64,000 bases of DNA, from NCBI RefSeq assembly GCF_001305575.3, contig NZ_CP012373.2:1426001-1490000 (forward strand), read 5' to 3'. The translations under genes and the position numbers were made by a program. Positions 1 through 64,000 of the stretch are shown one piece after another (within the stretch, counting starts at the first letter, position 1; each line of letters opens with the position of its first letter). The DNA comes from Beggiatoa leptomitoformis (GTDB taxonomy: Bacteria > Pseudomonadota > Gammaproteobacteria > Beggiatoales > Beggiatoaceae). Under the pieces are notes generated by a model. That model worked only from the letters and a program-made list of their open reading frames with translations, did no database searches and was not told the origin of the DNA.

Positions 1-54
1 CCACCCACTTTAACCGTCAAGAATACTAACGACGGTATTTCTCCCCCACACTAA
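1..54 (+). CDS. 3' tail of an upstream gene (partial, unidentified)
   Basis: Frame 1 is open from the window edge to a TAA at 52-54 and would give the last 17 residues of a protein ending ISPPH. The next gene starts six bases later, as in an operon. The other two forward frames stop at once. The tail is too short to assign a family, and it could be chance. Confidence 0.35.
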   Translation, partial: PPTLTVKNTNDGISPPH

Positions 55-59
55 CAATA

Positions 60-1490
60 ATGACCGTGAATACTTTACTCCCGCTTTGCGTCGACCTCGA
101 CGACACATTAATCAAAACCGACATGCTATATGAAGGCTTTGTTAAATTACTGAAAAAAAAGCCTTTATTGCTATTACTTCTCCCTTTTTGGCTATTAAAA
201 GGGAAAGCCTATTTAAAGACCAAGCTCAACCAACATGTTGATTTTGATGTTACCTGCTTGCCTTATAACCAAGTATTTTTAACCTTCTTACAAGCGCAAC
301 AACAAGCAGGCAGACAACTACTTCTCGTTACCGCCTCGCATGAATCCATCGCCCAAAAAATCGCTGACCACTTAGGCATTTTCAACACGGTTTTAGCCAG
401 CAATACCGAGCGCAATTTAAAAGGTGCGACAAAAGCCCAATTTTTACGCGACTATTTTGGCGAAAAACCCTTTGCTTATGCGGGTGATAGTCGTGCTGAT
501 TTAAATGTTTGGCAATACGCACAAGAAGGCATACTCGTTAATGCATCGGCAAGCGTTACCCAACAAGCAAAAACCCTAACCATCATTACAGAAGAATTCC
601 CCAATAAAACCAACTGGTTTAAATCATTACCTGCTGCCTTACGAGTGCATCAATGGGTAAAAAATACCCTTATTTTCATCCCATTACTGGCATCCCAGCA
701 AATCATGAATATGGAATTGCTCAGTGATGCTGTTCTGGCATTTTTCGCGTTTAGTTTTGCCGCATCTAGTGCTTATATTCTTAACGATTTACTGGATTTA
801 GAAGCTGACCGCCATCATCACCGCAAGCGTAAACGTCCTTTCGCCTCAGGTGCAATTCCCATTCAAATTGGCTTACTACTTTTTCCCATTTGCCTATTGA
901 TTAGCCTGCTATTCACCATTGTATTACCCCTAAACTTCTGGCTAGTATTAAGTATTTACTACACATTAACCCTAGCCTACTCTTTCGCCCTAAAAAGCGT
1001 AGTCCTCATTGACGTATTTTGTTTAGCAACGCTCTACACCCTACGGGTTATCGCAGGCTCTGCCGCCATGATAGATGCAACCGTTTCCCACTGGTTGCTC
1101 GCATTTTCCCTATTTATTTTCCTATGCTTAGCCGTTGTTAAACGCCATTCCGAAATGCTCGCCTTACGGCGCAATAACCAATCCAGTGCGAAAGGACGGG
1201 GCTACGTAGCTGATGACCTAGAAATCTTAGCGTCTATCGGCGTATCTAGCGGATTTATCTCAGTATTAGTCCTCGCTTTATACATACACAACATTCGCGA
1301 CATGTACAGCTCACCCGACATTTTATGGCTAGTATGCCTCATCATGCTCTATTGGATTAGTCGCGTCTGGCTGATTTCCCATCGTGGCACGATGCACGAC
1401 GACCCGATAGTGTTCGCACTCCGTGACCGCGTGAGCCACATTGTCGCGTTAATGATTCTTATCATTGTTCTACTAGCAAAATTTCTCTAA
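60..1490 (+). CDS. HAD phosphatase-UbiA prenyltransferase fusion (decaprenyl-phosphate phosphoribosyltransferase-like)
   Basis: This 476-residue protein joins two enzymes. The N-terminal ~190 residues are a HAD-type phosphatase: the nucleophile motif DLDDTL is at residues 12-17, motif II is in LVTASHE and motif IV is GDSRADL. The C-terminal part is a multi-spanning UbiA-type prenyltransferase beginning at LRVHQWVKN, with the first Asp-rich motif NDLLDLEADR and a second polar segment around IDVF. In this branch of UbiA the substrate is polyprenyl phosphate plus PRPP, giving polyprenyl-phosphoryl-5-phosphoribose. The HAD half could then remove the 5-phosphate, so both early steps of decaprenyl-phosphoryl-arabinose synthesis may be in one polypeptide. 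The two following genes encode the DprE1- and DprE2-like epimerisation pair, which supports this. Fusion and motifs are seen; the exact substrates are inferred. Confidence 0.85.
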   Translation: MTVNTLLPLCVDLDDTLIKTDMLYEGFVKLLKKKPLLLLLLPFWLLKGKAYLKTKLNQHVDFDVTCLPYNQVFLTFLQAQQQAGRQLLLVTASHESIAQKIADHLGIFNTVLASNTERNLKGATKAQFLRDYFGEKPFAYAGDSRADLNVWQYAQEGILVNASASVTQQAKTLTIITEEFPNKTNWFKSLPAALRVHQWVKNTLIFIPLLASQQIMNMELLSDAVLAFFAFSFAASSAYILNDLLDLEADRHHHRKRKRPFASGAIPIQIGLLLFPICLLISLLFTIVLPLNFWLVLSIYYTLTLAYSFALKSVVLIDVFCLATLYTLRVIAGSAAMIDATVSHWLLAFSLFIFLCLAVVKRHSEMLALRRNNQSSAKGRGYVADDLEILASIGVSSGFISVLVLALYIHNIRDMYSSPDILWLVCLIMLYWISRVWLISHRGTMHDDPIVFALRDRVSHIVALMILIIVLLAKFL

Positions 1491-1494
1491 AACT

Positions 1495-2814
1495 ATGGCA
1501 ACCACTTATCAATCATGGGGACGCTATCCCCTTGTAGAACAAACTGTTTACCCTGTGCAATGGGCAAACGACGCAATTCCCATTTCAGCCCGTAAACCCG
1601 TATTAGCTTACGGCAAAGGGCGAAGTTATGGCGATGTCTGCTTGAATGATAAAGGTATTTTACTCGATACACGCTATCTCAATCACTTTATTCAATTTGA
1701 CCGCACGACAGGTATATTACTTTGTGAATCAGGGGTTTCCTTACAAGAAATCTTACAGCTCATTGTGCCAATGGGTTGGTTTTTACCCGTCACACCCGGC
1801 ACACAATTTGTCACCCTTGGCGGGGCAATTGCTAACGACGTACACGGCAAAAACCACCATGTTGCAGGCACTTTTGGCTGTCATGTACGACAATTTGAAC
1901 TGCTACGCTCTGACGGACAACGCTTATTATGTTCGGCAAATAACAACGCTGACTGGTTCGGCGCGACAATTGGCGGATTAGGACTAACGGGTTTAATCAC
2001 CTGGGCAGAAATTCAACTCATTCCAATGAATAACCCCTTTATTCAAATGGAAAGTATTAAATTCCATAGCATTGAAGAATTTCTTACCCTATCCAAAGCC
2101 TCAGAAAAAAATTATACCTATACCGTTGCTTGGCTAGACTGCTTACAAAAACAAAGCAGTCGCGGACTATTTATGCAAGGCAATCACGCCCCCCCGCTGT
2201 TTGAAGACAAGCCACTAAAAAAACGCGCTAAATGGCTCACCGTACCAGTAGATATGCCCAATTTTATGCTGAATCATGCCAGCATTAAAGCCTTTAACTT
2301 CCTGTATTTTAATAAACAACTGCCTGAAATCACCCGCAGCGTTAGCCACTATCTCCCCTTTTTCTATCCCTTAGACAGTATTCAACAATGGAATCGGATT
2401 TACGGCAAACGAGGATTTTTTCAATATCAATGTGTTGTTTCAGAAAATGACCCACACGTCATTAAAAATATCTTGGCAGAAATTGCTAAAAGTGGACAAG
2501 GCTCATTCCTCTCCGTCATTAAAATTTTTGGCAAGATTCCCTCTCCCGGACTTTTATCATTCCCGCGTGCAGGTATCACACTAGCCCTAGATTTCGCGAA
2601 TCAAGGCGAGGTCACACACCAACTACTGACACGACTTGATGCCATTGTGCGCGAAGATGGCGGACGGCTATATCCAGCAAAAGACGCTCGCATGAATGGT
2701 ACAGATTTCAAACAGTTCTACCCTGAATGGGAAAAATTTCAACCATTTATTGACCCTCACTTTTCGTCTAGTTTTTGGCGCAGAGTAACCCAACGACATC
2801 CAAAGAACGGATAA
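1495..2814 (+). CDS. dprE1: FAD-linked oxidase, DprE1-like (decaprenylphosphoryl-ribose 2'-oxidase)
   Basis: The 439-residue protein has the FAD-binding PP-loop of the vanillyl-alcohol-oxidase family (YGKGRSYGDVCLN near residues 39-51) and the TPGTQFVTLGGAIANDVHGKN segment typical of DprE1, followed by a C-terminal substrate domain (SFLSVIKIFGK, GITLALDF). DprE1 oxidises the 2'-hydroxyl of polyprenyl-phosphoryl-ribose to a keto sugar, which DprE2 reduces to the arabinose epimer. The start lies 4 bases after the upstream stop and the downstream gene begins 4 bases after this stop, so the three genes form a tight operon. Family and operon are clear; use of D-arabinofuranose in this organism is inferred. 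Confidence 0.85.
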   Translation: MATTYQSWGRYPLVEQTVYPVQWANDAIPISARKPVLAYGKGRSYGDVCLNDKGILLDTRYLNHFIQFDRTTGILLCESGVSLQEILQLIVPMGWFLPVTPGTQFVTLGGAIANDVHGKNHHVAGTFGCHVRQFELLRSDGQRLLCSANNNADWFGATIGGLGLTGLITWAEIQLIPMNNPFIQMESIKFHSIEEFLTLSKASEKNYTYTVAWLDCLQKQSSRGLFMQGNHAPPLFEDKPLKKRAKWLTVPVDMPNFMLNHASIKAFNFLYFNKQLPEITRSVSHYLPFFYPLDSIQQWNRIYGKRGFFQYQCVVSENDPHVIKNILAEIAKSGQGSFLSVIKIFGKIPSPGLLSFPRAGITLALDFANQGEVTHQLLTRLDAIVREDGGRLYPAKDARMNGTDFKQFYPEWEKFQPFIDPHFSSSFWRRVTQRHPKNG

Positions 2815-2818
2815 CACG

Positions 2819-3556
2819 ATGAAACGAATTTTAATTCTTGGCGCGACCGCCATGATTGCCCAATCCCTTGCTAAACGCTTTGCTCAACGCGGAGAACGAC
2901 TTTTTTTAGTCGGGCGTGATGCACAGAAACTACAAGTTATTCAGCAAGATTTAAAAACCCGTGGTGCGTCATCTAGCGAGTATTTAGCCGTTGATTTAAC
3001 CGATATAGCTCAACATAAAAGCCTATTCGCAACGGCTGAAAAGTCGCTACAAGAAATTGATATTGTTATAATTGCTTATGGCACGCTAGGCGACCAACAA
3101 GCAGCCGAACAAGATTTTAAAGTTGCGGAAAAAGAGTTAGTCACCAACTTTTTAAGCGTCGCCTCATTACTCACAGAACTAGGCAATTATTTCGAAAAAC
3201 GCAAACAAGGCAGTATTGTGGTGATTTCCTCCGTAGCAGGCGATAGAGGACGACAAAGCAATTATGTCTATGGTGCAGCCAAAGGCGCATTAAGCCTATT
3301 TCTCCAAGGCTTACGCAATCGTTTATTTAAATCGGGTGTGCAAGTATTGACCGTAAAACCCGGTTTTGTCGATACACCGATGACAGCAGGAATTAAAAAG
3401 AACTTCTTATTTGCAAGCCCTGATAAAGTTGCACAAGATATTGATAATGCAATTAGTAAGGGTAAAAAGGTACTTTATACCCCATGGTTTTGGCAATGGA
3501 TTATGTTAATTATTAAATCCATTCCTGAAGCAATTTTTGTGAAATTGAAGTTATAA
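2819..3556 (+). CDS. dprE2: Short-chain dehydrogenase, DprE2-like (2-ulose reductase)
   Basis: A 245-residue classical SDR. The Rossmann glycine region is the GATAMIAQSLA variant near the N-terminus, the catalytic serine is in VVISSVAG, and the YxxxK motif is in NYVYGAAKGAL. The C-terminal third is hydrophobic (WFWQWIMLIIKSI), as in DprE2 and other membrane-associated SDRs. It would reduce the keto intermediate made by the preceding oxidase, completing 2'-epimerisation to polyprenyl-phosphoryl-arabinose. No arabinosyltransferase is visible within the window, so the acceptor (pilin, lipopolysaccharide or other) is unknown. Confidence 0.82.
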   Translation: MKRILILGATAMIAQSLAKRFAQRGERLFLVGRDAQKLQVIQQDLKTRGASSSEYLAVDLTDIAQHKSLFATAEKSLQEIDIVIIAYGTLGDQQAAEQDFKVAEKELVTNFLSVASLLTELGNYFEKRKQGSIVVISSVAGDRGRQSNYVYGAAKGALSLFLQGLRNRLFKSGVQVLTVKPGFVDTPMTAGIKKNFLFASPDKVAQDIDNAISKGKKVLYTPWFWQWIMLIIKSIPEAIFVKLKL

Positions 3557-3569
3557 GGAATGATGGTGG

Positions 3570-3627
3570 TCTGAATCAGGATTAACAGAATTAAAAATGC
3601 TTTTAAAACGCTGGTAATTCTGATTCA
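3570..3627. repeat. Inverted copy of a TGAATCAGG/CAGAATT dispersed repeat
   Basis: TCTGAATCAGGATT with CAGAATT at 3570-3592 faces AATTCTGATTCA at 3616-3627, so the pair can form a hairpin. Related sequences occur at 28952-28984, 45063-45090 and 63051-63076, all between genes. Confidence 0.5.
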
Positions 3628-3679
3628 AACAAACAAACTATAATTAATAACGAATATATTTGACAAAAGGACAACACAA

Positions 3680-4249
3680 ATGACTGATGAAGAACTAAAA
3701 GAATTAGTAGCAAGTCTTGCGATTGCACAACAAGAAACTGCTCGGCAATTTCAGGAAACCAGCCGTCAGCAAAAACAGACTGACCGCCAGTTAAAAGAAT
3801 TGGGTATTCAAATTGGTGGAATTGGTAATAAATTTGGCAGTTTTACCGAAGGCATGGCTTTTCCTTCAATGGAAAAAATCCTTCGCAAACAATTTGGTTT
3901 AGAAACCATTTCAACAAATACCAAATCATTTAAGGGCAACCGTGAATTAGAATTGGATGTATTGGGTTATAGCAATGGAGATAGTAATAAAGTCGTGATT
4001 GTAGAAGTGAAAAGTCATTTAAACGAAAAAGGGATTGAACAGGTGTTAAAAATGCTTCAGGAATTTCCTTTCTTTTTTCCAGAGCTTGCGCATAAAAAGC
4101 GTTATGGCATGATTGCTACCGTCGCGGCGAGTAAAGAAATCAAACAAAAAGTGGCAGAAGCAGGTTTGTATTTGGGCATTATTCACGATGAACAATTTAA
4201 ATTAATGAAACCTAAAGGCTTTGAACCTAAGAATTTTGATGTTGCATAA
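3680..4249 (+). CDS. DUF3782-like PD-(D/E)XK nuclease-fold protein
   Basis: The first ~45 of 189 residues are a Gln/Arg-rich coiled coil with heptad-like repeats (QQETARQ, QETSRQ, QKQTDRQ). The remainder has a PD-(D/E)XK core: an Asp in ELELDVLG near residue 95 and the E-x-K motif in VVIVEVKSHL near residue 112. Proteins of this architecture are common in filamentous cyanobacteria and Beggiatoa-type genomes and have no settled function. The start has a good AAAGGA ribosome-binding site. It is probably a single-gene unit; the intergenic region before it carries a dispersed repeat. Confidence 0.75.
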   Translation: MTDEELKELVASLAIAQQETARQFQETSRQQKQTDRQLKELGIQIGGIGNKFGSFTEGMAFPSMEKILRKQFGLETISTNTKSFKGNRELELDVLGYSNGDSNKVVIVEVKSHLNEKGIEQVLKMLQEFPFFFPELAHKKRYGMIATVAASKEIKQKVAEAGLYLGIIHDEQFKLMKPKGFEPKNFDVA

Positions 4250-4303
4250 AGTTTGATGCGAGCAAACGATAGAACTTATTTAGAGTCTTGCAAACGCTTC
4301 TGT

Positions 4304-4319
4304 TTAATGACACGCCCTA
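4304..4319. repeat. Solo copy of an IS5-family terminal repeat
   Basis: The sequence TTTAATGACACGCCCTA differs at one base from the outer end of the IS5-family element found at 53728-54578 (TTTGATGACACGCCCTA). No transposase sequence is attached. It is probably a footprint of an excised or eroded copy, but it could also be recruited from elsewhere. Confidence 0.45.
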
Positions 4320-4341
4320 ATAAATTAATGCTCATGAAATA

Positions 4342-4372
4342 GCCCTTTCAAAGTTAAAAATTCCGAAAGGGC
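4342..4372 (-). terminator. Hairpin after purD
   Basis: GCCCTTTC pairs with GAAAGGGC across a 15-base loop, 9 bases beyond the purD stop. The minus-strand downstream side has only a weak U tract, so it may be an attenuated terminator or a mRNA 3' stabiliser. Confidence 0.5.
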
Positions 4373-4380
4373 TTAAAAAA

Positions 4381-5664
4381 CTAGCTTTCTCGTGCGATTG
4401 CTCGATAGCCTATGTCATGTCGACAGTACATTTTTTGCCAAGTAATTTTTTGAATATGCGCATAAGCTGCAGTTTGTGCCGTTTTTACGCTATCCCCTAG
4501 TGCGCAGACACAAAGCACGCGCCCGCCATTGGTAATAACTTGTCCATTATGTTCACTTGTGCCTGCGTGGAACACTTTGACGTTTTCAGCAGTTGCGATT
4601 TCTAAGCCTTGAATCACATCGCCTTTTGCGTAGTCATTTGGATAACCACCAGCGGCTAGTACCACACCTAATGCAGCGCGGTTGTCCCATTGGGCAGTCA
4701 CTTCGTGCAAGCGTTTATCTAATGCTGCATTGCATAAAGCAACTAAGTCTGATTGTAAGCGCATCATGATTGGCTGGGTTTCGGGGTCACCAAAACGACA
4801 GTTGTATTCTAATACTTTGGGATTGCCTTGTTGGTCAATCATAACCCCTGCGTAGAGAAAACCTGTGTAAGGCAAGCCTTCGGCTGCCATGCCTTTAACG
4901 GTTGGCTCTATGACTAAGCGCATGATTTTTTCATGTATATCTGGCGTGACAACAGGCGCGGGGGAGTATGCACCCATGCCGCCTGTATTGGGTCCTTTAT
5001 CGCCATCATCGCGGGCTTTATGGTCTTGTGAAGTTGCCATTGGGAGAATGTGTTCGCCGTCGACCATGCAGATAAAGCTGGCTTCTTCACCGACTAAAAA
5101 CGCTTCAATGACTACACGATTGCCAGCATCACCAAATGCGTTGCCTGCTAACATGTCTTCTACAGCAGCAATGGCTTCAGCTTCTGTTTGTGCGAGTATC
5201 ACGCCTTTTCCCGCAGCCAGTCCATCCGCTTTAACGACGATAGGCGCACCTTTTGCGCGAATGTAGTCGATGGCAGGTTGCACTTCAGTAAAGTGGCTGT
5301 AATCGGCTGTTGGAATGGCATGACGTGCCAAAAAATCTTTTGTGAAGGCTTTTGAACCTTCCAGTTGTGCTGAACCACTTGTAGGACCAAAACAGCGTAA
5401 ACCCGCAACACGAAATTTATCTACCACGCCCGCAACTAAGGGGGCTTCGGGCCCTACGATGGTTAGGTCAATTCGTTGTTGTAAGGCAAAAGTTACTAGC
5501 GTATGAATATCGTCGCTTTTGATGGGAACGTTTTCTACTTTTGCTTCGCGTGCTGTACCTGCATTACCCGGTGCAACAAATACTTTAGCCACACCTGCCG
5601 TTTGGGCAACTTTCCATGCCAAAGCATGTTCTCGTCCGCCATTACCAATAATCAGTATTTTCAT
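4381..5664 (-). CDS. purD: Phosphoribosylamine-glycine ligase (GARS)
   Basis: The 427-residue protein is full length for GARS. It begins with the MKILIIGNGGREHALAWK signature, followed by an ATP-grasp domain (IVVKADGLAAGKGV, GNRVVIEAFLVGEEAS) and the GDPETQPIM motif near residue 290. It ligates phosphoribosylamine and glycine with ATP to give GAR, step two of de novo purine synthesis, in the cytoplasm. It lies 42 bases after purH on the same strand, the usual purHD operon. Confidence 0.98.
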   Translation of the reverse strand: MKILIIGNGGREHALAWKVAQTAGVAKVFVAPGNAGTAREAKVENVPIKSDDIHTLVTFALQQRIDLTIVGPEAPLVAGVVDKFRVAGLRCFGPTSGSAQLEGSKAFTKDFLARHAIPTADYSHFTEVQPAIDYIRAKGAPIVVKADGLAAGKGVILAQTEAEAIAAVEDMLAGNAFGDAGNRVVIEAFLVGEEASFICMVDGEHILPMATSQDHKARDDGDKGPNTGGMGAYSPAPVVTPDIHEKIMRLVIEPTVKGMAAEGLPYTGFLYAGVMIDQQGNPKVLEYNCRFGDPETQPIMMRLQSDLVALCNAALDKRLHEVTAQWDNRAALGVVLAAGGYPNDYAKGDVIQGLEIATAENVKVFHAGTSEHNGQVITNGGRVLCVCALGDSVKTAQTAAYAHIQKITWQKMYCRHDIGYRAIARES

Positions 5665-5706
5665 AGTTTTTCAATAGATGTTGTTATCGCTTTAAACAGC
5701 AGATGA

Positions 5707-7266
5707 TTAGTGTCTAAAATGGCGCATTCCTGTGAATACCATTGCTATGCCGTGTTCATTTGCTGCCTGAATCACTTCTTTATCCCGCATAGAGCCACCC
5801 GGTTGAATAACAGCAGTAATTCCCACCGCAGCGGCTGCATCAATACCATCGCGGAAGGGGAAAAACGCATCAGATGCCATCACAGAACCTGCAACTTGTA
5901 AGTGTTCGTCATTCGCTTTAATCGCCGCAATTTTCGCGCTATACACACGGCTCATTTGTCCTGCACCAATACCAATAGTCATATTATCTTTACAATAGAC
6001 AATCGCGTTAGATTTAACGAATTTAGCCACTTTCCACGCAAATAGTAAATCATTCAATTCAGCATCACTGGGTTTACGTTCTGTAACCAGTTGCAAATCG
6101 GTTTGTGTGACTGTTCCTAAATCATAGTCTTGGACTAATAAACCGCCATTGACCCGTTTAAAGTCCAGACGGGTTGCTGTTGTATCTGACCATTGACCGC
6201 AAACTAAAACCCGTACATTGGTTTTCGTCGCTAAAATGGGTTTAGCGTCTTCAATCACGCTAGGTGCGATGATAACTTCTACAAATTGCCGTTCAATAAT
6301 TGCTTTTGCAGTTACGACATCTAAAGGACGATTGAACGCAATAATACCGCCAAAAGCAGAGGTAGGGTCGGTACGATAAGCACGGTCATAGGCTTCTAAA
6401 ATGGTTGCACCCACGGCAACGCCGCAAGGATTTGCGTGTTTAACAATCACACAAGCGGGGGCTACAAAAGTACGCACACATTCTAATGCAGCATCAGTAT
6501 CTGCTACATTATTATAGGAAAGTTCCTTGCCTTGCAGTTGAGTTGCGGTGGAAACGCTCGCATCGGTTGAACTGGCTTCTCGATAAAAAGCTGCTTTTTG
6601 ATGTGGATTTTCACCATAACGCATGTTTTGCACTTTTTCATATTGCAACGTTAAGGTTGGCGGGAATGCGGGTTCTGGATTGTCAATTTGTCCTAAATAG
6701 TTGGCAATTGCACCGTCATAACGTGCTGTATGCGCAAAGACTTTGCGGGCTAATTTTAGCCGTGTTACTGCGCCAATATTTCCTTTATTTTCATCAAGTT
6801 CATGTAGGATAATTATGTAATCTTGCGCATCTACAACAACGGTAACGGCTACATGGTTTTTGGCCGCAGAACGTAACATTGCAGGCCCACCAATATCAAT
6901 ATTTTCAATCGCTGTTGCTAGGTCACAAGCAGGATTTGCAATTGTTTTTTCAAAGGGATATAAATTAACAACTAATAAATCAATCGGATTAATGCCATGC
7001 GCTTCCATGACGGCTTCATCAATTCCCCGTCGACCTAATAATCCACCATGAATTTTTGGATGCAGGGTTTTAACACGTCCATCCATCATTTCAGGAAAAC
7101 CTGTATAGTCAGCAACTTCAATGACTGGAATTTGTTGTTCAGCAAGTAATTTTGCTGTGCCTCCTGTGGAGAGAATTTCAATTCCCCGTTGGTGCAGAGC
7201 GCGAGCAAAATCGATGATACCCGTTTTATCAGAAACACTGATAAGAGCGCGTTGAATTTTTGACAT
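5707..7266 (-). CDS. purH: Bifunctional AICAR formyltransferase/IMP cyclohydrolase
   Basis: The 519-residue PurH starts with the IMP cyclohydrolase (MGS-like) domain, residues ~1-195 ([36 protein letters not shown]), and ends with the AICAR transformylase domain ([41 protein letters not shown]). It carries out the last two steps of IMP synthesis. It is the first gene of purHD; the 225-base gap upstream is shared with the divergent histidine kinase gene, and no PurR-like operator was recognised there. Confidence 0.98.
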
Positions 7267-7491
7267 TTTATTCCTTACAATGAAAAAGTTTTTAGAGAAA
7301 GATGTAAAGTTTGAATTATAACCTGCAATGAACTTATTACACCAAAATTACGACTTAAGGATGATGGACTTTATCTAATGGTTGTAACTATTTGAATGTA
7401 AAATAGTGATTTCTAATAAAACGAGATAAAACAATGGTAATTTAATGCGTCCTTGTTGTGTTCTGATGATTAACTTAAGGTAGATAATGTT

Positions 7492-10074
7492 ATGTCTAAA
7501 TATCTCACGATAAAATCTTTATATGCGTTTATTGTCTTTTTAATTGTTGCAGTAACATTTTTAGTTTATTACAGCTTTACAACGGTATTAGGGAGTTCTC
7601 AGTGGATAGAGCATAGCTATCGTTCTATTAATTATGGAAATCAGTTAAAAACAACCGTTCTTAATTTAGAAAAAAGTATTCGTAATTTTGTGATAACGGG
7701 AAATACGCAATTTATTGACAACTACAAAGAAACAGAAATCCAATTTATACAAACAATTAGTGAAATTAAACAACATGTACAAGACAATTCAATGCAGGTG
7801 CAGCAGTTAGAAAAAATATCTTTATTTACAGTATCATGGGCGGAGGAATTTGCAACCAAAATCATAGAAAATAAACAACGTTTAGTTGCAGAAAATAATC
7901 CCGATATTTTAGAAATATTCAAATTAATACAATCTAATGCTTATCGTGAATTAATAGATAATATTTTCTTTAATATTAAGCTATTTGTAGAAATGGAGGA
8001 GACACTTTTAAAGCAACGAATTCAAGAAAATAATACACTGGTTAATCAAACTATTATTCTTATTTTATTGGGTAATATTTTTATTATTTTGTGTAGTTTT
8101 CCTTTAATTTCTTCACTTATCCGTTATACATGGCTTACAGATGGACGTTCGCACTTGCAAGAACAGATGATAGGGGAGCAACAAACACAACCATTAGCCG
8201 AAAAAATATTGTGGTTTCTGAGTCGATATTTGGATGCACAAAAGGCGGTTATGTATGTTCCAATTTTGCATACTTTGGATAAAAATACGACAAAACTGTC
8301 TTTAATTGCAACTTATGCTTGCCATGCGGAAAAGTCACCAAAAATAGTGTTGCTGGGTGATGGTTTACTGGGGCAAGCGGCACTTGGTTCGCAATTATTA
8401 CGTATAACAGATGTTCCACGCAATTATTTGTCTGTTCATTCGGGATTAGGTAAGGCATTACCGCGCGAATTGTTATTTTTTCCTATTTATTATCAAGATA
8501 AGTTAAAAGGGATTATAGAATTCGCATTTTTTCGGGCAGCAACTCCCTTAAAAATAGATTTTTTACAGCAGTCACTTTTGACCATTGGGGCTGCATTGCA
8601 TGGCGCAGAAACCCATCAACATATTCAAAAATTGTTAGAAGAAACACAAGCACAAACCAATGAATTACATACACAACAGGAAGAGTTAAGTAGTGCGAAT
8701 GAGGAGCTGGAAGAACAATATTCTACTTTGGAAAAGCAATATATTGAAATTAATCGTATTAACACACAAAATATTAAGTTACAAGAGGTTAATCAAGCCA
8801 TTGAAGCAGATAAAAAAGCAGTTGAGTTAGCGAGTCATTATAAATCGGCATTTTTGGCGAATATGTCACATGAGTTACGTAATCCATTGAATAGTATATT
8901 AATGCTTGCGGAAATTTTTGAGGAAAATATTTATGGCAACCTTAATACAAAGCAAATTGAGCAGGCAAAAACTATTTATAACGCAGGAAATGATTTATTA
9001 GTCTTAATTAACGATATTCTTGATTTAGCAAGAATAGAGGCAGGTAAGTTAAAAATTCAAGCAGAACCCTTTGTATTAGAAGATTTAGCAAAGATAACTT
9101 ATCAAAAATTCTTACCGATTGCGGAGAAAAAAGGGCTCGCATTATTACTAGAACAAGGAAAAGACCTGCCACAAATAGTATTCAGTGACCAACGACGCAT
9201 TATTCAGGTGATGAATAATTTACTGTCTAACGCATTAAAGTTTACGCATCAGGGTCAGGTATGTTTAGCGATTTATCGCCCTGATAGGGACGAGTTATTG
9301 CGGATGCAGTTACCCACAGTAGGAATTATCGCGTTGCGAGTGCAAGATACAGGAATCGGTATTCCCTTAGATAAACAAGAGATTATTTTTGAACCGTTTC
9401 AACAAGCGGATGGCACGACTAATCGACGATATGGTGGAACAGGGTTAGGTTTATCTATTTCAAAACAGTTAATTCAGTTGTTGAATGGTGTCATTCACTT
9501 GCACAGTGAGGTGGACAAAGGCAGTTGTTTTACCGTTTATTTACCCGAACAAGTTGATGAAAGCATTCCTACGATATCAGCTACGCCTGATGCAACATTG
9601 CCGCTTGTACAAACAAATAATACCGCACTAACCGATCAGGTTTTATCACCTGATGAGACAGATTTACCCTTACAGTTTAATCATGATAAAGAATACGCAT
9701 TAGCCGATAAAAAAGTCTTGGTTGTAGATGATGATGAGCGTAATCTTTTTGCATTACAGTTATTGTTAGAAAGTAAAAAAATGCAGGTTATTCTTGCTAA
9801 AAATGGCACAGAAGCACTGCAACTATTGGCAAAAAATATGGATATTGCGGTTGTTTTGATGGATATTATGATGCCAGATATGGATGGTTATGAAACGATT
9901 CGCCGCATTCGCGCCCAAGAAAACCACCATAAATTACCCATTATTGCCATAACGGCTAAAAGCCTTCCCTCAGATAGAGAACAGTGTTTGCTCTCTGGTG
10001 CAAATGAATATCTTGCTAAACCAATCAACACAATGACCTTATTGGCCTTGTTAAAAATGTGGCTTTATACCTAA
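7492..10074 (+). CDS. Hybrid sensor histidine kinase (CHASE3-GAF-HisKA-HATPase-REC)
   Basis: The 860-residue membrane kinase has TM helices near residues 10-30 and 185-205 bracketing a CHASE3-like periplasmic helical domain (LEKSIRNFVITGN). A GAF-like segment follows (~residues 225-370), then a long coiled coil (370-445). The HisKA domain has H460 in MSHELRNPLNS. The HATPase domain carries the N box (NNLLSNALKFT), DTGIGIP and GGTGLGLSI. A receiver domain with D746-748 (VVDDDERN) and phospho-acceptor D791 (LMDIMMPD) ends the protein. No separate output is attached, so it may pass phosphate to another protein. An AAGGT ribosome-binding site precedes the ATG. The SpoIIE phosphatase gene 206 bases downstream is a possible functional partner. 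Confidence 0.93.
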   Translation: MSKYLTIKSLYAFIVFLIVAVTFLVYYSFTTVLGSSQWIEHSYRSINYGNQLKTTVLNLEKSIRNFVITGNTQFIDNYKETEIQFIQTISEIKQHVQDNSMQVQQLEKISLFTVSWAEEFATKIIENKQRLVAENNPDILEIFKLIQSNAYRELIDNIFFNIKLFVEMEETLLKQRIQENNTLVNQTIILILLGNIFIILCSFPLISSLIRYTWLTDGRSHLQEQMIGEQQTQPLAEKILWFLSRYLDAQKAVMYVPILHTLDKNTTKLSLIATYACHAEKSPKIVLLGDGLLGQAALGSQLLRITDVPRNYLSVHSGLGKALPRELLFFPIYYQDKLKGIIEFAFFRAATPLKIDFLQQSLLTIGAALHGAETHQHIQKLLEETQAQTNELHTQQEELSSANEELEEQYSTLEKQYIEINRINTQNIKLQEVNQAIEADKKAVELASHYKSAFLANMSHELRNPLNSILMLAEIFEENIYGNLNTKQIEQAKTIYNAGNDLLVLINDILDLARIEAGKLKIQAEPFVLEDLAKITYQKFLPIAEKKGLALLLEQGKDLPQIVFSDQRRIIQVMNNLLSNALKFTHQGQVCLAIYRPDRDELLRMQLPTVGIIALRVQDTGIGIPLDKQEIIFEPFQQADGTTNRRYGGTGLGLSISKQLIQLLNGVIHLHSEVDKGSCFTVYLPEQVDESIPTISATPDATLPLVQTNNTALTDQVLSPDETDLPLQFNHDKEYALADKKVLVVDDDERNLFALQLLLESKKMQVILAKNGTEALQLLAKNMDIAVVLMDIMMPDMDGYETIRRIRAQENHHKLPIIAITAKSLPSDREQCLLSGANEYLAKPINTMTLLALLKMWLYT

Positions 10075-10280
10075 CAACCAAATGATTTATATATCATTAA
10101 TTCCCACATTTTTTTGGTACTTATTTTGCATAAATTAAGGCATTTCAGTAGTTTATTGCGTTTTTATATCTATACATAAAGCAGCAAAGTGTTTTTTAAG
10201 CCAAAGAAACGTTTTTTAAGTTTTTTTGTCAAAATATACATTTTTAAAAATTAAAGGCTGCATTTTAAGAGAGAGCAAGT

Positions 10281-12395
10281 ATGCACATTCTAACACCTAT
10301 CCAACGATTACCATTACGTTTTGTTCTGGTTACGCCTTTTATTATTTTATTGATTGTAACGGTAACTATTACAGGTTATTTATCCTTTCATCATGGGCAA
10401 TTAGCGATTCAAGATTTGGCTACGCAGTTGTTAAATGAAGTAAATGTAAGAGTACATGAGAATTTACGCCGTTATTTAGATGAGTTGTTAGAAGTTAATT
10501 TTACAAACCAGAATTCGATAGAGTTGGGATTGTTAAAAACAGATAATTTAATGACGTGGGAAACGTATTTGTGGCGACAAATTATGGTACATCCAACGGT
10601 TAATCATATTTCTTTTGGTAATACAGAACGTGAATTTACTGGGGTAGAGCGTTTAGATAATAACCAATTAGTTGCCCGCGAGTCAGGTAAAAGTACAGGT
10701 TATAACTACACAACTTACCCGCTGAATGAACAAGGACAACGTCAAGTAGCAACCGCAAGTATGCCAAATTATGACCCAAGTCTGCGTCCTTGGTATCAGT
10801 CCGCTGTTAGTGCAGGTAAACCCGTATGGAGCGAAATTTTCCCGCATTTTGGCGCACCAACGTTGATGATTAGCTTAAATCAACCTGCTTATGATAAAGA
10901 AAGAAAATTATTAGGCGTGATTAATAGTGCATTACGTTTGTCACAAATTGGCGATTTTTTACAACAGCTACAAGTAGGAAAAACGGGGCAAGTTTTCATC
11001 ATAGAACGTTCTGCTATGTTGGTTGCAACATCTTCAGGAGAATTGCCATTACGCAAGATTGCTGACAAACAGCAACGGTTGAGTGCCATCGATAGTAATA
11101 ATGGTATGACGGCGAGTGTTGCCAGCTATTTACAAAAGAATTTTGATGATTTACATCAAATAAATGCTTCACAATTTTTAACGCCCACGTTAGTAGGCGA
11201 AAAGCTTTTCATGAAAGTATCACCTTATCAAGATAATAAAGGACTAGATTGGTTGGTCGTTATTGTTGTGCCTGCTAGCGACTTTATGAGTGCTATTGAT
11301 AAAAATGCTTATACTATCATGTTACTATGCGCAGGTGCTTTGTTAATTGCCATTATTATTGGGATATGGTCAGCTAATCGGGTAACACGTCCTATTGCAG
11401 AATTGATGACAGCATCGTGGCAAATAGCAAAAGGTGAATGGAATCATCAGCTCCCCTTGCAACGCCAAGATGAAATTGGTGAATTAGCACGTTCATTTCA
11501 CTTTATGGCAACGCAACTACAAGATTCTTTTTTGTTGTTAGAGGCAAAAGTAGAAGAACGCACGGTGCAACTGGCACAAGCCAATAGTGAAATCACCTGT
11601 TTAAACGCGCAATTACAAAGTGAAAATTTGCGTATGGGGGCAGAATTAGATATTACGCGCCATTTACAACAAATGGTTTTACCTAAAGCAAAAGAGTTGT
11701 TACAAATAAAAGAGTTAGATATTGCGGGTTATATGGAGCCTGCGACGGAAGTTGGCGGGGATTATTATGATGTGTTACAAAAAGATGGGCGGGTAATTTG
11801 TGGCATTGGGGATGTAACAGGACATGGTTTAGAAAGTGGTGTGTTAATGCTAATGGTACAAATGGCGGTTCGCACCCTGTTAAATAGCAATATTCCTGAT
11901 GTAGAAACCTGTTTAAAAGTGTTAAATCATACATTATACGATAATGTTAAGCGCATGAATTCTGATAAAAACCTGACATTATCCTTGTTAGATTATGAGC
12001 ATGGTGTTCTGCGATTGAGCGGACAGCATGAGGAAGTGTTGGTTGTGCGTCGTAATGGAACGGTGGAACGGATTGATACGATAGATTTAGGCTTTATGGT
12101 GGGATTAGAAAGCGATATTGAAACCTTTTTGGGTCATAAAGAAATTAATTTAGCTGAAGGGGATGGTGTTGTGCTTTATACCGATGGTTTAACCGAAGCA
12201 CGCAATGCACAAGGTCGGGTTTATAGTGTAGAACGGTTATGTAGAATCGTTGGTGAACATTGGCATTTATCTGCGTTAGAGATTCAAATCGAAGTGATTG
12301 CTGACGTACGCCAACATGTGGGTAAACAGAAAGTTTGTGATGATATTACTTTGCTTATCTTAAAAAAAAACCTGATGGCGGAAATTGAGGCATAA
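10281..12395 (+). CDS. Cache-HAMP-SpoIIE (PP2C-type) phosphatase
   Basis: The 704-residue receptor has TM1 near residues 13-35, a large periplasmic dCache-like sensor domain (WYQSAVSAGKPVWSE, GVINSALRL), TM2 near 345-362, a HAMP domain (ANRVTRPIAELM to ARSFHFMA) and a coiled-coil linker. A C-terminal PP2C/SpoIIE domain follows, with EVGGDYYDV and GIGDVTGHGLESG carrying the metal-binding aspartates and the late motif VLYTDGLTEA. SpoIIE phosphatases usually dephosphorylate anti-anti-sigma (STAS) proteins in partner-switching systems. No STAS or anti-sigma gene is adjacent, so the target is encoded elsewhere or differs. The start follows GAGAGAG. Confidence 0.92.
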   Translation: MHILTPIQRLPLRFVLVTPFIILLIVTVTITGYLSFHHGQLAIQDLATQLLNEVNVRVHENLRRYLDELLEVNFTNQNSIELGLLKTDNLMTWETYLWRQIMVHPTVNHISFGNTEREFTGVERLDNNQLVARESGKSTGYNYTTYPLNEQGQRQVATASMPNYDPSLRPWYQSAVSAGKPVWSEIFPHFGAPTLMISLNQPAYDKERKLLGVINSALRLSQIGDFLQQLQVGKTGQVFIIERSAMLVATSSGELPLRKIADKQQRLSAIDSNNGMTASVASYLQKNFDDLHQINASQFLTPTLVGEKLFMKVSPYQDNKGLDWLVVIVVPASDFMSAIDKNAYTIMLLCAGALLIAIIIGIWSANRVTRPIAELMTASWQIAKGEWNHQLPLQRQDEIGELARSFHFMATQLQDSFLLLEAKVEERTVQLAQANSEITCLNAQLQSENLRMGAELDITRHLQQMVLPKAKELLQIKELDIAGYMEPATEVGGDYYDVLQKDGRVICGIGDVTGHGLESGVLMLMVQMAVRTLLNSNIPDVETCLKVLNHTLYDNVKRMNSDKNLTLSLLDYEHGVLRLSGQHEEVLVVRRNGTVERIDTIDLGFMVGLESDIETFLGHKEINLAEGDGVVLYTDGLTEARNAQGRVYSVERLCRIVGEHWHLSALEIQIEVIADVRQHVGKQKVCDDITLLILKKNLMAEIEA

Positions 12396-12646
12396 TGATA
12401 AGTACAAATTAGTTTATCTCTAAAAATATGCCTAGTTAATGTATAAATGGACTTCTTATAAAAGTATAAAAACGGATAGCACTGCTTAAAGCAATAGTGT
12501 TCGTGTTATGGTTGTAAGCGGTTTAACTTAATGGGTGCAAATCAGTTTGCACCCCATATAGCAACATTATAATTTAATACTTAACAATTTTACTCAGGCA
12601 TGTTGAAATAGTGTTTTCTCACCTTGTTACAATTTAGGATGGACGC
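12396..12646. other. Intergenic region with a GTGCAAA palindrome
   Basis: No gene is seen in these 251 bases. At 12533-12554 a perfect hairpin GGGTGCAAA/TTTGCACCC with a 4-base loop belongs to the palindrome family also present at 20801, 35512, 50877 and 61762. It lacks a U tract here, so it is not an obvious terminator for the phosphatase gene. Confidence 0.5.
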
Positions 12647-15600
12647 ATGGCTATTCGAGTTGCTCTTAATCATTTCACACGTTACCGCTATGATCGGTCA
12701 GTGTCGATGTCACCACACGTTATCCGATTGCGCCCCGCCCCTCATTCTCGCACACCTATTCATGCTTACTCGCTAAACATTGAGCCAAAAGAACATTATA
12801 TAAATTGGCAACAAGACCCGTTTGGCAATTATTTAGCACGAATTGTGTTCCCGAATAAGGTTAAGGAATTTTCTGTTGAAGTGGATGTTGTCGCGGAAAT
12901 GACCGTGATTAATCCCTTTGACTTTTTCATGGAAGAATATGCAGAAGAATCCCCTTTCGTCTATGAAGAGAAATTAGCAAAAGAATTAACGCCTTACTTA
13001 GAAGTAACAGAAAGTGGAACATTATTAACCGAATGGGTTAGTAAAGTTGACCTGACTAAACAACGCACGATTGATTTTTTAGTGGCGTTAAATCAACGGT
13101 TACAAAAAGATATTGGTTACAATATCCGCATGGAACCCGGTGTGCAAAGTTGCGAAGAAACGCTAACGCTAGCACGTGGTTCATGTCGAGATACCGCATG
13201 GTTATTGGTACAAATTCTTCGTCATTTAGGACTCGCTGCCCGTTTCGTCTCTGGTTATTTAGTCCAACTTGCCCCTGATGTAAAAGCCCTTGATGGTCCT
13301 TCGGGTCCTGAGGCTGATTTCACCGATTTACACGCATGGACAGAAGTCTTTTTACCGGGTGCAGGCTGGGTCGGTTTAGATGCAACCTCTGGTTTATTCG
13401 CAGGGGAAGGGCATATTCCGCTGGCTTGCACGCCAGAACCGGGTAACGCTGCCCCAATTACAGGCGCGATTGATAAATGTGAAACCGAGTTTTACTATCA
13501 CAATCAAGTTACCCGCGTGCATGAAGACCCGCGCGTCACCAAACCCTATACCGAAGAACAGTGGCAATCCATTAACGCATTAGGTTATAAGATTGATAAA
13601 GTCTTAGACGATAATGATGTGCGCTTGACCATGGGGGGCGAACCTACATTCGTTTCTGTTGATGACATGGAAAGTGCAGAATGGAATACTGCCGCACTAG
13701 GCCCTGCAAAACGTAAATTGGCAGATACCCTTTTAAAACGCTTGCGGAAACGCTTTTCCCCCGGTGCTTCCATTCATTACGGACAAGGTAAATGGTATCC
13801 CGGAGAGCCATTTCCCCGTTGGGCCTTTGGCTGTTTCTGGCGTAAAGACGGCTTACCTGTGTGGAAAAACGATGCGTTGATTGCTGACGAGTCTAAACAA
13901 TATGGTTATACCCATGTTGATGCCGACCGTTTTATGCAACAACTGGCAAAACGTTTGGGGCTTGAAAACCGTTATATTGTTCCTGTGTATGAAGACGCAC
14001 TTTATTATTTATGGAAAGAAGGCAATGTTCCCGCCAATCTTGACCCCAAAAAAGCCAATTTAAAAGATGACGTAGAACGCAAGCGTCTTGCTCGGTTACT
14101 CAGCGAAGATTTAAACAAACCAGCAGGTTATGTTTTACCCATTCGTTGGCACTATCATCTTGTTGGTGGTGAATGGCGCAGTTGTCCTTGGGAATTACGA
14201 CGTGGACAACTGTATTTAACACCCGGTGATTCACCCGTTGGTTTACGACTCCCATTGGATTCTCTCCCTTGGCTTGCACTAGATAAACGTGAAATTCAAG
14301 AAGAGAAAAGCCAATTCGAAACACACTCACCACTAGAAGACATTCATGGTGCAGTTGCCAAGCGTTACAGCCAATGGGTAGAGCCAAAACCTATTCACGA
14401 CAGTATTCATGAACAACATGCAGAATCCGATGAATTACCCGAAGCTCGCACCCGTTATGCAGAAGAATACGTAGATGTCGTACGAACTGCTTTATGCGTA
14501 GAAGCACGGAATGGCTTCCTCTGCATCTTCCTACCGCCACTAACCCATTTAGAGCATTACTTAGATTTACTTGCCTCTATTGAAGCCGTTGCGACAGACT
14601 TAAACATGCCTGTGGCATTGGAAGGTTATGAACCACCACGTGATTCGCGTTTATTACGAATGCACATCACCCCCGACCCCGGTGTTATAGAAGTTAATAT
14701 TCATCCCGCCCGTAACTGGGATGAGTTAGTCAATAATACCAGTATCTTATATGAAGAGGCCTACTACTCCCGTTTAGGGACAGAAAAATTCATGCAAGAT
14801 GGGCGACATACAGGCACAGGCGGTGGCAACCACGTCACCTTAGGTGGCGAAACCCCCGCAGATAGCCCCATGTTACGCCGTCCAGATTTACTGCGTAGCC
14901 TAATTACCTTCTGGCAACACCATCCCAGCCTTTCTTATTTATTCTCAGGCATGTTTATAGGTCCTACCAGCCAAGCCCCGCGCGTGGATGAAGCCCGTAA
15001 TGAAAGCCTGTACGAACTAGAAATTGCATTCCAACGAATGCCCGAAGGTGAAGTTGCTGCCCCTTGGCTGGTTGATCGCTTGTTACGTCACCTATTAGTT
15101 GATTTAACAGGTAATACCCATCGCGCTGAATTCTGCATTGACAAACTCTATTCACCCGACAGCTCCACAGGACGGCAAGGCTTAGTTGAACTACGCGCTT
15201 TTGAAATGCCACCTCATGCCCGCATGAGCTTAATGCAAATGCTCCTGCTACGTGGATTAATCGCTCACTTCTGGAAAACGCCCTACAAAAAACCGCTGGT
15301 ACGTTGGGGAACAGAACTACATGACCGTTTCTTACTCCCCCATTTTGTCCGTGAAGATTTCAAAGATGTTATATGCACCTTACAACGGGCAGGCTATCCT
15401 TTCCAACTTGACTGGTTTGACCCCTTCTTTGAATTCCGTTTCCCACATTACGGTACGGTACAATTAGAGGGCATTCGTTTAGATTTACACATGGGGATAG
15501 AACCTTGGCATGTATTGGGAGAAGAAACCACCAGCACAGGTACTGCCCGCTATGTTGATTCCTCTGTTGAACGGATACAAATCAAAGTCACTGGTCTAAC

Positions 15601-16054
15601 CGATACCCGCTATGTCATTGCATGTAATGGGCGACGCGTGCCACTGCGCAATACGGGAACACATGGCGAATATGTCGCGGGTGTGCGCTATCGCGCATGG
15701 CAACCACCTTCTGCACTACATCCCACGATTCCCGTACATGTACCCTTAGTTTTTGACCTCATTGATACATGGACAGGACGGTCAATTGGTGGATGTACCT
15801 ATCACGTCTCCCATCCCGGTGGCAATAACAGCACGGATTTCCCTGTTAATGCTTACGCAGCAGAATCCAGACGCATTGCCCGCTTCTTCGATTTTGGACA
15901 CACACCAGGACCTGTTAAAGCCCCTGAATGGTTTAAAGGACTAACAGGCTTCTATCCTGAAGGCAACCCTCCACAAGTGATGAGTCCACCCCTAGAAGAA
16001 GTAAACAGTGATTATCCTTACACCCTAGACCTACGGCGACAAGCAGGGTGTTAA
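12647..16054 (+). CDS. Transglutaminase-like protein with C-terminal DUF2126
   Basis: The 1135-residue protein is the usual length for the family. It begins with the bacterial transglutaminase N-terminal domain (LNHFTRYRYDRSV, IRLRPAP), then a transglutaminase core with a plausible Cys180 (RGSCRDTAW), His229 (DLHAWTEV) and Asp245 (GLDATSG) triad. The C-terminal ~850 residues are DUF2126 (LTMGGEPTFVS, GNHVTLGG, LRAFEMPPH). No signal peptide is seen, so it is probably cytoplasmic. The family often sits with circularly permuted ATP-grasp and alpha-E genes and is thought to act on peptides; here it stands alone. The start is supported by AGGA before the ATG. A strong terminator follows. Confidence 0.93.
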   Translation: MAIRVALNHFTRYRYDRSVSMSPHVIRLRPAPHSRTPIHAYSLNIEPKEHYINWQQDPFGNYLARIVFPNKVKEFSVEVDVVAEMTVINPFDFFMEEYAEESPFVYEEKLAKELTPYLEVTESGTLLTEWVSKVDLTKQRTIDFLVALNQRLQKDIGYNIRMEPGVQSCEETLTLARGSCRDTAWLLVQILRHLGLAARFVSGYLVQLAPDVKALDGPSGPEADFTDLHAWTEVFLPGAGWVGLDATSGLFAGEGHIPLACTPEPGNAAPITGAIDKCETEFYYHNQVTRVHEDPRVTKPYTEEQWQSINALGYKIDKVLDDNDVRLTMGGEPTFVSVDDMESAEWNTAALGPAKRKLADTLLKRLRKRFSPGASIHYGQGKWYPGEPFPRWAFGCFWRKDGLPVWKNDALIADESKQYGYTHVDADRFMQQLAKRLGLENRYIVPVYEDALYYLWKEGNVPANLDPKKANLKDDVERKRLARLLSEDLNKPAGYVLPIRWHYHLVGGEWRSCPWELRRGQLYLTPGDSPVGLRLPLDSLPWLALDKREIQEEKSQFETHSPLEDIHGAVAKRYSQWVEPKPIHDSIHEQHAESDELPEARTRYAEEYVDVVRTALCVEARNGFLCIFLPPLTHLEHYLDLLASIEAVATDLNMPVALEGYEPPRDSRLLRMHITPDPGVIEVNIHPARNWDELVNNTSILYEEAYYSRLGTEKFMQDGRHTGTGGGNHVTLGGETPADSPMLRRPDLLRSLITFWQHHPSLSYLFSGMFIGPTSQAPRVDEARNESLYELEIAFQRMPEGEVAAPWLVDRLLRHLLVDLTGNTHRAEFCIDKLYSPDSSTGRQGLVELRAFEMPPHARMSLMQMLLLRGLIAHFWKTPYKKPLVRWGTELHDRFLLPHFVREDFKDVICTLQRAGYPFQLDWFDPFFEFRFPHYGTVQLEGIRLDLHMGIEPWHVLGEETTSTGTARYVDSSVERIQIKVTGLTDTRYVIACNGRRVPLRNTGTHGEYVAGVRYRAWQPPSALHPTIPVHVPLVFDLIDTWTGRSIGGCTYHVSHPGGNNSTDFPVNAYAAESRRIARFFDFGHTPGPVKAPEWFKGLTGFYPEGNPPQVMSPPLEEVNSDYPYTLDLRRQAGC

Positions 16055-16109
16055 ATAATGAGATTTAATTAGATATTATCTATAAATCCAACTAATTAAG
16101 ACTGATTAG

Positions 16110-16145
16110 AACCTGTCAAGTTTACTAAACCTGACAGGTTTTTTT
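16110..16145 (+). terminator. Rho-independent terminator
   Basis: AACCTGTCA pairs with TGACAGGTT and is followed by a T7 tract, 56 bases after the transglutaminase gene. The stem is related to the terminator at 19304. Confidence 0.9.
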
Positions 16146-16180
16146 ACGACAAGACAACAATTCAACATGGCTATATTAAA

Positions 16181-17167
16181 ATGCCAACACTACACGATAA
16201 AGGTTATAAAAGACTCTTCTCCAATAAAGTCTTCTTTCGCCAACTCCTAGAATCCTTCGTCCCTGAACCTTGGGTACAACACATTGATTTCGACACCTGT
16301 GAACGCCTTGAAAAATCCTTTATTACTGACCACTATAAAGAAACTGAAAGTGACTTAATTTATAAAGTTAAATTCAAACAACAAGAAGCCTATATTTATG
16401 TCCTGTTAGAATTCCAATCCTCCGTCGTTTGGTTTATGGCTCTCCGTGTTCTACACTACGTCTGTAGCTTCTGGTTAGATTTCGCAGAAACTCGCCCTAA
16501 ACAGAAAAAACTCCCGCCCATTTTTCCTATCGTCCTTTACAGTGGCGATAAACGCTGGACTGCCGCCGAGAATCTGCATGATATTCTGGAACATCCGCAC
16601 TTATTAAAAGCCTATACCCCTGAATTCCGCTATTTTAAAATTGCTGAAAATGAATATTCGCAACAACGGCTGTTAGAAATTCGCAACTTAGTTTCAACCC
16701 TATTTCTCGCAGAAACCTATCCGACAGATATGGCACTACTCAAAGAACAAGTTCTAAACTTATTTGAGGAGAAAACAGACAAAGAAGCGGCTTCATTATT
16801 TCTCAACTGGTTTGTACAATTAGTTGTACACAACCGACGTAATTTAGAAGATTATCAAGTATTAGAAACTATCTATCATGACAAGTTAGAGGCAAAAACC
16901 ATGTTAGAACACGCAATGGATAAAGAACGACAACAGGCTTTTGTGTTGGGAAAAATAGAGGGCAAGATGGAAGGTAAAATGGAAGGTAAAATGGAAGGCA
17001 AAGCAGAACTGTTAATAACTTTATTAGAAGCACATTATGGTCAATTAACAGATATGCAAAGAGCCAGATTGTTACAGCTCAGTGATGAAAGATTAACCTA
17101 CTTATCACTAAAATTGTTTCAGACAACCTCTCTAGCGGAATTTTGGCAGGAAGTGGAAGTACATTAA
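16181..17167 (+). CDS. Rpn family PD-(D/E)XK nuclease (recombination-promoting nuclease/putative transposase)
   Basis: The 328-residue protein opens with the Rpn signature (HDKGYKRLFSNKVFFRQLLE) and has the nuclease residues Asp in ESDLIYKV near residue 67 and ExQ in VLLEFQSS near residue 84. The C-terminal domain starts at an internal Met241 (MLEHAMDKERQQ), runs through a KIEG/KMEG repeat with 12-base DNA units, and ends in a helical segment. E. coli Rpn proteins are DNases linked to phage defence, and a product translated from inside the gene neutralises them. Here an internal AGAGG lies 8 bases before the Met241 codon, and that segment has been duplicated twice just downstream. The start has only a weak ribosome-binding site. 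Confidence 0.88.
   Translation: MPTLHDKGYKRLFSNKVFFRQLLESFVPEPWVQHIDFDTCERLEKSFITDHYKETESDLIYKVKFKQQEAYIYVLLEFQSSVVWFMALRVLHYVCSFWLDFAETRPKQKKLPPIFPIVLYSGDKRWTAAENLHDILEHPHLLKAYTPEFRYFKIAENEYSQQRLLEIRNLVSTLFLAETYPTDMALLKEQVLNLFEEKTDKEAASLFLNWFVQLVVHNRRNLEDYQVLETIYHDKLEAKTMLEHAMDKERQQAFVLGKIEGKMEGKMEGKMEGKAELLITLLEAHYGQLTDMQRARLLQLSDERLTYLSLKLFQTTSLAEFWQEVEVH
16888..16903 (+). promoter_or_regulatory. Internal ribosome-binding site and start within the Rpn gene
   Basis: AGAGG at 16888-16892 is followed by 8 bases and the in-frame ATG of codon 241 at 16901. Starting here would give an 88-residue C-terminal protein. The same site and spacing recur before 17222 and 17519, where they serve separate short frames. 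Confidence 0.55.
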
Positions 17168-17221
17168 TTACTGATTATTTAGTTAGAAACCATCTATCAT
17201 GACAAGTTAGAGGCAAAAACC

Positions 17222-17464
17222 ATGTTAGAACACGCAATGGATAAAGAACGACAACAGGCTTTTGTGTTGGGAAAAATAGAGGGCAAGATGGAAGGCAAAG
17301 CAGAACTGTTAATAACTCTATTAGAAGCACATTATGGTCAATTAACAGATATGCAAAGAGCCAGATTGTTACAGCTCAGTGATGAAAGATTAACCTACTT
17401 ATCACTAAAATTGTTTCAGACAACCTCTCTAGCGGAATTTTGGCAGGAAGTGGAAGTACATTAA
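17222..17464 (+). CDS. Free-standing Rpn C-terminal domain, copy 2 (candidate antitoxin)
   Basis: The 80-residue frame matches residues 241-328 of the adjacent nuclease apart from two missing KMEG units. A TAG lies in frame upstream, so it cannot be read as part of a longer protein, but AGAGG stands 8 bases before the ATG as in the parent gene. By analogy with E. coli Rpn small products it may oligomerise with and restrain the nuclease. It could instead be inert debris of a slipped duplication. Confidence 0.55.
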   Translation: MLEHAMDKERQQAFVLGKIEGKMEGKAELLITLLEAHYGQLTDMQRARLLQLSDERLTYLSLKLFQTTSLAEFWQEVEVH

Positions 17465-17518
17465 TTACTGATTATTTAGTTAGAAACCATCTATCATGAC
17501 AAGTTAGAGGCAAAAACC

Positions 17519-17761
17519 ATGTTAGAACACGCAATGGATAAAGAACGACAACAGGCTTTTGTGTTGGGAAAAATAGAGGGCAAGATGGAAGGCAAAGCAG
17601 AACTGTTAATAACTCTATTAGAAGCACATTATGGTCAATTAACAGATATGCAAAGAGCCAGATTGTTACAGCTCAGTGATGAAAGATTAACCTACTTATC
17701 ACTAAAATTGTTTCAGACAACCTCTCTAACGGAATTTTGGCAGGAAGTGGAAGTACATTAA
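17519..17761 (+). CDS. Free-standing Rpn C-terminal domain, copy 3 (candidate antitoxin)
   Basis: This 80-residue frame is identical to copy 2 except for Ala to Thr in SLTEFWQ. It keeps the same upstream AGAGG and in-frame TAG. Its downstream flank (ATTTGCATAAAAT) is probably the original end of the nuclease gene. A terminator follows at 17813. Confidence 0.55.
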   Translation: MLEHAMDKERQQAFVLGKIEGKMEGKAELLITLLEAHYGQLTDMQRARLLQLSDERLTYLSLKLFQTTSLTEFWQEVEVH

Positions 17762-17812
17762 TTTGCATAAAATATTTCACCTCATTAATCTCCTAATTCC
17801 CAAGACCTATCA

Positions 17813-17842
17813 AAATTTATACACCTAAATAGGTCTTTTTTT
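17813..17842 (+). terminator. Rho-independent terminator after the Rpn repeat array
   Basis: AGACCTAT pairs with ATAGGTCT and a run of seven T follows. It ends the Rpn unit and insulates the Fur-box promoter downstream. Confidence 0.85.
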
Positions 17843-17891
17843 ATCTCCACGCGATAAAGAGCGAATATGCATTATTTCTTTACATTATTAA

Positions 17892-17906
17892 TGAGAATGC
17901 TTATCA
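17892..17906 (+). promoter_or_regulatory. Candidate Fur box
   Basis: TGAGAAT-G-CTTATCA is a 7-1-7 inverted repeat matching TGATAAT-N-ATTATCA at 12 of the 14 specified bases. It lies 38 bases before the imelysin ATG, where a repressor would block transcription. Iron control of this cluster is an inference from the match and from the gene content. Confidence 0.7.
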
Positions 17907-17944
17907 TTTAGTATTATCACTATTACTCTAATTGGATAAGTCTT

Positions 17945-19228
17945 ATGTTCGATAATAGATATTTCATTGGTTTATGTGTAGGAATGATGTTCACAACATC
18001 TACGGTATTTGCCGCAAAAGCCACACCTCAAGCGGTTGTCGAGCATTATACTGATATGATTCATGCCGTTTATGATGATGCGCTGACCACAGCGAAAATC
18101 TTAGATGAAAAAATTGCAGCCTATTTAAAAGCCCCCTCAGAAAAAACTTTAAACGAAGCCAAATTAGCATGGAAAGCCGCACGTGTTCCTTATCAACAAA
18201 GTGAAACTTTCCGCTTTGGTAACAAAGTAATTGATGATTGGGAAGGTAGTTTAAACTCATGGCCTTTAGACGAAGGCTTAATCGACTATGTCGATACTTC
18301 CCACTACCAGTTTGAACAAGGCAATGTCGGCGCAAATGCAAATATTATTGCAACCCAATCCATCACAATTGGTACGGAAACTATAGATACCAGCAAAATC
18401 ACACCTGAATTACTCATGAGTTTAAATGAAATTGGTGGCTCAGAAGCCAATGTTGCAACTGGCTACCATGCAATTGAATTTTTGTTGTGGGGACAAGATT
18501 TACACGGGACGGACAAAGGCGCGGGAGAACGTCCCTTTACCGATTACATACAAACCGATGAAGCCTGCACTAATGGTAAAGCAAAAGCAGGTACAAAACT
18601 GACTTGTCAACGACGTGCCGCGTATTTAACTGCACTTTCTCAATTATTAGTTAGCCAATTGACTGATATGACTGCCCAATGGGCAAAAGATGGCGCAGCG
18701 CGTAAAGCCTTACTGAGCGCGGACCCTACTACAGGATTACGCACCATGTTGTTTGGCATGGGTAGTTTGTCTTTGGGTGAATTGGCAGGGGAACGGATGA
18801 AAGTTGCGCTTATTGCTAACTCCACAGAAGATGAACACGATTGTTTTAGCGACAATACACATAATTCCCATTTTTATAATGGATTAGGTATTCAAAATGT
18901 TTATTTTGGTACTTATAAAACCACTACAGGAAAAACCCTTACAGGTGCAAGTTTGGCGGATTTAGTTGCTGCAAAAGATGCCAAACTTGATAAGGAAATG
19001 AGTACAAAATTCAAAGAAACACAGGCTAAATTACAAGCACTTGTTGATTCTGCGGAGAAAAAAGGAATTGCTTTTGACCAATTGATTGCCGCAGATAACC
19101 CTCAAGGTAACGCATTGGTAAAAGCAGCAATTGACGGTTTAGTCGCCCAAACACATAGCCTAGAAAAAGTCGCAGAAGCATTAGGAATTAAAGATTTAAA
19201 TCCTGATACAGCAGACCATACTTTCTAA
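17945..19228 (+). CDS. Imelysin-family (M75) iron-regulated periplasmic protein
   Basis: The 427-residue protein has a Sec signal peptide ending near VFAAK. The mature part is imelysin-like (IrpA/IcmP branch), with WKAARVPYQQSE, the GxHxxE motif at residues 173-178 (GYHAIE) and FGMGSLSLGELAGERM. Members are alpha-helical periplasmic proteins implicated in iron acquisition; a peptidase activity was proposed for some. It leads a four-gene set with a di-heme protein, a second imelysin and a DUF1513 protein, a combination known from other proteobacteria. The start follows GGATAAG. Confidence 0.93.
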   Translation: MFDNRYFIGLCVGMMFTTSTVFAAKATPQAVVEHYTDMIHAVYDDALTTAKILDEKIAAYLKAPSEKTLNEAKLAWKAARVPYQQSETFRFGNKVIDDWEGSLNSWPLDEGLIDYVDTSHYQFEQGNVGANANIIATQSITIGTETIDTSKITPELLMSLNEIGGSEANVATGYHAIEFLLWGQDLHGTDKGAGERPFTDYIQTDEACTNGKAKAGTKLTCQRRAAYLTALSQLLVSQLTDMTAQWAKDGAARKALLSADPTTGLRTMLFGMGSLSLGELAGERMKVALIANSTEDEHDCFSDNTHNSHFYNGLGIQNVYFGTYKTTTGKTLTGASLADLVAAKDAKLDKEMSTKFKETQAKLQALVDSAEKKGIAFDQLIAADNPQGNALVKAAIDGLVAQTHSLEKVAEALGIKDLNPDTADHTF

Positions 19229-19303
19229 TTATTTATGCAAATATATTTGTACCGTGTTTTTTAGTAAAAATCATTGTACTGCACATTTGCATTAGTTTTC
19301 CTA

Positions 19304-19339
19304 AACCTGACGTGTTTATCTAAATTCGTCAGGTTTTTT
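19304..19339 (+). terminator. Terminator-like hairpin between imelysin and di-heme genes
   Basis: AACCTGACG pairs with CGTCAGGTT and is followed by six T. It lies 75 bases after the imelysin stop and 25 bases before the di-heme ATG, so downstream expression needs read-through or another promoter. It also argues against a di-heme start at 19274. Confidence 0.8.
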
Positions 19340-19363
19340 AAATTAAACACTACTCTTTCTATC

Positions 19364-20779
19364 ATGACTCCAAACAAACTGATTTTTCTAACCCTATTAC
19401 TCAATCCTGCTTTTACGTTGGCAACAACAATTGATTTTAGCAAATCTGAACCTAATGAAGCACTTTCTGGGGGGGCGACAACGGTTTTTAATGCAACAGT
19501 GAATGCTTTTTCCTTACCCGCAGCAAATATGCCGATTAGTCGTCGGGATAATTTTTCTATTGGTAACGCTTTTTTTCGTCAACCTTGGGTCACTGCACCG
19601 TCAACAACAACGGCACGCGATGGTTTAGGCGCGTTATTTATTACCAATGCCTGTCAAAACTGTCATATCAAAGATGGGCGTGGCAGCCCGCCTGCTAAAG
19701 CGGATGATGATTTCGTCTCTATTTTATTGCGTTTAAGTTTGCCTGCAATAACGGATGCGCAAAAAGCGCAGATAAAACAAAGTGGTGTTATTGCAGAGCC
19801 TACGTATGGCGACCAATTACAAAACTTTAGTGTGCAAGGTGTTCCTGCTGAGGGAAAACCCACTGTGACTTATACAGAAATACCAATTACTTTTGCCGAT
19901 GGTGAAGTGCTGACACTACGTCAACCTAAGTATGAAATTAAAAATCTACAATATGGTGAGTTACATAAAGAAGTTTTAATTTCCCCCCGTGTTGCTCAAC
20001 CAATGATAGGTCTCGGTTTAGTTGATGCGATTCCTGAAGCAAGCATCTTAGCAAATGCTGACCCCGAAGATAAAAATGGCGATGGTATTTCTGGTCGTCC
20101 AAATCATGTTTGGGATGTAGAAAAAAAACAAACGGTTATGGGGCGTATTGGCTGGAAGGCGAACATGCCACACATTCGCCAACAAACCGCAGGCGCATTT
20201 AATGGCGATATTGGCATTACGTCGGTTTTATTCCCGACCAGCAGTTGCACAGACAGCCAAACCGCCTGCAAAAACGCACCTAATGGTGGTGAGCCTGAAA
20301 TTAGTACCGAATTACTCGATTTTGTCACTTTTTATGCCCGTACATTAGCCGTTCCTGCACGACGTAATGTTGATGACCCCATTGTATTAAAAGGGAAAGC
20401 TGTGTTTTACACCGCAAATTGTACAGGCTGTCATACGCCTACCTTCCAAACGGGTGAATTCGCAGGGTTGCCTGAAGTGTCTAAGCAAGCAATTCGTCCG
20501 TATAGTGATTTTCTCTTACATGATATGGGCGATGGTTTAGCTGATGCGCGTCCTGATTTTGAAGCCACAGGCAATGAATGGCGAACACAACCTTTGTGGG
20601 GCATTGGCTTAACAGAAACGGTGAATGGACACACACAATTTTTACACGATGGTAGAGCGCGCAATTTGATGGAAGCCGTTCTATGGCATGGTGGCGAAGC
20701 AGAACAGGCAAAACAAGCCGTGTTAAAACTGGCAAAACCAGAGCGGGAAGCCTTAATTAAATTCTTAGAATCCTTGTAA
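19364..20779 (+). CDS. Di-heme oxidoreductase (DUF1111, thiol-oxidoreductase-like)
   Basis: From the ATG at 19364 the protein has 471 residues and a clean signal peptide (MTPNKLIFLTLLLNPAFTLA). An upstream in-frame start at 19274 would span a terminator hairpin and bury the signal, so it was not used. Two c-type heme sites are visible: CQNCH at residues 97-101 and CTGCH at 353-357. LWGIGLTETVNGH and FLHDGRARNLMEAVLWHGGEA are typical of the family, which is related to di-heme peroxidases. It is periplasmic, and in this context probably takes part in iron handling or redox. Confidence 0.92.
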   Translation: MTPNKLIFLTLLLNPAFTLATTIDFSKSEPNEALSGGATTVFNATVNAFSLPAANMPISRRDNFSIGNAFFRQPWVTAPSTTTARDGLGALFITNACQNCHIKDGRGSPPAKADDDFVSILLRLSLPAITDAQKAQIKQSGVIAEPTYGDQLQNFSVQGVPAEGKPTVTYTEIPITFADGEVLTLRQPKYEIKNLQYGELHKEVLISPRVAQPMIGLGLVDAIPEASILANADPEDKNGDGISGRPNHVWDVEKKQTVMGRIGWKANMPHIRQQTAGAFNGDIGITSVLFPTSSCTDSQTACKNAPNGGEPEISTELLDFVTFYARTLAVPARRNVDDPIVLKGKAVFYTANCTGCHTPTFQTGEFAGLPEVSKQAIRPYSDFLLHDMGDGLADARPDFEATGNEWRTQPLWGIGLTETVNGHTQFLHDGRARNLMEAVLWHGGEAEQAKQAVLKLAKPEREALIKFLESL

Positions 20780-20800
20780 ATAACCATTTCAGAATTACGG

Positions 20801-20824
20801 TTGGTGCGATTGGGTTCGCACCAA
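20801..20824 (+). terminator. TTGGTGCGA palindrome after the di-heme gene
   Basis: TTGGTGCGA pairs perfectly with TCGCACCAA over a 6-base loop, 21 bases after the stop. There is no U run. It is one of a family of GGTGCGAA palindromes in the window. Confidence 0.5.
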
Positions 20825-20850
20825 TATTGATAATTATTTAGGACACTTGC

Positions 20851-21888
20851 ATGTTAAAAAAAACGGTTGCTTTACTCAGTCTTTGCCTGTCCTCTTGCGT
20901 AACGTTTGCGGCAGAAATCCCACCACCACCGACACAACTCATTGATGATACACTGCAATATGCAGTTATTCCCATTTATCAGCAGTTTGTGGAGCAAGCG
21001 ACATTATTACAGAAACAAGTTGCCACCTTTTGCGCAACGCCTAACGACACCGCACAATTCAGCGCAACACAACAAGCTTTTCATGCCACCCTAACTGCTT
21101 GGATGCGCACGCAAGCGATTCGATTTGGTGCGGTTAAATTGCACAATATGGATAGCAAAATTCTGTTTTTTCCTGACCGTAAAGATACCGTTAAACTCAA
21201 AGTAACCACCCTACTCAATGCGGATACACCGCTCACTTTGGCACAAGTAGAAAAACAAGGCAGTACTGCTTTAGGTTTATCGGCACTAGAAATTTTGTTA
21301 TTTGAACCCGCAGAACAAACGCTTAATACGTTTGCTGATGGAAAACGGTGTGCCTATATCAACATTGCCAGTACAGCCCTTGCTCAAGATGCTAACGATT
21401 TATTAACGCAGGCAAAAAGTGCAGAAAAACCCACAATAACCCATATAGTTGCTAGTTTGATTGAACTGACAGAAATCATGAAAGACAGCAAGTTAGGTGC
21501 GCCATTGGGGAGAAAAAATGGCAATATGATTAAACCCTTTTTTGCTGAAAGCTGGCGCAGTCACGCCTCATTAACCAATTTACAAGCCAATTTAGAAGGC
21601 TTACAACAAGTTTATAGTGCAGGACAAGGCTATGGGTTAGATGATTATCTTAAAGCAGTCAAACAAGATGAATTAGATACTGAGATTCAACAAGAAATTC
21701 AAGCAACCATACAGGCTATTCAAGCCTTTAGTGTGCCATTAACTGAAGCACTCAGCGCGAAAGGTGAAGAACGCGCAAAAGTAGAACGCTTATTTTTTGA
21801 ACTGGATATTCTAACCAGATTATTTAAAACGAATTTAACAGAAGCCCTGCATATTACAACAGGATTCAATAGTTTAGATGGGGATTAA
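20851..21888 (+). CDS. Imelysin-like periplasmic protein, second copy
   Basis: The 345-residue protein has an N-terminal export signal. The sequence LCLSSC near residues 11-16 could be a lipobox, or cleavage could follow TFA by signal peptidase I. The imelysin signature is altered: GLSALE at 142-147 replaces GxHxxE, so the histidine is missing. FHATLTAWMRTQAIRFGAVKL and the C-terminal helices fit the family. The DUF1513 gene starts on the base after its stop, implying translational coupling. Confidence 0.88.
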   Translation: MLKKTVALLSLCLSSCVTFAAEIPPPPTQLIDDTLQYAVIPIYQQFVEQATLLQKQVATFCATPNDTAQFSATQQAFHATLTAWMRTQAIRFGAVKLHNMDSKILFFPDRKDTVKLKVTTLLNADTPLTLAQVEKQGSTALGLSALEILLFEPAEQTLNTFADGKRCAYINIASTALAQDANDLLTQAKSAEKPTITHIVASLIELTEIMKDSKLGAPLGRKNGNMIKPFFAESWRSHASLTNLQANLEGLQQVYSAGQGYGLDDYLKAVKQDELDTEIQQEIQATIQAIQAFSVPLTEALSAKGEERAKVERLFFELDILTRLFKTNLTEALHITTGFNSLDGD

Positions 21889-23010
21889 ATGTTATCACGT
21901 CGGCATTTTTTACAGTTTTCTGCGGGATTTATCGCCAGCTATACGCTTCTTGTTCATGCAGCCGTGAAACCATCGGGTTTATTTTTGTCTGCGTATGACG
22001 ATAGTGCAGGACAACACTGCGTTGCAGGTTTTAATACAGCGGGTGAAAAAACGTTTAGTTTAGTGGTTAATCAACGCGGTCATGGCTTGGCTGTTCATCC
22101 TACACGTGCGGATATCGCGGTTTTACTCGCTCGCCGACCCGGTACAGAAGCAACCATTTTTAATTATCGGACTGGCGAAAAAATTCAAATATTACAAAGC
22201 ACAGCTAGGCGACACTTTTTTGGACATGGTTGTTTTTCTAACGATGGACAAACCTTTTTTACAACAGAAAATGATTTTGAAAAAGGGGTGGGGATTATCG
22301 GTGTTTATGATGCTCTCACATTTAACCGCTTGAGTGAGATGCAAACTTACGGCATAGATTCCCATGAATTATGCTTAATGTCTGATGGTAAAACCCTTGT
22401 CATTGCGAATGGTGGTATAGAAACCCGCCCTGAATCTGGACGGCAAAAACTCAACTTGCCCACAATGTCACCGTCGTTAACGTATATAAACAGTCAAACA
22501 GGCGAGTTATTAGAAAAACAAATCCTTGCGCATTCCACTTTAAGTATTCGTCATTTAGCCATTAATGGTCATCAAGTTGCGATTGCATTACAGGAAGAAG
22601 GTGAAGATGGATTACCACTGGTTGCATTACATCAAAGCCGTGTTACAGCGACAGGCTTTAACCAACAAATGCAAGCCAGTCCGTTAGATTTATTGCCAAT
22701 TCCTGATGAAGTTTTGTTACAAATGAAGGCTTATACCGCAAGTGCTGCGATTGCAACGCCTAGTCAAATATTAGGTATTACCTGCCCACGCGGTAATTTT
22801 GTTGCGTTTTGGTCATTGGTCGATAAAACCTTTTTAAAAACCATTCCCTTGATTGATACGGCGGGCATTACATTTGACGCGAACACGCAGCAATTTGTAA
22901 TTACCGCAGGCACAGGGGAGATAATATGGATAAATGCCGTAGATTTAACCACTCAGCAACAAGTTAAATTAGAGGGAATACATTGGGATAACCATCTGTT
23001 GGTGGTTTGA
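21889..23010 (+). CDS. DUF1513 secreted beta-propeller-like protein
   Basis: The 373-residue protein starts with a Tat-like signal (SRRHFLQFSAG). The mature part resembles DUF1513 proteins, predicted beta-propellers (VNQRGHGLAVHPTR, GHGCFSNDGQTFFTTEND, GIDSHELCLM). It is the last of the four-gene cluster. Its biochemical role is unknown; Tat export suggests folding before export, perhaps with a cofactor. Confidence 0.9.
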   Translation: MLSRRHFLQFSAGFIASYTLLVHAAVKPSGLFLSAYDDSAGQHCVAGFNTAGEKTFSLVVNQRGHGLAVHPTRADIAVLLARRPGTEATIFNYRTGEKIQILQSTARRHFFGHGCFSNDGQTFFTTENDFEKGVGIIGVYDALTFNRLSEMQTYGIDSHELCLMSDGKTLVIANGGIETRPESGRQKLNLPTMSPSLTYINSQTGELLEKQILAHSTLSIRHLAINGHQVAIALQEEGEDGLPLVALHQSRVTATGFNQQMQASPLDLLPIPDEVLLQMKAYTASAAIATPSQILGITCPRGNFVAFWSLVDKTFLKTIPLIDTAGITFDANTQQFVITAGTGEIIWINAVDLTTQQQVKLEGIHWDNHLLVV

Positions 23011-23310
23011 TATTTTCGTCATTACACAAATATCAGCGCGACAAGTGGCGTTTGGCGTTACCCGCTAAAGCAGGTTAAAAAAGAGGCGGTGATAAAGCAA
23101 TTCCCGTCTTTTAAAAAGGCAGCTAGGTAAACCCATTATCAAGATAAATTCCTCTTGACCAAGTAAACGCTCAAGTTTTGGTGGGCAACGCCCACCACGC
23201 TATATTGCTATCTTCTCTTGCCCATCGCGTTATTTAATGATGCGCCCTACAGTAAATCTTTACTTGTTTGGCATTGCCCCAAGAATAATCTTGTGAAAAT
23301 CCCACACAAA
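23011..23310. other. Intergenic region between convergent genes with a GTGGGC hairpin
   Basis: No coding sequence is recognised in this 300-base gap. TGGTGGGC pairs with GCCCACCA at 23179-23197 over a three-base loop. The surrounding bases look like eroded repeat sequence. The hairpin could terminate either flanking gene but has no U tract. Confidence 0.5.
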
Positions 23311-26208
23311 TTACACAACATGTACAATATCTTCATAAAGTTGTTGAATATCTTCTTCTTGTGCGATAGGTGGTAAGAGCATATCCCGACTTAATGCCCG
23401 TTTATTATCCAATAAATTATGCAATCGCCAGTCAAAACTATGTTCTTTAAATTCAGGATGAATTGCCAGCGGATAATACACATGTACCGTTTTAGTTTGC
23501 CCAATTCGATACGCCCGACAAGTACATTGGTCTTCTACCGCAGGATTCCACCAACGGGTCAAATGAATCACATGATTTGCCGCTGTCAGAGTCAACCCCA
23601 CCCCACCCGCCAGTGGGGAAATAATAAAGACATCAAACCCCTGCGCTTTTTGAAATTGATTGACCCGTTCTTGACGTTTTTGTCCATTCACTGAACCATT
23701 GATTAACATAGGATTAATCCCATAACGGCGATAAATCAAGCCCATTAAATAGCGTTGCATGTATTGTGATTCTAAGAAAATTAAGACTTTTTCTTGTTGC
23801 GCTTGAATCTCATCTAACAATGTAAACGTGGTTGTCAATCGTGCAGATTGTTGAATATACATATTATCTTGTTGTAGTAAAACTTCCGCACTGTCCACAA
23901 CGGGTATTTCAACGGGAATGGTTTCGGGCGCGGGTACGCTTTCTGTTTCATGCAGGCTTATCCATTCCGCAGGTGAATAAGGATGCAAGGAAATCCCTCG
24001 CAGTTGTTGCAAGGCTTCTAACACAGCCCCCGCTTTTGCTTCACCTTCAACCTGTTGGCGAATAACCCCTGCATAACTTTCCGCCTGTAGTGGGGGCATA
24101 CTGCCAATACTTTGATGTTCTGGGAGTAAATGCACTTCCAAGGCGGGAAAACCTGTTAAATGGTCTTCTTTCATCCGTCGTAACATAATTGGCGGCGTAT
24201 TTTCGCTGGAGTCTTGGGTTAAAAAGGCTTTTAATTCAAACATATTATCGCGGTCTTTTTCATAATACGCGCTAAATTGTTTTAAATCGCCCAAATAACC
24301 GGGGCAAACGGTATCGATAATGCACCACAAATCAGATAGACGGTTTTCAATCGGTGTACCTGTCATTGCGAGAATAAACTCGGTGTGCATTGCTTTTGCC
24401 GCCTCGGTCATTAATGTGCCGGGCGTTTTAATTTTCTGCACTTCGTCGAAAATAATCGCACTAAAATGCAAGCCTGCAAAACTGTGTTGATAATCGCGTA
24501 ACGTCTCGTAAGTGGTTAATAACCAATCAGCTTGTTGCAAGCGTTCTTTATCTAATAAAGGCAATCCGTGGGTTAATTCACTTCCTTGAGTCGTGCGTAA
24601 ATCGCGTAAATCTTGCCCATACGCCCGCAATAATTGCCCCAAAGCAGGCATATTAAAATGAATTTGGTGTTCCTGTTCCCAGTTTTTTAATAAGCCTGTG
24701 GGGGCAACGATTAAAATCGGCAAGTTTTCTGCCAAGCCTGCCCGCATGGATTCTTTCAGCCATACCATAAAGGTTAGGGATTGTAAGGTTTTTCCAAGCC
24801 CCATGTCATCAGCTAATAAACAACCGGGACTACCACTATTCCAATGTTCTTGCATCCATTGCAAACCTGATTCTTGATGCGCTTTTAAGGTTGATTTTAG
24901 CGCGCTAGGCGTTTGTAAGGGTAAGGCGGGTTCACGGGCTTGCCAATGTTGTTTGATATAATTTAGTGTTTGTAAATTATCATCAATTTTCAAAGTAATA
25001 CGGCGGTTTTTATCCGTTTCTTCCGTTTCGGCTAATTCCTCAAGGGCTAAGGTTTCCGCTTCGGACAATGGACGCGCACGGCGGGCATTCTGTGCTTGCG
25101 GAGGAAGCCATGTTTCTGAAGCGAGTTGTGCTAATGGCAATACTTTAGCTTCCCATAAGCCTATTTCGGTCACTCGTTGAGAATATTCGCGGGTTTCGAC
25201 AAATAAACTTTCTAAAATATCCTCATTTACATTGTCCCCTAAAACACCTCGTAGATAAGCACGCGGATTTTTAGCGAATTCTCGACGGGTAGCGGGGTCA
25301 GTTTTTTGGAAACGATGCACCACGTCTAAGGCTTGGCGCAAAGGTTCATCGACCACCACGTACCAACCTTCTTGTAGTACATAACGTGAGCGGGCTTGTA
25401 TTGCTTCTCTAAAGCGTTGTTTAAAAGTGGCTTTATAATTTTCAGGTAACAGCATTTCAGGTTCAATGCTGAAATCAATCGCGTTGGGGTCATTTACAGG
25501 TTTGGCTTTAACAAAGATAGGGTCGAAAATAAACTCGCCATTTTCTTCTTGAACATCAAGGGTAAAACTGCACGCATGAGCAATTTTGGTTTTTTGTAAA
25601 TAGCCTTGTGTTTGAATTGCTTGCACACTATCTTCGGGCAATAATTCGCTGAGTTTTCCCCATGCTAAAAACCGTTCATCCATTGCTTGTGGCGGGGTTG
25701 CATTAAATGTTTCCATACCATTGATTAGCGAGAAATGCGGTTCAGCTAAACGATAAACATTTGAACCAACTTGTAATAATGCCCCAATTTGTTGTGGCAT
25801 TAACAAAGGTTGTCCGTTGTCGCGTAACCATTGGTATTGAAAGCGGAATTTTTCTTGGTCTAATGTGCCTTCATGGTCTATGTCCAGAATAAACGGCGCG
25901 GGTGGTGGCAGTTGTAACCAAGTGGCTTGATAGGATGATAGACGTGCAACCCATGCCGCTTGGGTTTTTAATGTATTAATATCTAATGGAAATAAAGTAT
26001 GTTGTGAATCTTCCCAATCTGCTTGAATTTCTAATTCACCCAATAAAAATGACACGCCTGCAAAGGTTTGTTGCCCTGTCTTTTGCATCCATGTATCTAA
26101 GGGAATTAGGGTTTCTCCTTGTAGGAGTTGCAAGCAAATTTCTGTGCCGTCTAAAACCCATTTAAAGTTAGTTGGTAGAATTTTCTTTTTCGGTTTACGG
26201 AAAAACAT
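23311..26208 (-). CDS. SNF2-family DEAD/DEAH helicase (RapA/HepA-like)
   Basis: The 965-residue protein has an uncharacterised N-terminal ~430 residues and a two-lobed SWI2/SNF2 ATPase. Motif I is DDMGLGKT near residue 468, motif II is DEVQ near 589, motif III is MTGTPIENR and motif VI is CRAYRIGQTK. The unusual DEVQ replaces DEAH/DExQ. SNF2 proteins translocate on duplex DNA and remodel protein-DNA complexes; bacterial members include RNA polymerase recyclers and defence-system ATPases. No methylase or nuclease partner is adjacent, although Rpn-type genes follow upstream. Confidence 0.93.
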   Translation of the reverse strand: MFFRKPKKKILPTNFKWVLDGTEICLQLLQGETLIPLDTWMQKTGQQTFAGVSFLLGELEIQADWEDSQHTLFPLDINTLKTQAAWVARLSSYQATWLQLPPPAPFILDIDHEGTLDQEKFRFQYQWLRDNGQPLLMPQQIGALLQVGSNVYRLAEPHFSLINGMETFNATPPQAMDERFLAWGKLSELLPEDSVQAIQTQGYLQKTKIAHACSFTLDVQEENGEFIFDPIFVKAKPVNDPNAIDFSIEPEMLLPENYKATFKQRFREAIQARSRYVLQEGWYVVVDEPLRQALDVVHRFQKTDPATRREFAKNPRAYLRGVLGDNVNEDILESLFVETREYSQRVTEIGLWEAKVLPLAQLASETWLPPQAQNARRARPLSEAETLALEELAETEETDKNRRITLKIDDNLQTLNYIKQHWQAREPALPLQTPSALKSTLKAHQESGLQWMQEHWNSGSPGCLLADDMGLGKTLQSLTFMVWLKESMRAGLAENLPILIVAPTGLLKNWEQEHQIHFNMPALGQLLRAYGQDLRDLRTTQGSELTHGLPLLDKERLQQADWLLTTYETLRDYQHSFAGLHFSAIIFDEVQKIKTPGTLMTEAAKAMHTEFILAMTGTPIENRLSDLWCIIDTVCPGYLGDLKQFSAYYEKDRDNMFELKAFLTQDSSENTPPIMLRRMKEDHLTGFPALEVHLLPEHQSIGSMPPLQAESYAGVIRQQVEGEAKAGAVLEALQQLRGISLHPYSPAEWISLHETESVPAPETIPVEIPVVDSAEVLLQQDNMYIQQSARLTTTFTLLDEIQAQQEKVLIFLESQYMQRYLMGLIYRRYGINPMLINGSVNGQKRQERVNQFQKAQGFDVFIISPLAGGVGLTLTAANHVIHLTRWWNPAVEDQCTCRAYRIGQTKTVHVYYPLAIHPEFKEHSFDWRLHNLLDNKRALSRDMLLPPIAQEEDIQQLYEDIVHVV

Positions 26209-26302
26209 TGAGATTGCTCGTCAGAAAAAGTTAGAAGAGCTTATTATAATACTGTATAAAATTACAGTAAAGATGGGATAGGAAAAGGATTAAAAGGCAT
26301 TA

Positions 26303-26653
26303 TCAATGTAACCGTTGAATCTCTTCCGCCGATAACTGGGTTACTTTGGTAATTAACGCGATGGGTAGCCCTTCTGCTAGCATTTGCCGAACAATCTGTT
26401 GAGTTGCTTTATTGATACCTTGCTGTATGCCCCGTTCCATGCCTTGCCGTATGCCCTGTTCCATGCCTTGCTGTATGCCCTGTTCCATGCCTTGCTGTAT
26501 GCCCTGTTCCATGCCTTGCTGTACGTTCTCTTCAAAATGCTTTTCGTAGATTTCTTTAAATAAGGGATTTTCCATTAAATTAACGCGAATACCCATGGTA
26601 CGAACCTCTTTTTTTAGTAAACGGGATAGTTCTAGTTTATTGTTTGATGACAT
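26303..26653 (-). CDS. Free-standing C-terminal domain of an Rpn-like nuclease (candidate antitoxin)
   Basis: The 116-residue frame matches the last part of the 314-residue gene just upstream, starting at LEL before the LLKxEVRTM segment. It contains VNLMENPLFKE and an 8-residue QQGMEQGI repeat, and ends in the same TQLSAEEIQRLH-type tail. It has no nuclease residues. The likeliest start is not the first ATG but Met20 at 26596, preceded by GAGGT at 7 bases; this gives 97 residues. A hairpin repeat separates it from the parent gene. Function as an antitoxin is inferred from E. coli rpn genes. Confidence 0.6.
   Translation of the reverse strand: MSSNNKLELSRLLKKEVRTMGIRVNLMENPLFKEIYEKHFEENVQQGMEQGIQQGMEQGIQQGMEQGIRQGMERGIQQGINKATQQIVRQMLAEGLPIALITKVTQLSAEEIQRLH
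26594..26608 (-). promoter_or_regulatory. Ribosome-binding site and likely start of the free-standing Rpn C-terminal copy
   Basis: On the minus strand GAGGT is followed by 7 bases and ATG at 26596. The same bases also encode Glu-Val in the longer frame. The site is conserved with the one inside the full-length gene at 27080. Confidence 0.6.
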
Positions 26654-26661
26654 ACCCAGAT

Positions 26662-26689
26662 GGATAACACCGTTGATGCGGTGGTATCC
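26662..26689. repeat. GGATAACACC/GGTGGTATCC hairpin repeat
   Basis: The arms pair with one mismatch around an 8-base loop, and the right flank CCGTATTACTTT is shared with the hairpin at 45127-45155. It lies between the full-length Rpn gene and its truncated copy and may act as a terminator or mark the duplication. Confidence 0.6.
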
Positions 26690-26714
26690 GTATTACTTTG
26701 TTCATGCCGAAAAA

Positions 26715-27659
26715 TTAATGCAACCGCTGAATCTCTTCCGCAGTCAATTGGGTTAATTTGGTAATTAACGTGATGGGTAGCCCTTCTGCTAGCATTTGCC
26801 GAGCAATCTGTTGGGTTGTTTTATTGATACCTTGTTGCTCGCCTTTTTCCATGCCTAGCTGTACGCCCTGTTCCATGCCTAGCTGTACGCCCTGTTCCAT
26901 GCCTAGCTGTACGCCCTTTTCCATGCCTTGCTGTACGCCTTTTTCCATACCTAGCTGTACGCCTTTTTCCATGCCTAGTTGTATGCCCTTTTCCATGCCT
27001 TGCTGTACGCCTTCTCCAAAATGCTTTTCGTAGCTTTCTTTAAATAAGGGATTTTCCATTAAATTAACGCGAATACTCATGGTACGAACCTCTTCTTTTA
27101 ATAAACTGGGCAGTTCTAATGGTCTAAGTCCTGATAAAACGGCTAGACGTGTTATGACATCATTCCGATGATTTTCTGCTAGCCCCGCAACTTTGTTTAA
27201 AACCCGTCTAACCGCTTCACGACGGTCTGGTAAACGACCTAGTAAACTTAAGATGTTATCGCTGATTTCTTCACTTTCTAATAAGCTAAGACAATCTAAC
27301 TCGCGAATATCAATTAATTGATAAGAAAAGTTTAGCTGTTTATGTTGGATAGTGGTGGTAAAACGGCTGGGTTTGTTGCCGACATATAATACTTGTTGTA
27401 TCGGTTCTATTTGATAAGCCTGATATATCAAGCTGTAATATTCCAATTCACGCCATTGCATGTCTGCATCATTATCACTTTGTAATTCTAAATGGTGGAT
27501 TTGTCCATTGGCTAATTTTGCAATAATATCAGGGCGACGTTGTTTTGTTTGAGAAAATTCTAGGTTTAATAATTCTACAGGTAATGCACCCCATAAAGTT
27601 TGAAAAAGTTGTTTTGGCAATTGTTGAAATAAGTCTTTTAGGGTGATGTCGTAGTGCAT
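26715..27659 (-). CDS. Rpn-like PD-(D/E)XK nuclease with C-terminal GMEKG repeats
   Basis: The 314-residue protein has an N-terminal nuclease domain with Asp in RRPDIIAK near residue 44 and ExQ in HHLELQSD near residue 58. This is followed by a helical region and a run of about seven 8-residue repeats of the form VQLGMEKG encoded by 24-base units. It ends with a TQLTAEEIQRLH tail. The N-terminal domain differs from that of the 16181 gene, but the layout is the same. An internal GAGGT-N7-ATG at 27080 could start a 121-residue C-terminal product, and that segment is duplicated downstream. Confidence 0.85.
   Translation of the reverse strand: MHYDITLKDLFQQLPKQLFQTLWGALPVELLNLEFSQTKQRRPDIIAKLANGQIHHLELQSDNDADMQWRELEYYSLIYQAYQIEPIQQVLYVGNKPSRFTTTIQHKQLNFSYQLIDIRELDCLSLLESEEISDNILSLLGRLPDRREAVRRVLNKVAGLAENHRNDVITRLAVLSGLRPLELPSLLKEEVRTMSIRVNLMENPLFKESYEKHFGEGVQQGMEKGIQLGMEKGVQLGMEKGVQQGMEKGVQLGMEQGVQLGMEQGVQLGMEKGEQQGINKTTQQIARQMLAEGLPITLITKLTQLTAEEIQRLH
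27078..27092 (-). promoter_or_regulatory. Internal ribosome-binding site and start within the second Rpn gene
   Basis: GAGGT (27092-27088) lies 7 bases before the in-frame ATG at 27080 (VRTM-SIRVN). The region between nuclease and repeat domains is where E. coli rpn genes start their small products. Confidence 0.55.
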
Positions 27660-27712
27660 GGTGTTTATTTATATCCTTATTGATTGCTTTAGCAGGGTAA
27701 TGATAAAAACGG

Positions 27713-28174
27713 TCACTTTTCACTAATGCGCTTCGCAATGGGTTTTGACACAAAATAGCGATTTACGTAGGAGGCAAATAAGTCTTCTAGTGTGTTCTCT
27801 ACATTATTGCTAAGTAATACTTTTTGTTCACTAAAGCGAATTGCGGTTTCTCGGGGGCGAATTAATTCATTAAAGATAGTTCGTGCAAAATCACTATATT
27901 CTTTTTTAGAGTGGTTCTCTAATTGATACTTGTCTAGTAGTTTTTGAATCCTAATTAATTCTTTTTCTAAGATATTTTCTTTTGCAAAAAGATAGGCATC
28001 ACGTGCTTCTTTGTGAAAAAAATGCGTAATTCGTCCATAACGTTTATTAGTGAGTTTAAAACCGAAAAAATGATGTTGTGTTGCTAATAACACGATACCA
28101 ACATTAATAAACTCTTCTGTTTCTATAGTGGGCATAAAACGCACAATGGCGTATTGACACAGAATTTTTTCCAT
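27713..28174 (-). CDS. DUF3037 protein
   Basis: The 153-residue protein carries the DUF3037 opening (CQYAIVRFMPTIETEEFINVGI) and a long helical remainder. Its ATG shares one base with the stop of the HipA-like kinase gene (TAATG), so the two are translationally coupled. DUF3037 and HipA-like proteins are repeatedly found side by side, which suggests a functional pair, though the biochemical role of DUF3037 is unknown. Confidence 0.85.
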   Translation of the reverse strand: MEKILCQYAIVRFMPTIETEEFINVGIVLLATQHHFFGFKLTNKRYGRITHFFHKEARDAYLFAKENILEKELIRIQKLLDKYQLENHSKKEYSDFARTIFNELIRPRETAIRFSEQKVLLSNNVENTLEDLFASYVNRYFVSKPIAKRISEK

Positions 28175-28929
28175 TATTTATCCCAAAATGCTGTATTTTT
28201 ACAATGTATTAGTTGGTCATAAATTGCGTTTAAATCAAAATCGACAGGAATAGTTTGTTCAATATCAATAAACCACCATTCATTAGGAACACTATTACAA
28301 ATCGCATCCCAATCTTTTAATGCCTCTAAAAACAATCTGTTATAATGTTTTTGTATGGCTTTATCAGTAGATAATATAACCCATTGTTTTCTGAAAATAT
28401 GTAATTCAATAAAATCCTGTTTACAGAAATTTTTATCAAACGCCAAGTTATGATCAATTACAACTAATCTAGTGGAAGACGGATCTATCGCTTTTAACCG
28501 CCATAAAAGATTGGGGTTTCCTCCTTGTTCGGTCAAGGTGCGATCCATATTTTGAATCCACCAATCGTATGCAAATATCGCTTGTTGTAAGGTGTCAGGT
28601 ATTTCATGAAGATGATTAGGTTCAACTTCAATAGTATATTCCTGCCGTAACGATCCAAACGCTAAACCAATACCTAACTGTGTAACATCTCTATATGTAT
28701 TTTTTTCTAAGAACGCGCTAGGCACATGAACCACGTTAAATGGTGCAATGGGTAGTTGTAGTTTTTGCGCCAAACATCCTGCAATCCACTCGCAAATTTG
28801 GCTACGTCTTCCTGCACGCATACCTTTTACGAAATAAATCTGCTTATCATTGCCACGACAAATAAAAGGGGCTGTTGTTCCTTCATTAGCACGTCCGAGT
28901 ATCTCGATAATTTCAACTGACATAACCAC
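28174..28929 (-). CDS. HipA-like kinase
   Basis: The 251-residue protein lacks the HipA N-terminal domain but keeps the kinase core: a lysine in YFVKG (K35), the catalytic loop WWIQNMDRT (N127, D129), an Asn in GNPNLLW, and the metal-binding motif VIDHNLAFD (D159). HipA-family kinases phosphorylate protein targets such as GltX. No HipB-like DNA-binding gene is present; the overlapping DUF3037 gene may take a partner role. All catalytic residues look intact, so activity is plausible. Confidence 0.82.
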   Translation of the reverse strand: MVMSVEIIEILGRANEGTTAPFICRGNDKQIYFVKGMRAGRRSQICEWIAGCLAQKLQLPIAPFNVVHVPSAFLEKNTYRDVTQLGIGLAFGSLRQEYTIEVEPNHLHEIPDTLQQAIFAYDWWIQNMDRTLTEQGGNPNLLWRLKAIDPSSTRLVVIDHNLAFDKNFCKQDFIELHIFRKQWVILSTDKAIQKHYNRLFLEALKDWDAICNSVPNEWWFIDIEQTIPVDFDLNAIYDQLIHCKNTAFWDK

Positions 28930-28951
28930 CTCACGACATTACAAAGAATGG

Positions 28952-28984
28952 ACTGAATCAGAATTTACTAAATTTTCAGGATTA
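28952..28984. repeat. Dispersed CTGAATCAG repeat
   Basis: CTGAATCAGAATTT followed by AAATTTTCAGGATT, an intergenic member of the repeat family also seen at 3570, 45063 and 63051. Confidence 0.45.
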
Positions 28985-29017
28985 ATTACCTTTAAAAACG
29001 CCCCTTTTATTAATCCA

Positions 29018-32000
29018 TTACGCTATCAATTGAGTTAATACTTTATCTAGTAAAGTCCAACGGCTGATAAAATCGGGGCTAGACCATAGTAGGCGTAATT
29101 TATCTTGTCCATCAATTCGGTATTGCTTCGGGTTTTTCTGCACTAATTGAATAACTTGTAAAGGTTCTATCGGTGGATTTTCGATAAATTGTAAATATCC
29201 GCCTTCTGTTCCTATATCGATTTTACGAATCCCCAATGGGGTCGCTTTTAGTTTTAATTCTGTGATTTGTAACAGTGCTTTTGCGGGGTCGGGCAATAAT
29301 CCGAAACGGTCTATCATTTCTACTTGAATTTCGTCTAATGCTTCTGCGCTGGGTGCATTGGCAATGCGTTTATACAGAATTAAACGACTATGTACATCGG
29401 GTAAATAATCATTGGGAATCAAGGCAGAAACGTGTAAATTAATTTCTGTCCCTGTATTTAATGGACGTTCTAATTCTGGTTGTTTTCCTGCTTTGAGGGC
29501 TTCAATCGCGCGCTCCAATAATTCGGTATAAAGACTATAGCCAATTTCTTGAATATGCCCGCTTTGTTCATCGCCAAGTAATTCTCCTGCTCCACGAATT
29601 TCTAAATCGTGGGTTGCTAAGGTAAAACCCATGCCCAGCTCTTCTAACGCGCTAATAGCATCTAAGCGTTTTACTGCATCGGGTGTCATGGATTTTTTGG
29701 GCGGGGCGATTAGATACGCATAAGCGCGATGGTGTGAGCGTCCAACGCGTCCACGCAGTTGATACAGTTGAGCAAGTCCTAATTTATCTGCACGGTTGAT
29801 AATGATGGTGTTTGCTGTCGGTACGTCTATACCTGTTTCAATAATTGTCGTACAGACTAATACATTGAAGCGTCGATGATAAAAGTCTTGCATTACCCGT
29901 TCTAATTCCCGTTCGCGCATTTTGCCGTGTGCAACACGGACTTGTGCTTCTGGCACGAGATTGACGATATCATTTGCCATATTTTCAATGCTATCAATGT
30001 CATTGTGTAAAAAATAGACTTGTCCACCACGACGCAATTCGCGTTGAATTGCTTCAATCAAAGTCGGAATATGCCATTCTTTTACAAAGGTTTTAATCGT
30101 TAGTCGACGTGAGGGGGGGGTAGCAATAATGGATAAGTCGCGCAGATTGGATAATGCCATGTTTAATGAACGTGGAATTGGCGTGGCGGTGAGGGTCAGC
30201 ACGTCAACTTCTGCACGTAGGGCTTTAAATTTTTCCTTTTGACGTACACCAAAACGGTGTTCTTCGTCGATAATAACCAATCCTAACTGTTTGAATTTAA
30301 TATTTTCTTGTAGTAGTTTATGTGTGCCAATGACGATATCGACTTTGCCATCTGCAACTGCTAGCAAGGTTTCTTCTTGTTGTTTTTTGTTGCGAAAGCG
30401 AGAAAGTTGTTCAACTTGTACTGCCCAATCGGCAAAACGGTCTTGAAAGTTTTGATAATGTTGTTGGGCGAGTAGGGTTGTTGGGACTAGTACCGCCACT
30501 TGTAATCCATCTTGTACCGCAATAAACGCGGCTCGCATCGCTACTTCAGTTTTACCAAAACCGACATCGCCACATACAAGTCTATCCATCGCTTTTGGTG
30601 CGTACATATCGGCTAAAACAGCATCAATGGCTTCTTGCTGGTCGGGCGTTTCTTCAAAGGGAAAGCCTTCTGCAAAACCTTGATAGGCAACTAAATCTTG
30701 TTTACAGGCATGACCTGAACGGATTGCGCGTTTTGCGTAAATATCGAGGAGTTCTACGGCAACATCACGCACTTGTTGTGCGGCTTTACGACGGGCTTTT
30801 TCCCATTGTCCTGAGCCTAGTCGGTGTAGGGGGGCGTGTTCGGGGTCTGTGCCTGTAAATCGACTGATTAGATGTAGTTGTGCAACGGGAACGTAGAGTT
30901 TTTCTTGTTTGTCGTATTCTAAATGTAGAAATTCCGCAGGCATGTCACTGATGTCTAAAGTAACTAAGCCTTGATAACGTCCTACGCCGTATTGTTCATG
31001 TACAACAGGTGCGCCGATGGTGAGTTCGGTGAGGTTGCGGACAATCGCATCTGTATCGCGTTGGGTTGCGGCTTTTTTGCGTAATCGTCGTTGTGCGACA
31101 CGCTCGCCAAATAGTTGGGTTTCGCTGATGACGGTGAGCGGTTGTGATTCTTCAGCGAGTAGTAGCCCTTGTGTGAGGGGGGCAATGGTTAGGTTTAGGG
31201 GGTGTGGACTATTTAGGAAATCTTGCCAATTTTCTACTAATTGTGGTTTTACGGCATAACGACGGAATAATTCTAGCATTGATTCCCGTCGCCCTGTGGT
31301 TTCTGCGGTAATGAGGGTTTTACCATGAAATGTTTGCAGGAAATTTTTGAGGGGAGTCAATGGGTCATGCGCACGGGCATCTATTGGTAAGGCAGGGGGG
31401 GCTTGGGTGGCGAATTGTAGGCCTTTATTTTGTTCGGTCGCGCTGAGGTGAATAGATGGGTAATCTTTGATGTGTGCAAAAACTTCATTCAGTTGTAGAA
31501 ATAGGTGGGAAGGCGCAAGCTGTGGGCGTTCTATGTCATGACGGAGTTGTTCATAGCGTCCTTGTGCATCTGTCCAGAATTGGTTAATGGTGTCTAAAAC
31601 ACCTTCTAATGTCATTATTATGCTATTAGTGGGTAAGTAATCAAACAGTGTATGTACTTCATTAAAAAATAAGGGTAAATAGTATTCTATTCCCGCAGGT
31701 GCAATGTGGTTGCTGATGTCTTTATAAACAGGGCAGCGGGTGGGGTCACCACCAAATTGGGTGCGCCATTGGGTGCGGAAGCGGGTGATGGCTTCATCGT
31801 CTAGTGGAAATTCGCGGGCGGGCAATAGGCGAACTTCAGTTAATGTGTTTTGCGTGCGTTGGGTCTCGGGGTCAAAAGTGCGAATGGTTTCAATTTCATC
31901 ACCAAAGAATTCTAGTCTGTAGGGTTCATCGCTACCCATGGGGAAAAAATCGCATAGTCCCCCGCGCACGGTAAATTCTCCATGTTCAGCAACTTGAGAA

Positions 32001-32470
32001 ACATAGTGATAGCCACTTTGTTCTAGTTGTTGGCGGAGTTTTTCTTGATTGAGGTGTTGTCCTTGTTTGAGTAAGAAACTGTTTGCACGGACATAGGTTT
32101 TTGGGGGTAAACGGTGGAGTAGGGTTGTCATTGGCAACACTAGTACACCTTGTTCTATGTCAGGCAATTGATAGAGGGTTAATAGTCGTTCTGAAACAAT
32201 ATCTTGATGGGGAGAGAATAGGTCATAGGGTAAGGTTTCCCAATCGGGAAAGCTTAACAGATGTAGGTGGGCGGGGGCGTAAAATTGGATTTCTTCCACC
32301 AGCCGTTGCATGGTAAGGGTATCGGGGGTAATAACAATGAACGGTTGAGCGTGGGCGGTGGCCACTTGGCTAATGGCTAAACCGATGCTGCTACCTTGTA
32401 AACCACTCCAATCTTGACGTTGACCTGTTTTAACTGTAAGCGCGGGATGTAAAGGGGATAGACGAGACAT
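29018..32470 (-). CDS. mfd: Transcription-repair coupling factor
   Basis: At 1150 residues this is full-length Mfd. It has the UvrB-like N-terminal domains, the CarD-like RNA polymerase interaction domain (HEQYGVGRYQGL), the RecG-like helicase with Walker A GDVGFGKTEVAMRAA and DEEHRFGV, and the C-terminal TRCF domain. It displaces stalled RNA polymerase and recruits UvrAB. It is transcribed alone or as the first gene before the HipA-like kinase, 88 bases downstream. Confidence 0.98.
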   Translation of the reverse strand: MSRLSPLHPALTVKTGQRQDWSGLQGSSIGLAISQVATAHAQPFIVITPDTLTMQRLVEEIQFYAPAHLHLLSFPDWETLPYDLFSPHQDIVSERLLTLYQLPDIEQGVLVLPMTTLLHRLPPKTYVRANSFLLKQGQHLNQEKLRQQLEQSGYHYVSQVAEHGEFTVRGGLCDFFPMGSDEPYRLEFFGDEIETIRTFDPETQRTQNTLTEVRLLPAREFPLDDEAITRFRTQWRTQFGGDPTRCPVYKDISNHIAPAGIEYYLPLFFNEVHTLFDYLPTNSIIMTLEGVLDTINQFWTDAQGRYEQLRHDIERPQLAPSHLFLQLNEVFAHIKDYPSIHLSATEQNKGLQFATQAPPALPIDARAHDPLTPLKNFLQTFHGKTLITAETTGRRESMLELFRRYAVKPQLVENWQDFLNSPHPLNLTIAPLTQGLLLAEESQPLTVISETQLFGERVAQRRLRKKAATQRDTDAIVRNLTELTIGAPVVHEQYGVGRYQGLVTLDISDMPAEFLHLEYDKQEKLYVPVAQLHLISRFTGTDPEHAPLHRLGSGQWEKARRKAAQQVRDVAVELLDIYAKRAIRSGHACKQDLVAYQGFAEGFPFEETPDQQEAIDAVLADMYAPKAMDRLVCGDVGFGKTEVAMRAAFIAVQDGLQVAVLVPTTLLAQQHYQNFQDRFADWAVQVEQLSRFRNKKQQEETLLAVADGKVDIVIGTHKLLQENIKFKQLGLVIIDEEHRFGVRQKEKFKALRAEVDVLTLTATPIPRSLNMALSNLRDLSIIATPPSRRLTIKTFVKEWHIPTLIEAIQRELRRGGQVYFLHNDIDSIENMANDIVNLVPEAQVRVAHGKMRERELERVMQDFYHRRFNVLVCTTIIETGIDVPTANTIIINRADKLGLAQLYQLRGRVGRSHHRAYAYLIAPPKKSMTPDAVKRLDAISALEELGMGFTLATHDLEIRGAGELLGDEQSGHIQEIGYSLYTELLERAIEALKAGKQPELERPLNTGTEINLHVSALIPNDYLPDVHSRLILYKRIANAPSAEALDEIQVEMIDRFGLLPDPAKALLQITELKLKATPLGIRKIDIGTEGGYLQFIENPPIEPLQVIQLVQKNPKQYRIDGQDKLRLLWSSPDFISRWTLLDKVLTQLIA

Positions 32471-32570
32471 AAGGGCAGGTTATTTCGTTAGCGGTGTGTG
32501 AACGCATATTATAACGAGAATTAGCCCTGACCCACAGACGATATTAATGTGATGATTTTAGATGGGTTAG

Positions 32571-33110
32571 TTATCTGTCAGACCAGTAAATATTTTTATG
32601 TCGGTAGTAAAGGTGGGGAACAAGGTGATGGTTGTAATAGGGTGATGCGTAAGTTGGCTCGTAATCGTCGTAAAAATGGTTATATCGGTCAAGCATCATT
32701 ACGTCGGGTGTATGTTTGCGTCGGTAAGTGGTTTGCGCGCTTTCACTGAGTGCGTTATGGCTTTGATATAAAGATTCAAGGGATTTGATGGCTACGTTTG
32801 CTCGATTGTGATTTTGATTGGCAATATCAGGCAGCAGTTGGCGACGTATTTCTAGTTCACCACAGGAGAGTTGTTGTAATACTCCGTTTTGTACGCGCTG
32901 TTGTTCTGCTTGGTAAAATTCGTCAGCTATGCTGCCCGTTCCGCGACTGGGTAAAAGGTGGTTGAGTTCTGTGAGTGCTTGTTCTGTTGTGAATGGATTT
33001 GGACATTGTTGGTCTAGTGCAACATTTTCTCCTTGTGGGCAGTGACAATTCGTTTCTGCAAATAGGGGTTGTGCGAGGAGAAGCATGGTTATAAGTAGCG
33101 TGCGTAACAT
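32571..33110 (-). CDS. Small secreted protein of unknown family
   Basis: The 179-residue product has a signal peptide (MLRTLLITMLLLAQPLFA) and a Cys-containing N-terminal region (NCHCPQGENVALDQQCPNP). Its C-terminus is rich in Tyr and His (HFYDDYEPTYASPYYNHH). No family is recognised. It could bind a metal through His/Tyr, which is speculative. The 79-base gap to the next gene upstream suggests it may share a transcript with the membrane protein and HD-GYP gene. Confidence 0.7.
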   Translation of the reverse strand: MLRTLLITMLLLAQPLFAETNCHCPQGENVALDQQCPNPFTTEQALTELNHLLPSRGTGSIADEFYQAEQQRVQNGVLQQLSCGELEIRRQLLPDIANQNHNRANVAIKSLESLYQSHNALSESAQTTYRRKHTPDVMMLDRYNHFYDDYEPTYASPYYNHHLVPHLYYRHKNIYWSDR

Positions 33111-33189
33111 AATATTTTATCTCATTCATTATATTTTTTGAGCAGGTATGGCGTGTGTAACCGTGTGAAAATAGGCACTTTATGCGGGT

Positions 33190-33642
33190 TTATCCTTTCT
33201 TATCTGGTACGAGTGATTTTTCATCATGGATGGGTAAGTAATCTATGGGTTTACCGTGCCAGAGGGAATAGTGGCGAACAATAGCGGGTGCGTGGGAGAT
33301 AATCCCAGATATTATTAATATGCTAATGAGTAAAAATTGTTCGTAATAGTGAAAGTGTAGCAGTAGGAAAAAGAGACCTAATTTACTCAAAATAGCCAAG
33401 CCGCCTAATTGAAATAACCAGACAGCATTTGTCCAAAGTTCTAGTAGAATAAGGCAGATACCTGTAAAACTGGTGAGCAGTAAATAGGGATACCATGTAT
33501 TTTCTGGTAGGTGAAATAAAATACCGCCCCCCAGTCCAACCACGCCAATAATATGTAATGTTCGTAAGATAATTCTTGCCCACCGTAAACCGTTAAAACG
33601 TCGATGTTGTTTTGGAAATAGCCAGTTTTGGAGGGGTATCAT
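33190..33642 (-). CDS. Four-helix integral membrane protein of unknown function
   Basis: The 150-residue protein has a basic N-terminus and four hydrophobic segments (near IIGVVGLGGGILF, LLLTSFTGICLILLEL, LGGLAILSKLGLFFLLL, LLISILIISGIISH). Its ATG overlaps the stop of the HD-GYP gene by four bases (ATGA), so it is translated in tandem with it. No family name is assigned. Confidence 0.75.
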   Translation of the reverse strand: MIPLQNWLFPKQHRRFNGLRWARIILRTLHIIGVVGLGGGILFHLPENTWYPYLLLTSFTGICLILLELWTNAVWLFQLGGLAILSKLGLFFLLLHFHYYEQFLLISILIISGIISHAPAIVRHYSLWHGKPIDYLPIHDEKSLVPDKKG

Positions 33643-35303
33643 TTGGTTAGGCTGTGTTCTGGTTGGGGGACATAACCCGGAATTTTATTTAAATCAATGG
33701 TGTCTATTTGTTCGGGCGGTAAAAATTTTTCGGCATATTGCATGTAAATTTTGTTGTGCATGAATATGTCAAATAAATCAGGGTCTATATGGTTATCTAG
33801 TTTCATATTTCCTAAGATTGTGAGGGCTTTAGATAAAGGCATGGCTTTTTTGTAAGGTCTATCACCGGCTGTTAGGGCTTCAAAAATATCCGCAATGCCC
33901 ATAATACGGGCTTGTATTGACATTTGTTCGCGGGTAAGCCCTTTTGGGTAGCCTTTGCCGTCCATCCGTTCATGATGTCCACCTGCAAATTCGGGAACAC
34001 GGCGTAAATGTTTGGGATAGGGGAGTTGTTCTAACATGCTAATGGTTGCAACGATATGGTTATTAATAACTTGCCTTTCTTCGGTTGTCAACGTTCCCCG
34101 ACTAATCATTAAATTATAGATTTCTTCTTCCGTTAATAGCGGTTGTGTTTGTCCATCAGGATTAATCCAGTGGTGTTCCGCAATTTGTCGTACACGGTTT
34201 TTATGGGCATCGTCCATAAATTCGCCACCAATATTGCATTGTTGTATAAAAGTTTTTTCTTGATTAAGCTGCTGTTTTTGTTCGTCTAATTTTTTATCTA
34301 GTTGGGATATATCGGTGGTTTGATTGGCAATATGGTCGCGTAGTAATTTAATTTCTGCGTCGCGTTTTAATACTTCAAATCGTGCATCAATAAGGTGAAT
34401 ACGGTCAAAAATAGTTTGTAGTTTTGTTGCTTTATCTACGACATATTCAGGTGTTGTGACTTTGCCACAGTCGTGCAACCAGCCTGCAACGTAGAGTTCA
34501 TAACGGTCTTCTTCTGTCATTTGAAAGTGTTTTAGTGTGCCTGTCTCCGTGTTTGCAACAGCATCCGCTAACATCATGGTCAATTCAGGCACACGGCGAC
34601 AGTGTCCGCCTGTGTAGGGGGATTTGTTGTCAATTGCGGATGCAATGAGTTGAATAAAAGATTCAAATAGTTTGCGTTGTTCTTCTATGAGTTGTTGATT
34701 AACCATTGCAACAGCGGCTTGTGAGGCGAGCGATTCGACGAGTTCTTGGTCAAATTGACTAAATTCTTGAATATCTTTGCTGATGGGGTTAATTGCGTTG
34801 ATTAGTTGGAGTACGCCTATCACTTCGTCTTCATTATTTTTCATTGGGACGGTTAGAAAGGATTTTGAGCGATAACCTGTTTTTTGGTCAAAAGCGCGTG
34901 TGCCTGAAAAATCAAAGTCAGGATTGCTGTAAGCGTCAGCAATATTAATGGTTTGCCCTCGCAATGCTGCACAGACAGCAACGGTGTGTAGGTTGGGTTC
35001 ACCGTGTTCGTTGTACATGGGAAGTGGTGGAAAGGTGATGGGGTCGCCACTCGTTCCTCCTTTTTGTACTTTTAGGCTGTTATTCAGTAGGATTTCAAAA
35101 TCTAATCCATTATTTTCATTACGGGTATAGAGTGTTCCACCATCAGCAAAAGTTATCCGTTTCGCTTCTTTGAGAATGCGTTCTAGTAAGCGTGTTCCAT
35201 TTTTCTCAGCAGACAAGGCTATTCCAATCGCATTAAGGGCTTTTAAACGTGCTAATGGATCGAGAATATTTTCAACTGGTGTGGTGGATAAGGGTTGCAT
35301 CAT
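33639..35303 (-). CDS. GAF-HD-GYP cyclic-di-GMP phosphodiesterase
   Basis: The 554-residue soluble protein begins with a GAF domain (~residues 20-205: GYRSKSFLTVPMKN, GVLQLINAIN). The HD-GYP domain has the HD pair in GWLHDCGKV near residue 276 and HHERMDGKGYP near 442. A ~100-residue coiled-coil insert (LDKKLDEQKQQLNQEK) separates the HD and GYP parts, longer than is usual. HD-GYP proteins hydrolyse cyclic di-GMP; the GAF domain probably senses a small ligand. Confidence 0.92.
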   Translation of the reverse strand: MMQPLSTTPVENILDPLARLKALNAIGIALSAEKNGTRLLERILKEAKRITFADGGTLYTRNENNGLDFEILLNNSLKVQKGGTSGDPITFPPLPMYNEHGEPNLHTVAVCAALRGQTINIADAYSNPDFDFSGTRAFDQKTGYRSKSFLTVPMKNNEDEVIGVLQLINAINPISKDIQEFSQFDQELVESLASQAAVAMVNQQLIEEQRKLFESFIQLIASAIDNKSPYTGGHCRRVPELTMMLADAVANTETGTLKHFQMTEEDRYELYVAGWLHDCGKVTTPEYVVDKATKLQTIFDRIHLIDARFEVLKRDAEIKLLRDHIANQTTDISQLDKKLDEQKQQLNQEKTFIQQCNIGGEFMDDAHKNRVRQIAEHHWINPDGQTQPLLTEEEIYNLMISRGTLTTEERQVINNHIVATISMLEQLPYPKHLRRVPEFAGGHHERMDGKGYPKGLTREQMSIQARIMGIADIFEALTAGDRPYKKAMPLSKALTILGNMKLDNHIDPDLFDIFMHNKIYMQYAEKFLPPEQIDTIDLNKIPGYVPQPEHSLTK

Positions 35304-35597
35304 GATGGATACCTTGGTTGATAGCTTTCAGTATTTGTTGCGCTGAAAGGTGAATCCGTGTTTATAACATCGAACATAGAACAATTATTAGTGAAGGTGC
35401 AATAATTAGCAAATTGTATTCGGTAAAAATACATAACATAATAAATTTTATTAAAGATTTTTAAGATGAATGTAGATTATGCTTTATATACGTTCTTTTT
35501 TAAGAATAGCAGTAGAGGTGCGATTAATCGTATCTCTACGCTAGTTTTGTAGAAGTCTTGAACCTGTGATAGAAGTAGATAACTGTTATATCGTGGC
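35304..35597. other. Intergenic region with a 28-base palindrome
   Basis: No gene is seen in these 294 bases. At 35512-35539 GTAGAGGTGCGAT faces ATCGTATCTCTAC with two G-T wobbles, beyond the 3' end of the binding-protein gene (35598). It belongs to the GGTGCGAA palindrome family and may be its terminator. The HD-GYP promoter should also lie here. Confidence 0.45.
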
Positions 35598-37322
35598 TTA
35601 GAAGTTTTTTCGCACAATTTCTACGGGTTTTTTTAATTCCTCTGGATATTCTCCTTGACGAATAGAGGGATGTAAGGTAGTTAGTTGTATTTCCCATAAG
35701 GGTAGTGATGCCATTTTGTAAGGTGTAAAAATGACTTCTTTATTGACAGCAAATACTTTGTTGGGCGTTGGTACAAAGAGCATGTAGGCGTTATCGTAAG
35801 CGCGTTGCATGATTTTTAAAACATTTTCGTTGTAACCTGCTTCGCCAACTGTTTGTTTGAACATGTCTTCTATTAGGGCGTTCATGGTGGGGTCATCATA
35901 CACCGTACTCCAAATATCATTGGTACGTAGGGTGAAAAATGCTGTCCATGGGTGGTAGAAAAACCAGTCGTCATTTCCCCAAATAAGTAAATCCCATGCT
36001 TGTGTATTTTTTTCGTCATGTGTTGTGAGGAGTTGTTCAAAAATCGTTGTTTCGGTTTTTGTGGTGGTAAATTCTAGGGTAACGCCCACTTTTTTAAGTT
36101 GATATTCAATACCGCGCCAGAGAAACATAAAACGTTCTTGTGTTAGCACTTTTAAGGTCAGTCCATTGAGAACCTTTTTGAGTTGTTCTTGTTTTTCTGG
36201 GTCATAGGGGTCTTGTAGGCTGGAAAAAGGTTTTATGGTTTGCATGGCTTCGCGCACACCGGGAAAGGAGGGGGAAATACCAACGGGTGATAATTCACCT
36301 TCACCTTCATAGGTAAAATACAGCAGGTTGTATTGGTGTAGGGCTTGGTTGAGTGCTAGACGTACAGCCGTTTCACGTAATTTAGCATTGCCTGTTCGCA
36401 TGTTGATATGAATGGCATAGTTATCGGTGGCGGGTGAAATAACCAGTTTGCCATAGGGTGAAAGGATTGTTTCCACTTTCTGAGCAAAATCAATGGGGGT
36501 AATATCTAGGGCGTTTTCTTTATATAACACATTGTCTTTTGCTGCTTGGCTATTCAATTCGGTATAAATGGTTACTTTCTCAATTTTTGGATAGCGTTTA
36601 TCCCAATAGAGTGGATTGGCAACCAGTTCAGCAACGGGTGTTTTTCTGTCGCCTTCGATGTAGCCTTTGGTGAGAACGTAAGGGCCTAAACCGTAAGCAC
36701 CTGCTTCGGCTAAATTGGGACAAGTAGGTTTACCGTTCCAACCAAACTTTTCTAAATAAGTGCGGGTGTAAAATTGAATCCAGATAACATCATTCAGAAA
36801 AACGCCATATTTTTCTGTTAGATGAAATCGGACTGTATAGTCGTCAATCTTCTCTGCATAATCAAATACTTTATGAATTTTGCTGTAGGTAAAGGGTTTT
36901 TGTTTGAAATATTGCATGTTTAACAGGACCGCATCTGCATTAAATGGTGTACCATCTTGAAAAACAACACCTTGACGTAGGGTAAATTCGTAAACCGTGT
37001 CGCTTAATTGATGATAAGCCGTTGCTAAATCAAGTTCCCAACCTTTATCATTGTTTGCAGGACGAAATAATGCACTGTTAATAGCATGGGATACATATAG
37101 ATAAGGCAGGCTAGGTAGATAAACTTGTAGATGTGAGCCTTTGGCAAGTTGCGGCGCGACACGTTGACTGCTGTCATCAGTACGCATGGACAAGGGCGCG
37201 TAATGCGGTATTTTATTTTCTGTGTTTATCTCAGGTTCATCAGTAGCATGGCAGTTGATACTCAATAATAAGATAAAAAGTAGGTAGAGGGTTTTATGAT
37301 AAAACACGATTTTGCGCTCCAT
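35598..37322 (-). CDS. ABC transporter solute-binding protein, family 5 (NikA/oligopeptide type)
   Basis: From the ATG at 37322 the protein has 574 residues and a signal peptide (MERKIVFYHKTLYLLFILL). A start at 37370 would add 16 polar residues before it. The mature protein is an SBP_bac_5 member (VYEFTLRQGVVFQDGTPFNADAV, VNMRTGNAKLRETAVRLALNQAL-like segment) resembling nickel and peptide binders. No permease or ATPase gene accompanies it, so it serves a transporter encoded elsewhere or a different sensing role. Confidence 0.88.
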   Translation of the reverse strand: MERKIVFYHKTLYLLFILLLSINCHATDEPEINTENKIPHYAPLSMRTDDSSQRVAPQLAKGSHLQVYLPSLPYLYVSHAINSALFRPANNDKGWELDLATAYHQLSDTVYEFTLRQGVVFQDGTPFNADAVLLNMQYFKQKPFTYSKIHKVFDYAEKIDDYTVRFHLTEKYGVFLNDVIWIQFYTRTYLEKFGWNGKPTCPNLAEAGAYGLGPYVLTKGYIEGDRKTPVAELVANPLYWDKRYPKIEKVTIYTELNSQAAKDNVLYKENALDITPIDFAQKVETILSPYGKLVISPATDNYAIHINMRTGNAKLRETAVRLALNQALHQYNLLYFTYEGEGELSPVGISPSFPGVREAMQTIKPFSSLQDPYDPEKQEQLKKVLNGLTLKVLTQERFMFLWRGIEYQLKKVGVTLEFTTTKTETTIFEQLLTTHDEKNTQAWDLLIWGNDDWFFYHPWTAFFTLRTNDIWSTVYDDPTMNALIEDMFKQTVGEAGYNENVLKIMQRAYDNAYMLFVPTPNKVFAVNKEVIFTPYKMASLPLWEIQLTTLHPSIRQGEYPEELKKPVEIVRKNF

Positions 37323-37415
37323 GTAGGTGTATTTTTCTCGTTGGTAGTGCCTGAATAACACGGTTGTCATTATTCATTATTTTCTCGCCTATTTAATTAA
37401 AGGAAGTGAATTTTT

Positions 37416-37802
37416 ATGCATTATAACGTTGTTAGTACCACTCACGCGCCACAAGCGATAGGCACTTATTCTCAAGCAATTAAAGTCGGTAATATGGTGT
37501 ATTTATCAGGACAAATACCACTTGTTCCAGAAACGATGTTGATACACGGCGGTGATATTCGGGAACATATTCATCAGGTCTTTAAAAACTTGCGCGCAGT
37601 TGCCCAAGCGGCAGGGGGAGATTTATCTAATCTTGTCAAATTAACGGTTTTTTTAACCGATTTAAATAATTTTCCTCATGTTAACGAGGTGATGGCGGAA
37701 TATTTTCAAACGCCTTATCCTGCCCGTGCGGTTGTTGGCGTTTCAGCACTTCCGAAAGGTGTTGGCGTTGAAATGGATGCTATTATGGTTTTAACGGAAT
37801 AA
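37416..37802 (+). CDS. ridA: RidA-family enamine/imine deaminase
   Basis: The 128-residue protein matches RidA throughout (APQAIGTYSQAIKVG, VYLSGQIPL, VKLTVFLTDLNNF, YPARAVVGVSALPKGVGVEMDAI), including the Arg of the substrate pocket in PARA. It hydrolyses reactive enamines from PLP enzymes, protecting the cell from 2-aminoacrylate. It runs convergent to ccoNOQP with a shared terminator between. Confidence 0.96.
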   Translation: MHYNVVSTTHAPQAIGTYSQAIKVGNMVYLSGQIPLVPETMLIHGGDIREHIHQVFKNLRAVAQAAGGDLSNLVKLTVFLTDLNNFPHVNEVMAEYFQTPYPARAVVGVSALPKGVGVEMDAIMVLTE

Positions 37803-37805
37803 AAA

Positions 37806-37837
37806 AAGGGTATGAATCTGATAGGATTCATACCCTT
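37806..37837. terminator. Bidirectional terminator between ridA and ccoP
   Basis: AAGGGTATGAATC pairs perfectly with GATTCATACCCTT. Read on the minus strand it is followed by a run of T, and on the plus strand by TTTGTTTT, so it can end both genes. Confidence 0.92.
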
Positions 37838-37861
37838 AATTTGTTTTACAAACACAATAAC

Positions 37862-38791
37862 TTATTTACTGGGCGTATTACTCAAACTATAAATGTAAGT
37901 TGCGAGTAAATGAACTTTTGCCTCACCTAAGAAGTCTAATTGTGCGGGCATTTTACCACGACGACCATAACGAACGGTTTCTTCAATCGTTTGTTCATCA
38001 CGTCCGTACAACCAAACATTGTCGGTTAAGTTAGGTGCGCCCATTGCCTGTGTGCCTTTACCTTCCATACCATGACACGCCATGCAAATGGTATCAAATT
38101 TCTTTTTGCCTTCAGTCGCAACGTCTGCATTATGCGGTAAACCACTTAAGCTACGGACGTATTGCACGACGTTTTTAATGTCTTGTTCATTTAATCCGTT
38201 GGTTTTAGCATCAGGCATCATTGCTTGGCGACCATTGGTAATAGTCGCTTGAATGGCTTCGGGTGTACCGCCCCATAACCAATCCGTATCGCGCAAGTTG
38301 GGGAAGCCCGGACCACCGCCCGCATCAGACCCATGACAGGCTGTGCAGTAGGTAATAAATAGGCGTTGACCAATTTGTAAAGCATCTTTATTGGCGATTA
38401 ATTCTGGAATAGGTTGTGTTTTAAACTGCTCATATAACGGACCAAAACGGGTATTTGCCGCATCAACTTCTTGTTCATATTGCTTAACTTCTGTCCAGCC
38501 TAAGTAGCCTTTAAAAGAGCCTAAACCGGGAAAGAGAATTAAGTAAATAATGCCGAAGAATAGGGTGATATAAAACATGTTTAACCACCACATGGGCAAA
38601 GGATTATTAAATTCTTCTAAATCCCCATCCCACACGTGTCCCATGGTTTTTACATCTTCACCTTTTTGAGGACGTTTGATACCCAGCGACATCCAAATAA
38701 TGAGGGCAAACAGCATTAAAATGCCCCCTACGGTGGGAACAATAATAAACCATTCCCAAAAATCACTAAAAAACATTTTATTATCAAACAT
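37862..38791 (-). CDS. ccoP: cbb3-type cytochrome c oxidase di-heme subunit
   Basis: The 309-residue CcoP has two N-terminal membrane helices (FIIVPTVGGILMLFALII, WLNMFYITLFFGIIYLIL) and two periplasmic cytochrome c domains with CTACHG near residue 150 and CMACHG near 237. It passes electrons to CcoO/CcoN for reduction of O2 at low concentration. Its start overlaps the ccoQ stop by 8 bases. Confidence 0.97.
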   Translation of the reverse strand: MFDNKMFFSDFWEWFIIVPTVGGILMLFALIIWMSLGIKRPQKGEDVKTMGHVWDGDLEEFNNPLPMWWLNMFYITLFFGIIYLILFPGLGSFKGYLGWTEVKQYEQEVDAANTRFGPLYEQFKTQPIPELIANKDALQIGQRLFITYCTACHGSDAGGGPGFPNLRDTDWLWGGTPEAIQATITNGRQAMMPDAKTNGLNEQDIKNVVQYVRSLSGLPHNADVATEGKKKFDTICMACHGMEGKGTQAMGAPNLTDNVWLYGRDEQTIEETVRYGRRGKMPAQLDFLGEAKVHLLATYIYSLSNTPSK

Positions 38792-38963
38792 GCCGTTTCT
38801 CCTTCACCATCGCTGCTACGGAATCATCATCCTCGATAAGTTGGCGTGCAATCTCGTCAAATTCTTGTTTACGCCGCTTGCTGTACGCCCATGCCACAAT
38901 GCTTAAAAAAACCACCATGACAACAACAGTCCAAATAGATTGAACTAATGCTAATAAGTTCAC
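38784..38963 (-). CDS. ccoQ: cbb3-type cytochrome c oxidase small subunit
   Basis: A 59-residue frame starts with GTG at 38963 behind a strong GGAGG. It has one membrane helix (SIWTVVVMVVFLSIVAWAYS), a basic KRRKQEF segment after it and an acidic tail, as in CcoQ. It is placed exactly between ccoO and ccoP, with 3 bases to the ccoO stop and an 8-base overlap with ccoP. The short length and GTG start make it easy to miss. Confidence 0.9.
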   Translation of the reverse strand: MNLLALVQSIWTVVVMVVFLSIVAWAYSKRRKQEFDEIARQLIEDDDSVAAMVKEKRHV

Positions 38964-38966
38964 GAC

Positions 38967-39584
38967 CTACCTCCGGGTTTGGATTGTTTTGCCCAACCCT
39001 TGCAAATAGGAAATGACGGCATCCATTTCAGTTTTGCCTGCTACCGTTTCAGGTGCTTTGGCAATTTCTTCGTCTGTATATGGATGACCATAGGTATTTT
39101 TTAGCATTTGCATCCGTTCTTGTACCGTTGCACCGTCCACTGTATTTTCTGCTAACCAAGGATATCCGGGCATGATGGATTCAGGGACAACCATACGAGG
39201 ATTAAGCAGATGTAAACGATGCCAATCGTCACTGTAACGTCCACCCACACGGTGTAAATCAGGACCTGTGCGTTTAGAACCCCATTGGAAAGGACGGTCA
39301 TAAACAAACTCGCCAGCTACAGAGTAATGTCCATAACGCTCTGTTTCTGCACGGAAAGGACGAATCATTTGTGAGTGGCACAAATAGCATCCTTCACGAA
39401 CATAAACATCTCGTCCTGCTAAGGATAAAGCGTCATAAGGCTTTAATCCTTCAACAGGTTGTGTTGTTGATTGCATGTAAAACAACGGTACGATCTGGAC
39501 TAAACCACCCACACTGACAAAGAGGATGATGAGGATAATCATAAAGCCAATGTTTTTCTCAACTTTTCCATGTGCTGTTGACAT
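38967..39584 (-). CDS. ccoO: cbb3-type cytochrome c oxidase mono-heme subunit
   Basis: The 205-residue protein is the usual length. It has an N-terminal membrane anchor ([20 protein letters not shown]), the heme motif CYLCH near residue 67, and the conserved [20 protein letters not shown] stretch. It receives electrons from CcoP and passes them to CcoN. It lies 13 bases after ccoN. Confidence 0.97.
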
Positions 39585-39597
39585 TTTGGCATTCTCC

Positions 39598-41070
39598 TTA
39601 ATGAGCCAACACTGGGGCGGGAATCATATCATTGGCTTCCACATTTTCAGTGCTTTTACTCGTGACGGTTTTGTAAACGTTGAATGCCATCACTAAGGCA
39701 CCTAACAGGAAGAAGACACCGCCAACAAAACGAGTTATATAGAAGGGGTGCATAGCAGCAACAGACTCAACAAAGCTATAAGTTAATGTGCCATCAGCAT
39801 TTGTAGCACGCCACATCAGACCTTGCATAATACCCGCAACCCACATTGCAGAAATGTATAACACGATACCAATGGTAGATATCCAGAAATGCACTTCAAC
39901 CAGTTTCAGGCTGTATAAAGGACGACCAAATAAGCGAGGAATCATGTAATACAAGCTACCCATACTGACAAACGCAACCCAGCCCAATGCACCAGAATGC
40001 ACGTGACCAATTGTCCAATCGGTATAGTGAGACAGTGCGTTTACTGTCTTGATAGCCATCATAGGACCTTCAAAAGTGGACATGCCATAGAAAGACAGAG
40101 AAACGACGAGGAAACGTAAAATAGGGTCCGTTCGTAATTTATGCCATGCACCTGATAAGGTCATGATACCGTTAATCATACCGCCCCAAGAAGGTGCTAA
40201 TAAGATTAAGGACATTACCATTCCTAATGACTGTGTCCAATCAGGTAAAGCGGTGTAGTGTAAATGGTGAGGACCTGCCCAAATATAAACGAAAATCAAT
40301 GCCCAAAAGTGGACAATGGATAAACGATAGGAATAAACAGGACGACCTGCTTGCTTAGGCACAAAATAATACATCATGCCCAAAAAGCCAGCGGTTAAGA
40401 AGAAGCCGACAGCATTATGACCATACCACCATTGCACCATCGCATCTTGTACACCCGCGTAAGCTGAATAAGATTTCCAGCCCAAGAAATTAACAGGGAC
40501 GGCAGCACTGTTGATAATATGTAACATTGCAACGGTAATAATAAAGGAGGCATAGAACCAGTTTGCAACGTAAATATGAGGGACTTTCCGTTTTATAATC
40601 GTACCAAAAAACACGACTGCATAAGAAACCCACACGACGGCAATTAAAATATCAATAGGCCATTCTAATTCAGCATATTCCTTACTTTGCGTGATACCAA
40701 GCGGTAAAGTAATGGCTGCTAAGACGATAACCGCTTGCCAACCCCAGAAGGTAAATGCGGCTAACTTATCTGAGAATAAACGTGCATGACAGGTGCGTTG
40801 AACAACATAGTAAGAGGTTGCAAACAATGCACATCCACCAAAAGCAAAAATAACTGCATTGGTATGTAATGGACGTAAACGACTGAACGTGAGATAAGGA
40901 ATGTCAAAGTTTAACCAAGGCCATGCTAATTGCGCTGCAATCAACACACCCACGGAAAAGCCCACAATCCCCCAAACCACCGTCATAATAGCGAACTGCT
41001 TGATGACTTTGTAGTTGTAGGTCTCTTCTTGACCCACAGCCACATTAGCAGAAAGAGTAGCTTCCGCCAT
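39598..41070 (-). CDS. ccoN: cbb3-type cytochrome c oxidase catalytic subunit
   Basis: CcoN with the ATG at 41070 (490 residues) is preferred over an upstream ATG at 41115, because GGGAGA stands 5 bases before it. It has the heme-copper oxidase histidines ([49 protein letters not shown]) and twelve predicted helices. It reduces oxygen at a heme b3-CuB centre and pumps protons. The assembly genes ccoGHIS are not in the window. Confidence 0.97.
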
Positions 41071-41953
41071 AAATGTCTCCCTATGTAGCAAAATAAAAAA
41101 TAATGATAATACCAAACCTTTTTTTATTTGATTTAGTCCTCAACTTGATGAAGAACGCTACCAACTAAAAAATAAATGATTAGAATTATCTGTGGTTTTT
41201 AACTGAAAAAACTTTGATTTAAGCAACTAGAACAAGTCACCTACAAAAAACCATTACTGGCTGTCTGCTTATTTCTTAAAGATAGGCAAAAGACTTGAAA
41301 TAAAGGTTTTATTAGTCTGCGATACTCGACTCGAAATCCATCTCCCCGCAAAATCGTGCTAACAAGTACAACATTAAAAAATCAAGACTTCTTCACCCAT
41401 TGTTTAGGATATCCATCAAAACAAATAAGTGAGTACATGATAATTTTACGGCATACGCATACACAAGCATACTCATAAATTCTATCAGGTCATGAAAACA
41501 GCGTTAATTATATTAACCAAATGATTATTGCAGGTGTTTGCTCAATTATTGAGGATAAACAAATCGTCCACAAATCTGTTGCGATACCACAAGACCTATC
41601 CCCCTTTGTTTCTCACAATGTATTTTATACTTTTTACGTGTTTTTAAGTATAAAACTTTTTTGGTATCGGTAAAAAAATCCAGTGACAATTAATCCATGT
41701 TAATAATTAATTAACTGATAAAATTACTAGGAAATAAAAAGCAAGCTCTCCAATTTATCTCATCAAAGAGTGTTTAATCTGCGTTACCATGAGGGATATT
41801 TTAATTTTTCGGTAAATATTGATATTTTTATCTATTAATGCAATAACTGCTAACGTTACAAATATCGTTTTATTATGTTGGTACGGGTAGGCTCTGCTGT
41901 GAGTAGAAATCACATGGCAGATAAAATAAACAATGACTGGAAGGAATAATCTG
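41071..41953. other. Long AT-rich intergenic region upstream of ccoN
   Basis: No gene of convincing composition is seen in these ~880 bases. The ccoN promoter must lie on the minus strand near 41100-41250, and the DUF3096 promoter near 41900. A search by eye for an Anr/FNR site (TTGAT-N4-ATCAA) gave only poor matches, such as TTGATTTAAGCAA at 41214. Several TA-rich inverted repeats occur but none is clearly a site. Confidence 0.5.
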
Positions 41954-42094
41954 ATGAATCTTCATGTTGATATTAATGCGATTGTCTCATTGGTTGCAGG
42001 TATTTTAATTTTATTGCAACCAAAGCTACTCAATTATGTAGTGGCTATTTACCTGATTATTGTAGGTGTTATTGGACTGGTAGGACTTAGATAA
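41954..42094 (+). CDS. DUF3096 mini-protein (46 residues)
   Basis: The 46-residue frame begins with ATG behind AAGGA at 8 bases. It is almost entirely two hydrophobic helices separated by a QPKLLNYV turn (VSLVAGILILLQPKLLNYVV). This is the DUF3096 pattern of small membrane proteins that are often near stress or envelope genes. It is followed by a perfect 10-base-stem terminator, which supports it as a real gene. Confidence 0.8.
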   Translation: MNLHVDINAIVSLVAGILILLQPKLLNYVVAIYLIIVGVIGLVGLR

Positions 42095-42104
42095 ATAATA
42101 GGTA

Positions 42105-42140
42105 GGTAAAGAGAAAAAATTATCTCTTTACCATTTTATT
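42105..42140 (+). terminator. Terminator after the DUF3096 gene
   Basis: GGTAAAGAGA pairs perfectly with TCTCTTTACC over an 8-base loop and is followed by ATTTTATT. Confidence 0.8.
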
Positions 42141-42383
42141 CAACATCATTGTTAAAAATAAGATTTTCCACAACTAATTAATAGTTTATACAAAAAGCTG
42201 CCTTTTTTAAAACGCGAATACTCTATGTATCAGCATTTTAAATCCTTCATCCGTGTTTAATCTGATCAGTCTAACTACCCCAATAATTCCTGAAATAATT
42301 GACTCGCCCCATTTTTTAGCAAAGACAAGCAACTATCCCTGCTAAAAACAAAAATTACGCTAAAACATACAAAGATAACTATT

Positions 42384-44660
42384 ATGACTACAGATAGCCC
42401 CCCCCTCACCTCCCGCCTTGCTATCAAGGGTATGATGTGCGCCTCTTGCGTTGCAACGGTTGAAAGCATCATTTCACAACAGCAAGGTATTGTATCTACA
42501 AATGTTAATTTACTAGCAGGAGAGGCAGAAATCAGCTATGTCCCACAACTTGACCTTGAAAAATTACGCTTAGCTATACAATCACATGGCTATGAAGCAA
42601 AAATTATTAAAGCTGAATCGCAAGCCATACGTACAGAACAACAGCTACAAGAACATACACTTGAATACCAAGCCTTAATGCGGAAATTCTGGTTTTCTGC
42701 AATTATTGCGATTCCTGTCATGTTTTTTAGTTATCCCGAAATGTTGTTTGGACAACTAGATTGGATACCCGCAATGGGAACGGAAGAACGGCGGTGGTTA
42801 TGGGGCTTTCTAGGCTTACTCTGTTTACCCGTCATGTTTTGGTCGGGCGCGCATTTCTACACCAGTGCATGGGCCAGTTTTAAACACCGCACGGCGAACA
42901 TGAACACACTGGTTTCTTTAGGTATTACAGCCGCTTTTCTCTACTCCAGCATAGCCGTATTATTTCCGACATGGTTTCCTCACCATGCAGCAGAAGTATT
43001 TTGGGAAGTTATCGCGGTTGTTGTCACACTGGTTTTATTAGGAAATGCCCTAGAAATTAAGGCAAAAGGCAAAACATCAGAAGCCATTCGCAAACTCATA
43101 GGGCTACAAGCAAAAACAGCACGAGTGTTGCGCGATGAACAAGAAATAGATATTCCCATTGAAGCCGTACAAGTAGGAGACATCGTTCTGGTGCGCCCCG
43201 GTGAAAAAATTCCTGTAGATGGCGTAATTATCTCAGGCAATAGCACCATTGATGAATCCATGCTCACAGGGGAAGCGATGCCTGTTGAAAAACAAAATGG
43301 GGACGAAGTGATTGGCGCGACCTTAAATAAAACCGGCAGCTTTCGCTTACGAGCGCGTAAAGTAGGACAAGATACTGTATTAGCAAATATTATTCGCATG
43401 GTACAAACTGCACAAAGTTCTAAAGCACCGATACAACGTTTAGTTGATAAAGTTGCCAGCTATTTTGTGCCAACGGTAATGATTTTAGCTGTATTGGCAT
43501 TTATGGTTTGGTACGTTATAGGGCCTGAACCACGAGTGGTGTATGCCACAATAGCCTTAATCACAACCCTTGTTATTGCCTGCCCTTGCGCATTAGGCTT
43601 GGCTACGCCAACCTCTATCACTGTTGGTATTGGCAAAGCAGCAGAATATGGCATTCTCATACGTGCCAGCGATGCCCTACAACAAGTCCAGAAAATCAAT
43701 ACCATCGTCTTTGATAAAACAGGTACGATTACCGCAGGCAAGCCAACCGTCACGGATGTGATTCCCCTACCCACCACAAACAAAGAAAAAATATTATTTT
43801 ACGCGGCAAGTTTAGAACGCCATTCCGAACATCCTTTAGGAACAGCCATTGTACAAGCGGCACAGGGTATAAACTTTGAAGAAGCAACAGATTTTCTCGC
43901 GTTGGCAGGGCATGGAGTACAAGGCAAAATTGCAAATAATGCCGTGTTGTTAGGAAATGCAAAATTACTACAAGACCAACAAATTGACATTACTGCACTC
44001 AGCACACAAGCGACACAACTGGCTCAAGCAGGTAAAACTCCTGTATTTCTTGCCGTTGCGGGACAACTGTTAGGAATTATTGCAATTGCCGACCCACTCA
44101 AACCCGATTCTGCCCACGCAATTCAAACCTTACAACAAATGGGTTTAAGTGTGGTTATGATGACGGGTGATAATCAACGCACTGCACAGACGATTGCAGA
44201 ACAAATTGGTATTCATGAAGTACTGGCTGACGTTTTACCTGCGGATAAAGCAAATAAAGTAAAGCAATTACAAGCACAAGGGCGTATTGTTGCGATGGTT
44301 GGTGATGGAATCAACGACGCGCCCGCTTTAGCACAAGCAGATGTTGGCATTGCGATAGGAACAGGAACTGATGTGGCGATAGAATCTAGCGATATTACGC
44401 TCATTCAAGGCAAACTCACGAGCGTAGCAACTGCGATGCAAATCAGTCGCGCAACTTTGCAAAACATTAAACAGAATCTTGTGGGTGCATTTTTTTACAA
44501 TGTGTTAGGTATTCCTATTGCGATGGGGGTTTTATATCCGCTGTTTGGTGTTTTGCTGTCACCGATGCTAGCGGGAGCAGCCATGGCAGCGAGTTCTGTT
44601 ACGGTGGTAACAAATGCAAACCGCTTGCGCTACTTTAAACCTACGGGAGGTGCGGTATGA
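42384..44660 (+). CDS. copA: Copper-exporting P1B-type ATPase
   Basis: The 758-residue protein has one N-terminal heavy-metal-associated domain (MMCASC), eight predicted membrane helices, the CPC translocation motif near residue 400 (CPCALG), phosphorylation site DKTGT near 444, HP motif in [11 protein letters not shown] and GDGINDAP near 640. The CPC and the [10 protein letters not shown] and [16 protein letters not shown] end segment fit Cu(I) export (P1B-1). Copper ATPases support cbb3 assembly and copper resistance. No CueR box was recognised in the upstream gap. Confidence 0.96.
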
Positions 44661-44746
44661 CGGGCGACCGCTGGTTAGTTATTGCGTTAGGATGTGCGGT
44701 TATTGCGTGGATTGTGTATTTTTTTTGGGGTAAAAAGTCTAATTAA
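44657..44746 (+). CDS. 29-residue single-helix membrane protein, possibly truncated
   Basis: ATG overlaps the copA stop (ATGA). The frame encodes one membrane helix with a [19 protein letters not shown] core and a basic end. It resembles the N-terminus of cupredoxin-domain proteins often encoded after copA, and its stop codon is the first bases of the inverted-repeat element beginning at 44741. It may therefore be the remains of a longer gene cut by that element. A bona fide small membrane protein is the alternative. Confidence 0.5.
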
Positions 44747-45004
44747 CCTGAGTTCGGGATAAGAAATTCTCGTTCCCACGCTCCAGCGTGGGAATGCCTA
44801 CCGCGTCGCTCCAGCGGCGAGGACTTTAATCACTTATTTAAGATAAAAACCATTGAGTTAAATCCGCCTCAATGTTTAACCAGCCTAAGCAAACGCGCCG
44901 CTAGAGCTACGCAATCTGCATTCCCACGCTGGAGCGTGGGAACGAGATAAACCAATTAAATTTATTAATTTTTCCCTATTTCTTATCCCGAACTCAGGTT
45001 AATT
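44741..45004. mobile_element. 264-base inverted-repeat element (MITE-like)
   Basis: A perfect 27-base terminal inverted repeat (44741-44767 and 44978-45004, including TTAACCTGAGTTCGGGATAA) brackets a second perfect 30-base inverted repeat (44768-44797 and 44918-44947). Each inner arm contains a CCCACGCT/AGCGTGGG hairpin. No protein is encoded. The nested symmetry suggests a non-autonomous mobile element or a BIME-type repeat; no clear target duplication was found. Confidence 0.8.
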
Positions 45005-45062
45005 AGGATAATTTGGAATATCTCTTCTTAGACGACAAGAAAAATGATGCTTTTCAATTCGG

Positions 45063-45090
45063 TTAATTCTGAAAATCCTGATTCAGATAG
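45063..45090. repeat. Dispersed AATTCTG/GATTCAG repeat
   Basis: Intergenic member of the family also found at 3570, 28952 and 63051. Confidence 0.45.
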
Positions 45091-45126
45091 TTTTTAATAA
45101 CTTGCTCAAAAATAAAGATGAATAGT

Positions 45127-45155
45127 GGATACCACCGCTCTATGCGATGGTATCC
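45127..45155. repeat. GGATACCA/TGGTATCC hairpin repeat
   Basis: Perfect 8-base arms around a 13-base loop, with the flank CCGTGTTACTTT shared with the copy at 26662-26689 apart from one base. Confidence 0.6.
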
Positions 45156-45249
45156 GTGTTACTTTTACAAATACAAAACTATCATAAGGTTAATCTTTGT
45201 AGGTCTGGACATTCTGACTTAGATAATTTGCAATTAGGAAAAGTATTTA

Positions 45250-46593
45250 TTAATCATTTTCATTAAGTACAAATTCTGCATATAAATCATGCTCATCTGC
45301 ATCTATGATGGTCACTTCCCATAAATCACCCGGAATAATGCTTAATTCGTCGTCCTCATCGGGTGAGAGTATGACCATTCCGTCAATCTCGGGCGCATCT
45401 GCACTGGTGCGCGCATAAATGCCTTCTGAGGTGACTTCGTCAATCATAACGGTAAGGGTTTGTCCGATTTTGTCTTGCAGTTTATCCGCGCTGATTTCAC
45501 TTTGCATTGCCATAAAACGGGCGATACGCTCTTCTTTAACTTCATCAGGTACAGGATTGGGCAGGTTGTTTGCGCTTGCCCCTTCCACAGGGGAATAGGT
45601 AAATGCGCCTACGCGGTCTAAACGAGCCTCACGGATAAAGTCTAAAAGTTGTTCAAATTCGGCTTCTGTTTCCCCCGGAAAACCGACAATAAAAGTGCTA
45701 CGTAATGTAATATCTGGACAGATGTTTCGCCATTTTTCAATCCGTTGTAACATATTTTCGGCATCGGCTGGACGGCGCATGGCTTTAAGAATTCGTGGAT
45801 TACCGTGTTGCAGTGGCACGTCTAAATAGGGTAGCACTAGCCCTTCTGCCATTTGTTCTACAAGGGTGTCAATATGAGGGTAGGGATAAATATAATGTAA
45901 TCGTACCCAGACACCTAGTGTGCTGAGTGCTTTGGTCAGTTCGTGAATTTGGGTTTTAAGGGGTCTCCCTTGCCAAAAATCCAGTTTATATTTGGTATCT
46001 ACCCCATAAGCCGCTGTGTCTTGTGAGACGATTAGCAGTTCTTGTACGCCTGCACTGACCAATTTTTCGGCTTCGTCCAGAATATCGCCAATCGGACGGC
46101 TGACTAATTTACCGCGCATACTGGGGATGATGCAGAAGCTACAGTGTTGATTGCAACCTTCGGCAATTTTGATGTAGGCGTAGTGACGGGGGGTTAATTT
46201 AATTCCACCGGGGGGAACTAAATCCATGTATGGGTCATGTTGGGGCGGTAAAATGGCGTGAATCGAGCTGATAACTTCAGGCAGTGAATTTGGTCCTGTA
46301 ACGGCTAACACAGCGGGATGCACTTGTTTAACAATGTCTCCTTTTGCACCTAAACACCCTGTGACTATCACGTGCCCATTTTCACTCAGTGCTTCACCAA
46401 TCACCTCTAGCGATTCTTGTACCGCTTCGTCAATAAAACCACAGGTATTGACAACAACAACATCCGCATCTTCATAGCTAGGTGTGATTAAATACCCTTC
46501 GGCGCGAAGTTGCGTCAGAATGCGTTCTGAATCGACGGTAGCTTTAGGACAGCCTAAGGAAATAAAACCAACTTTAGGAATGCTATTAGACAT
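45250..46593 (-). CDS. rimO: Ribosomal protein S12 methylthiotransferase
   Basis: The 447-residue radical SAM protein has the N-terminal MTTase domain ([15 protein letters not shown] with its cluster cysteine), the radical SAM motif CNQHCSFC near residues 146-153, and a C-terminal TRAM domain. It methylthiolates Asp88 of S12. The SLGCPK start and the [12 protein letters not shown] motif separate it from MiaB. Confidence 0.97.
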
Positions 46594-46855
46594 AAAAGAC
46601 TATAACCTGTTGTGCATTTTTTATAGAATCAAAATAGCGCGTGATATTCGCGCATACCGCTTAAACACATAACGATATTCTGCTTTTTAAATCTTGCCAG
46701 AACGTCTTAATTAAGTTACTAAATAAATATTCGCTTATTGAGAATAGGTAGCATAATATTCGTTATGTATGGCAAGATTGCTGCATATACTGCTAGTATT
46801 TAATCATAATTATTAGTCACATCATGTCATGTTTAAACGACAAAGATAAACAACA

Positions 46856-47242
46856 ATGCAACGTATTTCACAAAGAGTGATTGGTGTTCCTTACGGTAAA
46901 ACAAAAGACGAAATTGGACAGTTACTGTTGAGAAACTGGCAAAATGCCATTATTGAACAAACCAAAAACTTACCAAAAATTAAGGGTGTCTGTGTTTTAA
47001 AACTCAATTTTCTTTTGCCCGCTGATAAATTTCCAACCCGCTTTCCTTATGGGCCTGATTTAGAAGGTTTAATCGGACGGGTGATGGATTCGTTGAATAG
47101 TACCGTATTCAGTGAGGTTGCAGGTGGACATTCTTGTGTGATGTCACTGAATGTAAAGAAAACGAAAGTTTTATCTGATAAAGATGCAGGTGTTTCGATT
47201 GAGATTTTAACCCTAGATACGAAAGCAGGTGCGAAAACTTAG
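46856..47242 (+). CDS. Small protein with a RusA-like core
   Basis: The 128-residue protein is not a recognised named gene. Its middle (GPDLEGLIGRVMDSLNSTVF, residues 66-85) and the strand-Lys segment at ~97-103 resemble the RusA Holliday-junction-resolvase fold, where GPDxDN...DALNG precedes acidic residues and a lysine. Asp68 and Asp78 align with catalytic aspartates, but the third acidic position reads SE instead of DD, so activity is doubtful. The stop overlaps the convergent rlmB stop by four bases. Confidence 0.6.
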   Translation: MQRISQRVIGVPYGKTKDEIGQLLLRNWQNAIIEQTKNLPKIKGVCVLKLNFLLPADKFPTRFPYGPDLEGLIGRVMDSLNSTVFSEVAGGHSCVMSLNVKKTKVLSDKDAGVSIEILTLDTKAGAKT

Positions 47243-47991
47243 CGTGTCCGTTGGCGCACGGCTTCATAGAGACAGACCCCCGTCGCAACGGAAACATTCA
47301 AACTTTCAACATGCCCAAACATGGGGATGTTGACTAGTGTGTCGCAAAGTTCTTGGGTTAAACGCCGTAATCCTGTCCCTTCTGCACCCAGCACAATGGC
47401 TAATGCACCTGTTAGTTCTGTCGCAAATAGAGATTGTTTGCTTTCTCCAGCCGTGCCAATAATCCACACGCCTTGTTCTTTTAACCAACGCACGGTTGTT
47501 GCAAGGTTTGTTACTTGAATCAACGGCACATTTTCTGCCCCGCCCGATGCAACTTTACGTACAACGGGCGATAAGCCGCAGGCTTTATCTTTAGGGACAA
47601 TAACCGCATGTACACCTGCCGCATCAGCCGTGCGTAAACACGCACCTAAATTATGTGGGTCTTGTACTGTATCTAAAATCAGTAAAAAAGGTGGTGTGTC
47701 TAATTGTGCGAGTAATTCTTCTAAATTATCTTGGGTTTGCATAGCTTGTGCTTTGCAACGTGCAATGATGCCCTGATGATTACTTCCTTCATCAACTTGC
47801 TTATCTAATGTCTTTTTAGAAACCGTTTGCAAGGTTAATCCTTGTTGCCGTACTTGCGTCAACAAAGCCTCCATGCGGGCATCATGTCTGCCTTCTTGTA
47901 TCCAAACTTCTAAAATACGGCTTGCATCTGTTTGTAAAACAGCTTGTACCGCATGAATACCAAAAATAATTTCGTGTCGGGATTTTTGCAT
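47239..47991 (-). CDS. rlmB: 23S rRNA (guanosine-2'-O-)-methyltransferase
   Basis: The 250-residue SpoU-family enzyme has an N-terminal substrate-binding domain (IFGIHAVQAVL) and the trefoil-knot motifs (LDTVQDPHNLGACLRTADAAG, IVLGAEGTGLR, NVSVATGVCLYEAVRQ). It methylates G2251 of 23S rRNA. Confidence 0.96.
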   Translation of the reverse strand: MQKSRHEIIFGIHAVQAVLQTDASRILEVWIQEGRHDARMEALLTQVRQQGLTLQTVSKKTLDKQVDEGSNHQGIIARCKAQAMQTQDNLEELLAQLDTPPFLLILDTVQDPHNLGACLRTADAAGVHAVIVPKDKACGLSPVVRKVASGGAENVPLIQVTNLATTVRWLKEQGVWIIGTAGESKQSLFATELTGALAIVLGAEGTGLRRLTQELCDTLVNIPMFGHVESLNVSVATGVCLYEAVRQRTR

Positions 47992-48195
47992 AAAAAGAGG
48001 CAGTGTGAAAAATGGATTTTAAGCATAAAGCATCAAAAGTAAAATTCAAAGTTGCTTTGTGTAAAATGCTAAGAACGCATTCACAACTATCTAGTGATAG
48101 CCTATTGAGTGAATGCATTCCGTCACGAATATAGATACATTAAGCAATCATTCTAGTAATATTCCATTCCCTTAAAAAAATTGAACACGAATTTA

Positions 48196-48834
48196 ATGAT
48201 GCAAACAACTCAACTCTATGTCATCCGACACGGTGAAACATTTTGGAATATCGCAGGCAGAATTCAAGGCACGTTAGAAAGCGGGCTAACGGATATAGGT
48301 ATTGCCCAAGCGAATGCTTTAGCAACCCATCTTTTAAAGCATCCTTTCCAAACAATTTATAGCAGTGATTTAAGTCGCGCTTATCAAACAGCAAAGTACA
48401 TTGCTGACCCTAAAGGCTTAGAAGTTGTTATTGATAGTGGATTACAAGAAAGAAATTTCGGAATTTTTCAGGGTCTTACATGGCGTGAATTAGAAGCAAA
48501 ATACCCTCGTGAGTTACAGGAGTACCGTAACGACCCCGATTTTTTAATCACCGAAGGGGAGAGTACACGACAATTTTACAACCGTTGTGCTGCTATTTTT
48601 AATGACATAGCACTCCGTCATTTGGGACAAAAAGTATTGATTGTGACACATGGTGGTGTTGTCAGTAACTTATTACGCTACACCTTGGGCATTCCTTTCA
48701 ATGTGCCACGCCGTTTTGAAGTCGTTAATACCAGCATGAACATTTTCATGTATAAAGAGAATCACTGGATGCTAGAACGTTGGGGTGATATTCAGCACCT
48801 GCAACATTTGCAATCTTTAGACGATAATATCTAA
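48196..48834 (+). CDS. Histidine phosphatase family protein (GpmB/CobC-like)
   Basis: A branch-1 histidine phosphatase with the RHGE motif (VIRHGETFWN) near the N-terminus and a second catalytic region at IVTHGGVVSNLLR. The ATG at 48196 (or 48199) is preferred to the TTG at 48181; neither has a strong ribosome-binding site. The substrate cannot be told from sequence. It leads a probable three-gene operon with an L,D-transpeptidase (3-base gap) and a TPR protein. Confidence 0.88.
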   Translation: MMQTTQLYVIRHGETFWNIAGRIQGTLESGLTDIGIAQANALATHLLKHPFQTIYSSDLSRAYQTAKYIADPKGLEVVIDSGLQERNFGIFQGLTWRELEAKYPRELQEYRNDPDFLITEGESTRQFYNRCAAIFNDIALRHLGQKVLIVTHGGVVSNLLRYTLGIPFNVPRRFEVVNTSMNIFMYKENHWMLERWGDIQHLQHLQSLDDNI

Positions 48835-48837
48835 ATA

Positions 48838-49329
48838 ATGGCTAATCGCTATCTTCATATTCACCTACCAACCCAATCACTACACCACCTCACCGACACA
48901 GGAGAAAGTTGTTTTTCAACCTCAATTTCCAGTGCGCGCAATGGGGCGGGTGAAGTGCGTAACAGCGGCTGTACACCGCGTGGTTGGCTGGTGATTAAAG
49001 CAAAAGTGGGGGCTAACTGTGCAATAAACAGCGTTTTTATCGGGCGACGCTTTACAGGAGAAATTTATACCCCTGAATTAGCACAGTTATATCCACAACG
49101 CGATTGGATTTTAAGCCGCATACTCTGGTTAGGGGGGTTAGAACCCAATAAAAATCGTTATGGTCAAGTAGATACCCTAAGACGCTTCATTTATATTCAT
49201 GGCACACCCGATGATAAACCAATGGGCATCGCCGATTCCTGTGGTTGTATTCGAATGCGAAATCATGACATTATCACACTATTTGACCAAGTGAATGTTG
49301 GCACACGTGTTTTTGTGGAAGCAGAATGA
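48838..49329 (+). CDS. L,D-transpeptidase (YkuD) family protein
   Basis: The 163-residue protein has the YkuD active site: His121 in YIHGTPDD and Cys137 in SCGCIRMRN. No signal peptide is seen, as in a subset of short YkuD proteins, so export is uncertain. The family cross-links or edits peptidoglycan peptides. It overlaps the next gene by four bases (ATGA). Confidence 0.88.
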   Translation: MANRYLHIHLPTQSLHHLTDTGESCFSTSISSARNGAGEVRNSGCTPRGWLVIKAKVGANCAINSVFIGRRFTGEIYTPELAQLYPQRDWILSRILWLGGLEPNKNRYGQVDTLRRFIYIHGTPDDKPMGIADSCGCIRMRNHDIITLFDQVNVGTRVFVEAE

Positions 49330-49649
49330 TGGACGACAAAGCCATTGCAGGATTAGAAGCCCTCTTAGCAAAAGGGCAAGATAACGCCTTATTACGTCTT
49401 AGTTTGGGTAATGCCTATCTACAAAAACAACAAGTAGAAATTGCATTAATACACTATGCCCAAGCAACACAGCTAGACCCAAGCTATTCAGCAGCGTGGA
49501 AAGGATACGGCAAAGCACTTGCGGAAAACCAACAAATTGAAGAAGCCATACAAGCTTACACAACAGGTATTACCGTTGCAGAACAAAAAGGCGACAAACA
49601 AACCATGAAAGAAATGCAAGTATTTCTAAAACGCCTACAAAAACTATAA
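49326..49649 (+). CDS. TPR-repeat protein
   Basis: The 107-residue soluble protein has about two to three TPR units (LLRLSLGNAYLQKQQVEIAL, SAAWKGYGKALAENQQIEEA). TPR proteins usually mediate protein contacts; here it may assist the transpeptidase in the same operon, an inference from the overlap only. Confidence 0.85.
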   Translation: MMDDKAIAGLEALLAKGQDNALLRLSLGNAYLQKQQVEIALIHYAQATQLDPSYSAAWKGYGKALAENQQIEEAIQAYTTGITVAEQKGDKQTMKEMQVFLKRLQKL

Positions 49650-49705
49650 ACTTTTGCCGTCTTGCTTTTCATCCACAACCCTAAACCATTTTTTAAGGTA
49701 GAAAT

Positions 49706-49927
49706 ATGACGCTCAAATTCATGAACGAGGTTTTCTTTTTTCATTTCAACTTACAAGGACAACGGTTTGAAGTGCAGATGGAACGGGAAAGTTTACTAGA
49801 AAACTGGTTTTTAACCGTAAAGAATACCGATACAAAAGAAACTCTCGCGAGCTTTATGGGACAAAAAACACTCGTTCCAGACCGACAAACAGCAGAAACC
49901 ATTTTGCGACAATACGTAAAAGAATAA
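49706..49927 (+). CDS. Conserved small protein of unknown function
   Basis: The 73-residue soluble protein is preceded by AAGGTAG at 6 bases from the ATG. Nothing in it matches a family I recognise. The length, ribosome-binding site and position after the TPR gene support a real gene. Confidence 0.6.
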   Translation: MTLKFMNEVFFFHFNLQGQRFEVQMERESLLENWFLTVKNTDTKETLASFMGQKTLVPDRQTAETILRQYVKE

Positions 49928-50230
49928 CCTAATAAAAACGAGCAATTCCCATCCAACAAGGGTGGGAATGCCGTAAGGTGTTATAGTTACCCTGAATTGA
50001 ACCTTATTTTTGTGTTACTTTTAGTTATAAATGTGTTCTCAATATTATTATTGGCGAGAACGTGAAGGTTTCCGTTACCCTGAATTGAACCCTCATTTTG
50101 ACGACTGATTTTATGCAAGTATTATACCATTAATAATCTATTAGTATCAATATATTACACCATATTTAATTTTTACGCTATAAAATTTATACAAGTTTTT
50201 TCAACAACCCACTCTACTGGAGGTAAAAAC
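49928..50230. other. Intergenic region with an 18-base direct repeat
   Basis: GTTACCCTGAATTGAACC occurs at 49986-50003 and again at 50074-50091, 88 bases apart. At 49945 a TTCCCATCC/GGGTGGGAA hairpin resembles the core of the 44768 repeat. No gene is seen. Confidence 0.6.
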
Positions 50231-50677
50231 ATGCAAACAATGCTTACTTGGTTGACACTCGCCTGTTTACTATTCGGCACATCCTTTGCTCACGCAGCGG
50301 AAACAGAACGTTATGGTAAACAAAAAGTAGTATATCACTTTAATGTTGCTGATTCTAAAGTATATCTTGCTGCATTGCGGAATATCCAAAACCACCTAGA
50401 TGCCGTAGGCGTTGAAAATGCCGACATTATTGTTGTAATACATGGTGATGGCATTGCAGTTGTACAAGATGCGGTAAAAAATCTTGACTTACAAAATCGC
50501 ATACTCGGTTTGAAAGCCAATCAGGTGAAATTCCAAATTTGTCAAAAAACCTTAGAAGGACATAAATTAGATTACCAACGAGACTTATTTGACGTACAAA
50601 AAGAAGATATTGTTCCTAGCGGAGTCGCAGAAATTGCGCGTTTAGAACAAATGGGTTACGTCTATCTGAGACCCTAA
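50231..50677 (+). CDS. DsrE-family periplasmic protein
   Basis: The 148-residue protein has a signal peptide ending AHA-AE and a DsrE-like domain (VVYHFNVAD, ADIIVVIHGDGIAVV, FQICQKTLEG with one conserved Cys near residue 115). A strong GGAGG precedes the start. DsrE-like proteins carry or sense sulfur species, which fits a sulfur oxidiser, but this secreted branch is not defined biochemically. Confidence 0.88.
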   Translation: MQTMLTWLTLACLLFGTSFAHAAETERYGKQKVVYHFNVADSKVYLAALRNIQNHLDAVGVENADIIVVIHGDGIAVVQDAVKNLDLQNRILGLKANQVKFQICQKTLEGHKLDYQRDLFDVQKEDIVPSGVAEIARLEQMGYVYLRP

Positions 50678-50686
50678 ATAACCAAC

Positions 50687-50725
50687 AAGTGGGCAAACAT
50701 AATAATTTCTTGATGTTACCCACTT
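50687..50725 (+). terminator. Hairpin after the DsrE-family gene
   Basis: AAGTGGG pairs with CCCACTT and inner AACAT with ATGTT, 10 bases after the stop. It is followed by AAAGAGGG rather than T, so termination strength is uncertain. Confidence 0.45.
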
Positions 50726-50876
50726 AAAGAGGGATAGAGAGAGATTCATCTTGATAAAAGATAAAATCCTCTCTAACCACTCTTTCTCACAACATAAACT
50801 ATTTATTATCAACACTATATAGCCAATTATACAAACGCGAATTTCCTCACCTGATTTAGCGTCGTTGCAAGCTCAC

Positions 50877-50896
50877 GGTGCAAATCCATTTGTACC
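50877..50896. repeat. GGTGCAAAT palindrome before urtE
   Basis: GGTGCAAAT faces ATTTGTACC over a two-base loop with one G-T pair, 33 bases before the urtE start. It belongs to the GGTGCGAA palindrome family. Its position suggests a 5' untranslated hairpin or an operator more than a terminator. Confidence 0.5.
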
Positions 50897-50928
50897 TACT
50901 TTAAGCAATACATCATAGGAACGCATTC

Positions 50929-51624
50929 ATGCTCGACATCCGCAACCTAAACCAATTTTATGGCGAAAGCCACACCCTTTGGGATGTATCCCTAACTGTT
51001 CCAACAGGCTCATGCACCTGCTTAATGGGACGCAACGGCATGGGAAAAACCACCCTACTCAAAACCATGATGGGACTCCTCCCCGCAAAATCAGGCGAAA
51101 TACTTTTTGAAGGCAACGAATTACGCAAAAAATCCCCCGAAACGCGCGCCCTCTCAGGGATTGGCTACGTCCCACAAGGACGCGAAATATTCCCCCAACT
51201 CACCGTCGAAGAAAACCTTAAAATAGGCCTACTCACCCGCCCCGAAACACAAGGCATCATTCCCGACCGCATTTTCGAACTCTTTCCCGTCCTTAAACAA
51301 ATGCTCAAACGCCGAGGGGGAGACCTATCAGGCGGACAACAACAACAACTCGCCATTGGTCGTGCCCTTGCCTTAAACCCCAAACTACTCGTATTAGACG
51401 AACCAACCGAAGGCATACAACCCAACGTTGTTCGTGAAATTGGCGACATCATCCAACACCTCAACCAAACCGAAAAACTCACCGTTCTCCTTGTTGAACA
51501 AAAACTCCCTTTCGCCCGTCGTATCGCCCACTACTTCACCCTGCTAGACAAAGGCAAAAGTGTCAGCACAGGCAAAATGGACGAACTAGACGACAAACTC
51601 ATACAAACCTACTTAACCGTTTAA
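50929..51624 (+). CDS. urtE: Urea/branched-chain-type ABC transporter ATPase (UrtE)
   Basis: The 231-residue ATPase has Walker A GRNGMGKTT, the signature LSGGQQQQLAIGRAL, Walker B LLVLDEPTEGIQP and the QGREIFPQLTVEENL segment characteristic of UrtE. UrtE energises a high-affinity urea importer with UrtABCD, but none of those genes is adjacent and the next gene encodes a GTPase. It is an orphan or a displaced member of the operon. Confidence 0.9.
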   Translation: MLDIRNLNQFYGESHTLWDVSLTVPTGSCTCLMGRNGMGKTTLLKTMMGLLPAKSGEILFEGNELRKKSPETRALSGIGYVPQGREIFPQLTVEENLKIGLLTRPETQGIIPDRIFELFPVLKQMLKRRGGDLSGGQQQQLAIGRALALNPKLLVLDEPTEGIQPNVVREIGDIIQHLNQTEKLTVLLVEQKLPFARRIAHYFTLLDKGKSVSTGKMDELDDKLIQTYLTV

Positions 51625-51642
51625 ACCGCCACACATACACAA

Positions 51643-52677
51643 ATGACCGCCACCACCGCTCGCATTCCTACCCACCTCATCACAGGCTTTCTTGGCGCAG
51701 GCAAAACCACCGCCATCCTAAACCTCCTTGCCAACCAAACAACAGGAGAAAAATGGGCGGTCTTAGTCAACGAATTTGGAGAAGTCGGCATAGATGGCGC
51801 GATATTACAAAATGGAGGCGTTGCGGTGCGTGAAGTGACGGGCGGATGCGTTTGCTGCACGGTTGGCGTAAACATGCAAGTTGCCCTAACACAACTCATA
51901 AGAGAAGTTCGTCCCCAACGCCTATTCATTGAACCCACAGGCATTGGCAACCCTGTTAATATACTAAAAATTTTACAAAATGAATGGTTAGAACCCTATT
52001 TAGCAGTACAAGCCGTCGTCTGCCTAATTGACCCGCGCCAATTCAACGAAACCCTACTCGACCGCTCCCCTGTTTACTGGGACCAACTCCAATTTGCCGA
52101 CGTACTAGTCATCAATAAATGCGACTTAGCCAGCCCTGCCGACATAGACCGATTCAACCAATTTGCACAAACCCTACACCCCCCCAAAAGCCTCATCGTT
52201 AAAACCGAACAAGCCCAATTAACCCTAGATTGGCTCATACGCCCCCATCACCGCGATATTCCGCTCACTCCTCACGATACACACAATCACATACCACCTC
52301 AGACAACAACGCCTATTATCACTTTATTTCCCAAAGAACTACCGCCAACCGATACGTTACGCCGTTATGAAAGCGAAGGCTTTAACCGCGTCGCCTGTGG
52401 CTGGATATTTCCTATAAACGACTATTTTTCTGAAGAAAAACTAACAAAACTCTTCAGCCAATTATCTAAACACCCTGCTTTTTCTATGATTGAACGTGCA
52501 AAAGGCATTTTTCGGATTACTGAAGCAGAATGGCAATTATTCAATCGTGCAAATACAGGGCTAGAAATGCGTTTATTAACCATGCAACACGACAGCCGTA
52601 TTGAATTAATCGCCCAAGAAGGAGAAAAACCTGACTGGTTAGTGATTGAGGAGATTTTGCGGGGGTTAAAAAAATAA
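51643..52677 (+). CDS. CobW/COG0523-family metallochaperone GTPase
   Basis: The 344-residue GTPase has Walker A GFLGAGKTT, the metal-binding GGCVCC motif near residues 66-71, the NKCD base motif and a His-rich loop (HHRDIPLTPHDTHNHIPP). COG0523 proteins deliver metals such as zinc. The 18-base gap from urtE suggests one transcript; a metal-dependent urea pathway is a possible link but no urease gene is present. Confidence 0.92.
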   Translation: MTATTARIPTHLITGFLGAGKTTAILNLLANQTTGEKWAVLVNEFGEVGIDGAILQNGGVAVREVTGGCVCCTVGVNMQVALTQLIREVRPQRLFIEPTGIGNPVNILKILQNEWLEPYLAVQAVVCLIDPRQFNETLLDRSPVYWDQLQFADVLVINKCDLASPADIDRFNQFAQTLHPPKSLIVKTEQAQLTLDWLIRPHHRDIPLTPHDTHNHIPPQTTTPIITLFPKELPPTDTLRRYESEGFNRVACGWIFPINDYFSEEKLTKLFSQLSKHPAFSMIERAKGIFRITEAEWQLFNRANTGLEMRLLTMQHDSRIELIAQEGEKPDWLVIEEILRGLKK

Positions 52678-52837
52678 AACGGTTTTATAGCGATTTTAAA
52701 AAATGAGAAATCTTGTTACTTCTGTAATAAAAACACTAGGAAATTCATCTGCTTCTGCATCTCTTTGTCCGCCTTTTTCTACAAAGTTGTGATTATTTAA
52801 AACGCAAAAAACGCGATATCCATACATGCCATACCGT

Positions 52838-53386
52838 TTATCGTCCACATAATTGCCGTTCACAAGGAACGCCATCATTATTGCCATCCATTTGTGTATT
52901 AGGGCAATTTCGCAGAAAAAATACTGCTTCTTCACAAGATTTCATTTGAGAACAATGGATTCTCCCATCACAACTATAAGTATTATTTGATTTAGGCTTA
53001 GCCCCTGTTTGAAACCCCATATCATCTATCGCTATCGCTTCTTGTTTACGGTGATCGAAGTTATTAAGTAGCATTTTTACGAAAATAACCGCCAAGCCAA
53101 TATAAATTGCAGTTTTAAGTAGCATTAAAAAGGTTTTTTTCCAAGACGATTTACTACGATTTTTTAGGGTAACACCTTCAATACGCGCATTAATTGCACG
53201 TAGTTTGCCATCACGTGTGGTAAACAACTCATAGGAAACAATATCCCCCACCTTTGGGCGACGACTGCTATTTTTCATAGCGGAAACATGCATAAAAACC
53301 AATTTGCTACCCACTTCAGGCAAGATAAAACCAAAACCTTTTTCATCATCCCAACGTTGCAATTTTCCTTTAACTAAATTTTCCAT
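52838..53386 (-). CDS. Cold-shock domain, membrane helix and excalibur domain protein
   Basis: The 182-residue protein combines an N-terminal cold-shock domain (GKLQRWDDEKGFGFI), a membrane helix near residues 88-108 (LKTAIYIGLAVIFVKMLL) and a C-terminal excalibur domain (DGRIHCSQMKSCEEA, DGNNDGVPCE). The excalibur part is a predicted calcium-binding motif. Such a nucleic-acid-binding, membrane-anchored, Ca-binding layout is known but little studied. The cold-shock side would face the cytoplasm. Confidence 0.9.
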   Translation of the reverse strand: MENLVKGKLQRWDDEKGFGFILPEVGSKLVFMHVSAMKNSSRRPKVGDIVSYELFTTRDGKLRAINARIEGVTLKNRSKSSWKKTFLMLLKTAIYIGLAVIFVKMLLNNFDHRKQEAIAIDDMGFQTGAKPKSNNTYSCDGRIHCSQMKSCEEAVFFLRNCPNTQMDGNNDGVPCERQLCGR

Positions 53387-53759
53387 GTTTTTTCCTTATT
53401 CCAAGTACCTGTGTGGAAACAAGTAGCCATTAAAGTTTATGAGATTAAACCATTTTTATCGATTCTACTCGCGCAAAAATCCCAATTCAAACACCAAAGG
53501 CTGCAATTTTTCAGTGAGGATTTTATATGCGGTTTCAAATTCGGCAAAGCTGACGGGTATGAAATCGCCGCTTTCATTGCGTTTTTTCAAGGCATTGCGG
53601 ATTTGATACTAGCCGACATCGGGGCAATTTAATCTAGTGGACACATGAACACCAATTTTAAAAATATTTACGCGCTCTTCGTCAAAACGAATCAAGCCTT
53701 TTTCAATGCCTCGTTCTATTAAACTTAGAGCCTGTCATCAAATAAGAAGGGTTAAAGGT

Positions 53760-54092
53760 TCAAGCTAAAAGAATCAAGGTAGAAGCCAAATAAACCCCAC
53801 TTAAGAAATTCCTAGCGCGTTTATCATATCGTGTAGCTATTGCACGATATTGCTTTAATTTACCAAAGAAATGCTCGATTAAATAACGTGCCTTATAAAG
53901 AGCTTTATCATAATCAGGTGGATTTAAACGATTTTTCCTGAACGGAATCACAGGTTCTATGCTTTTCTGTTTTAAAACATCTCTAACCCGTTCATCAGCA
54001 TCATAAGCCTTATCAGCCAATAAAGCGTTTGCCTTTATCTGAGGAATAAGAGCATCAGCCCCTTCAAGGTCGCTTGCCTGTCCCGCAGTCAA
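53760..54092 (-). CDS. IS5-family transposase, downstream frame
   Basis: The 110-residue frame carries the second and third catalytic residues: Asp in LLADKAYDAD and Glu in YLIEHFFGKLKQYR. It lacks its own clear start and is read by a shift from the upstream frame at nine A/T (54091-54099), so it is the second half of a DDE transposase. Confidence 0.85.
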   Translation of the reverse strand: MTAGQASDLEGADALIPQIKANALLADKAYDADERVRDVLKQKSIEPVIPFRKNRLNPPDYDKALYKARYLIEHFFGKLKQYRAIATRYDKRARNFLSGVYLASTLILLA

Positions 54093-54508
54093 AAAAAAAG
54101 GGTCGGATTGCCCAGTGCGTCAACAACGGAGTTAATCTTGGTACTTAAACCCCCTGCGCTACGTCCAATGGCTTCATCTGCGCCACCACCACTACTATGT
54201 TGATGCGCTCTAACTATTGTGCTGTCTATCATGGCATATTCATTATCGGCATCGGCACTTAGTATCTTGAAAACACGTTCCCAGACACCTTTCTTAGACC
54301 AACGACTGAAGCGGGTATGGACGACACGGAAATCACCAAAGCGTTCGGGGAGGTCGCGCCAAGGAATGCCACTGCGATAACGGAATAGAACAGCATCAAT
54401 AAACAAGCGGTTATCTTTAGCCGTCATCCCGACATGTCCTTTACGCCCAGGGAGTAGCGGTTCTAGTTTTGACCATTGTTCATCGGTTAAGGCATAGCGA
54501 CGACTCAT
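54089..54508 (-). CDS. IS5-family transposase, upstream frame
   Basis: The frame from ATG 54508 (behind AAGGA) encodes the N-terminal DUF4096-type domain (RYALTDEQWSKLEPLLP) and the first catalytic Asp in AMIDSTIVRAHQHSSG. It stops after a T9 stretch where a minus-one shift would continue into the other frame (TAGQASDLEG). This can be programmed frameshifting or an indel. Confidence 0.85.
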   Translation of the reverse strand: MSRRYALTDEQWSKLEPLLPGRKGHVGMTAKDNRLFIDAVLFRYRSGIPWRDLPERFGDFRVVHTRFSRWSKKGVWERVFKILSADADNEYAMIDSTIVRAHQHSSGGGADEAIGRSAGGLSTKINSVVDALGNPTLFF

Positions 54509-54659
54509 TGTTTTATCCTTGGCGATATCTGGGTATATACCTATAATATAACACTTTTTACTATTTGATGACACGCCCTATGGTTTCCTTGTCTGATGCT
54601 AAAAGAATAATAAAGTGGGTATTTAAGCGGTTAATTGAATTATATTTTTGCATAAAAAT

Positions 54660-54690
54660 CCCGACTGCCGTTTAGCAATCGGGTTTGTGT
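54660..54690 (-). terminator. CCCGA/TCGGG hairpin
   Basis: CCCGATTGC pairs with GGCAGTCGGG (minus strand) and is followed by ATTTTT. It could end a minus-strand gene upstream, but none is intact there. Confidence 0.4.
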
Positions 54691-54800
54691 TAAGAGTTTG
54701 GCACAGCTTAATGTTCAGCGCGACAAAATAAACCCAAAAACACCCAACAAAACTTTCAAATTTTCGCCGCTGGAAAAATAGATGTTTTTGTCAATTATTA

Positions 54801-54915
54801 GGGCGTGTCATCAAATAGTAAAAAATATTACATTATAAGTATATACCCAGATATCGACAAGGATAAAACAATGAGTCGTCGCTATGCCTTAACCGATGAA
54901 CAATGGTCAAAACTA
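54801..54915 (+). mobile_element. Truncated second copy of the IS5-family element
   Basis: From the terminal repeat at 54801 this copy carries the leader and the first 15 transposase codons (MSRRYALTDEQWSK), nearly identical to the complete element but on the opposite strand. It ends at the IS630-family insertion at 54914. The remaining part is not found beyond that element. Confidence 0.85.
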
Positions 54916-54937
54916 TAGCAACAGTACTATAAAAAGA

Positions 54938-55408
54938 TTAAATGGAATTCAGTAAAAAGAGCTCATCAATAGAACAATGTTGTTGTTTACGGAGAGTCTT
55001 AGCCTGAGCCCATTTATGCTCAATAGGATTTAAATCAGGCGAATAAGGGGGTAAATATTCCAAGAGATGCCCAGCGTCTAAAATAGCCTGCTGAATGTCG
55101 CTACGTTTATGAAAAGTGGCGTTATCCATCACAATCACAGAATTCTGAGGGAGTTTAGGAAGTAAGTCTTGGGTTATCCAAGCGAAAAAGACATCGGAAT
55201 TAATCGCCCCAGAAACTAAAGAGACGGTTAATAAACAAAAATTGAGCAAAGCCCCGATGACATTAGTGCGTCCCTTTGCATTCCAGTCTTGCGTGCCAGA
55301 GCAACGTTTGCCGATAGGTGCATAACCAAAACGGCGTGGCATATCATGAGCAAAACCACTTTCATCGATGAAAACAATTTGCCTATCGGATTGTTTATAA
55401 CGGTTCAT
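54938..55408 (-). CDS. IS630-family transposase, DDE domain frame
   Basis: The 156-residue frame has the three catalytic regions IDESG, VMDNATFHK and PYSPDLNPIEHKW. It is in another frame from the N-terminal part; the frame change falls at an A8 tract (55462-55469). Confidence 0.85.
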   Translation of the reverse strand: MNRYKQSDRQIVFIDESGFAHDMPRRFGYAPIGKRCSGTQDWNAKGRTNVIGALLNFCLLTVSLVSGAINSDVFFAWITQDLLPKLPQNSVIVMDNATFHKRSDIQQAILDAGHLLEYLPPYSPDLNPIEHKWAQAKTLRKQQHCSIDELFLLNSI

Positions 55409-55760
55409 TTTGTTTTGAAAGACTTGCCGTGCTTCGGGGTTGGCTTTGGGATGTTTGAGTGTTTTTTTTACGGCTAATCCCTAGACGTTTTAACGCATGG
55501 CGAATCCCGCCTTCCGTAATCCCAAAACGGGCCGCGCGTTCATAATGGTAAGCATCGGGATATAACGCCACATCTTGTTTTAGGGCCTCCATGTCTATTT
55601 TAGTTGGTCTGTTACGTGTCCCTTTGGCTTCCAATACTTTGCTCCACCTGACGACGCTTGCGATGGCTATTTGAAAGCGTTTCGCTACCGCTGCTAGGGT
55701 GAGATTTTCTTCTTGTTTCACTTTTAATACTTTTCTACGGAAATCTATTGAATAGGTCAT
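55395..55760 (-). CDS. IS630-family transposase, N-terminal HTH frame
   Basis: The 121-residue frame holds the helix-turn-helix region (LTLAAVAKRFQIAIASVVRW). After KRLGISRKK it leaves the family frame; a plus-one shift on A8 restores TLKHPKANPEARQVF and leads into the DDE part. The shift may be regulatory slippage or a mutation. Confidence 0.82.
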   Translation of the reverse strand: MTYSIDFRRKVLKVKQEENLTLAAVAKRFQIAIASVVRWSKVLEAKGTRNRPTKIDMEALKQDVALYPDAYHYERAARFGITEGGIRHALKRLGISRKKNTQTSQSQPRSTASLSKQNEPL

Positions 55761-56008
55761 TTCTTATCCTCTTTTTAAAATACGGTTACTATATAAAATA
55801 CCGTCTCTTGTTGGTCAAGCGGGATAATTTGGCTGTCCTCCTCATCACGAGGATTGAGGTTATTCGAAGGATAAACGATTTATAAAAAATATTAAATAGT
55901 GTAATAGATTGTCTAAATTAGGATTTTTAGCACAAATAAAATCCTAATTTGGGTCATTTATGTGGGGATAGGATGGCGGGATGCAGGAGGGTTTACACTA
56001 TTCAGGCG

Positions 56009-56947
56009 TTAAATAATTAACGCATATCCAAAACTCTTTTTAAAGCGTGCTTTAAATATTTCGGGTGTAAAAGTATGATTTTGCGCACCATGATGTTCTA
56101 CTTTGATTGCCCACAATAAGGCTGCAATTCTGCCCGTTGTTTCCCAATCGGCTTCTTTTAGTAATCCGTACAAAACCCCTGCACAAAATGCGTCACGACA
56201 GGTATTTGCATCATTAATTGCTCTAACAGGTGGATTAGGAATTTGATAACGCGCGCCTTCTGCATAAATTGTCGCACCGTTGGAACCTTGCATAATAATT
56301 AGCGCATCAACCCGTTGTGCAACTTGTTGTGGGTTTAAGCCTGTTTGTTGCTCCATGTACTTGCATTCTTTTTCGTCTAATAAAATCCATTTCGCCTGTT
56401 CAATAAATTTGAGTAATTCATCCCCATCAAATTCAAATATATAAGTGCTGGGGTCAAAAATAAATGGTATGTTTGCCTCACTATATTGCAGCGCGTGAAT
56501 GCGCATTGCTTCCGTGTTGTCTAAAGAGATAGTGCCTAATTTGACATCTTTAGCTTTAGAAACCCGATTGGTATTGGAAAACGTCATAGAACCCGGATGA
56601 AAGGCAGTGATGCGGTTGTCATCCATATCAATACTGATAAAACTTTGAGCCGTATAGCTGTGTTCAACGGCGGTAATGTAGTCACGTTGAATGCCAAAAT
56701 GGTCTAGGCGTTCTGCATAAGGGGCGAAATCAGTGCCAACCGTTGCCATTGGAAGTGGGTTTTCACCCAATAATTTCAGGTTGTAGGCAATATTTCCCGC
56801 GCAACCACTAAACTCACGACGCAAATCAGGGAGAGTAAAATGTGCGTCAAGAGTCTGCATGTCATTAAGCAATATGTGATGTTTAAATTTTTCGTTGAAC
56901 ACCATCACTGTGTCGTAAGCAAAAAAGCCGCAAATCAGTGCATTCAT
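56009..56947 (-). CDS. PfkB-family sugar kinase paralog with altered catalytic loop
   Basis: The 312-residue protein aligns along its length with the neighbour at 57053, with the same GCAGNIAYNLKLLGENPLPMATVG signature. In the usual DxxGxGDAF region it reads NDANTCRDAFCAG: the catalytic Asp remains but the anion-hole glycines are replaced by Thr-Cys-Arg. It is probably catalytically weak or a regulator. It lies 105 bases downstream of the intact copy. Confidence 0.88.
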   Translation of the reverse strand: MNALICGFFAYDTVMVFNEKFKHHILLNDMQTLDAHFTLPDLRREFSGCAGNIAYNLKLLGENPLPMATVGTDFAPYAERLDHFGIQRDYITAVEHSYTAQSFISIDMDDNRITAFHPGSMTFSNTNRVSKAKDVKLGTISLDNTEAMRIHALQYSEANIPFIFDPSTYIFEFDGDELLKFIEQAKWILLDEKECKYMEQQTGLNPQQVAQRVDALIIMQGSNGATIYAEGARYQIPNPPVRAINDANTCRDAFCAGVLYGLLKEADWETTGRIAALLWAIKVEHHGAQNHTFTPEIFKARFKKSFGYALII

Positions 56948-57052
56948 GCAAACTCTTCCTAAGTGTATAAAACAGAAATAATAATGGGGTAATGCCCTAA
57001 CTGTCTAAAATAGAGAGGCAAGTGGATTTTAAACAGTTAAGGACTCAATGAG

Positions 57053-57991
57053 TTATAACGCTAATTCATATCCAAAACTACTAGCAAATCGTTGTTTAAA
57101 TTCATCAAGGGTGAAACGATGATTTTGTGTACCATTGCTTTCAATTTTAATCGTGCCAATTAAAGAAGCAATCCGCCCTGTGGTTTCCCAATCCATACCG
57201 TTCATTAAGCCGTAAAGTAATCCACCACGAAATGCATCGCCGCAACCTGTTGGGTCAACAAGTGATGAGGCTTTAACACATGGAATTTGATAAGTTTTTT
57301 CTTGGGTGTAAATAGTGGAGCCTTCCCCGCCTTTGGTAACAATTAAGCCTTTGGTACGTTCTGCAACTTGTTGCGGGCTTAACCCTGTACGGTCACGCAT
57401 TAGTTCCCATTCATAATCATTAACAGTGACCCATGTGGCTTGTTCAATGAAGTTTTTCAAGTCATCACCATTAAACATCGGCATCCCTTGACCGGGGTCA
57501 AAAATAAAAGGGATATCCGCTTCAGCAAATTGTTTTGCGTGTTCAATCATGCCATCACGTCCATCAGGGGAGATAATCCCAATGGTTACACCTTGCGCAT
57601 CACTGACTTTATTTTGATGGGAATAGCTCATTGCACCGGGATGAAACGCAGTAATTTGGTTATCATCCATATCAGTTGTAATAAAGGCTTGTCCTGTGTA
57701 GCTGTTTTCAATGGTTTTAACATGAGTACGCGCAATCTTGCAGGTATCCATCCATTGGCTATAGGTAGAAAAGTCTGTACCAACAGTAGCCATTGGTAAC
57801 GGGTCACCGCCTAATAGCTTTAAATTATAAGCAATATTTCCTGCACAACCGCCAAACTCGCGGCGCATATCAGGCACTAAAAAGGAAACATTTAGAATGT
57901 GTACTTTTTCAGGCAGGATGTGATTTTTAAATTGGTCTTTAAAAACCATAATAGTATCAAAAGCAAATGAACCACAAATTAAGGCTGACAT
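57053..57991 (-). CDS. PfkB-family carbohydrate/nucleoside kinase
   Basis: The 312-residue ribokinase-like kinase has the N-terminal GGCAGNIAYNLKLLGG signature and the intact catalytic DPTGCGDAF with Asp near residue 251. The substrate is unknown; similar proteins are annotated as adenosine or sugar kinases. It is the upstream member of a tandem pair. Confidence 0.92.
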   Translation of the reverse strand: MSALICGSFAFDTIMVFKDQFKNHILPEKVHILNVSFLVPDMRREFGGCAGNIAYNLKLLGGDPLPMATVGTDFSTYSQWMDTCKIARTHVKTIENSYTGQAFITTDMDDNQITAFHPGAMSYSHQNKVSDAQGVTIGIISPDGRDGMIEHAKQFAEADIPFIFDPGQGMPMFNGDDLKNFIEQATWVTVNDYEWELMRDRTGLSPQQVAERTKGLIVTKGGEGSTIYTQEKTYQIPCVKASSLVDPTGCGDAFRGGLLYGLMNGMDWETTGRIASLIGTIKIESNGTQNHRFTLDEFKQRFASSFGYELAL

Positions 57992-58071
57992 GCGTTATTT
58001 TTCCTTTTAGTCATGCAAAAAGCGCAAAGTTTGCACGAGTTTAGTTGTTTAGTCCAGCAGTAAGCAGTTGT

Positions 58072-58989
58072 TTATCCTTGCGCAAAGATATTTGCATATT
58101 CATGTAATTGCTCTGCGGTAAGCAGAAAAACGCCATCTTCTCCCGCTTCAAAAGCTAACCACATAAATGGCACACTGGGGTAGGCTTCCATCAGTGCATA
58201 TTGGCTCACACCGACTTCGACAATCAACACACCATCAGGCGTTAGATAATCTAAGGCTTCCCGCAAAATACGTTTTGCAAATAGCAGCCCGTCCGCACCC
58301 GCTTCTAAGCCTAAACGTGGCTCATGGTGATATTCGGCGGGCATAGTAGCGAGTTCATCCCTATCTACATAGGGCGGATTAGAGACGATGAGGTTATAAC
58401 GAATACCTTTTAAACTGCTAAATAAATCTGATTGCACCGTATAAACACGGTCTTGTATGTCATAACCATCTATATTCGCTTGCGCAATAGCTAACGCCTC
58501 AGGAGAAATATCTACAGCATCAACTTCTGCATCAGGGAACGCTAGTAATGCGGTTGCAATGGCAATACAACCACTGCCTGTGCATAAATCTAATACGCGA
58601 TAAATCTTCTCGGGATTAACCCATGGTTCATAATGCTTTAGTATCAACTCCGCAATGGGAGAACGCGGAATTAAAACATGCGGATTTACTTTAAATTGTA
58701 AACCTGCAAACCATGCAATCCCCGTTAGATAAGCAGCGGGAATACGTTGCCCTATGCGTTTTTCTATGATGGTAAACAACGCCTGTTTCTCTGCGTAAGT
58801 CAGGCGCGACTCCCATAAAAAGGCGGGAACATTATTCGGTAAATGGAGGGTGTGCATGACCAGCCAAACGGCTTCATCAATCGCGTTGTCTGTGCCATGC
58901 CCAAAATAGAGCTGTGCTTCATTAAAACGGCTAGCACTCCAGCGGATAAAATCAGCAGGGGTGTGCAGTTCATCAATGGGGTATTCCAT
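58072..58989 (-). CDS. prmB: Ribosomal protein L3 N5-glutamine methyltransferase
   Basis: The 305-residue SAM-dependent enzyme has the N-terminal helical domain, the GxGxG-like SAM motif in LDLCTGSGCIAIA, and the NPPYVD motif near residue 204. The DRDELATMPAEYHHEPRLGLEAG segment separates PrmB from the release-factor enzyme PrmC. Confidence 0.96.
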   Translation of the reverse strand: MEYPIDELHTPADFIRWSASRFNEAQLYFGHGTDNAIDEAVWLVMHTLHLPNNVPAFLWESRLTYAEKQALFTIIEKRIGQRIPAAYLTGIAWFAGLQFKVNPHVLIPRSPIAELILKHYEPWVNPEKIYRVLDLCTGSGCIAIATALLAFPDAEVDAVDISPEALAIAQANIDGYDIQDRVYTVQSDLFSSLKGIRYNLIVSNPPYVDRDELATMPAEYHHEPRLGLEAGADGLLFAKRILREALDYLTPDGVLIVEVGVSQYALMEAYPSVPFMWLAFEAGEDGVFLLTAEQLHEYANIFAQG

Positions 58990-59018
58990 GATTTAGTTTA
59001 TACGTATGCAGGGGGAAA

Positions 59019-60101
59019 TTAAATTTCCACTGTGAAAATAGAGCCTTGTGGCTGATTTGGGGTAACAAAAATTTTACCTTGATGGGCAGTAATCACCATT
59101 TTACAAAAAGCCAGCCCTAAGCCAATTTGTGAGATACCTTTTTTCTTTAAATCAACTACTTCAAATTTTTCAAATACGCGTTCTCGGTATTCTTCAGGAA
59201 TGCCCGTTCCCTCATCTATGATTTCCATGCGTAAATGGTCACAAGTATTTTCATCCATAAAGGTTGTTATGCGCAAAGTAACCGTTGAATGTGCAGGCGA
59301 ATATTGAATGGCATTTGCCATTAAGTTATCCATAACACGACGGAATAAATGGCTATCTAAAAAGAACTTTATGGGTTTATCAGGCAATGCTAAAGATAAT
59401 TGGACATTACGCGACTCAGCAATAATACTAAAATGCTGCTGCGTTTCTAAGGCGAGTTCATTGACATTCGTACTTGTTGGATGAATAAGGAGCTTGTTTT
59501 CCTCCATTTTTGCCATCATCAACATATCATTTACAAAAGAATCCAGCCTATCCGCCGCCATTAAAATACGCTCTACATGTGTTTGCGTCGTTTCATCGGT
59601 GGCTGTCTCACCAATTAAGGTTGCGTGCAACAAAATAGACGTTATAGAACTCGACATGTCATGAATCACCATATTTGACAATTCTTGACGGAGTTTTAAC
59701 ATCGTTGCTAACTCATCATACTGATGTTTAATCCGTAACATAGAACGCACACGCGCGCGAAGTTCCATCCGATTAATCGGTTTGGAGAGAAAATCATCTG
59801 CACCAGCTTCTAAGCCCTGCGCAAGAATCTCTTTTCGTTCTAAAGAAGAAATTAAAATAATAGGAATGTGTTGTAATTCCGCCTGCTCGCGAATCCGTTG
59901 GCAAACAGAAAAACCATCAATATCGGGTAACATCACATCCAACAAAATTAAATCAGCAGTATGCGCAGACAACCAATCCAACAAGGCTTTTCCAGTGACT
60001 AATTGTTGAATTTCATATTTTTCACCGTTAAGCGTACTTTCTAATTGCTCACGGATGACGGATTCATCGTCAACAATCAAGATTTTGCTGGACTGGATCA
60101 T
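59019..60101 (-). CDS. Receiver-histidine kinase hybrid (REC-HisKA-HATPase)
   Basis: The 360-residue soluble protein begins with a receiver domain (phospho-acceptor near D56 in LLDVMLPD, Lys in LSKPINR), then a HisKA-like domain with His in MVIHDMSS, then an HATPase domain (NLMANAIQYSP, DEGTGIPEEY, GLGLAFCKMV). It resembles sensors that take a signal from another kinase. The gene is followed 29 bases later by prmB. Confidence 0.9.
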   Translation of the reverse strand: MIQSSKILIVDDESVIREQLESTLNGEKYEIQQLVTGKALLDWLSAHTADLILLDVMLPDIDGFSVCQRIREQAELQHIPIILISSLERKEILAQGLEAGADDFLSKPINRMELRARVRSMLRIKHQYDELATMLKLRQELSNMVIHDMSSSITSILLHATLIGETATDETTQTHVERILMAADRLDSFVNDMLMMAKMEENKLLIHPTSTNVNELALETQQHFSIIAESRNVQLSLALPDKPIKFFLDSHLFRRVMDNLMANAIQYSPAHSTVTLRITTFMDENTCDHLRMEIIDEGTGIPEEYRERVFEKFEVVDLKKKGISQIGLGLAFCKMVITAHQGKIFVTPNQPQGSIFTVEI

Positions 60102-60356
60102 TGGGAATCTATCCTTCTGTTAGGGCAGTATGTTAAGGAAAAAGTTTGGTTCACAAGGCTTATTTAACAAATATTTTTCTCAACGCAAGTGGTAAAATAG
60201 GCAACTCAATAATAAAAAAATCTGATAACTTTATATAAGCCTATTCATACACCTTCACCAGAAAAATAGCTTGAAACTGTCTGAAGTGATTGTAAATACA
60301 TAAATGGGCGTTAATTATACTGTAATTTTGATTGAATAGCTCTGATAAGGATGGTT

Positions 60357-61751
60357 ATGGTCTTAAAACATTATGATGTCATTGTAATCGGGAGCGGTCC
60401 TGGTGGCGAAGGAGCTGCTATTAAAGCCGCAAAAGCGGGTAAATCTGTTGCACTGATTGAAAAACACAAAATCGGTGGCAACTGTACCCATTGGGGAACA
60501 ATCCCTAGTAAGTCCCTACGCCATGCCATGCAACGCTTGGTTGAATTTAAGTCTAATCCTTTATTCGAACACGTTTCTCACCGCCTAAATATTCAATATC
60601 CTGACCTATTAAAAAGTGCTGCAGGTGTTATTGACCGCCAAGTTCGGATGCGTCAAGACTTTTATGACCGTAATCACGTCGATGTTATTTATGGACATGC
60701 ACGCTTTATCAATTCTAATACCATAGAAGTTATTGAAGATGACGGTAGTATTGGCAAACAATACGAAGGAGATGGTTTTGTTATTGCAACAGGTTCACGC
60801 CCCTATCGTCCGCGCGATGTCGATTTTACCCATCCACGAGTTTGCGACAGCGATACCATTTTACAACTAAAGCAAACACCTGATTCAATTACTATTTATG
60901 GGGCTGGTGTTATCGGTTGTGAATATGCCTCTATCTTCCGTGGATTAGGTGTAAAAGTCAATTTAATCAATACACGCGACAAACTACTCGCCTTCTTAGA
61001 TGATGAAATTATTGATGCTTTAGCCTATCACCTACGGGAACGTGGCATTATCATTCGCCACAATGAAGAATATTCCTCCGTAGAAGCGACTAACGAGTCA
61101 GTCACACTACACTTACAATCAGGTAAAGCGATTAGAAGCGAGTTGCTACTTTGGGCAAACGGACGCACAGGGAACTCCCAAAACATGGGATTGGAAGATG
61201 TGGGTATCACACTTAATCGTCGCGGACAACTCGATGTTAATGAAAAATACCAAACCAACTTACCCCATGTTTATGCCGTTGGCGACATCGTTGGACACCC
61301 AAGTCTTGCCAGTGCTGCCTATGATCAAGGCCGTTTTGCAGGCACAGAACTGGTTGATGGTTTCTGTGAATATCATCTCGTTGCCAACATTCCCACTGGC
61401 ATCTACACTGCACCTGAAATTAGCTCTGTAGGCAAAACTGAAAAAGAATTGACTGAAGAAAAAATACCTTACGAAGTCGGACACTCTTTTTTCCGTAGCC
61501 TTGCACGCGCTCAAATCACAGGGCAAACCGTAGGCATGTTAAAAATACTCTTTCACCGAGAAACACTTGCCATTTTAGGCATACACTGTTTTGGTGCAGA
61601 AGCCTCAGAAATTATACATATCGGTCAAGCCATCATGGCACAAAAAGGTGAGGCCAATACCGTACTCTATTTCGCCAATACCACCTTCAATTATCCCACC
61701 ATGGCAGAAGCCTATCGCGTTGCTGCCTTAAACGGCTTAAATCGTTTATAA
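60357..61751 (+). CDS. sthA: Soluble pyridine nucleotide transhydrogenase
   Basis: From ATG 60357 the protein has 464 residues; AAGG lies 7 bases before it, which makes it better than the ATG at 60351. The FAD site [16 protein letters not shown], the [15 protein letters not shown] variant with only one of the two redox cysteines, and C-terminal [19 protein letters not shown] mark SthA. It moves reducing equivalents between NADPH and NADH. Confidence 0.96.
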
Positions 61752-61761
61752 ACAGTGAATT

Positions 61762-61782
61762 GGTGCGAATTATATTCGCACC
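61762..61782 (+). terminator. GGTGCGAAT palindrome after sthA
   Basis: GGTGCGAAT pairs perfectly with ATTCGCACC over a three-base loop, 10 bases after the sthA stop. CCCCTTCTTT follows. It likely ends sthA and belongs to the palindrome family of this window. It overlaps a GTG at 61760 that would otherwise be a possible start of the integrase, supporting the later ATG. Confidence 0.75.
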
Positions 61783-61792
61783 CCCCTTCTTT

Positions 61793-62974
61793 ATGCGCGC
61801 TCAAAACCTTCTCAAACTCACTAAAACCAGCGTAGAAAAACTGCCCTATCCTGATGTAGGACAAGTTTTTTATCGCGATACCGAACTTAAGGGCTTTGGA
61901 TTGCGCGTTACCAAAGGCTCAAAAACCTATATTGTCGAAAACAGCATCAGGGGCAGAGCCTGTCGCGTGACTATTGGTAAACAAACGGTTTTTACTGCCG
62001 AACAAGCGCGCATCATCGCCAAAAAACTACTGGCGGATATCGCGGTTGGCATCAATCCCAATGCGCAAAAAGTTCTGGAACGGGTAAAAAATATTACCTT
62101 AAACACGGTTTTTCAAGAATTTATTACTGTTCGCACACTTAAACCAAAAACCTGTTACACCTATAGACAGTGTTTTGAACACATTTTTAAATCATGGCAT
62201 CACAAACAAATTACTGACCTCAGCAAAACACTGATTGCTGAACACTATCAGCACACCTGCCAACAACATGGAGATGCGTATGCTAACCTCTGTTTCCGTC
62301 TTCTGCGTTCCGTGCTTAATTTCGCCAATGCCAGCTATGATGATTTACTCCCGATTAATCCCGTCAACGTACTAAGCGATAAACACCAATGGAAAACCAT
62401 TAGTAGGCGTAATCGCTTTATCAAAACGCATCAATTATCCAACTGGTGGCAAGCCGTTGAACAACTAAATAACACAACATTACGAGACTATTTCCAACTG
62501 TTACTTTTAACAGGTTTACGAAAGCAAGAAGCCGCAACATTGCAATGGTCATCGGTTGACCTTAATGAAAAAACCCTAACTGTTTTAGACACTAAGAACT
62601 CTCAGCCGCACACGCTTCCTTTAAGTAGCTACTTATACACGTTACTTCAGCAACGCCAACAACAGGCCAAAAATATTTGGGTATTTCCCAATCCCAACAC
62701 ACAAAAACCTTTTGTAGAACTTCGTCAACAACTTAAAATTATTACTGAATACTCAGGCATTACTTTCAACTGCCATGATTTGCGTCGCACGTTTGCAACC
62801 CTTGCGGAAGGTTTGGATATTTCCAGCTACGCGATAAAACGCTTGTTGAATCACAAACAAAATCAAGATGTCACAGCAGGATATATTGTAGTTGATGTAG
62901 AACGCCTGCGCGAACCCATGGAAAAAATTACGGCGGTGATATTACAGGCGGTTTTGGCGGGGAGAGAGAAGTAG
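61793..62974 (+). CDS. Tyrosine recombinase/integrase with arm-binding domain
   Basis: The 393-residue integrase has a DUF4102-type N-terminal arm-binding domain (GFGLRVTKGSKTYIVE), a SAM-like core and the catalytic residues R243 (TGLRKQE), H328-R331 (HDLRRTF) and nucleophile Y364 (AGYIVV). It starts 41 bases after the sthA stop. No tRNA, phage or island genes are visible nearby, so it is a lone integrase, perhaps a relic or a stable recombinase. The start at 61793 lies after the sthA hairpin. Confidence 0.9.
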   Translation: MRAQNLLKLTKTSVEKLPYPDVGQVFYRDTELKGFGLRVTKGSKTYIVENSIRGRACRVTIGKQTVFTAEQARIIAKKLLADIAVGINPNAQKVLERVKNITLNTVFQEFITVRTLKPKTCYTYRQCFEHIFKSWHHKQITDLSKTLIAEHYQHTCQQHGDAYANLCFRLLRSVLNFANASYDDLLPINPVNVLSDKHQWKTISRRNRFIKTHQLSNWWQAVEQLNNTTLRDYFQLLLLTGLRKQEAATLQWSSVDLNEKTLTVLDTKNSQPHTLPLSSYLYTLLQQRQQQAKNIWVFPNPNTQKPFVELRQQLKIITEYSGITFNCHDLRRTFATLAEGLDISSYAIKRLLNHKQNQDVTAGYIVVDVERLREPMEKITAVILQAVLAGREK

Positions 62975-63050
62975 TTAGTGATATTCCTAAATGAAAGCAA
63001 TGGATACGGGAGTTGTCTGAATATCTGTTGTTAGTGCGATTCGTTTATGA

Positions 63051-63076
63051 ATAATTCTGGTTCAGATAGTTTCAGA
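63051..63076. repeat. Dispersed AATTCTGGTTCAGA repeat
   Basis: ATAATTCTGGTTCAG with GTTTCAGAC, in the convergent gap between the integrase and truA. It belongs to the repeat family at 3570, 28952 and 45063. Confidence 0.45.
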
Positions 63077-63089
63077 CCATGCCTTATTT

Positions 63090-63866
63090 TTATAATACAG
63101 GCAGGGTTGCTTGCGGAAATTGATACGCCTCTGGATAAATCACGCCTTGAAAATAAAGTCCACTTGCAGGGGCTGTTACGCCACCAGCGGTGCGGTCACA
63201 GGCATCTAATACTTGTTTTGCCCATTCGGGGGATTGCTCACTACAGCCTATAGCGATTAAAACACCCGCAATATTTCTAACCATGTGATGTAAAAATGCA
63301 TTAGCGCATATTTCAATAATAACATAATCTTGTTGTCGCTTGATGGTTAAGTATTTTATGGTTCTCACAGGATTTTTTGCCTGACATCCTACTGCTCGAT
63401 ACGAAGTAAAATCATGTGTTCCCAATAGGTAATCACCGCCCGCTTGCATGCGTTCTATATCCAAAGGGCGATAATCCCATGCAACTTTATTAATTAAGAG
63501 TGCGGGGCGTACCGTACGGTTAAGAATAACATAGCGATAATAGCGTCCGAGTGCTGAAAAACGTGCGTGAAAGTGGTCATCAACAGGTTGCGCCCATAAT
63601 ATACCTATATCGTTGGGCATATTCACATTCGTGCCTAGTATCCAAGAACGCATTGTACGTTCAGCGGTCACATTAATATGAATGACTTGGGATAATGCGT
63701 GTACCCCTTTATCGGTGCGTCCTGCACAGATTGCCGTCACGGGATGGTTAGCAACGATAGACAAAGCATGTTCGACACAACCTTGTACGGTACGCACGCC
63801 AGCTTCTTGAATTTGCCAGCCGCAAAATTCAGCCCCATTGTATTCAACGCCTAATGCAATTCTCAT
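63090..63866 (-). CDS. truA: tRNA pseudouridine synthase A
   Basis: The 258-residue enzyme has the family start (IALGVEYNGAEFCGWQIQ), the catalytic Asp in AGRTDKGVHALSQVIH and LHHMVRNIAGVL. It makes pseudouridines 38-40 in tRNA anticodon arms. It is full length, with the C-terminus at VL. Confidence 0.97.
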   Translation of the reverse strand: MRIALGVEYNGAEFCGWQIQEAGVRTVQGCVEHALSIVANHPVTAICAGRTDKGVHALSQVIHINVTAERTMRSWILGTNVNMPNDIGILWAQPVDDHFHARFSALGRYYRYVILNRTVRPALLINKVAWDYRPLDIERMQAGGDYLLGTHDFTSYRAVGCQAKNPVRTIKYLTIKRQQDYVIIEICANAFLHHMVRNIAGVLIAIGCSEQSPEWAKQVLDACDRTAGGVTAPASGLYFQGVIYPEAYQFPQATLPVL

Positions 63867-63891
63867 GTTTCACATTAACCTATTAAAAACA

Positions 63892-63926
63892 AAAAACCTT
63901 CAAGATAAAGCATCCTGAAGGTTTTT
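63892..63926 (-). terminator. Terminator between truA and the next gene
   Basis: AAAAACCTTCA pairs perfectly with TGAAGGTTTTT. It lies beyond the minus-strand gene ending at 63947 and upstream of truA, so it ends that gene. Confidence 0.8.
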
Positions 63927-63946
63927 AATAAATTATTGATTTTACA

Positions 63947-64000
63947 TTATTTAGCACGAAGAAAATCGCCTAAACAGTAGCGGGTATCAGGATAAGGTGT
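63947..64000 (-). CDS. 3' end of a gene running off the window (partial)
   Basis: The minus strand is open from the edge to TAA at 63949-63947 and gives a 17-residue C-terminus (TPYPDTRYCLGDFLRAK). The terminator 21 bases downstream supports a real gene end. The family cannot be assigned from this tail. Confidence 0.6.
   Translation of the reverse strand, partial: TPYPDTRYCLGDFLRAK

Follow-up and report, generated by a model that had tools for sequence, protein, structure and literature searches.

Two free-standing copies of an internally encoded rpnS, a candidate antitoxin gene, follow an rpn nuclease gene of Beggiatoa leptomitoformis

Layout of the rpn locus

The plus strand of the window, i.e., the whole 64,000-nucleotide stretch analysed here from the genome of Beggiatoa leptomitoformis (one contig of 4,265,317 bases), carries an intact gene, rpnL (16181..17167), for a predicted PD-(D/E)XK nuclease of the Rpn family (recombination-promoting nuclease; COG5464) with 328 amino acids. 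Rpn is a recently recognised toxin-antitoxin system of phage defence in which one gene lies inside the other. Inside rpnL, a predicted internal ribosome site (16888..16903), composed of AGAGG (16888-16892), a spacer of 8 nt, and the ATG of codon 241 (16901), opens the intragenic rpnS (16901..17167) of 88 amino acids. Two tandem units follow on the same strand, the first of 297 bp (17183..17479), with homology to rpnL from 39 nt before the ATG onwards, and the second at 17480..17761, counted up to its stop codon. Each contains a free-standing rpnS of 80 amino acids: copy 1 is located at 17222..17464, with its Shine-Dalgarno sequence (SD) at 17209-17213 and two 4-residue repeats at 17276-17299, and copy 2 at 17519..17761, with its SD at 17506-17510 and two repeats at 17573-17596. 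An in-frame TAG precedes the ATG of both copies (17180-17182 for copy 1 and 17477-17479 for copy 2), and both are separate downstream open reading frames that have their own start and comprise the C-terminal domain only. An earlier note on this DNA had described an Rpn-type nuclease gene in which AGAGG-N8-ATG opens codon 241, followed by two tandem duplicates keeping AGAGG, ATG, and TAG and encoding 80 residues; all of this agrees with our analysis, but the note missed that the copies have two repeats instead of four, and its statement that the duplicated segment starts just before the internal site translates into the 39 nt given above.

An intrinsic-terminator-like hairpin followed by a T run lies on the plus strand between the upstream gene and rpnL (16108..16145; RNA folding energy -16.1 kcal/mol, z -5.6), and a second terminator-like hairpin with a T run and an 18-nt loop is present 3′ of copy 2 (17802..17843, plus strand; -8.6 kcal/mol, z -3.95). 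Both became visible by direct RNA folding; a simple consensus terminator scan found neither of them because of its loop limit. Folding of the intergenic stretches between rpnL, copy 1, and copy 2 revealed no unusual structure, and matches to sigma-70 promoters at the locus occurred only at chance level. With hairpins only at the two ends and ordinary stretches between the genes, rpnL and the two copies look like one transcription unit.

Family assignment and predicted structures

The 328-residue protein matches PF04754 (YhgA-like/Transposase_31 N-terminal domain) with 113.6 bits (1.2e-32; cut-off, 21) and scores 41.9 bits against TIGR01784, under the cut-off of 52.1. Residues D58 and E77-F-Q79 are invariant among 34 relatives, as expected of a PD-(D/E)XK nuclease, and by these sequence features the gene is a predicted Rpn nuclease. 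The match of its C-terminal part to DUF4351 is weak; the scores of copy 1 and copy 2 for this domain are 26.9 and 25.8 bits, respectively (cut-off, 25).

AlphaFold2 was used to predict the structures of RpnL and RpnS. The RpnL model features a long helix (residues 235 to 286) with the internal start near its beginning; this helix holds four 4-residue (12-nt) repeats, IEGK-MEGK-MEGK-MEGK, encoded at 16955..17002 on the plus strand. In the RpnS model (pLDDT 84), one long helix (residues 3 to 38) is accompanied by three short ones, and the repeats begin 18 residues past the internal start, within the first helix. Searches of the PDB by sequence and by fold with RpnL and RpnS gave no significant match.

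Conservation of the internal start

In 37 of 38 related genes, a start codon aligns with codon 241, and every one of the 37 is preceded by an SD match, compared with 3 of 200 other in-frame ATGs. Of the Glu codons that make up the SD, 38 of 47 read GAG, versus 116 of 744 Glu codons upstream in the same genes; as the genes are kin, P values from these counts overstate their independence. Judged from these alignments, a chance origin of the site is excluded. The choice of GAG at conserved Glu positions indicates selection on the nucleotides themselves and thus points to an internal ribosome site selected at the nucleotide level, and the internal start is almost certainly used.

Divergence of the copies from the parent gene

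Outside the repeat tract, copy 1 differs from the tail of rpnL by two substitutions, one synonymous inside rpnS and one before its ATG, and copy 2 shows an additional Ala-to-Thr change, so that the difference between parent and copy 2 outside the repeats amounts to one synonymous and one nonsynonymous substitution. Both copies lack 24 nt corresponding to two of the four repeats of the parent, with IEGK MEGK left. Being near-identical, the two copies appear to be recent; they are too young and hold too few differences to provide a measure of selection by themselves. The closest paralogue, L022, which has nine repeats, carries the base of the copies at both point differences, and the parent rpnL therefore seems to have been altered after the duplication. 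The nuclease part of L022 (1278-2301; genome 363.3-364.3 kb) is broken by a short deletion, with the tail and the internal start intact, making it in effect a predicted orphan antitoxin gene.

In the sister genome, the locus is missing from the corresponding position, and the genes that flank it in the window lie far from one another there. The same architecture occurs at other loci.

Recurrence of free-standing rpnS copies

One of these loci lies in the window itself, approximately 10 kb from rpnL. A second, distantly related Rpn-like gene on the minus strand (26715..27659; 314 amino acids; TIGR01784, 43 bits with a cut-off of 52) has an internal AGAGG-N8-ATG at 27080 and is accompanied by a free-standing C-terminal copy on the same strand (26303..26596; 97 amino acids from the conserved ATG within the ORF 26303-26653). 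This copy, which keeps its SD and the complete AGAGG-N8-ATG, is six 4-residue units shorter than its parent. At L151, a 94% identical paralogue of the second window gene, only a decayed copy fragment is present. The window genome (G000) is altogether very rich in Rpn-like genes: its 4.27 Mb contain 12 matches to PF04754 and 53 to TIGR01784, several of them in tandem arrays; named relatives that turned up were Thioploca, Thiomargarita, and Albibeggiatoa. Within the window genome and the sister genome, the architecture recurs at L024, L025, L027/L029, L060, L063, L067, and L068, besides 26303-26596. In contrast to the window locus, these loci mostly have single copies and older divergence; L024 has two copies as well, and the decoupling of repeats described below is mostly alike. 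In the sister genome (G001), rpnS copies stand beside a decayed rpnL remnant at L173, and at L179 an rpnS without adjacent rpnL was found, indicating that rpnS genes can outlive their toxin.

For an unbiased count, 43 ORFs from rpn genes were compared with their own 3-kb flanks by tblastn. Nearly all partial copies obtained were C-terminal and included the internal start. L165 (the L024 locus) and L173, the latter beside the decayed gene, had two each, L166, L168, L170, L172, L175, L182, and L183 had one each, and the window locus contributed its own. Apart from these, the comparison yielded tandem duplications of whole genes and two short fragments of the N-terminal part; a further free-standing copy is found after a broken gene at L063. 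Such copies have originated about a dozen times. Measured upstream from the start, the 5′ breakpoints are at 10, 11, 13, 14, 15, 15, 21, 38, 39, 51, 58, and 257 nt, so that 11 of 12 are no more than 60 nt from the internal ATG, mostly at differing sites (P = 1.5e-11 under a uniform model). This clustering would fit either retention of units made up of start plus domain or a local hot spot; since the sequences at the breakpoints are unrelated, retention of functional units is favoured. The strong SD is gone from two sibling L024 copies, and the SD at L067 is weak.

Selection on the free-standing genes

When free-standing rpnS genes were compared with the rpnL tails outside the repeats, a dN/dS of 0.285 was obtained (bootstrap over pairs, 0.23 to 0.33). 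This value replaces one of 0.20 over whole tails, in which the repeat tracts misalign. If free-standing rpnS were unconstrained, half of the divergence would have accumulated at a ratio of 1, and a value of at least about 0.5 would be expected; as a class, they are therefore judged to be under purifying selection. The two free-standing copies at L058 gave a dN/dS of 0.13 when compared with one another.

Repeat numbers of RpnS and the neighbouring RpnL

Repeat number was unequal between a free-standing RpnS and the adjacent RpnL in 12 of 13 pairs, with the two window copies counted once. Expressed as RpnS minus RpnL in 4-residue units, the difference is -2 for both window copies (2 versus 4), which accordingly lack the equal number expected of a cognate antitoxin of the adjacent RpnL. 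It is -6 at the second window locus; +3 and -1 at L024; -1 net at L025; +1 at L027, L029, L063, and L067; -3 at L068; +3 at L079; and +1 for rpnE/ypaA of K-12. The one difference of 0 is that of L060, where the repeats are identical at a dS of 0.37; this shows that equal numbers, as expected of a cognate antitoxin, are sometimes retained as well. Note that repeat tracts mutate fast, so that mismatch arises without constraint too. L029 (2714-3232) and L027 (3782-4168) carry a commonly inherited rpnS, recognisable by a shared Ile-to-Thr change; at both, RpnS exceeds the RpnL of its locus by exactly one repeat, though the rpnL genes differ by two.

In E. coli, the combinations of rpnE and downstream rpnS repeat numbers were (0,1), (5,1), (5,2), (1,4), (8,4), (5,0), and (6,2), i.e., none of seven distinct combinations was equal, and rpnC and rpnCS had equal numbers in none of eight strains. 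As few matches are expected by chance, these counts fit repeat numbers that vary independently and do not call for avoidance. The K-12 ypaA gene (L120, 5817-6002) is marked as a pseudogene in RefSeq, and its counterparts in many other strains are labelled "incomplete" with the N-terminus missing. As ypaA has all the appearance of an ordinary free-standing rpnS and its protein, RpnES, has been detected in E. coli (PMC10327210), the label is likely an annotation artefact.

Discussion

The RpnS proteins made inside rpn genes are antitoxins (Zhong et al. 2023, PMC10327210). The same study reported free-standing downstream rpnS genes of independent origins, namely ypaA after rpnE and rpnCS after rpnC, and their annotation as DUF4351 in some species. 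The earlier note had taken the arrangement to be undescribed, which does not stand; going by sequence, the window locus belongs to a known kind, an Rpn toxin-antitoxin gene accompanied by two free-standing rpnS copies of recent origin. Of particular relevance is the published finding that RpnC with one added repeat escapes inhibition by unmodified RpnCS and that the reverse holds too, a rule derived from one protein and one repeat that may not extend to the window family (PMC10327210). Applied to 2 versus 4 repeats, it predicts that the free-standing copies should not inhibit the neighbouring RpnL.

Our favoured reading, to which we give about an even chance of being correct, is that the free-standing RpnS of the window are antitoxin-type proteins with a specificity apart from the resident RpnL. 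By sequence, the copies arose through a tandem duplication that began a short distance before the internal ribosome site and left each copy its own start; all three RpnS proteins would be made. RpnS would act via its long first helix, with the number of 4-residue repeats setting the partner, so that the intragenic RpnS with four repeats would inhibit the resident RpnL with four, and the free-standing RpnS with two would be out of register with it and target other or former RpnL alleles. In a secondary role, the copies may supply alternative tails for recombination into rpnL, as fused E. coli rpnE genes suggest. The earlier note had offered diversified partner specificity as one of two purposes, and this proposal fits the data better than the other, but no 2-repeat toxin of the same subfamily was found in the window genome.

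Its other proposal, a raised antitoxin dose, would make the free-standing RpnS an excess inhibitor of the resident RpnL, with the difference of two repeats tolerated. The copies retain SD and ATG and share the apparent transcription unit with rpnL; in E. coli, the smaller protein usually outnumbers RpnL and the downstream RpnES is made (PMC10327210), and the L060 pair has remained identical in its repeats. Yet with repeats unequal in 12 of 13 pairs and in every rpnE or rpnC pair read from E. coli, and with RpnC inhibition abolished by a single extra repeat (PMC10327210), an added dose for the present RpnL is probably not what the copies provide, and we regard this explanation as unlikely. It is improbable, too, that the window copies are just a recent tandem duplication without function of their own. 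The near-identity of the copies, the absence of the locus from the corresponding position of the sister genome, and the decayed fragment at L151, sibling of the second window locus, would suit such an origin; it is opposed by the dN/dS of the class, lying well under the 0.5 or more of unconstrained genes, by the ratio at L058, and by breakpoints that nearly always spare the start.

Tail exchange alone, with the free-standing genes serving mainly as stored tails whose recombination into rpnL changes toxin and internal antitoxin together, appears very improbable to us, since such cassettes would have no need of an SD and ATG that nearly all copies keep, and exchange by deletion would consume them. 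Direct repeats would nevertheless favour the process, and a fusion of the N-terminal part of rpn with rpnS has been noted (PMC10327210). Of 60 E. coli genomes sampled evenly, about 26 have a single-gene rpnE, and in both examples read (L210, BL21; L211, HH97) it has an S-type tail, apparently because the rpnE tail was replaced by that of the downstream rpnS via deletion between direct repeats. A function of free-standing rpnS as a phage-borne anti-defence gene was also considered and found no support, as no relative turned up in viral contigs, which were scanned with one short pattern, or in phage records.

The most useful result is a general one: taken together, separate rpnS genes are conserved, as far as substitution rates indicate, yet most of them differ from the adjacent toxin in repeat register, the reported specificity feature, K-12 ypaA included. 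Tentatively, and with the balance tilted somewhat against it, one may extend this to a selected standing repertoire of off-neighbour specificities across distant bacteria, directed against incoming or repeat-changed RpnL or kept as tail donors. If this were true, an Rpn locus would behave as a toxin accompanied by a small set of immunity proteins that are off register with it.

Compared with published systems, the main text of PMC10327210 makes no mention of a repeat mismatch between neighbours, and what is new here is this mismatch together with the indicated nucleotide-level selection of the site, the repeated origins, the breakpoints, and the class-wide constraint. The intragenic RpnAS to RpnES and RpnS of C. 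difficile have, as in the window, an internal ribosome-binding site and ATG at a helical C-terminal domain with repeats in helix 1; in intragenic RpnS antitoxins, variable 4-residue repeats lie 8 to 20 residues after the start, in line with the 18 residues found here. For RpnAS, a dimer with a three-helix fold has been published; one long and three short helices are predicted for the window RpnS. The window adds to these systems two outside copies with another repeat number. The closest counterparts are rpnE-ypaA and rpnC-rpnCS of E. coli, which likewise combine an internal start with a downstream C-terminal copy on the same strand and unequal repeats, the homology of ypaA to rpnE beginning at the ribosome site; in contrast to them, the window locus has two recent tandem copies, a domain of the DUF4351 type, and a different bacterial family as its host.
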